A DNA stretch of 24,626 nucleotides from positions 1 to 24,626 of IMG/VR virus record IMGVR_UViG_3300008108_000402. One strand, 5' to 3'. Below the pieces are notes generated by a model. The model was not told where the DNA came from. It did no database searches and saw only the letters and a list, made by a program, of their open reading frames with translations. Origin of the DNA: a virus. The first letter of the stretch is position 1. Each line of letters starts with the position of its first letter. This document shows positions 1 to 24,626 of the stretch, piece by piece. Both the position numbers and the translations under genes were made by a program.

Positions 1-18
1 GTTTTCATCTAAGTATTT

Positions 19-192
19 TTACTCACTTTGTTTGCATTCCATCATATATTCTACTGTAGTTGCTACATCATTCATAGCATCACGAAGAAATGGTTGTTGT
101 CCCGATTCTTGCTTGAGAATGGGTCTTGAATCGTCGGTAAGAATCCAACGCCATTGCTGCATAGATTCACAATACCAGAGATTGATTTTCAT
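19..192 (-). CDS. Small conserved-type cyanophage protein, function unknown (57 aa)
   Basis: The frame opens with ATG at 192-190, reads MKINLWYCESMQQWRWIL and closes with TAA at 21-19. It is rich in aromatic residues (four Trp/Tyr in the first 16) and its second half is acidic and Met-rich. It is the last complete gene of a minus-strand run of small ORFs and tRNAs, 22 bases downstream of tRNA-Thr. Small proteins of this kind are common in the early and tRNA regions of T4-like cyanophages. No motif gives a function. An ATG at 8-6 may start the next gene beyond the window. Confidence 0.6.
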   Translation of the reverse strand: MKINLWYCESMQQWRWILTDDSRPILKQESGQQPFLRDAMNDVATTVEYMMECKQSE

Positions 193-214
193 TTTATAGT
201 TTTATAAGAACTAA

Positions 215-286
215 AGCCCCCGACCGGATTTGAACCAGCGACCAACGGTTTACAAAACCGTTGCTCTACCACTGAGCTACAAGGGC
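215..286 (-). tRNA. tRNA-Thr (anticodon UGU)
   Basis: Read on the minus strand, a full cloverleaf can be folded. The 7-bp acceptor pairs GCCCTTG with CGGGGGC and includes two G:U pairs. The D arm is GCTC/GAGC, the anticodon stem is ACGGT/ACCGT around loop TTTGTAA (anticodon TGT), and the T arm holds TTCAAAT. CCA is not encoded, so it must be added after transcription. The tRNA sits 2 bases after the stop codon of the 89-aa gene, so it is probably cut from a polycistronic transcript. Cyanophage tRNAs are thought to support translation of AT-rich phage codons in the host. Confidence 0.95.
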
Positions 287-288
287 AT

Positions 289-558
289 TTAATCAGCAGG
301 CATCATTTCTGGATTTTCCAGTTCAACTTCAAATAACATTGGATGACACTCTTCATCAATCAAATAGAAAGATGATTTGTATAAGTCCTCTGGTTCAAAA
401 CGTCTTTCTTTGTCTGCTAATTCTATGAGTTCCAGATCGTACAAATAACTATCTGGAAGATCATCAAAAGTAAAAGGAACCTGATTTATAAAGTACATCA
501 GAACCAATTGGGTTCCTCTATTGTACCAGCAATATCTTGCATCAATACGGTACTTCAT
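289..558 (-). CDS. Hypothetical protein between two tRNA genes (89 aa)
   Basis: A complete ATG-to-stop frame that fills the space between tRNA-Leu and tRNA-Thr. The product begins MKYRIDARYCWYNRGTQLV. It is acidic, especially in its C-terminal half (ELIELADKERRFEPEDLY), and has no membrane segment or signal peptide. A late-promoter-like CTAAATA lies about 20 bases upstream of the start, and the stop is 2 bases before tRNA-Thr, so the gene and tRNA probably share a transcript. I do not recognise the family. The lack of a competing frame and the tight packing argue that it is real. Confidence 0.65.
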   Translation of the reverse strand: MKYRIDARYCWYNRGTQLVLMYFINQVPFTFDDLPDSYLYDLELIELADKERRFEPEDLYKSSFYLIDEECHPMLFEVELENPEMMPAD

Positions 559-578
559 AGGATATTCCTACTTTTGTT

Positions 579-585
579 TATTTAG
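579..585 (-). promoter_or_regulatory. Late-promoter-like CTAAATA
   Basis: The minus strand reads CTAAATAA here, close to the T4-type late box TATAAATA, 21 bases upstream of the 89-aa gene start. It could give late transcription of the 89-aa gene and tRNA-Thr. The match is short in AT-rich DNA, so it is tentative. Confidence 0.35.
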
Positions 586-604
586 AGAGTGTTTATTTCT
601 CTAA

Positions 605-688
605 TAGGAGCGGGGGGAATCGAACCCCCACGGTCATACGACCAGCAGATTTTAAGTCTGATACGGCTACCAGTTACGTCACGCTCCC
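605..688 (-). tRNA. tRNA-Leu (anticodon UAA)
   Basis: On the minus strand the acceptor is GGGAGCG paired with CGCTCCT (one G:U pair). The anticodon stem CAGA/TCTG encloses loop CTTAAAA, giving anticodon TAA. A long variable arm (TGGTCGTATGACC region) identifies it as a class II tRNA, and the T arm reads GGGGGTTCGATTCCCCC. The discriminator is A, as expected for tRNA-Leu, and CCA is not encoded. It lies 7 bases downstream of the 68-aa gene in the same direction. Confidence 0.95.
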
Positions 689-695
689 ATAAAAA

Positions 696-902
696 TCACC
701 CTTTGTAGGTGATAGGATTATACTTCAGAAACTCAAAGAATGTCAACTTCATTTCTTTGAGCGACATTCCACAGTGCTTTGCTGCTTCTGGAAGATTCAT
801 TTTAGAGTAAAACAAACCCTCATTTGCTTCTTTTACGTTCTGGGGGGTTGTTTTGACTGGTTCCTCTTTGAGGTTTTTATGTGAGATTTTGTATAAATTC
901 AT
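696..902 (-). CDS. Small protein with possible helix-turn-helix, function unknown (68 aa)
   Basis: The frame starts with ATG at 902-900 (MNLYKISHKNLKEEPV). The C-terminal half, residues about 34-60, reads KMNLPEAAKHCGMSLKEMK and then FFEFLKYNP. The pattern 'L-x-x-A-A-x-x-C-G-M-S-x-x-x-M-K' looks like a helix-turn-helix (compare 'eAAkhlgvs...'), so a small DNA-binding regulator is possible but unproven. There is no evident Shine-Dalgarno. Instead the leader carries the 53-bp element at 908-960 that recurs upstream of gene 59. The gene is followed by tRNA-Leu. Confidence 0.65.
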   Translation of the reverse strand: MNLYKISHKNLKEEPVKTTPQNVKEANEGLFYSKMNLPEAAKHCGMSLKEMKLTFFEFLKYNPITYKG

Positions 903-907
903 ACTTT

Positions 908-960
908 TTCAAAAAAGTATCGTGTGGAAAAATTTACCGGAATTTTTTAGGACCAAAAAT
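908..960 (-). repeat. 53-bp conserved leader element, copy B
   Basis: Minus-strand sequence 43/53 identical, ungapped, to 22021-22073. Shared blocks include TTTTTGGTC (one mismatch), AAAAAATTCCGGTAAA and TACTTTTTTGAA. It occupies almost all the intergenic gap: 5 bases after the stop of the 60-aa gene and ending 5 bases before the ATG of the 68-aa gene. The central part, AAAAAATTCCGGTAAATTTTT, can fold as a weak AT hairpin with a CCGGT loop. Role not known: a phage promoter class or a translational operator are the main options. Confidence 0.75.
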
Positions 961-965
961 GGAAC

Positions 966-1148
966 TTAAAGTGGATTTGCGTATGAGAGAGTGCTTTCGT
1001 CAAGTGTGTTGCGTACATAGTCTAACACATTCATAAACTCTTCGGTCGTATCGCAGGACACTTCTTTTTCTGACCCCTCACTGGAATACAGATACACAGT
1101 ACGCTTCAGCGGATCAACCACGCAGCGTGTCAGGTACTCATCTTGCAT
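966..1148 (-). CDS. Small early-type protein, function unknown (60 aa)
   Basis: ATG at 1148-1146, stop TAA at 968-966. The product begins MQDEYLTRCVVDPLKRTVYL. It is acidic overall and has a pattern of beta strands (VYLYSSEGSEKEVSC) followed by a helix (TEEFMNVLDYVRNTL). It is the first gene after a strong sigma-70-type promoter (1175-1203) and so is probably expressed early by host RNA polymerase. Small proteins of this sort are common beside tail-fibre genes in cyanophages. No function can be read from the sequence. Confidence 0.7.
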   Translation of the reverse strand: MQDEYLTRCVVDPLKRTVYLYSSEGSEKEVSCDTTEEFMNVLDYVRNTLDESTLSYANPL

Positions 1149-1174
1149 TCGGTTCGTTTCTTGATTACCTAGGT

Positions 1175-1203
1175 ACTATAGGACCTTTTGGGTCTGGTGT
1201 CAA
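1175..1203 (-). promoter_or_regulatory. Sigma-70-type early promoter
   Basis: On the minus strand TTGACA (1203-1198) is followed by exactly 17 bases and TATAGT (1180-1175), a perfect -35 and a 5/6 -10. It starts only 6 bases after the stop of the late fibre gene and points into the 60-aa gene. The spacer holds a short dyad, GACC-CAAAA-GGTC. It should be used early by host RNA polymerase. Confidence 0.85.
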
Positions 1204-1209
1204 GGGTCA

Positions 1210-3465
1210 TCAGTAAGTACCAACGATCGTTCCTCCCATATTAAAGACGCTTATCAATAATCCTGCACCAGATGCTACTGAGATAGTTCCATTGGTAACG
1301 CTACCTGTAGAAGAAACTATTCTGGGAACTGTAGCATGGCTAGAAGAAGTTGTACTTGTTTTAATGATTAAGTTAGCTGCGCCCACAGAACTATTTCTAC
1401 ATACGATTTCAAATTTCTTGCCAGAGGTAAAGTTTGAAATGTTTACACCGCTATTAGTAGTATCAAAGGTCGCATAATGGAAGGAAGTAGTGTTTGAATC
1501 GACAGTAGATATTCCAATAGATCCAGAGTAGACTGCTGTAGTACCTGAAGAAACAAATGATCCCGCTGTGACAATACCAGCAAAATTACCATTACGGTTT
1601 ACAGTTAAATCCCTGGTAACTAACAAGTCAGTAAATGTGGATATTCCTGCGGTATTAATTCCTGGAATTGCTATTCCACCACCAGAATAATTAATGTTGT
1701 ATAATCCAGAACCATCTCCAACAAAAAATGTAGAGGTTGTAATCCCACTAACATAAAGATTGTTAGAAAAATTTCCACTTCCATTTACATCCAATTTTCT
1801 AGTTGGTGTTGTTGTACCTACTCCAATGTTTCCACTAGCATCAGTATAAGCAAAAGTTTCAAATGATTGATCATCACAATATACTTTACCAGTTACTGCT
1901 GCACTTACAATCTCTGTACTTGAACCTCTATAGATCACCTTTGTATTGGTGCTCATATCAAATGAATCAAGATTAGAGAGTGCTCCACTTGCATTTAAAT
2001 AGAAAACATTTCCTTCTCTATTATAAACATTATATCCCGATGCAGATGCTGTTGATATAATCTTTCCATCTGGAGAACAAGAAATTCCTACAGAACCGCC
2101 CGATAAAGTTGCAACAGAAGTAAATGTACTACCCGAACGATCGTAAACTATAGAAGAAGAAGCATTTGCAGTAATGATTGTTGTACCATCATCACTTACA
2201 CATACTTGAGTTCCTCCGTTAGTAAGAGTTCCTATTTTATTAAAAGACCCATATACTTTATCATTTCTTTCATAAACATATGACTTTCCATTTGTGGGGT
2301 CGCCAACTGCGATAATATATCCATCACCACTAACAGAAACAGAATTTCCAAATGTTCCAGATGCAAATGCTCCGGTTAAAATTCCAACTTTATTATATAC
2401 ATTATCATTTCTGTCATAAACATAAGCTCCACCACCATTGTAACTTGTCGTAGTGCAACTTAATCCGGGAGATCCGACAACTAAAGTTTTACTATCAGCA
2501 CTAATTGCCAGAGACTGTCCAAATAAATCACCGTCACTATCTCCCTCTAAAACAGAAAGAGTATTTACATTTTCAGTTCTACAAATATTTGTAGTACCAA
2601 TGCCACAAACAACAGAATTTTCGAGACCTAGCGATTTTGATTCTAAAACTTCACAAAAAGTTGAAGTTCCTATACCACAACAAGTTGGTAGAGTTCCCAC
2701 ACCACAAAATTCTGAATCTGTAGGAGAATTATACTCGTAAACCCAAACAACACCTACCTTTGAAGTTGTTGCAAGTCCAACAACATTAGGTCCACTAACT
2801 GCAAAAGTCTTCCCATCAACAGACATTGCAGTGGAATAACCATAATCATCATTTGTTAGTCCACCAATTCCAGTTCCGTGAGTTGCACCAGATCCTGCAT
2901 TAGAATATTGACCTACGATACAATCTCTTCTTACAAAATTATTAGAAATTCTTTCATATAAGAAAGCACTTCCATAAAAGGTTGCAATACCAACTGTTGT
3001 TCCAATACCTACAAAGTATCCATCAATGATTGACTTTTTATTTCCAATAATAATTAAACTTCCATTTCCGTTTGTGGCAAGAGTATTTCCAAAAGTGCCA
3101 TAAGTTCCAAAACCAACGTGGAGATTTTGGTTATACACACTTGTCGTAAATGAACCTACATTTGCGTATCCCGCAATACCACCCAAAGAATTTGAAATAA
3201 CACTTGTTTCTGCCCCAAATGAATATGCAGAAACTCCTGTCAAATTCTTTGAAACTGATCTAGAACCTGATAAAATATTTCCTACAGCATTAGCACTATT
3301 ATCTACTCGTAGACTACCAGCTCCAAGATTTAAAAGTTCTTGAGGATCGCCCGTTGTAGTATATAAAAGCGGTCTTTCAAATCCGTTTATTCCTGTTTGT
3401 GGAATCTCTTGAAGAACCTCTTCATCAGAATCTAAATCCAAATCAATAATAATTTCGTCCGCCAT
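1210..3465 (-). CDS. Putative tail fibre / virion protein with beta-propeller-like repeats (751 aa)
   Basis: The last gene of the late structural operon. ATG at 3465 overlaps the upstream stop (TAATG) and follows an AAGGAG Shine-Dalgarno. Residues about 120-490 contain five to six repeats of the form 'DGKTFAVSGPN...VYEY', 'ADSKTLVVGSPG...YVYDR', 'GDGYIIAVGDP...YVYER', 'DDGTTIITA...IVYDR' and 'PDGKIISTA...NVYNR'. This resembles the blades of FG-GAP or WD-like beta-propellers. A six-cysteine stretch with GIGT motifs lies at about 252-297. The C-terminal third is Ser/Thr/Gly-rich with 'GTTTPTRKLDVNGSGNFS', a phrase typical of phage fibre shafts. No S74 chaperone is seen at the C-terminus. A role in host adhesion is inferred from domain style and position. 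Confidence 0.7.
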   Translation of the reverse strand: MADEIIIDLDLDSDEEVLQEIPQTGINGFERPLLYTTTGDPQELLNLGAGSLRVDNSANAVGNILSGSRSVSKNLTGVSAYSFGAETSVISNSLGGIAGYANVGSFTTSVYNQNLHVGFGTYGTFGNTLATNGNGSLIIIGNKKSIIDGYFVGIGTTVGIATFYGSAFLYERISNNFVRRDCIVGQYSNAGSGATHGTGIGGLTNDDYGYSTAMSVDGKTFAVSGPNVVGLATTSKVGVVWVYEYNSPTDSEFCGVGTLPTCCGIGTSTFCEVLESKSLGLENSVVCGIGTTNICRTENVNTLSVLEGDSDGDLFGQSLAISADSKTLVVGSPGLSCTTTSYNGGGAYVYDRNDNVYNKVGILTGAFASGTFGNSVSVSGDGYIIAVGDPTNGKSYVYERNDKVYGSFNKIGTLTNGGTQVCVSDDGTTIITANASSSIVYDRSGSTFTSVATLSGGSVGISCSPDGKIISTASASGYNVYNREGNVFYLNASGALSNLDSFDMSTNTKVIYRGSSTEIVSAAVTGKVYCDDQSFETFAYTDASGNIGVGTTTPTRKLDVNGSGNFSNNLYVSGITTSTFFVGDGSGLYNINYSGGGIAIPGINTAGISTFTDLLVTRDLTVNRNGNFAGIVTAGSFVSSGTTAVYSGSIGISTVDSNTTSFHYATFDTTNSGVNISNFTSGKKFEIVCRNSSVGAANLIIKTSTTSSSHATVPRIVSSTGSVTNGTISVASGAGLLISVFNMGGTIVGTY

Positions 3466-4580
3466 TATACATTCTCCTTGTTATCATAGTGAAATCCAGA
3501 AACAGAATATTCAGAATTATCTCCAGGGTAGTCTTCTGGAGTTTCTCCTTGATATTCTGAAATTAACTTTTCCCCATCAATTCTTTCTGCAATAATATGA
3601 TAAAAACAATCAATAGGAATTCCGCTTTTTGATTGTAGGTAAACTTTATTTTCATCCCATCTCTTAATTATAATATCTTGATGAGCACCTATTGGTTGAA
3701 GAGTAACTACAATAGATTGAATATCTACAAAATCTTTCCAATAACTTGGTAAACTTATTTCTGTTTTATTTTTAACTCTACCTTTGATATAAACATCATT
3801 AGAAGGACCTTCTATACAAGTATGCCTTAATCTCCATCCTTCTTTTGATGGGTGAGGAATATCAAAGTTCTTTTTCCTGGAAAGAACGTGTTTTCCGCAT
3901 TGTGATTTTACGTTTGCAGATGAGGTTATGTTTCTTTTTGAAACAAGCGCACCTCCAATAATTACATTTTTTCTAATGACAATATCACTGTTAAAATCTG
4001 CATTTTTGCATACAGACAATTTATCCCGTACTCTGGTATATCCATAAATGTCTACATCGCCAATGAAAATTGCAGCAGCTTCTGAATATGTTTTTATTGG
4101 AACTGTTGATCCAGATCCACATTTTCTGTCCCAGGTATAATGATATCCATAAGCACCACTATCAGTTACATCAACTCCTGCTCTAACAACTAATGGATAA
4201 GGATGGGCTAACTTTTCTTCATACTTATCAGCTCCTGTCCTTTCAACTCCACATGGACTTATAGACCACTCAGGAATAAATTTAATTCTTTCATCACATA
4301 TAAGAGGAATTGAAGAAGTATAGTTCTTCAAAGGTCCAACCATTACTACTGCTTCTGGTTTTGGTATTGGTGCAGTAAATGGAGCGACTTCCTCTGGATG
4401 AAATGTTTTATCATTTCCAAACTGAACAGGACCTTGGAAATAAGCAGTTCCATCAATGGTATTTTTTTGTCTACCCAATGCTTCTGGTTTTGATGGTGCG
4501 TAACTACTACCTGGAGGATGATTACCTCTTGTTACATGCAGTTGACCGTGAATCAACTCAAAATCACTTGAACTAGACAT
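3465..4580 (-). CDS. Virion structural / tail-fibre-associated protein (371 aa)
   Basis: Begins MSSSSDFELIHGQLHVTRGN, with Pro-rich stretches up to about residue 85. The middle (about 165-230) has short beta-repeat phrases ('IFIGDVDIYGYTRVRDKL', 'NSDIVIRKNVIIGGALVSK') that look like a beta-solenoid or fibre shaft. From about residue 235, 'KKNFDIPHPSKEGWRLRHTC', 'IEGPSNDVYIKG' and 'EISLPSYWKDF' match the pattern of a domain found at the end of many phage fibre and appendage proteins ('F.I.HP...L.H...EgPe..vy.rG....LP.y'). It lies between a beta-helix spike gene and the propeller fibre, with short or overlapping junctions. The exact virion location is unknown. Confidence 0.65.
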   Translation of the reverse strand: MSSSSDFELIHGQLHVTRGNHPPGSSYAPSKPEALGRQKNTIDGTAYFQGPVQFGNDKTFHPEEVAPFTAPIPKPEAVVMVGPLKNYTSSIPLICDERIKFIPEWSISPCGVERTGADKYEEKLAHPYPLVVRAGVDVTDSGAYGYHYTWDRKCGSGSTVPIKTYSEAAAIFIGDVDIYGYTRVRDKLSVCKNADFNSDIVIRKNVIIGGALVSKRNITSSANVKSQCGKHVLSRKKNFDIPHPSKEGWRLRHTCIEGPSNDVYIKGRVKNKTEISLPSYWKDFVDIQSIVVTLQPIGAHQDIIIKRWDENKVYLQSKSGIPIDCFYHIIAERIDGEKLISEYQGETPEDYPGDNSEYSVSGFHYDNKENV

Positions 4581-4583
4581 ATG

Positions 4584-5162
4584 TTATACCGGAAATGGAG
4601 ATGAATATTGAGTTAAACTTTTAAGAATTGGTACTGATGGTGGTCTAATAGCACTTCTGGAAGTCATTTTTTGAATACTCCCGCTATAAATTTTCATAAT
4701 ATTTATTGCACTTTGAAGCATCTCTCCATCAGTAAATATGCTGATAGACTCATTTCCATTTATTGTTGCTTTTTTAGTTTCTAAATTGATACTTTCATTT
4801 GAAATTAAATTTATAACACCAGAACTTGTATCAGGTCCCCGAGCAATCAAATCAATATTCTCAGCTTCCATTCTAATTCTACCTTTTGTTTGAATTAAAA
4901 TATCGCTTGTAGAAGCATTTAACCAATAACCAATTTGATCCTTTGCAATATCATCTGCACATTTAATTTGGTATCTACCCCTACATCTGGAAGTTATCCA
5001 TCTTTTTCTTGGTTCTGTTTGATCTATGCAAACATACTCCAATGCCTCTTGACCTTGAATTAAAATGGATGACTTTACTTGATCATCATGTATATGTCCA
5101 AAAGATATCTGACCATCTTTTGTGCCAGTTCTTTTCGTTTGATAATTTTTAGATTTTGTCAT
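4584..5162 (-). CDS. Spike beta-helix protein resembling the C-terminal tip of T4 gp5 (192 aa)
   Basis: Starts MTKSKNYQTKRTGTKDGQIS. From about residue 80 to 150 it is made of alternating hydrophobic/polar short repeats (WLNASTSDILIQTKGRIRME, AENIDLIAR, GVINLISN, SINLETKKATING). This is the pattern of the triple-stranded beta-helix in gp5 and VgrG spikes. It has no lysozyme domain. In T4 the OB fold, lysozyme and beta-helix are one protein; here an OB-fold protein is encoded separately at 7406-8116. It overlaps the upstream gene by 4 bases (ATGA), which suggests translational coupling. The spike role is inferred from the repeat pattern and operon position. Confidence 0.6.
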   Translation of the reverse strand: MTKSKNYQTKRTGTKDGQISFGHIHDDQVKSSILIQGQEALEYVCIDQTEPRKRWITSRCRGRYQIKCADDIAKDQIGYWLNASTSDILIQTKGRIRMEAENIDLIARGPDTSSGVINLISNESINLETKKATINGNESISIFTDGEMLQSAINIMKIYSGSIQKMTSRSAIRPPSVPILKSLTQYSSPFPV

Positions 5163-6337
5163 CTCGGAACTCTATCAAATTCTACTTGAGGTGGTATTCT
5201 CCCTACACAATCAACCACAGAAATTAATTGTGTTCCTGATGGAATAATTGTAGGATCTGGTATTTTACTTATTGGAGTTACTTTAAGAACAGGTATTAAA
5301 GATGCATTATATCCTCTAGGAGAATTTATAGTTATAGTAGGTAAGTCAATAAAACCTATACCAGGATTAATTATATTTACTCGTACAATTTCACCTCTAC
5401 CATTAATCACAGGTTCTAAAATAGCACCATTATTCGGAGTTACTATAATCGTATCACCAGGTTCATATCCAAATCCAGGACGATCTATATAGACTTCTTC
5501 TATTTCAGTAACTACTGGATAAGATAATGTCTGCTGATCCTGCGGTATCGTTGGTGGTGGTTCTGGAGGAAAGAATGTGTCCTCTGGAGATAAATTTGGT
5601 GGTTGTAATCCAGAAGGGACAACATAATAATTTCCTTCTTTTGTTTTAACATAACCTTCATTAACATCTTTCCAAATTCTACCGTTACCACCCAAATTAC
5701 CATTAGGTGCTGGAAGATATCCATCTCCAGGAGATAAAACTACAATATTTTTAACTTCTAATCCACCTTTTGTACCACCACCATTTAATACACTACCTCC
5801 AGCACCAGTACCAGTAGTAGTACCAGCAGCAGTATTTAATCCAGCAGAAGTTCCATATGGTTGAGTTTGTACTATCACTCTTGATCCACTTCCAGATCCA
5901 CATTCGTCTACTATGTTTGCGAATGGTGGAGTGAGATAATTAAATCCCGGATTTACAATATCAAATCCAATCACAGAACTTGAATTTGGACTGATGACAG
6001 CATTAACCATAGCACCCATTCCAACACCACCAAAAAATTGAACTCTTGGAGGTCCACAAAGTTTTGGATTAGTAGGACAAAGAGGAGCATCAGGTAAAGC
6101 ATCAATAATATTCAACTGATTAACTTGTTGAATTAATAGTTCTCTCTGATATCCATTACCATCTTCAAAGTAAAATAATTGCTGTGGGTTTAATGATGCA
6201 ATACACCTTGCCTCCTTACGTGTGACATCATTAATTCTAATCCCATCAATATCATAAAAAGAAACGCGAATAGGATCTTCTTTTCCTCTGTTTTTATTTT
6301 GCCTTTGTACGCAAGCGTATCTATATTCTTCTGCCAT
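5159..6337 (-). CDS. Structural protein with NPGxG(F/Y) repeats (392 aa)
   Basis: Contains at least four spaced copies of a short motif: VNPGFNYLTPP (about residue 125), LSPGDGYLPAP (about 198), DRPGFGYEPGD (about 281) and INPGIGFIDLP (about 322). Each sits in beta-strand-rich sequence, followed by strands such as 'IIVTPNNGA' and 'ITINSPRG'. Gly/Thr/Ser-rich (about 160-190) and Pro-rich (about 250-270) linkers separate them. The pattern suggests repeating small beta-domains on the spike or a fibre. N-terminal region 'QRQNKNRGKEDPIRVSFYD' looks globular. The gene is packed between two structural genes with a 4-base overlap downstream. No specific family is recognised. Confidence 0.6.
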   Translation of the reverse strand: MAEEYRYACVQRQNKNRGKEDPIRVSFYDIDGIRINDVTRKEARCIASLNPQQLFYFEDGNGYQRELLIQQVNQLNIIDALPDAPLCPTNPKLCGPPRVQFFGGVGMGAMVNAVISPNSSSVIGFDIVNPGFNYLTPPFANIVDECGSGSGSRVIVQTQPYGTSAGLNTAAGTTTGTGAGGSVLNGGGTKGGLEVKNIVVLSPGDGYLPAPNGNLGGNGRIWKDVNEGYVKTKEGNYYVVPSGLQPPNLSPEDTFFPPEPPPTIPQDQQTLSYPVVTEIEEVYIDRPGFGYEPGDTIIVTPNNGAILEPVINGRGEIVRVNIINPGIGFIDLPTITINSPRGYNASLIPVLKVTPISKIPDPTIIPSGTQLISVVDCVGRIPPQVEFDRVPR

Positions 6338-6346
6338 AATAGATTA

Positions 6347-7402
6347 TTAAAATTCTAATGCACTTCTATCTGCAGGAATTCCTTGCAGTTGTCTTGCCCT
6401 TTCAGCATCTATAGAATCTCCAATTGCATCATTTGCAAATGGACTTTCAGATGTCTGTGGTCTTATTGAAGTTTGAATATCACATGATCCACTATTACCT
6501 GAATTTCCGTTTGCATCAGAATATTGTCCACCAGTTGGATTATTATCCGAAGGAGATGTATTTTGAGTTGATTGATTGGGACCAGGAGCATTTGAACCTT
6601 TACAGTTATTTACACTTTCTCCTTGAAGAGATACTTCTTGCACTGAAGGACAAGCTTTATCATCATCACATCTAAAGAAATTTAAAATACCAGTAGCAAA
6701 ATCTAAAACATTGAAAAGACTATTTGCAATATTTGAAACTGCTCCAGCAATATCTCCAATGAAAGAAGATAAGGGACCCAAAACAGAATTTAAAATACCA
6801 GACATTTGAGACATTATTCCGTCAAGTAAGTCTCCAACAAAATTTTGAGCTACGCATAATGGAGCATTAATAAACTTATCAATTAACTGCGTAAGTAAAG
6901 AACCTGCAGTTTTTGCCAAACCTTTGACTATTTTATTAAATCCACAGGACAATCCATTTGTTGCTTTATTAATTAATCCAGTAAAAGCAGGTGTTTCTCC
7001 CGGAAATAAAAAAGGAAAAACTTTTTTAGCTTGTTCTTGAATTTTATTCATCACCCATCCACGAGCACCTCCTAAAATATTTTTTATATATCCAGAAATT
7101 TGTGTGGAAGCATTAGAAACTAATCTTTGTATGTATGCTGCAGTCTCTCCAACCGCCGATGCATTTGCAGAAACTAAATTTGAAAACTTTTTAACTTCTT
7201 CAACTTCATTTAATAAATTTTTTAATACTCTATTAACTCCTTTTATATTTGTATTATCAGTTTTGCAAGGACTTTGAATTGGGTATACAATTCTCCTATC
7301 TCTTGCCTGCTTGTAATATGCTTCTATTGCAGACGGAGTTAAATGTGTTTTATCAATAGCAGATTGCAGTGCTGCTGTTACTGGTGGTCCTATCGCTACC
7401 AT
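6347..7402 (-). CDS. Helical virion/baseplate protein, function unknown (351 aa)
   Basis: Begins MVAIGPPVTAALQSAIDKTH. Residues about 60-245 are predicted helical, with amphipathic and hydrophobic stretches (AETAAYIQRLVSNASTQISG-like region, GLAKTAGSLLTQLIDKFI, VLGPLSSFIGDIAGAV). These resemble coiled-coil or membrane-interacting segments. Several cysteines occur (about 45, 155, 182, 245-252 and 310). From about residue 255 the protein is low-complexity Asn/Ser/Gly/Pro with an acidic end. It lies between the gp5-OB-like gene and the NPG-repeat gene, so a baseplate or spike role is likely. I do not recognise a family. Confidence 0.6.
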   Translation of the reverse strand: MVAIGPPVTAALQSAIDKTHLTPSAIEAYYKQARDRRIVYPIQSPCKTDNTNIKGVNRVLKNLLNEVEEVKKFSNLVSANASAVGETAAYIQRLVSNASTQISGYIKNILGGARGWVMNKIQEQAKKVFPFLFPGETPAFTGLINKATNGLSCGFNKIVKGLAKTAGSLLTQLIDKFINAPLCVAQNFVGDLLDGIMSQMSGILNSVLGPLSSFIGDIAGAVSNIANSLFNVLDFATGILNFFRCDDDKACPSVQEVSLQGESVNNCKGSNAPGPNQSTQNTSPSDNNPTGGQYSDANGNSGNSGSCDIQTSIRPQTSESPFANDAIGDSIDAERARQLQGIPADRSALEF

Positions 7403-7405
7403 AAT

Positions 7406-8116
7406 TTATCCTCCCGGAACTATTCCCGTTGCTCCTATTTGTCTTTCTTGTTCAAGTAATGCCTCAACTTTTGGATCTCTAATTGTTACTCCATAGACAT
7501 CACCAACTTGAGGTCCTGCTGCTTCTCTTGCCGCTGTTCTTGCTCTCAATTCATCAATGGTTAATGGTGTAGTTGGTTTTATTCTATACTGCTCACTAGC
7601 AAATGTTGCCCTCTCTATTGGTTCAATTGCTTGAAGATAATCTGGAACAAAAGAAGCTGTTTCTGGTGGACCAGAAGTATAAGTATCGTCAAAAAGTTGA
7701 AGTCCTCCAGTCTCATCTTGAGGTTGAGACTTTTGAACCTCATTATTGGAATTAATCAATATACCATCTATATATGGTTCTTGACCTGCCATTCCATCAA
7801 GAAAAAATCCAGTAACAAGTGACCCAGAAGATAGTGTTGGAGTATCAATAAATCCACCAATACCAGATCCTCCAGTAACAGGAAGAATTACATTTGCCAT
7901 AGGCAGTTGTTCATCTGGAAGTTCTTTAGTACTTGCAGAATGCAATCCCATATAACGAACTCTATAACGATAACCCCATCCTTTTTGGGATTTAGTTTCA
8001 AAATGGGATGCTTCAATATTGTCTTGCCAAGATTCACTCGAAACAACTCTACCAAACCATCTTGGTAAAGAAGATACCGAATTTAAATCAAAGTTTCCAG
8101 AGTATGCGTTCATCAA
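7406..8116 (-). CDS. gp5-like baseplate hub protein, OB-fold domain without lysozyme (236 aa)
   Basis: Residues about 18-120 follow the layout of the T4 gp5 N-terminal OB fold: 'RWFGRVVSS', 'YRYRVRYMGLHS', 'LPDEQLPMANVILPVTGG', 'GSGIGGFIDTPTLSSGSLV' and 'GFFLDG...PYIDGIL' (compare 'FVGVVEDR', 'RVRVVGLH', 'LPWMSVIQPIT', 'GSVTGPVEGTRVYGHFLD', 'GIVLGT' in T4 gp5). The C-terminal half is Pro-rich and acidic with a helix near the end, and has no lysozyme motif. The family seats the spike on the gp27 trimer. Start: ATG at 8116 overlaps the upstream gene by 4 bases; a second ATG follows immediately. Confidence 0.7.
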   Translation of the reverse strand: MMNAYSGNFDLNSVSSLPRWFGRVVSSESWQDNIEASHFETKSQKGWGYRYRVRYMGLHSASTKELPDEQLPMANVILPVTGGSGIGGFIDTPTLSSGSLVTGFFLDGMAGQEPYIDGILINSNNEVQKSQPQDETGGLQLFDDTYTSGPPETASFVPDYLQAIEPIERATFASEQYRIKPTTPLTIDELRARTAAREAAGPQVGDVYGVTIRDPKVEALLEQERQIGATGIVPGG

Positions 8117-8328
8117 TCCTCATAAACTCTACATTCAAGAGCATCGGGATGAGTGTCGCAATAAAGCTCTAAAGATGTTGGATCGTGATCTACATCTGGA
8201 TGATTTGCTTGATATGTCTCTAGAGCATCAAGTTCATCTTCTAAATGACGACGGCGCTGACCACTGGTATTAGGATTGTCTAACTCATCACGATCATTAT
8301 TAATATGTTGTTGAAGTGACTTTTCCAT
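8113..8328 (-). CDS. Small acidic protein in the hub operon, function unknown (71 aa)
   Basis: MEKSLQQHINNDRDELDNPN opens a charged, helical N-terminal half (RRRHLEDELDALETYQ). An Asp/His/Pro-rich end carries two cysteines (LELYCDTHPDALECRVYED). It sits between the gp27-like and gp5-like genes and overlaps the latter by 4 bases (ATGA), so it is probably translationally coupled and made with the hub. It could be an assembly chaperone or small hub component; that is inference only. No signal peptide or membrane segment. Confidence 0.6.
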   Translation of the reverse strand: MEKSLQQHINNDRDELDNPNTSGQRRRHLEDELDALETYQANHPDVDHDPTSLELYCDTHPDALECRVYED

Positions 8329-8335
8329 TTTAGGA

Positions 8336-9655
8336 TTACTTTCTTCCGATTGATTCTCTCACTAAATTCAATCTTGTGTAACAACTATTTTTAGTTACAC
8401 GATGACATACATCTATTATCATATATATACCACTTTTCTTTCTACCATAAGATTTTGTTGTATTTTCTGTAATTTCTGGAAAATCGCAATGAAGTAAATC
8501 TCCTGCTCTTAAACTCATATCACCTGCTATAGCGATCGATAGTTTAATATTAAATAAGTTATTATATCTCATATAAGACTGTCTAAGAATCTCATCATTA
8601 CTATAATTAATATAAGTTGATTTTGGAAGTTGTGCTTTTAAGTCTTTTCCCGGAACAAGAAATCCAGGATCATCCCACTTATAAGATATTCTTGAATTTT
8701 GTTCTTGTATTTTCAAGTCAGCAGCAATCTTTGGTTGCTCCTTTCCTCCAGTATTAGTTTCGTTAAATTGATTTTTAGAATCAAAAGAGTTTTCTCTGTA
8801 AGAACTCTCATAAGAATTTACTGCTTTCATTTTAGAATTCAATTGAGATCCTGTAAGAAGAACATTTTTTAAATCAATTGCACTATCAAATGAATAGTCT
8901 AAAATTTTTCCATCATATCCAGGCGGAGGAGCTTCTTCAATAATATTATTACGTATTAACTTTCTTTTTGGAGTTTGTTCAAATAGTTTATCTATTGATT
9001 TAAACTTAAATCCGTCATAAGTTTCATAAAAGAAAAATCCAGCAAGATTTCCCTTTGAATTTTGAACATCGGGAACTGATCTTGGACCTAACCAAGTACA
9101 TTTATAAAAAGGTTTTTCAACATTTCCAATAAAACTTAATGCATTTAAAGTTGTATCAATATCAACTTCTTTTTCTGTCTTTAGTATTTCAGTTAAAATT
9201 TTCTCCACTGAATCTGATATCTTACCATCAAATCTTTGTTTAACTCTATATTGTTCCAACTCATTATCAATGGATTCCTTTGAAAACAAGTCAACAGTAA
9301 AGGTTAATTTATTTGTGCTTTCTTCTATATTTCTTGTTTCTTTAATCCTTAATTGTTTTGATCCAGTAAAATCCAATTCAAATTTATTTCCGTCAATAAC
9401 TTTTAGATTTACTTTTTCCCCTACGGTCAAGTTCAAGTCATCTTCTTCAACTATAGCAGAACCCTGACCAGATTTTCTATATCCAGCATCTGCAAAAGTT
9501 GCAGTTGCTCTTACCGAATTGTCCAAAATACTTTCATAGTATTGAAGTTCTATAATAGCACTTGAAACATCAAGAGGATCATTATAGTTTGAATAAAATT
9601 CAAACAATTTTATCTGAGATTCACCCGCTTGTGCGGCGCGATTTGCTGAGGGCAT
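8336..9655 (-). CDS. Baseplate hub protein, gp27-like (439 aa)
   Basis: The first 160 residues show the beta-rich pattern of gp27/gpD-type hub proteins: 'SSAIIELQYYESILDNSVRA', 'VGEKVNLKVIDG' and 'NKLTFTVDLFSKESIDNE'. Then comes a helical insert ('SDSVEKILTEIL'). The C-terminal part (about 365-430) ends in strands with 'IAGDMSLRAGDLLHCDFP' and 'GIYMIIDVCHRVTKN', a typical hub ending in which the spike-binding barrel presents a final beta strand. Length is close to T4 gp27 (391 aa). Its place beside the gp5-like gene and after gp26/gp51 matches the T4 hub gene cluster. The assignment rests on pattern and synteny, not on strong identity. Confidence 0.6.
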   Translation of the reverse strand: MPSANRAAQAGESQIKLFEFYSNYNDPLDVSSAIIELQYYESILDNSVRATATFADAGYRKSGQGSAIVEEDDLNLTVGEKVNLKVIDGNKFELDFTGSKQLRIKETRNIEESTNKLTFTVDLFSKESIDNELEQYRVKQRFDGKISDSVEKILTEILKTEKEVDIDTTLNALSFIGNVEKPFYKCTWLGPRSVPDVQNSKGNLAGFFFYETYDGFKFKSIDKLFEQTPKRKLIRNNIIEEAPPPGYDGKILDYSFDSAIDLKNVLLTGSQLNSKMKAVNSYESSYRENSFDSKNQFNETNTGGKEQPKIAADLKIQEQNSRISYKWDDPGFLVPGKDLKAQLPKSTYINYSNDEILRQSYMRYNNLFNIKLSIAIAGDMSLRAGDLLHCDFPEITENTTKSYGRKKSGIYMIIDVCHRVTKNSCYTRLNLVRESIGRK

Positions 9656-9656
9656 C

Positions 9657-12600
9657 TTATCCTCTACTTAAACTTTGCATATTACTACTATTTACTCCAC
9701 CAGCAACTAAAAATGTGGTAGTCTTATTTCCACCCCTTGACATAGGTAATGGAACTGTCTTTTCAATAATGATTGGTTGAATAGCAATTCTCATTCCTCC
9801 TTCAGAATATGATGGGTAAGAAGTAATTGATGACGTTTTATCTTTTGGTGATTGTTTAGGAATAAGTCCGCCGCCTTGTCTTTGTATTATTCCACCACCA
9901 GTAGGTTTTAAATCACCAACTCTTCTATAGGTAACTATTCCCTTTCCACCTCGACCATCTACAGTAATTCCAAGTGCCTTTGCTGCTCCATACGAAAGAT
10001 CAAGATCCCTTGGGTCTTTTATTCCTGCTGTATTGCCAGGTCCAAAATTTCCACGATCATTCCCTCGAACTAATACAGTTTTGCCATTATAAGTAACCTC
10101 ATACATTCCAAAAGGAAGTCCATCTCTTAATGCAGTAGAAAAAGCATTTTCATCGAACACTTGTCCACTTGCAGTTTTTCTTCCATGCCAATAAGTATCA
10201 TACGGACCACCATAAAAACTTGATGAACCGCTTTTTTGATCTGCAGGTTGTTGCCCGGGTAATTTTAGTGATGTAGGTGAAGTTGGAGACTGAGTTTTTC
10301 TATACTCTTCAAGAACTTTTAAAAATCTTTGATCAGTCCTATCTATTTCAGAGGGCATTCCTGTTTGAGGATCTACTCTATAAACTCTCCACTTATTGTT
10401 ATCTCTAGCAATAATATAATCTTCATTATTGTACTTTACTCTTTTTTGCTGTCCCTCTTTTATTCCATAATTTTGCGCGTCTGGTATTTGAGGTTGTTGC
10501 TTTGGTAACTGGACTTGCGGTTTTGGTGGCTCAAGTCTTCCACCACCAACATAAACAAAATGCCAGGGCTCACCAGTTTCTGGAGGCCAATACCAACCAT
10601 ATTGCCTACCTTTGGATCTTACCCAATTTTGAGCTGCTTCTGGATACAAATCTATTGCTTTACCTAAACCATGATCAGATTTTCCTGGAAGTGCAGCTAA
10701 AGCACCTTTTCCTTTTTTATACGCATCATATAGTTCTGCTTGATGTTCATAAGTTCTATAAGCACTTTCTAAATCAAAATAAACTTTATCTTTTGCAGCA
10801 TCTGCTTTCATCTTTAAATATGCATTTGCAGCTGGAGTCCATAACATACACCCACCACGACACCTACCAGCACCAACAGATTTTAATTGAGAAGTTGGTA
10901 ATTTGCCATTCTGCCCGGTAGGATTAGCACCGCCACCAGGACCACCACCAGGACCTCTTGGAGGTGGTGATGTTGGACCAGTCTCTCCAGGTTGTTTTTT
11001 CTTTGGTATTATAGTTAATTGTTTTTTAACTTCACGAATTGCTACGTTTACTTTATTTTTAATATCATCTTTGATCATTGAAAGTATTTTCATTTCTGGT
11101 TCTACCATACCAGAAGTTCTTGTCACAGATCCACCGGTCTGCATAGTAGATATTTGGCGTCCAATCCCAGAAACACCTTGAGTTGCACGACCCATAAGCA
11201 TTGTGAAATTATCAAATATATTTTCAATAGCGGAAGAAAAACTTTCAATTGTGGAGTTAGATATGTTTTGACCCAAAGCAACATCAACAGCACCTCCCAT
11301 CAATGCACCAATTCCAAAAGGAATATCTTTTAAAATATTGGCAACGTTGGTTAATGCCCTATAAGGATTTGGTTTATTTTTAAGTTTTTCATATTCTTTT
11401 TCATAGTCAGCATAAGTTCCTGCGTGACCAGCCAAATTCCACTCAGCAACATTTAGTTTTCTTGAGGGATCTGGATATAACTTTTGAATTTTATTTTTTC
11501 CACCAACATCCTTACCGGGTTGAGTTGATTGGGGAGCAACAAATTTCCTTTTTCGTTTCTGAACTTTTAAGGTCCTACCCGATTGACCAACAATCTGTCC
11601 ACCAGTTGCATAACGTCTAATTCTTCCACCACTTCTTTGAGTTTGTACTGATGATTGTGGTTTTTTATTTTCAAAAAGAACATCATATAATTTTCCTGCA
11701 AGTTCAGCACCAGCATAACCACCAATAAACGTTCCAAAACCTGGCATAATTAAAGAACCAACTGCACCCAGTAGTAGCGTACCAACACCCCTAAAAGCAG
11801 CCTTACCTACAGGATCTCCAAGAGCCCAAGAAAGACCAAACTCAATAAGTCCACCAAGTAAGGGCAATCTTGACAATGGACCTTTTACAAGTCTCAATAA
11901 TTGTCTTGTTGACTGTCTTCCTATAACTGCTCTTGATGTTTTTAGTGCTGCTGCTTTTCCTGCTCTTCCAACTCCTTCTAAGGGTCCTACTGATCCTCTT
12001 GGGGATGTTGGTGATTTTGGTGATTTTGGTGGTCTATATTTTCTTGCATTATTTGCAAAGGTATTAATAGCACCAGTAAGGGCCATTCCACCAATCAAAA
12101 CATAATTAATATATTCATTTAACTTTCCAGACAACCTATCAAAGTCTTCCTGTGCTTTTTCTCCACCAATAGTTTTTACAAGTCCACGAATTTTATCATA
12201 AGTTTCATATCCACGATCTATAAAATTCACAACAGATTCCAACATAAATTTAAATATATTCTCCACAACACCATAAATTGGAGTAATAATTTTAACTATT
12301 CCAAGTAATTTGGGAAGTTGGTCTTGAAATTTGGTAAATAACCAACCAAGAGCAGTAAAGAATAAAAATCTTTTTATCCTATCCAGAAAACTCATTCCAG
12401 GAAGAGATACGGATGGTAAATTAAATTTTTTACTTTCCTTTGGAGTTTCTAGTTTTGTCTCTCTCTCTTCATTTTTTTCTTGATCCCGTCTTAGTCTCCT
12501 AGTTCTTTCTGTTTTTTGATCTTCAGTCAGAACAGATTTTAAAAGAGTATCAATATCAATTAAAGATCTTTTGATAATGTCTACATTTTCTTCACTTTGA

Positions 12601-12761
12601 GATTGTGATAATCTTGTTATTTTGTTTACATCTATAGTTTTCTTTTTGATTAATATATTTTTTGATGATGATTTTTTTATAGATGTTGCAGATTTTGCAA
12701 ATTTTACAATTGCAGATGCCGATTTAGATGTAGGTAAAAGTTTTTGAGTATTGATGACCAT
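9657..12761 (-). CDS. Large hub/tail protein with M15-peptidase-like and RlpA-like domains (1034 aa)
   Basis: The N-terminal 115 residues are very basic and charged. A hydrophobic segment (DRIKRFLFFTALGWLFTKF, about 127-145) and helical and Gly-rich regions follow (about 300-350, 'GVGTLLLGAVGSLIMPGFG'). Residues about 640-740 contain 'SAYRTYEHQAELYDAY', 'KSDHGLGKAIDLYP' and 'EPWHFVYVG', the S-x-H...D and E-x-W-H signatures of zinc D-Ala-D-Ala/L-Ala-D-Glu peptidases (M15). Residues about 845-950 contain 'FYGG...WHGRKTASGQVFDE', 'LPFGMYEV', 'VRGNDRGNF' and 'DLDLSYGAAKALG', an RlpA-like double-psi barrel. Peptidoglycan digestion during infection is the likely task. The start overlaps the upstream stop by 1 base. 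The N-terminus resembles that of the 790-aa protein. Confidence 0.75.
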   Translation of the reverse strand: MVINTQKLLPTSKSASAIVKFAKSATSIKKSSSKNILIKKKTIDVNKITRLSQSQSEENVDIIKRSLIDIDTLLKSVLTEDQKTERTRRLRRDQEKNEERETKLETPKESKKFNLPSVSLPGMSFLDRIKRFLFFTALGWLFTKFQDQLPKLLGIVKIITPIYGVVENIFKFMLESVVNFIDRGYETYDKIRGLVKTIGGEKAQEDFDRLSGKLNEYINYVLIGGMALTGAINTFANNARKYRPPKSPKSPTSPRGSVGPLEGVGRAGKAAALKTSRAVIGRQSTRQLLRLVKGPLSRLPLLGGLIEFGLSWALGDPVGKAAFRGVGTLLLGAVGSLIMPGFGTFIGGYAGAELAGKLYDVLFENKKPQSSVQTQRSGGRIRRYATGGQIVGQSGRTLKVQKRKRKFVAPQSTQPGKDVGGKNKIQKLYPDPSRKLNVAEWNLAGHAGTYADYEKEYEKLKNKPNPYRALTNVANILKDIPFGIGALMGGAVDVALGQNISNSTIESFSSAIENIFDNFTMLMGRATQGVSGIGRQISTMQTGGSVTRTSGMVEPEMKILSMIKDDIKNKVNVAIREVKKQLTIIPKKKQPGETGPTSPPPRGPGGGPGGGANPTGQNGKLPTSQLKSVGAGRCRGGCMLWTPAANAYLKMKADAAKDKVYFDLESAYRTYEHQAELYDAYKKGKGALAALPGKSDHGLGKAIDLYPEAAQNWVRSKGRQYGWYWPPETGEPWHFVYVGGGRLEPPKPQVQLPKQQPQIPDAQNYGIKEGQQKRVKYNNEDYIIARDNNKWRVYRVDPQTGMPSEIDRTDQRFLKVLEEYRKTQSPTSPTSLKLPGQQPADQKSGSSSFYGGPYDTYWHGRKTASGQVFDENAFSTALRDGLPFGMYEVTYNGKTVLVRGNDRGNFGPGNTAGIKDPRDLDLSYGAAKALGITVDGRGGKGIVTYRRVGDLKPTGGGIIQRQGGGLIPKQSPKDKTSSITSYPSYSEGGMRIAIQPIIIEKTVPLPMSRGGNKTTTFLVAGGVNSSNMQSLSRG

Positions 12762-15133
12762 TATCCAACAATCCCATAAAGTCCAACATTTATAGATCTT
12801 TCATCAGCGCCACCACTAGGAGAAGTTGCTGAAAAGGATGGAACACGAGATCCAGCAGCAGATGCACCCTTCATCCCCCCAGATGCAGATTGAACAATTG
12901 GAGGTAATGTAACCATAGAACCTTGACCTGTTCGTGAAAGAGGTGTAATTTGTGGTCGATTTATATTTCTTTTTCCAAGTTTTGCAGCATTGGAATTTCT
13001 ATCCGTTAGAGATACAAGTTTATCAATTAGAGATGTTCCAAGAGTTGATACAGTATTTACTGGTAAAACATATTCTCCTGGTTGCAGAAAAGCAAGTTGT
13101 CTATCTGCAGTTGTACCTGGAATATTTCTTTCACCAAACATTCCATAATTTTCTGTGACTTTTCCGCCACCTTGTTTCTTTTGGATGGTTCTTGATGCAC
13201 CACCAAACCAACCAAAAGGATCATACCAAGGACGTTTTTTAATTAATTTTTCTTTATTTTCTTTTGGATTTGTTTTTGCTGCTAAAGGTAATAAATTTAA
13301 AGGTATATTTGCTGCAGCATTTCTTCTTTCTTTATCATAACGACTTCCCTCCAATGTCCAAGGAGAGAAGAAATTTGATGTTGGATTTCTTAAGACATCA
13401 CCAGATTTCATATTTTTTTGTTGAGAAGTTCCTAAGAAAAATGGTCTACCTCCAACATGTTTTTGAGCTTGTGATTGTAATTTTGGATTTCTTAATGCAG
13501 ATTCTGTGGCATTGATCTGCATCAATGCATCTTCCAAAGACCATCCATATTTTTTACCCTTTTCAGAATTCATAACCGCAATTGCAGCACTTTTTTTGTC
13601 AGTTATTCCCATCCAATCTGAGGAATTTGAAAAAGTTGGTTGATATTGTTTAGATGCGGTTATAATACCCTTTAAACTATTTGATGTTTGAAGAAAATTT
13701 TCCCCATACTGAGATGCTGCATGAAGTCTATTATAAAGTGACTGAGCAACATCTGCTCTTCCCTGAGGTTTATCATCTTCCAATGAAGCAATAGCTAGAA
13801 GTGCATGATAGTCTGCTGCACTTATTTTTGGAATTTGTACTTTATTACTACCAACAACACCACCATTTTTAAATAATCTACCAAATCTTGGTTGGTTAGA
13901 ACCAGAACCACCATAATGCCTATTAAGACCCAAAAATGTATCTGCACCAACTGCATCAACAGTTCTTTTATTAATTACAATTTCTCCAGGTTGAGCTGCA
14001 ATTAATTGAGTATCAGCACCAAATCCAGATATCCTGTGTCCAGTATTGTGATCAATACCATGATAACCATCTAACACTGACCCTCCACGAGCAGCACCTT
14101 GAAGAAGTCCATAAGGTGTAGTTGGTCCCATACTTCCTGTACTAGGAACCTTATCTGTCATAGTATCAGTTCCCTGAACACCAAGACCCTTTCCTGTTTG
14201 TGCTCTTGCTTTATTTGCTGACTGAACAGATGCTGCTTTTCTTTGTCCTGTGATTTCATTTGCAGCAACACCTAAACCAATAGCAGCAGCAGGAACAGCA
14301 ACCCAAGGATTTAGTAAAACTCTACCCAATCCTTTAATAGCACCTGCGATTTTTGGTATTGCTCCAATTAACTTTCCAGTTAATCCACCAACAATTGATA
14401 AGATACCTCTTACAAATTTACCAAAAGGAGTAAAGAATAAAACAAATGCCCCAAGTAAAGTGGGCCACCAATCTTTTATAAACCTTTTTAGAGTTTCTAC
14501 TTTCTTTTTATTTTTGGGATCTTTAAACCAACCAGTTAATTGAGTAAATGCTCTACCCAATAAAGTAAAGAAAATAAATTTCCAAATACGATCTATGATA
14601 CCTTGAAAAGGAGAAACAAATTTCTTTACTGCATTAGATACTGCAGACATTCCTTTTTTTACAGTTTCTAATCCTGCCTCTCTTTTTGATCTTTTTTTTG
14701 CTTCATAATTTCTTCGTTCATCTTCACTAGCACCTTCCCTAAAATTTAAAAATGAAGATAATGTATTTTTAATTGAATCTAATGGCCCTTGAAGTGGTGA
14801 TAAGTTTACTAATTGGGATTGTGGCGCTTGTACTGCTGACGGAGCAATTAAAGGTGTAGATATTGGTTGAACAGATGGTTTTAAAAACTTTGTAGTTGTT
14901 ATATTATCTGCTGTTATTTTTTTTGGTTTAGGTTTAAATCTCCCTTTTTTTCCTCTTACTCTTTTTCTTTCATTTGCAAGCAAAGCAAGTTCCTCTGGAG
15001 GAAATCGATTCGCACCAGAAACCATTGCTTCTCTGATTAGAGTGAGATAGGTATCATAATCTAAGTCAAAAACATCACTAAGACCCAATAGCCTCAAAAT
15101 TCTTTCATCAATTTTTTCGGATACTGAGTTCAT
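12761..15133 (-). CDS. Tape-measure-like tail protein with SleB-like hydrolase domain (790 aa)
   Basis: Hydrophobic helices lie at about 181-197 (RIWKFIFFTLLGRAFTQL), 218-260 (WWPTLLGAFVLFFTPFGKF) and 280-295. Two copies of a Pro-Gly-Glu module occur: 'ADTQLIAAQPGEIVINKRTV' (about 372-390) and 'ADRQLAFLQPGEYVLPVNTV' (about 676-694). PGE(F/Y)V modules beside Gly-Gly stretches are typical of tail tape-measure proteins. Residues about 430-590 ('HALLAIASLEDDKPQGRADV', 'AQSLYNRL', 'GIITASKQYQPTF') match the layout of SleB/CwlJ cell-wall hydrolases, with a candidate catalytic Glu in ASLED. The gene follows gp26-gp51, where T4 encodes hub and tape-measure proteins (27-28-29). The exact T4 counterpart cannot be fixed. 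Confidence 0.65.
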   Translation of the reverse strand: MNSVSEKIDERILRLLGLSDVFDLDYDTYLTLIREAMVSGANRFPPEELALLANERKRVRGKKGRFKPKPKKITADNITTTKFLKPSVQPISTPLIAPSAVQAPQSQLVNLSPLQGPLDSIKNTLSSFLNFREGASEDERRNYEAKKRSKREAGLETVKKGMSAVSNAVKKFVSPFQGIIDRIWKFIFFTLLGRAFTQLTGWFKDPKNKKKVETLKRFIKDWWPTLLGAFVLFFTPFGKFVRGILSIVGGLTGKLIGAIPKIAGAIKGLGRVLLNPWVAVPAAAIGLGVAANEITGQRKAASVQSANKARAQTGKGLGVQGTDTMTDKVPSTGSMGPTTPYGLLQGAARGGSVLDGYHGIDHNTGHRISGFGADTQLIAAQPGEIVINKRTVDAVGADTFLGLNRHYGGSGSNQPRFGRLFKNGGVVGSNKVQIPKISAADYHALLAIASLEDDKPQGRADVAQSLYNRLHAASQYGENFLQTSNSLKGIITASKQYQPTFSNSSDWMGITDKKSAAIAVMNSEKGKKYGWSLEDALMQINATESALRNPKLQSQAQKHVGGRPFFLGTSQQKNMKSGDVLRNPTSNFFSPWTLEGSRYDKERRNAAANIPLNLLPLAAKTNPKENKEKLIKKRPWYDPFGWFGGASRTIQKKQGGGKVTENYGMFGERNIPGTTADRQLAFLQPGEYVLPVNTVSTLGTSLIDKLVSLTDRNSNAAKLGKRNINRPQITPLSRTGQGSMVTLPPIVQSASGGMKGASAAGSRVPSFSATSPSGGADERSINVGLYGIVG

Positions 15134-15137
15134 TTTA

Positions 15138-15311
15138 TCAGCGTTGTTGTTGTTGCTTGAGTTCCTCTTCCTCTAAATGAATCTTGAGAAGACCTACATA
15201 GATGTCTCTTTCCCAAGGAATCATATTCTCAATCTCTGTTAATGAATATTTATGGTATTGTATCAGAGCAAAATTGAGTCTAAAGTAATTCTCAAGATCC
15301 ATATGAGACAT
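15138..15311 (-). CDS. 51: Baseplate hub assembly protein gp51-like (57 aa)
   Basis: A short frame: ATG at 15311-15309, reading MSHMDLENYFRLNFALIQYH then KYSLTEIENMIPWERDIYV, and TGA at 15140-15138. It fills the gap between gp26 (2 bases upstream) and the 790-aa gene (4 bases downstream). The 'Y-x-L-T-E-I-E-x-M-I-P-W-E-R-x-I-Y' phrase is the pattern of the small T4-like proteins annotated as gp51, a catalyst of hub assembly; T4 gene order 26-51 agrees. A second in-frame ATG at codon 4 is also possible. Ends in a Gln-rich tail. Confidence 0.75.
   Translation of the reverse strand: MSHMDLENYFRLNFALIQYHKYSLTEIENMIPWERDIYVGLLKIHLEEEELKQQQQR
15247..15254 (-). promoter_or_regulatory. Possible internal late promoter CATAAATA
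   Basis: The minus strand reads CATAAATA inside the gp51 gene, 7/8 to the T4 late box. It lies about 115 bases upstream of the 790-aa gene, so it may boost that gene. It is inside coding sequence and could be chance. Confidence 0.25.
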
Positions 15312-15313
15312 TC

Positions 15314-16033
15314 CTATGCGAAAAAACTTGAAAGTCCCTCCAACGTAACTTCACTCTCAACACCAGTTATTGGGTTTTCAATCTTAACTGCATGAGATAA
15401 CTTAGGCATAGTTTCAAAGAACTTTTCAATTTGCTTAAACTGAGATGAATTCATTTGATCTAAAAATTCCATCAGTTCCTTTTTGGTCACATCAGAAGTA
15501 GACCAAACTTCATCTTCAGTATAAATCTTATCAATACAAGAACCAATCAGTTCAAATGACTGATCCATCGTATTGTCAGAATTAAAATCAAAATTGCTCT
15601 TAATAAACTGATCAAGTGATGGATACTTCATTTCCATCATAATATTTTCGTCAAGTTTAATTTGTTTATTATGATCCGAATTCTTTTGAACTCCAATATC
15701 GTCTACATTGATTTTTACAGGAACTGTAGTCTCACCATCATCAGGACAAATGATAGTGACCTCAATTTCTTCTCCTACAGATTTTCCACGAATATTCAGA
15801 AAAAGGTATTCAATATCAAATGTTGGAAGCGATTCTACTTTAACTCCCCTCGTTTCAATACAACTTTTAATGACAGTTTTAATTGCTGTGGTGATCTGTT
15901 TTGTATCTTCCGATTCTAATGCAAGAACTAAAAGTTTTTCTTCTCTTACAAGGAAGGGTCTATACTTAATTGTTTGTCCGTTGGATGGCAACTCAAGTTC
16001 ATAAGTTGGCGTAGAAATCTTAGGTAAAGGCAT
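15314..16033 (-). CDS. 26: Baseplate hub subunit gp26-like (239 aa)
   Basis: Begins MPLPKISTPTYELELPSNGQ, then 'IKYRPFLVREEKLLVLALES' and 'TTAIKTVIKSCI', the pattern of gp26-family proteins of cyanophages. The middle (about 85-120) is beta-rich ('EIEVTIICPDDGETTVPVKI') and the C-terminal half is helical. It is slightly longer than T4 gp26 (208 aa). In T4, gp26 belongs to the central hub assembly, and gene 51 follows it as it does here. A late-promoter-like CTAAATA lies 28 bases upstream (16061-16067). Stop TAG at 15316-15314 is 2 bases from the gp51 start. Confidence 0.8.
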   Translation of the reverse strand: MPLPKISTPTYELELPSNGQTIKYRPFLVREEKLLVLALESEDTKQITTAIKTVIKSCIETRGVKVESLPTFDIEYLFLNIRGKSVGEEIEVTIICPDDGETTVPVKINVDDIGVQKNSDHNKQIKLDENIMMEMKYPSLDQFIKSNFDFNSDNTMDQSFELIGSCIDKIYTEDEVWSTSDVTKKELMEFLDQMNSSQFKQIEKFFETMPKLSHAVKIENPITGVESEVTLEGLSSFFA

Positions 16034-16060
16034 AATGTCCTATAGAAACTTCAGTGTGAT

Positions 16061-16067
16061 TATTTAG
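16061..16067 (-). promoter_or_regulatory. Late-promoter-like CTAAATA before gp26
   Basis: The minus strand reads CTAAATAATC in the 41-base gap between the gp54-like gene and gp26. Spacing of 28 bases to the gp26 ATG suits a T4-type late promoter. It probably drives gp26, gp51 and the hub genes after them. Confidence 0.45.
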
Positions 16068-16074
16068 AATGGAT

Positions 16075-17091
16075 TTATCTACCCAATCTATTATTTCTTA
16101 TCTGTTCTTGGGACAATGCTTGACTTCTTCTAATAGTTGGTTCTGGTGCATTAGCAACGCTATAACCAAGTTTTATAAGTTCTTCAGTTGTTGGGGTACT
16201 TTTACCACTCATTAAATCTAATATTTTTTGATCTTCTGCGTTAGGTACGCCAGGTGCTGGTTGTTGTCCCGGTTCACCTTGAGAAGAATTTGCTATGGAT
16301 TTCAAAACATAACGATTATAAGTGAATGAGACCATACATTTTAATAATTGAGATGAATCATATGAAACTGGCATTGATGCCATACTAATTGGATATGCTT
16401 GAACAAAACCATACTGCAAATAATTTCCATAAAAATCTCTTTCAAACTTCGTTATATACAGATGACTTCTATATCCTCCCGGTCCATCTGGAAATCTAAC
16501 TCTATAGTTATAATTTTTATCTGGTGCTTCGCCAGTTTCTCCCATCGCATATCTCATCCATGCTTCAAACATCCTAATTACATTATATCCACCATTAAGA
16601 GTGCCGTGATCTACATAAAAGGTTAGATCAATCTGATTATCATACTGTCTTCTGTATCCAAGTCTTTCAGTAACTCCAGTATAATCATCATTAATTTCGT
16701 TTGTTAAGATTGAAGATCCGGGTAAGGATGCTTCAGTGCAAAGCAAATTAAGAACAGTACCAGAATTGTTATCATAATAATATTTACGAATTTCTGGAAC
16801 AGATGGTGGATTTATACCACACTCAAAATGCGATGTTAATGAAGGTCTTAGTAATCTTGAAATTACCAAATCATTTGTGATTTTTCTAGGAGCTGCCCAA
16901 TTAAATCCAGATGATGCTGGAGTTATTCCGTTTCCTGGACTTGTTCCACTTCCGGAAGTTGTTGGGTTTGATGGAAGAGGAACTCCAGGTGCTGGTTGTG
17001 GACTTGAAAAAAGATTTTTAACTATTTGTTGAGATATTGGATTAGGAGGCCTAGTATCAGCAAGTCCTGGAGGAGGTGCGTCGAATGCCAT
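16075..17091 (-). CDS. 54: Baseplate tail-tube initiator, gp54-like (338 aa)
   Basis: The Pro/Gly/Ser-rich N-terminus (1-65) is probably flexible. Residues about 75-265 have the tail-tube fold pattern shared by gp54 and gp19: 'NLLCTEASLPGSSI', 'DLTFYVDHGTLNGGYNVIRM' then 'FEAWMRYA', 'YNYRVRFPDG', 'YITKFERDFYGNYLQYGFVQ' and 'AYPISMASMPVSYDSSQLLK'. Length is close to T4 gp54 (320 aa). In T4, gp54 sits on gp48 and starts tube polymerisation. Here gp48 lies on the opposite strand about 940 bases away across a divergent junction. A short basic C-terminal tail (QIRNNRLGR) follows. A second tube-like protein is the main alternative. Confidence 0.65.
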   Translation of the reverse strand: MAFDAPPPGLADTRPPNPISQQIVKNLFSSPQPAPGVPLPSNPTTSGSGTSPGNGITPASSGFNWAAPRKITNDLVISRLLRPSLTSHFECGINPPSVPEIRKYYYDNNSGTVLNLLCTEASLPGSSILTNEINDDYTGVTERLGYRRQYDNQIDLTFYVDHGTLNGGYNVIRMFEAWMRYAMGETGEAPDKNYNYRVRFPDGPGGYRSHLYITKFERDFYGNYLQYGFVQAYPISMASMPVSYDSSQLLKCMVSFTYNRYVLKSIANSSQGEPGQQPAPGVPNAEDQKILDLMSGKSTPTTEELIKLGYSVANAPEPTIRRSQALSQEQIRNNRLGR

Positions 17092-17092
17092 C

Positions 17093-17100
17093 TATAAATA
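17093..17100 (+). promoter_or_regulatory. T4-type late promoter TATAAATA
   Basis: Perfect TATAAATA on the plus strand in the 39-base gap between the divergent gp54-like and gp4 genes, 31 bases before the gp4 ATG. The phage sigma (gp55) and gp33 system is expected to use it for the gp4-gp53 operon. Confidence 0.85.
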
Positions 17101-17130
17101 CTTTTACTGTTATATTATGTATGCTGGAAA

Positions 17131-17568
17131 ATGGCAGAAAGTCTTAAGAGTATCTACAAACCATCTTATCCGGAAAAATATAAAGGTGATGCAAATAATA
17201 TAATCTGTAGGAGCAGTTGGGAGAGACGTTTTTGTCATTACTGCGATAATAATCCAAGTATTATTTCTTGGGCATCAGAAGAGTTTTGCATTAGTTATGT
17301 ATCTCCCGTAGATGGAAGAATACATCGTTACTTTCCAGACTATCTGATTAAAGTTCAAAAGTCATCAGGTAAGATAAAAACTTATGTAATTGAAGTGAAA
17401 CCAAAGAAGCAAACAGTTCCACCAAAACAAAAATCAAGAGTGACTAAATCTTACCTACACGAATGCAGAACTTATGCAGTCAATCAAGCAAAGTGGAAAG
17501 CCGCGCAAGAGTGGTGTGCAGATAGAATGTTAGAATTCAAAGTCATTACAGAAGAAGAGTTATTCTAA
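17131..17568 (+). CDS. 4: Head completion protein gp4-like (145 aa)
   Basis: The sequence follows T4 gp4 (150 aa): 'YKPSYPEKYKGDANNIICRS', 'SWERRFCHYCD', 'SPVDGRIHRYFPDYLIKV', 'YVIEVKPKKQTVPPK' and 'VNQAKWKAAQEWCADR'. gp4 acts late in head completion, before tail joining. The arrangement of Glu31 (WER), Asp70 (FPDY) and Glu88-Val-Lys90 (IEVKPKKQ) also resembles a PD-(D/E)XK (TnsA-like) nuclease core, so it may act on DNA. First gene after a perfect late promoter. Its TAA overlaps the next ATG (TAATG). Confidence 0.85.
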   Translation: MAESLKSIYKPSYPEKYKGDANNIICRSSWERRFCHYCDNNPSIISWASEEFCISYVSPVDGRIHRYFPDYLIKVQKSSGKIKTYVIEVKPKKQTVPPKQKSRVTKSYLHECRTYAVNQAKWKAAQEWCADRMLEFKVITEEELF

Positions 17569-17957
17569 TGGCAGAAGGTTTTGGAAAATATGTCGAAACA
17601 GGAACAGCAAGAACCAGAGAACTTTTAAAAAGAATTGATAAAGAAGGTGCTACTGATCCTGAAGATGTAATGATGATAATTATTGATATCTTTAAAGAAG
17701 AGGTATTATATCCAGAACCTGGAAAGTTTTATACATTTATCTATAGTCCAAAAACTCCTGATATTGAGTATGATCAACATCCGTTGATTGCTTGTACAGA
17801 GTTATTGAAGTGGGGATTTAAAGGTATCAATTTTCATTGGAGACAATCAAGACAATACACCTGGGAAGAAGTTGCAGGAAAACTTCACGTTGTTAAGTAT
17901 AATGAGTTAGATGAATTGGTTTCGTTGCAGTATGGAAAATTCCGTCTAAATAAATAA
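17568..17957 (+). CDS. Conserved-type phage protein between gp4 and gp48, function unknown (129 aa)
   Basis: Begins MAEGFGKYVETGTARTRELL with a helical first half. The central stretch 'PGKFYTFIYSPKTPDIEYDQ', 'HPLIACTELLKWGFKGINFH' resembles a 'Y-x-F-x-Y-x-P-K...D-x-x-P-L-I...G-x-N-F-H' phrase I recall from T4-like phage proteins of unknown role. The C-terminus is 'VVKYNELDELVSLQYGKFRL'. It overlaps the gp4 stop by one base, so the two are probably translationally coupled. The stop codon itself overlaps the late-promoter-like box at 17949-17956. A head-tail joining or baseplate role is suggested only by its neighbours. Confidence 0.7.
   Translation: MAEGFGKYVETGTARTRELLKRIDKEGATDPEDVMMIIIDIFKEEVLYPEPGKFYTFIYSPKTPDIEYDQHPLIACTELLKWGFKGINFHWRQSRQYTWEEVAGKLHVVKYNELDELVSLQYGKFRLNK
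17949..17956 (+). promoter_or_regulatory. Late-promoter-like AATAAATA before gp48
   Basis: The plus strand reads CTAAATAAATAAAA across the end of the 129-aa gene, giving AATAAATA (7/8 to TATAAATA), about 77 bases upstream of the gp48 ATG. It may supply extra gp48/gp53 transcript. Confidence 0.4.
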
Positions 17958-17970
17958 AAACTCCTTATCA

Positions 17971-18033
17971 ATGTCTCATACTCTACGAACAACTGAGATA
18001 TTCATTCCTCTTGTAAATGGAAGGAAGTTCTGA
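17971..18033 (+). CDS. Possible 20-aa leader peptide coupled to gp48
   Basis: ATG at 17971 opens MSHTLRTTEIFIPLVNGRKF, and the TGA at 18031-18033 overlaps the gp48 ATG (TGATG). It lies in the only sizeable gap of the plus-strand operon, just after a late-promoter-like box. The gp48 Shine-Dalgarno (GGAAGG) is inside its last codons. It has no clear Shine-Dalgarno of its own, so it could be chance. If translated, it would couple ribosome arrival to gp48. Confidence 0.35.
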   Translation: MSHTLRTTEIFIPLVNGRKF

Positions 18034-19295
18034 TGGCAACAGGATCTATTACTAGAAATTATACAAATACTACATACTATTTTTTATCTCAAGGTGCTGA
18101 TAAAGAGACTTTAATATATCAACAAATAGAAAAAAGTGAGTTTGATAGAATTAGAAATAACACATATCAAGATAGTTTTAATGGAGAAGTGCAAAGTGTA
18201 GAAGGAAACACCTATACAGATACTTTAAATGGAAAAAATTATGCTTTTGTTGGATTTTATGATGCCAATGGAAATTGGCAATCAACTGGATTATCATCAA
18301 CAGAATCTCAGTATGGTAGCGTAAGCAACTCAATACAAAATGATAAAGATTTAAAAAAACTTTTAGTTGGTTCTTCAAATACATCACCAACTAATCCAAA
18401 TCAACCAGGAACACCAGGAACTTCAACACCAACGCAATCACCAAACAACAACCAAAAGACACCAACACCACAATCCTTAGTTTATCCTATAGCAATGATA
18501 AGCACTCAACAAGATAGGATAAAGTTTACTGCAGTTACTTATGTACCAAGTGGAAATTTACAAACTGGACAAATAACTTCTCCCAATAGAACATCCACTA
18601 CAGGAAAAACACAAGTGGGACCTACAGTATTTTTACCCGTTCAGTCAGGAATAAGTGATGCTAATTCTGTAGATTGGCAGGGAGCAAATTTAAATGAAAT
18701 TGATAGACGAATAGCAGATCTTTCTGGTGGATTAATGCAAGCCAAAAATATGGAAGAAATTGGAACAAAACTTGGAAAGTTTGCAGATGTAACCGCCGAT
18801 TTAATTAGAAATTATGGCAATGAAGCAAGGGCTTATCTTGCAGGAGAAGCAGCTAGTGTTCAAAATCTTCTTGGTAGATTTGGTTCTGTTTTAAACCCAA
18901 ACCTAGAACTTCTTTTCACTGGACCACAATTAAGACCTTTTGAATTTAGTTTTAAACTATCTGCAAGAGAAAAAGATGAAGCGGATACTATAAGACAGAT
19001 TATAAACTTCTTCAAGAAAAATATGGCAGTTAAAAAAAGTAGTGACGGAGTTTTCTTAAAATCTCCAAATACATTTTTTATTGAATATATGTATAAAGGT
19101 AAACCTGGACACAAAGGTATTAATAAAATTAAAGAATGTGCTCTTACAAACTGCTCTGTTGACTATACTCCCCTTGGAACTTATATGACTTATGAAGATG
19201 GTACTATGGTTTCTTACACCTTATCACTACAGTTTCAAGAACTTGTACCAATTTATGATGAAGATTATACTGATCCAACTCAAATAGAGTACTAA
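18033..19295 (+). CDS. 48: Baseplate tail-tube cap gp48-like (420 aa)
   Basis: The C-terminal two-thirds match gp48-family layout: 'PIAMISTQQDRIKFTAVTYV' (about 150-170), 'GPTVFLPVQSGISDANSVDW' (about 202-222), 'LNPNLELLFTGPQLRPFEFS' then 'FKLSAREKDEADTIRQIINF' (about 287-326), and 'YTPLGTYMTYEDGTMVSYTL' (about 375-395). In T4, gp48 caps the hub and binds gp54 to start the tail tube. The first 150 residues are specific to this group, with a Gly/Pro/Thr/Asn-rich linker near 120-148. Slightly longer than T4 gp48 (364 aa). GGAAGG lies ahead of the start. gp53 follows one base after the stop. Confidence 0.85.
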   Translation: MATGSITRNYTNTTYYFLSQGADKETLIYQQIEKSEFDRIRNNTYQDSFNGEVQSVEGNTYTDTLNGKNYAFVGFYDANGNWQSTGLSSTESQYGSVSNSIQNDKDLKKLLVGSSNTSPTNPNQPGTPGTSTPTQSPNNNQKTPTPQSLVYPIAMISTQQDRIKFTAVTYVPSGNLQTGQITSPNRTSTTGKTQVGPTVFLPVQSGISDANSVDWQGANLNEIDRRIADLSGGLMQAKNMEEIGTKLGKFADVTADLIRNYGNEARAYLAGEAASVQNLLGRFGSVLNPNLELLFTGPQLRPFEFSFKLSAREKDEADTIRQIINFFKKNMAVKKSSDGVFLKSPNTFFIEYMYKGKPGHKGINKIKECALTNCSVDYTPLGTYMTYEDGTMVSYTLSLQFQELVPIYDEDYTDPTQIEY

Positions 19296-19296
19296 A

Positions 19297-20319
19297 ATGA
19301 CTAAGCCATATTTCAGACAAGTTCCTAACTTTGAGTATGTCTCCAGAAATCCAGGAGACAAATACATCTCGGAGTATATTCCTGTTAAAAATCTTTTCAA
19401 GCGTGGAAAATTAAGGGAAGATATTTTTGGTGATCTTGCATTCTTTGAAAAGTATTCAATCATTGCAGATGAAAGACCAGATAATGTTGCTTATAAATTT
19501 TATGGAGATTCAACATTAGATTGGGTTATTCTTCTTTCAAATAACATTCTGAACATTCAATCAGAATGGCCAATGACGCAAAGAACTTTTGATAAGGTTA
19601 TGTTAGAAAAGTATGGATCTTATGAGGAATTATATTCAGGAATTCATCACTATGAAACGGACGAAATCAAGAACTCATTAGGAATTACTGTATTAAAATC
19701 AGGAATTACAATTAGTCCAACTTGGAAAACTAACGGCAACTTTTTAGAAATGGACTCTTCTAAAATTGGTACTATTTTTTCTGGAGATACTATCACACCT
19801 TCAACAGAAGTTACTGTTTATTCTGAAAAGGAAATTCCAAACCTAGGAGTTGGAAGTCAATTTACAATAACAAATGTTGTAGAGAATGAATACAATGGAA
19901 CTCATATAGTTAGTGAAATTATTATCCAAGGAGAAACTGGAGCAATAGCATTCAAATATAATTTACCTTCTATTCCAAATATAGCATTTCCAACATTAGC
20001 GGATCCAAAGAAGGAAGAGATTTTATTTACAATTCCAGAATCATCTACTATTGTTGGAAGTTCTTATTACTACGAATACTGGGATGCTGGTCTTGGATAT
20101 TCTGTTTTAATTCCTTCAACTGCATTTGTAAAAGCAGTTACTAACTATGAGCACGAATTACGTATAGAAGAAGCAAAAAGAAATATCTACTTGCTCAAAC
20201 CAAGATATCTAAACGTAGTCTTTAATGATATGGATGATATTATGCCATATAAAAAGGGTAGTGTTCAGTATAAGAACACTACCCTTAAAAGAGGTGATAA
20301 TATCAGACTTTATGAATAA
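19297..20319 (+). CDS. 53: Baseplate wedge protein gp53-like (340 aa)
   Basis: The N-terminal 130 residues match gp53: 'PYFRQVPNFEYVSRNPGDKY', 'LAFFEKYSIIADERPDNVAY', 'KFYGDSTLDWVILLSNNILN' and 'EWPMTQRTFDKVMLEKYGSY'. The C-terminus keeps 'YEHELRIEEAKRNIYLLKPR'. Between them (about 150-265) a beta-rich insert makes it much longer than T4 gp53 (196 aa), a common cyanophage feature. gp53 joins wedges around the hub. The final 23 codons contain a perfect 13-bp hairpin (20254-20286) that acts as a terminator for the opposite strand. The gene meets gp32 tail to tail with no gap. Confidence 0.85.
   Translation: MTKPYFRQVPNFEYVSRNPGDKYISEYIPVKNLFKRGKLREDIFGDLAFFEKYSIIADERPDNVAYKFYGDSTLDWVILLSNNILNIQSEWPMTQRTFDKVMLEKYGSYEELYSGIHHYETDEIKNSLGITVLKSGITISPTWKTNGNFLEMDSSKIGTIFSGDTITPSTEVTVYSEKEIPNLGVGSQFTITNVVENEYNGTHIVSEIIIQGETGAIAFKYNLPSIPNIAFPTLADPKKEEILFTIPESSTIVGSSYYYEYWDAGLGYSVLIPSTAFVKAVTNYEHELRIEEAKRNIYLLKPRYLNVVFNDMDDIMPYKKGSVQYKNTTLKRGDNIRLYE
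20254..20286 (-). terminator. Intrinsic terminator for the gp32 transcript, inside gp53
   Basis: A perfect 13-bp stem (AAGGGTAGTGTTC pairing with GAACACTACCCTT) encloses a 7-base loop. Read on the minus strand it is followed by TTT, so the stem end gives TTTTT, then ATATGG. On the plus strand it is followed by AAAAGAGG, so it should stop only minus-strand transcription. It lies about 35 bases beyond the gp32 stop, within gp53 coding sequence. Confidence 0.8.
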
Positions 20320-21034
20320 TCAGTCATTTGCTAGTTTTGAAAAATAAGCAAGTGCATCATCTTCGTCATCATCATCTGAAGTAATCTTAGGAAGTGAAGG
20401 AGACTTACTGCGATTGTAAGACTCTTCAAGTTCTTCCATCACTTTACTTTCACGACTTGGAGTTTGAGTATAAGATTCAAACTCATCTTCCTGCTCAACC
20501 ACTGCACGAGACTTGGTAGGAGTATTAGTTCCACCAAGACCTAGAACATAATTCATACGCTTTTCAAGATCTTCATAGGTCTTGAATTGATCAGGAGCAG
20601 TTACTGCAGATAGAGAATACTCTTTCTTCCAAAGTGCTTCCAGAGCATCGTCATCATCCAGTAGAGGTGCTACACGATCAAACTCAGACTTATCGTAGTT
20701 CCAATAACCATCCTTCTTCACGATCTTGATCTTGAAGTTAGCACCCTGCCAGAAATCAAAAGGATTGATCGGATCTTCATCATCAAACTTCAATATACCA
20801 ACCACCAGGACCTTGGAATGCATGAGAATACATTTTTGCCCAAGGAAGTTCTTCACCTTCTGGTGCGGGCAGGAAACGAATCACTGCAGAACCAACACCA
20901 GTTTTATCCATTTCTGGTTTCCAGAAACGGTCATCAGGACCAGTAGAAGTGGTACTCATTTTTTCTACTTGCTTCACAAGTTTCTCAGTCAGTGAACCAA
21001 GCGAAGATTGCTTTTTAAGATTTTGAAATGACAT
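20320..21034 (-). pseudogene. 32: ssDNA-binding protein gp32-like, broken by an internal deletion with frame change
   Basis: The first part (21034 to about 20786) starts MSFQNLKKQSSLGSLTEKLV and runs through 'VIRFLPAPEGEELPWAKMYS' and 'HAFQGPGGWYIE', then hits TGA at 20785-20783. A second frame, from about 20790 to 20320, continues with 'KFDDEDPINPFDFWQGANFK', 'GYWNYDKSEFD', 'LLDDDDALEALWKKEYSL' and an acidic tail 'SDDDDEDDALAYFSKLAND'. Against T4 gp32 (301 aa), WYIE falls near residue 75 and the second part resumes near 160, so roughly 80-90 residues of the DNA-binding core are missing, including the zinc-ligand region. About 238 residues remain over two frames. Both ends look well conserved, so the loss is recent or an assembly or cloning error. 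Promoter and terminator are intact. Confidence 0.85.
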
Positions 21035-21080
21035 TTGGATTACCTCGTATTAGTAGGATTTGGCTCTTGTGTACTTCGTT

Positions 21081-21109
21081 ATTCTACAGGTCAGAACCTG
21101 TTTTGTCAA
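21081..21109 (-). promoter_or_regulatory. Sigma-70-type promoter of gp32 with dyad in the spacer
   Basis: On the minus strand TTGACA (21109-21104), exactly 17 bases, then TAGAAT (21086-21081). The spacer carries a perfect 6-bp inverted repeat, ACAGGT-TCTG-ACCTGT (21101-21086), touching the -10. The -35 lies in the last codons of the upstream gene. A Shine-Dalgarno-like GAGG precedes the gp32 ATG. Confidence 0.8.
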
Positions 21110-21428
21110 TCTGTTCTTTCATTACATCAAGCATTCTTGACATATTATTGAGAATGATATTCATATCAGTGCCAGGAGGCATTCCCATCATAACTGCAGA
21201 TTCAACAACTCTTTCTTTCATATCAACTGCTTCTGGATCATCAGATAAACTTAGTCTTGTATAAAGAACTTTTTGCTTATCTAAAAGTCTCTCTAGAACT
21301 TCAACGTGTTCCAGTTTCTCTTCTTTACTCATCGTAGGAAACTTAAAAATGTTCCCATAGATTTGCTCTTGAAGTTCTGCAATCTCAGTCATCTCTGCAC
21401 GGACGACTTCGGAACTAAAGAAACTCAT
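21084..21428 (-). CDS. DUF1825-like protein between gp59 and gp32 (114 aa)
   Basis: Begins MSFFSSEVVRAEMTEIAELQ, followed by 'MSKEEKLEHVEVLERLLDKQ', 'KVLYTRLSLSDDPEA' and a helical end with 'NNMSRMLDVMKEQID'. The order 'M-x-F-F-x-S-x-x-V-x-x-E', a 'K...E-x-L-x-x-L-x-D/E-x-x-x-V-x-x-x-R-x-x-L-S-D-D/E' block and a final Met-rich helix match my recollection of DUF1825 proteins, common in cyanobacteria. It is all-helical and probably coiled-coil. It overlaps the gp59 stop by 4 bases and its 3' end contains the gp32 promoter. Its position suggests replication-linked expression; function unknown. A host-derived origin is possible. Confidence 0.6.
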   Translation of the reverse strand: MSFFSSEVVRAEMTEIAELQEQIYGNIFKFPTMSKEEKLEHVEVLERLLDKQKVLYTRLSLSDDPEAVDMKERVVESAVMMGMPPGTDMNIILNNMSRMLDVMKEQIDKTGSDL

Positions 21429-22021
21429 TGATCCTCCAAAATAATATCTTTCAAGATTTTACGAAAACGAAATACGTCAATATTTAGGAATGGATTATAC
21501 TTTTTAATTCTACGACTAACGGTTTCCCACACTGGATCTTGAAGTTTTTTATCAAAATTTTTTGAATAAGCAAAGATTTTATCAAACAAAACCATTGTTT
21601 CCAAAGAGACCTGTCCACTTAGATATCTCTTTAGAAGAACTGGATGTCCTTTAGAACATTTAAAGACATCCTCAAATTTATTTTCTTCAAATAATGTTTG
21701 ACTTTCTTCTTTAAAAATATAAGACAATGATTGTATTTTCTTTTGCCAATTTTGATATCTTGCTTCTCCTTCTTTCATCATCTCACCAATCCAAAGTGAT
21801 TCTGGATCATTGCAAGATACAAAATTAGCAACAAAAAAATCTATAACTTCTTGATCCGATTTTTGTCGTGAGACCTTTTCAAACCACATCCTGTCCTTCC
21901 TTTTGTAAAAAGACTGAATTGTTGCACGACTTTTACCACAGTATTTGTGATAATCATAACTGTCTTTAGTGAAATGATTTTTTAAAGACAAATAACATTT
22001 ATAAGCATCAAAAGGCATCAT
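21425..22021 (-). CDS. 59: Helicase loader gp59-like (198 aa)
   Basis: The sequence tracks T4 gp59 (217 aa): 'YKCYLSLKNHFTKDSYDYHK', 'YKRKDRMWFEKVSRQKSDQE', 'VIDFFVANFVSCNDPESLWI', 'YQNWQKKIQSLSYIFKEESQ', 'LLKRYLSGQVSLETMVLFDK' and 'PVWETVSRRIKKYNPFLNID'. gp59 loads the gp41 helicase onto gp32-coated DNA at forks and recombination intermediates, so its place just ahead of gp32 fits. The start is one of two tandem ATGs (22021 or 22018). The leader has no Shine-Dalgarno but carries the 53-bp conserved element. Confidence 0.88.
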   Translation of the reverse strand: MMPFDAYKCYLSLKNHFTKDSYDYHKYCGKSRATIQSFYKRKDRMWFEKVSRQKSDQEVIDFFVANFVSCNDPESLWIGEMMKEGEARYQNWQKKIQSLSYIFKEESQTLFEENKFEDVFKCSKGHPVLLKRYLSGQVSLETMVLFDKIFAYSKNFDKKLQDPVWETVSRRIKKYNPFLNIDVFRFRKILKDIILEDQ

Positions 22022-22073
22022 TCAAAAAAGTAATATAGGGAAATTTTTACCGGAATTTTTTCCGACCAAAAGT
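22021..22073 (-). repeat. 53-bp conserved leader element, copy A
   Basis: Partner of 908-960: 43/53 identical without gaps. It fills the gap between gp33 (stop 3 bases upstream) and gp59, and its last base is the A of the first gp59 ATG. The copy contains CCCTATATTAC, a -10-like TATATT, but no matching -35. The variable 7 bases between TTTCC and ACTTTTTTGAA are where the two copies differ most. Confidence 0.75.
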
Positions 22074-22076
22074 GAA

Positions 22077-22334
22077 TTAAAAAATTAATTTTGCGCGGGA
22101 AGTTTTCTTGAGAAAGTTAAGTTCCATTGCTTCGTACTTAATCTTTTCCTTAAGAGGTTTTGAAATAAGTTTGGGAACAGATTCCAAATCAATATTGTTT
22201 TGCTCACAGAAATAAACAACCGCATCAATATAATTCATATCAGGATTTACCTGAACAAGACTTTCAATCTCCTGAGCAAACCGTGATGGGCAAAAGAATT
22301 TACTTTCAAGTACCTTTTCTAATTCATTCTCCAT
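22077..22334 (-). CDS. 33: Late transcription coactivator gp33-like (85 aa)
   Basis: The second half resembles T4 gp33: 'DMNYIDAVVYFCEQNNIDLE', 'SVPKLISKPLKEKIKYEAME' and 'LNFLKK' against 'GMSYLEATTAFLEENSIPET', 'QFAKFIPSGIIEKIQSEAID' and 'ENLLRP'. gp33 links RNA polymerase on late promoters to the sliding clamp, working with the gp55 sigma. The frame can be extended 8 codons to a TTG at 22358, but the ATG at 22334 (MENELEKV) with AGGT just upstream is the better start; it overlaps the exonuclease end by 11 bases. Slightly shorter than T4 gp33 (112 aa). Confidence 0.8.
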   Translation of the reverse strand: MENELEKVLESKFFCPSRFAQEIESLVQVNPDMNYIDAVVYFCEQNNIDLESVPKLISKPLKEKIKYEAMELNFLKKTSRAKLIF

Positions 22335-23004
22335 CTGACCTAGTATTGTGATGTACAAATTCTTTAATATAACGAACTAATAACTTAATATAATCTCCTT
22401 TGTTTCTTTTGTCAAATACCTTGACTTCTCCACCAGGAGTAACCATTAATGTGATAAGTTTTTTAACGACTTGTCCTGTACGTTCATAATAAGCAGCAGC
22501 ATAAAATGTTTCTTGAACAAAGTAGTTTTCAAGCCATTCTTCCGGTTTAATTTTTTCAGAAGTTTTAAAGTCTATGACTGCAAGTTCTCCCTCATATTCC
22601 CCAATACAATCCACTCTACCAGCGAGTCCCAGATATTCGGAATATAAAGTCCTTTCAATTGCGTGAATATTATTTATCTTATCAAGATAAGGTTTTGCGT
22701 GATGAAACATAATCTTTGTAATTGGTTGATAGTTATTCCAATCCAATTCTTTATTTTCCAAATAATCCTGACAAGCTTGGTGAAAATCTGTTCCTCTTGC
22801 TGTTGCTCTTTTTGTAATGCGGTTTGCTTCTTCCAGACCCACACGCTTTCGCCAATTAATGAAGATTTGACGATTGTAGAATGAGGTAACTGAAGTAATT
22901 GATGGCACCCATTGATCATCTGGAAGATGATACAACCGAATACCATTTGTTTCTTTCTTTTCTAGTTCAAGATCACCTAAAAAATTATGATGAGTAAAGG
23001 TCAT
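22324..23004 (-). CDS. PD-(D/E)XK exonuclease, RecB/Cas4-like family (226 aa)
   Basis: Nuclease motifs are in the expected order: His75 in 'RGTDFHQACQDYL', 'GLAGRVDCIGEYEGELAVID' with Asp132, 'VIDFKTSEK' with Asp145-Phe-Lys147, and 'VQETFYAAAY' (Gln164 to Tyr168, the QxxxY motif). This is the layout of the small RecB-like nucleases, including Cas4 and mitochondrial MGME1. The cysteines expected of Cas4 are absent, so it is more like the MGME1/phage exonuclease group. It probably trims DNA ends in recombination or host DNA breakdown. It overlaps phoH by 4 bases and gp33 by 11, forming one translation-coupled block. Confidence 0.8.
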   Translation of the reverse strand: MTFTHHNFLGDLELEKKETNGIRLYHLPDDQWVPSITSVTSFYNRQIFINWRKRVGLEEANRITKRATARGTDFHQACQDYLENKELDWNNYQPITKIMFHHAKPYLDKINNIHAIERTLYSEYLGLAGRVDCIGEYEGELAVIDFKTSEKIKPEEWLENYFVQETFYAAAYYERTGQVVKKLITLMVTPGGEVKVFDKRNKGDYIKLLVRYIKEFVHHNTRSDGE

Positions 23005-23756
23005 AGATTTAGTTCATGTTTTGCAATTAGATATTCCTTAACTAGTCCGCTACGGCAAACATCTTCAATACCAAACTCAATAATATCAAAAGAAGGCATT
23101 ACCCGCAAGATTCTCATAAAATCAATAATACCGTTCCTTTCATTTGTTTTAACTAAATCAGTCTGTGTAGCATCACCACAGAACATAATTTTACTATTCT
23201 CACCTACACGAGTAATAATAGAATCACTTTCGTGGAAATTTAAATTTTGAAACTCATCTACAATGATAATTGCATTATCCAAAGTAGTTCCGCGAATAAA
23301 AGAAGTAGACCAAAAACTAATAGTTCCTTGAGTTTTGAGGTTTCCATAGAGCATTTCAAACGATGCGTCGTCTGGCATTTCAAACATATACTTTACCATA
23401 TTCTTATAGGGAATTTGATAAAGAGAAGATTTGTCTTCGTGGTCTCCTGGAAGAAAACCAATCTCCCGAGTTGCAACAAGAGATCTTACAATATAAATTT
23501 TTTCATATGGGGTTCTTTCATCTAATACATCTTTAAGAGCATTGTAAAGAGTAATAAAGGTTTTGCCTGTTCCAGAACAACCATATGCAATTAGATTCTG
23601 ATTTTTTTTATAAGCGTCAAAAAGTTTCTTTTGATTTTCTGTAAGAGGTTCAATTTCTCTCATTAAATCAGAACTAATTGGCTTCTTACGCTTCATTTGC
23701 CTTGCGGTCATTCCAACACCAATTGGTTGATCTTCTTTCCTATTTCTTCTTGCCAT
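23001..23756 (-). CDS. phoH: PhoH-like P-loop ATPase (251 aa)
   Basis: Walker A is GCSGTGKT (residues 59-66). Walker B is IIIVDEFQ (163-170), with D-E-x-Q typical of PhoH, and a sensor-like MFCGDATQTD follows at 191-200. 'RSLVATREIGFLPGDHEDK' (91-109) is the second family signature (R-P-...-G-x-L-P-G). The basic N-terminus (1-26) may bind nucleic acid. PhoH is found in nearly all marine T4-like phages; it has been linked to phosphate stress, but its action is not settled and an RNA-helicase-like role has been suggested. It sits between an 82-aa gene and the exonuclease. No Pho box is evident here. Confidence 0.93.
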   Translation of the reverse strand: MARRNRKEDQPIGVGMTARQMKRKKPISSDLMREIEPLTENQKKLFDAYKKNQNLIAYGCSGTGKTFITLYNALKDVLDERTPYEKIYIVRSLVATREIGFLPGDHEDKSSLYQIPYKNMVKYMFEMPDDASFEMLYGNLKTQGTISFWSTSFIRGTTLDNAIIIVDEFQNLNFHESDSIITRVGENSKIMFCGDATQTDLVKTNERNGIIDFMRILRVMPSFDIIEFGIEDVCRSGLVKEYLIAKHELNL

Positions 23757-23762
23757 ATGAAA

Positions 23763-24011
23763 TTAAATTGGTTTTACTTTTGATCCTGGCATTTTAGATG
23801 CTCTATGAAGAACATCGTTCCATCCTGGATGTGATTTTTTAAGTCGGTCATAAACTTCACCAACTTCACCAGAAGCAGGACAAGTTGATGGATCTGACCA
23901 ATCTCTATCCCACTCTGGATTGTCTTTTTTCCACTGATCCCAATCATGAACACTCATGCTCACTTCTTTCTGTTCACCAGTAGTTTTATTATAAACTGGA
24001 TATGTTGCCAA
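23763..24011 (-). CDS. Conserved-type small phage protein, TTG start (82 aa)
   Basis: The start is TTG at 24011-24009, supported by GGAGG seven bases upstream; no ATG lies nearby. The product reads MATYPVYNKTTGEQKEVSMS, then 'DWDQWKKDNPEWDRDW', 'CPASGEVGEVYDRLKK' and 'VLHRASKMPGSKVKPI'. The opening 'YxVYNKTTGEQKEVSMS' resembles the FmdB-like beta hairpin of small T4-like phage proteins ('TYEFxxxxTGExFE...S'), but the zinc-ribbon cysteines are missing (only one Cys). Function unknown. A CTAAATA late box (24038-24044) precedes it, so it may be expressed late even though it sits in a metabolism cluster. Confidence 0.75.
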   Translation of the reverse strand: MATYPVYNKTTGEQKEVSMSVHDWDQWKKDNPEWDRDWSDPSTCPASGEVGEVYDRLKKSHPGWNDVLHRASKMPGSKVKPI

Positions 24012-24037
24012 GTTTATTCCTCCATTTTATATAAGGA

Positions 24038-24044
24038 TATTTAG
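24038..24044 (-). promoter_or_regulatory. Late-promoter-like CTAAATA at the thyX stop
   Basis: The minus strand reads GACTAAATATCC over the thyX stop codon, 27 bases upstream of the 82-aa gene start. Spacing fits a T4-type late promoter, which could add late transcription of the 82-aa protein and phoH. Confidence 0.4.
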
Positions 24045-24626
24045 TCTATACGAATTGATGGTTGAATACTTTCACAATCATCACAGTTATCACGAGTCCA
24101 ACCAAGAGCAGTAGACACTGCAGGGAATTGACAAGTAAAAATACAACGAATTGCTTCTGCAATATCCATATGTTCCTTCTGTGTGCCGTGCGCTGAACGT
24201 AAATCAATATAATGAATCCAAGACCTCACAGAACCCGTCATATAAAGTCTTGTGGGGGTTGCTAAGGGTAATACGAACCTTGCACACTCCTTAGCAACAC
24301 CCTTGTCCAGAAGTCGGTTGTAGAGTCTCTGGGACTGCTCAAAATGCATTCTAATATCTTCTAGTAAAGTGAGTTTCAGATAGTCTCCAAGGTCATCAAT
24401 ACTGTTCTGGCGATTCTTATCATCTTGCCTACGAAGTTCAGGAAGTGGAATTGATTCATTCAGAAGATTTGTGTCAGCATACCTCTGACTAAATTCTTGA
24501 AAAGTAAAGCTCCTATGACGAAGAATTTGAGCTGCAATACCTCTTGTAGTATTAATCTCTACACTCATCACTGCTTGCTCAAAGATACTCCAGTGTTGAT
24601 GTTTAATACAGTACTTAAGTAATCCA
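24041..24626 (-). CDS. thyX: Flavin-dependent thymidylate synthase ThyX, 5' end beyond the window
   Basis: The open frame continues to the window edge. Upstream of the first GTG/ATG it reads 'GLLKYCIKHQHWSIFEQAV', a typical ThyX lead-in, so the true start is outside and at least 194 residues are present. The ThyX motif is clear: RHRSFTFQEFSQR, i.e. RHR-x7-S, which binds FAD and dUMP. 'PLATPTRLYMTGSVRSWIHY', 'DLRSAHGTQKEHMDIAEAIR' is the expected C-terminal core with the conserved Arg. ThyX makes dTMP from dUMP using methylenetetrahydrofolate and FADH2, supplying thymidine for AT-rich phage DNA. Stop TAA at 24043-24041. Confidence 0.95.
   Translation of the reverse strand, partial: GLLKYCIKHQHWSIFEQAVMSVEINTTRGIAAQILRHRSFTFQEFSQRYADTNLLNESIPLPELRRQDDKNRQNSIDDLGDYLKLTLLEDIRMHFEQSQRLYNRLLDKGVAKECARFVLPLATPTRLYMTGSVRSWIHYIDLRSAHGTQKEHMDIAEAIRCIFTCQFPAVSTALGWTRDNCDDCESIQPSIRID

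Follow-up and report, generated by a model that had tools for sequence, protein, structure and literature searches.

The window, i.e., the whole 24,626-bp stretch of DNA analysed here, is a complete IMG/VR record from a T4-like cyanophage, presumably covering just part of a genome of far greater size. Two similar intergenic blocks, 908-960 and 22021-22073, are both read on the minus strand. The features around them are listed below; the element copies were delimited with model R2, which is described in the second section.

696..902, minus strand: 68-aa phrog_1920 gene, downstream of copy B
909..973, minus strand: element copy B (model R2, E 1.8e-11), composed of block 908-960 and a 5' part over the upstream stop codon
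966..1148, minus strand: 60-aa DUF7294 gene (PF23966, phrog_662), whose stop codon opens copy B
1175..1203, minus strand: sigma-70-like promoter TTGACA-17-TATAGT (promoter match), before the DUF7294 gene
21425..22021, minus strand: gp59 DNA helicase loader (PF08993/PF08994, phrog_269), downstream of copy A
22022..22085, minus strand: element copy A (model R2, E 5.4e-11)
22077..22358, minus strand: gp33 late-transcription coactivator (PF16805, phrog_254), whose stop codon opens copy A

The two copies in the window

Copy A occupies the 55-nt gap from the gp33 stop (22077) to the gp59 ATG (22021). Copy B lies within the 63-nt gap from the stop of the 60-aa gene (966) to the ATG of the 68-aa gene (902), and this DUF7294/phrog_1920 junction precedes the tRNA-Leu and tRNA-Thr genes. 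The similarity of the two blocks, recognized in the first-pass annotation of the window, was confirmed: they are identical at 43 of 53 positions, ungapped and in the same orientation. They are the sole pair in the window reaching at least 39/53, and such a pair was obtained from none of 40 dinucleotide shuffles of the window. An 11-mer of the element core is present only at copies A and B in the whole record. The element itself is about 65 bp, longer than the 53-bp block, and reaches into the upstream gene, covering its stop and final codons.

Reading of the sequence agrees with the first-pass annotation on the signals around the blocks. No Shine-Dalgarno sequence precedes either downstream start codon (gp59 and the 68-aa gene), no T4 late box of the TATAAATA type is present in either copy, and neither contains a full sigma-70 promoter, that is, -35 and -10 hexamers at 16-18 nt spacing. 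The Rfam scan of the window returned nothing at gathering score but two tRNAs.

Three further observations concern the same record. The sigma-70 promoter at 1175-1203 (minus strand) is a good match, and the DUF7294 gene after it opens a small-gene/tRNA cluster. At copy B (window positions 880-925, minus strand) and in its homologues L041 and L206, AUACUUU/AAAGUAU pairing is possible over the downstream start codon, with different loop lengths. The gp32 gene at 20320-21034 (minus strand) is divided between two frames that overlap, and about positions 84-161 of the PHROG profile are missing from it; a real deletion or an assembly error is possible.

Element family and its attachment to stop codons

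An exact AAAAAATTCCGGTAAA scan against IMG/VR revealed 48 loci, about 20 of which were judged by eye to be true relatives. Two wider IMG/VR scans provided many further copies and a fuller consensus, CGACTTTTAATTCC - A/T tract - GC arm - A7 - GC arm - A/T tract - ... - TTTTTT, in which conservation of the fixed letters used as seeds is partly by construction. The element body is a W-tract, a GC-rich arm, an A-run, a second GC-rich arm and a second W-tract, with a T-run behind them. Of the complete cyanophages tested with a sequence-only model, most have 1-3 good copies; Bellamy, S-SM2, S-SCSM1, and SynMITS9220M01 are among them. The second model (R2), for which 59 members were used, reached E<=0.05 in 26 of 27 records, the match being weak in several, and gave the window copies about 1e-11. 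The first-pass annotation had named a lack of further copies in the genome or relatives as a finding that would speak against its reading; instead, blastn with the consensus matched 110 phage records, 104 of which are named Synechococcus phage, Prochlorococcus phage or cyanophage. Judged by sequence, copies A and B belong to a dispersed element that is widespread in T4-like cyanophages and has copies that are often only 60-80% alike. Host origin was set aside after a search of approximately 85,000 prokaryote genomes with a 22-base probe, the single match of which was a cyanophage tail-fibre contig binned in a metagenome-assembled genome (MAG). The element looks phage-borne, one probe leaving room for diverged host copies.

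The constant neighbor of the element is the stop codon upstream. In 102 of the 109 unique non-edge copies for which flanking sequence sufficed, a stop codon on the same strand falls between -20 and +8 nt of the element start. The element starts at or just past this codon, and several copies supply it themselves (GAC-TTT-TAA). The upstream proteins fall into 23 families, mainly a DUF7294-like small protein (28 copies), a protein ending in KRK (19), gp33 (16), and gp32 (12). The downstream side is variable: as assigned by an ORF heuristic, the contexts are convergent (20), promoter (23), tight (40), loose (20), and other (6), where tight and loose refer to a start codon close by or further off. 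Both window copies belong to the tight co-directional class. Annotated junctions support the heuristic classes. In Syn19, Syn30, and ACG-2014a, the element lies between rightward gp32-region genes and the leftward, convergent gp53, while in Sf-CH5 it has transaldolase on one side and a small co-directional gene on the other, and in P-SSM2 it follows a dioxygenase gene and is itself followed by a sigma-70-like promoter along with a match to the glutamine riboswitch. In relatives where gp33 and gp59 directly abut, the element is missing from that junction, which indicates that the site of copy A is a gain/loss site.

These contexts bear on the function proposed in the first-pass annotation, that of a switch for the downstream gene, acting either as a middle-type promoter or as a translational operator of the RegA/gp32 kind. 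A real, shared and probably regulatory element with many relatives is supported; its assignment to the downstream gene is not, given that the upstream stop codon is what the copies have in common. The position next to a start codon holds for the tight co-directional subset but not for the other classes, and the family shows that a block directly ahead of a start codon can pertain to the preceding gene. Some 20 copies sit at convergent junctions, where no gene start follows, and 23 stand ahead of a separate sigma-70 promoter. The copies share no -10-like hexamer, and copies A and B have neither a sigma-70 match nor a late box. That the tight-class element reaches a start codon without a Shine-Dalgarno sequence, and is conserved there, is what a promoter or operator of the downstream gene would explain; overall, this reading is quite improbable. 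Action in RNA, which was also proposed, is plausible.

In the promoter class, the order is gene, element, NtcA-like site, a promoter of the TTGACT-N17-TATTAT type, glutamine riboswitch, and small ORF, with the NtcA-like site and the riboswitch seen in some of the copies. The NtcA-like GTA-N8-TAC behind the element is exact in 8 of the 23 copies. The glutamine riboswitch aptamer RF01739 was detected at gathering score at two loci, L106 and L078 of P-SSM2 (downstream stretches L106:10166-10217 and L078:1615-1666), and similar stretches are present in L145, L117, and L136. The small ORF behind the promoter and riboswitch has no assigned function.

Terminator signal and conservation by context

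The terminator signal was measured as the mean energy of a closed hairpin followed by TTTT, observed against shuffled sequences, with energy rules of model bacteria from which cyanobacterial RNA polymerase may differ. It reached -10.3 (shuffled -2.4) in the convergent class, -9.5 (-2.3) in the promoter class, and -6.0 (-2.6) in the loose class, whereas in the tight class it was -2.9 (-2.1), on a level with the shuffles. Set against the tight class, the other classes differed with p=0.001 for convergent, p=0.002 for promoter, and p=0.02 for loose copies; these context statistics are not fully independent, since same-junction copies of related phages are not independent and a few junctions dominate the promoter and convergent classes. 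By the usual criterion for intrinsic terminators, a GC-containing hairpin with an immediate T-run, the signal is present in the promoter and convergent classes and absent in the tight class, including copies A and B. An independent terminator scan flagged a promoter-class copy, in which the canonical terminator has 12 pairs, but found no terminator-like site in copy A or B. The hairpin of copy A is weak (-3.4), and copy B has no terminator-type hairpin.

The stem arms of the promoter class swap G-C and C-G (8 GC and 6 CG at pair 23-37; 11 GC and 4 CG at pair 24-36), which reads as a compensatory pattern. RNAalifold over 59 members gave no common structure (0 pairs), and the convergent and tight subsets yielded no single consensus structure either; a conserved RNA fold is therefore not claimed. 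Overlapping hairpins drawn by eye (CGACUUUU/AAAAGUCG, GGCAA/UUGCC, and AGGGU closing stems) were dropped, as they are not family-wide. A bidirectional terminator, suggested by strong reverse-strand hairpins, was weakened by the shuffle control (tight -5.5 against -4.3; convergent -7.6 against -4.2). Phased A-tract curvature of the DNA was set aside by inspection, the tract centers not being 10-11 bp apart.

The tight copies are nevertheless conserved despite their weak hairpins. The gp33/gp59 copies are 65-89% identical among relatives, a value somewhat inflated by AT-rich composition, while in the same comparison the third positions of gp59 match at 44-54% and its fourfold sites at 29-50%. 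The contrast is weaker for copy B, which is 81% identical to its closest homologue, the downstream gene showing 66% third-position and 53% fourfold identity. The excess over fourfold sites at the gp33/gp59 junction points to selection on a feature other than the hairpin. Since the tight copies are conserved beyond the level of synonymous sites, they evidently have some function.

One candidate for such a function is a sequence-specific 3'-end or pausing/processing site, where a DNA- or RNA-binding protein would read the A-run, TTCCGG, and the T-run, the hairpin being an option used at strong terminators. It would account for the tight copies, in which the sequence is retained although a terminator-type hairpin is missing, and for the absence of a family-wide structure. 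A candidate protein is lacking, however, and hairpin strength tracks context as in ordinary terminators, so this reading is fairly unlikely. In its most specific form, which is unlikely, a factor encoded or recruited by the phage would recognize these letters rather than the hairpin and, where genes end, would terminate, pause or cut the transcript. If true, cyanophages, whose hosts are without Rho, would own a sequence-specific, context-tunable 3'-end system, with the hairpin-poor copies A and B as its clearest examples.

The occurrence after 23 gene families and a gp33/gp59 junction found both with and without the element would also suit a recombination cassette without a regulatory role, offering boundary homology for gene swapping. 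Recombination needs neither a context-dependent terminator signal nor compensatory stem changes, and the frequently low identity of the copies (60-80%) also counts against it; as the only role, it is very unlikely.

Proposed function and comparison with known systems

The element is probably a mobile, stop-anchored, terminator-like cassette at the ends of genes, with the window copies as weakened intra-operon forms. At convergent and promoter junctions, the hairpin and T-run would terminate the upstream transcript. To our knowledge, cyanobacteria lack Rho. At tight junctions such as gp33/gp59 and DUF7294/phrog_1920, the element would probably act as a leaky attenuator or a transcript-processing point, lowering rather than blocking expression of the next gene.

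Like intrinsic terminators, the element has a hairpin and T-run past the stop codon, at convergent junctions and before promoters. It differs from them in being conserved over about 65 bp as a sequence family, in its A-rich loop and in a further T-run downstream, and in tight co-directional copies the hairpin is weak or absent. The tailed halovirus HF2 likewise has a class of sequence that recurs between its genes, but these intergenic repeats were tested for and carry promoters, according to PMC8707807, whereas the evidence for the cyanophage element favors 3' ends. T4-like cyanophages are described as having no MotA homologues, their middle mode being unsettled, in the available text of a review (PMC2984593) that covers early, late, and putative middle promoters of cyanomyoviruses and, in that text, makes no mention of terminators or intergenic elements. 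How transcription is delimited and graded in these phages is poorly known, and a cassette that follows 23 gene families with a hairpin strength following context offers concrete, testable sites.

The closest likeness is to the PeSLs (promoter early stem-loop), reportedly mobile regulatory cassettes of T4-type phages (Arbiol in 2010 and Comeau in 2014 are said to have described them). Both are short intergenic cassettes that occupy numerous gene borders in T4-type phages, where gene content varies, and both have a terminator-like stem-loop, which in the promoter class of the element is followed by a sigma-70 promoter. As with PeSLs, the cassette may also spread by recombination between copies. 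Unlike PeSLs, most copies of the element have no attached promoter (among them the convergent and tight ones, A and B included), and the element is anchored to the upstream stop codon, with many intra-operon copies lacking a stem-loop. Only 1-3 confident copies occur per genome where the element is found, short of the high density of PeSLs; S-PM2 is itself described in PMC4503421 as without the dense PeSLs that other T4-like phages have. A composite of a terminator stem-loop and a sigma-70 promoter, as described for PeSLs, is present in the 23 promoter-class copies. The arrangement of the promoter class resembles such composite terminator-promoter PeSLs, and an earlier description of the element is possible.

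Follow-up and report, generated by a model that had tools for sequence, protein, structure and literature searches.

The window (the whole stretch of viral DNA analysed here, 24,626 bases) carries a gp32 gene of 715 nt, which its ORFs and their translations place in two frames at positions 20320–21034 on the minus strand. The gene is flanked by a baseplate wedge gene and, at its other end, by a DUF1825-type gene and a helicase loader, and it adjoins the latter two as in the phages Bellamy and SynMITS9220M01. The baseplate wedge protein itself (19297–20319, plus strand) has 340 aa compared with 230 in SynMITS9220M01, the unmatched part lying between residues 139 and 261. The features of the gp32 locus, including those defined by comparison with other IMG/VR contigs, are as follows.

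20783–21034, minus strand: gp32 5' fragment, an 83-codon ORF from 21034 with 82 residues of good gp32 (ending GGWYIE), then V and a stop; the flank is identical in contigs L087, L090 and L093
20320–20790, minus strand: gp32 3' remainder, about 156 residues and a stop, in a frame that differs from that of the 5' fragment
20789–20790, minus strand: junction, lacking 236 nt that three contigs of otherwise identical sequence contain; ambiguous by 1 nt (microhomology)
20675–20789, minus strand: the window's portion of a 133-nt stretch that a second strain (contigs L175, L176 and L177) shares without a mismatch; the junction lies 18 nt inside this stretch, in which three other contigs end
14797–24626, no strand assigned: stretch covered by contigs L174, L093, L087 and L090, which are 100% identical to it outside the gap

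A tblastn search of the window with Bellamy gp32 returned two pieces in two frames, residues 1–82 and then the C-terminal part. The 5' piece matches positions 2–36 of the Pfam gp32 profile (PF08804) with 25.0 bits, just below the curated cut-off of 26.8, and the 3' piece matches positions 132–207 with 50 bits, so that both still match gp32 profiles (Pfam and PHROGs). The intact gp32 of L093 spans profile positions 2–207 in one frame, whereas the window copy does not cover the full core. ORFs, tblastn and Pfam thus bear out the sequence-only reading of a two-frame gp32, in which an 82-residue start meets the last 156 or so residues; the join is at 20789/20790.

Otherwise identical contigs without the gap

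Three IMG/VR contigs, which carry three different metagenome numbers, match the window at 100% identity on both sides of the join: L093 (3300008120_002281) along 16652–20789 and 20789–22738, L087 (3300031951_011569) along 18933–20789 and 20789–22807, and L090 (3300008448_006060) along 20694–20789 and 20789–24626. All three contain an extra 236 nt at the join, mutually identical, which restore a single reading frame; gp32 has 316 aa in L087 and L093, and L090 ends inside the gene after 192 residues. Among viral contigs, only these three contain a 50-mer taken from the missing 236 nt. A fourth contig, L174 (3300031758_002882), is 100% identical to window positions 14797–20760 (5,964 bases), but it starts 29 nt short of the join and is uninformative there. 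A 50-mer taken from window positions 7300–7420 matched no viral contig, and validation by identity thus begins at 14797.

From these records, the window genotype is predicted to carry an ordinary intact gp32 of 316 codons. Gap-free contigs with 100% identical flanks under three metagenome numbers lend strong support to the earlier suggestion of a recent event, or else to an artefact. The size first proposed for the loss, 250–270 bases or 80–90 residues, has to be revised, as exactly 236 nt (78 codons plus 2 nt) are missing relative to the intact contigs. The split gp32 is a correct observation with an ordinary cause, namely a private 236-nt gap in one assembled record.

The right end of the window (24626) coincides to the base with an end of L090 (its position 1). 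This could reflect either a common assembly break point or an origin of L090 in the window's own sample, in which case that sample would hold the gap-free form.

gp32 in relatives and the extent of the loss

Comparison was extended to 161 distinct gp32 records, comprising 157 IMG/VR contigs and four phage records. IMG/VR was scanned with the C-terminal piece and the N-terminal piece (best 80 matches each), with a 38-mer from the left flank and with a 71-mer from the right flank; the four phage records are those examined at gp32 among 478 blastn matches, and the sample represents near relatives rather than all of them. These counts leave out 16 second-copy loci, the window copy (L001) and L179, which is the same record as L004. 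A record was taken to span the region if its match starts at residue 75 or before, a rule by which L036, starting at residue 78, was excluded although it holds residues 83–161.

Among the matches listed, gp32 is unbroken across the region in 155 of the 161 distinct records, the remaining six, L036 among them, having an end too close to it; none of the 155 spanning records has a stop, a frame change or any missing residue within 83–161. Neither the idea of two reduced gp32 proteins acting together nor that of related phages with the same short two-frame gene, both raised from the sequence alone, finds an example in these 155 records. The junction itself was found in no other viral contig, either as an exact 23-mer or as a degenerate 24-mer, in a search from which the window's own or a very near record was possibly excluded. 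On the records compared, the deletion is apparently confined to a single assembled record, and nothing suggests that it characterises a lineage.

Relative to the intact contigs, residues 83–161 of the 316-residue gp32 are absent from the window, and the core between PF08804 profile positions 37 and 131 is missing. Counted by hand on the alignment, the lost residues align with about residues 76–154 of the solved gp32 structure 8gme. The missing region is also where the zinc-ligand cysteines of T4 gp32 would align, and loss of the zinc-ligand region had been proposed. The aligned region is indeed absent, but no cysteine zinc site is lost with it, because the intact gp32 of L093 contains no cysteine and, among the matches listed, the aligned part is without cysteine in 167 of 170 spanning gp32 loci (second copies of contigs included). 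We therefore reject zinc-ligand loss through the gap, the cysteines being already absent from the intact protein; the lack of T4-type zinc-ligand cysteines belongs to this gp32 branch and is not a result of the gap.

A second split gene is found elsewhere in the window, where a baseplate hub/tail lysozyme gene (gp5-like) is divided between the adjacent minus-strand ORFs 6347–7402 and 7406–8116. These ORFs encode 351 and 236 aa and match PHROG 1922 at positions 214–446 and 20–135, respectively, and GGGAGGAT lies shortly upstream of the ATG of the second gp5-like ORF. Records of two of 12 relatives, G011 (L115) and G005 (L010), have a separate short N-terminal frame together with a 577-aa frame; the short frame has 199 aa in G011, where the match includes a TAA, and 184 aa in G005. 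Both parts lie in one frame of 509–643 aa in seven of the 12 records, and the remaining three gave no match. The gp5-like split looks like a real, clade-specific split and not a lesion.

Origin of the gap

We regard the gap as probably an artefact of assembly or library preparation, a reading that we favour over a real defective genome. Assembly paths could fork at the 133-nt identical stretch shared by two strains; a chimeric or mis-joined piece at such a fork, made during library preparation or assembly, would then skip the 236 nt, and the resulting gap in gp32 would have no function. The artefact is favoured because the right edge of the deletion lies inside this stretch, which is also a site of breaks in other contigs. 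Of the stretch, 114–115 nt remain in the window's right-hand piece, and three of the eight contigs compared end within it: L178 begins only 2 nt away from the right edge and holds 113 nt, L090 reaches 114 nt into the stretch from the opposite side, and L174 holds 86 nt. It is the clustering of the L178 and L090 ends with the right edge that raises the suspicion of a fork in the assembly graph, although L178 was retrieved with the 71-mer that lies inside the stretch, a search that favours contigs there. The left edge is not at the end of any shared stretch of at least 38 nt that was found.

Several observations temper this explanation. The link of the second strain to the window genotype, which speaks for a fork in that L177 (second strain) and L174 (window genotype) both bear the metagenome number 3300031758, extends to the sample of L174 and not to that of L090 or of the window. 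The window contains no N and the overlap at the join is only 1 nt, so that a k-mer assembler would normally need reads crossing the junction, which argues against a join made purely by computation. An otherwise identical gap-free sequence exists in L087, L090 and L093, but it would equally exist after a real recent deletion.

Such a deletion, present in part of the phage population and leaving a genome that is dead or helped by co-infecting intact phages, is the main alternative; we consider it possible but on balance doubtful. Flanks 100% identical to the intact genotype are what a very recent event would leave, and the contig crosses the join without N. A 7-nt inverted repeat whose arms lie at the two edges of the deletion could in addition have formed the base of a fold across which a polymerase jumped. 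Within 7 nt, only 0.43% of the position pairs with this spacing in L093 are as good; with wider limits the repeat is less rare (1.3% at 10 nt and 4.0% at 15 nt), and it could also have acted in a polymerase step of library preparation. Such a repeat is more in keeping with an event at the molecular level, whether cellular or during library preparation, than with a join made by computation alone. Folding of the strand in this region is unremarkable (z = −1.35, with 16 of 200 shuffles folding as well), and no second contig with the junction was found among the viral contigs. Direct repeats at the edges were rejected as a cause of deletion, the best of them (4 nt within 6 nt) being equalled by 31% of position pairs. 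The coincidences of the edges with the shared stretch and with the inverted repeat were both noticed after the fact, and they point in different ways.

The function of the gene also bears on this choice. gp32 is essential in T4, which makes a frameshifted gp32 unlikely as the main allele in the sample; nor would a frameshift in an essential gene be expected to end up as the allele that is assembled. That the deletion is both real and common enough to have been assembled as such, and that the window thus represents a natural defective cyanophage living on gp32 from co-infecting phages of the same genotype, is in our view highly unlikely. If the deletion were real and present at high frequency, it would point to helper-dependent defective cyanophages in nature. 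Of the two origins named in the sequence-only reading, a mutant or defective genome and an assembly or cloning deletion, the artefact is the more probable; that the event is either recent or artefactual holds in both cases.

It is most improbable that this lineage has a working gp32 in shortened or two-part form, whether or not frameshifting takes place at the join. Both pieces still match gp32 profiles, and the stop context GTT TGA at the join, with the C-terminal frame at +1, loosely resembles the frameshift site of prfB. Shifting by +1 at GTT TGA would bring the frames together, but the core from profile position 37 to 131 would still be absent from the product, the otherwise identical genotype occurs without the gap under three metagenome numbers, and none of the 155 spanning records among the matches listed is alike. 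Equally hard to credit is the suggestion that a second gp32 elsewhere in the genome supplies the lost function, for which the window, a linear fragment of only 24.6 kb, leaves room but which is unsupported by relatives, all seven of whose records (36–258 kb, two of them complete genomes by title) have a single gp32 match.

As a form of the gene, the gap is unimportant. It serves rather as a caution, in that a startling loss from an essential gene in a single metagenomic contig was resolved by otherwise identical intact contigs.

Relation to known systems

The gene corresponds to Kyanoviridae gp32 (PHROG 224, PF08804), being the same gene in the same place as in the Synechococcus phages Bellamy and SynMITS9220M01, and the IMG/VR contigs L087, L090 and L093 have identical sequence to the left and to the right of the join. 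In contrast to Kyanoviridae gp32, the window copy is without 236 nt, changes frame and lacks residues 83–161. Deletions and chimeras that arise during assembly or library preparation occur in metagenomic viral contigs. The overlap of 1 nt at the join sets the window apart from known assembly artefacts; the gap resembles such deletions and chimeras in having turned up in one record only among those searched, in its near-blunt join and in its position at a stretch shared between strains.
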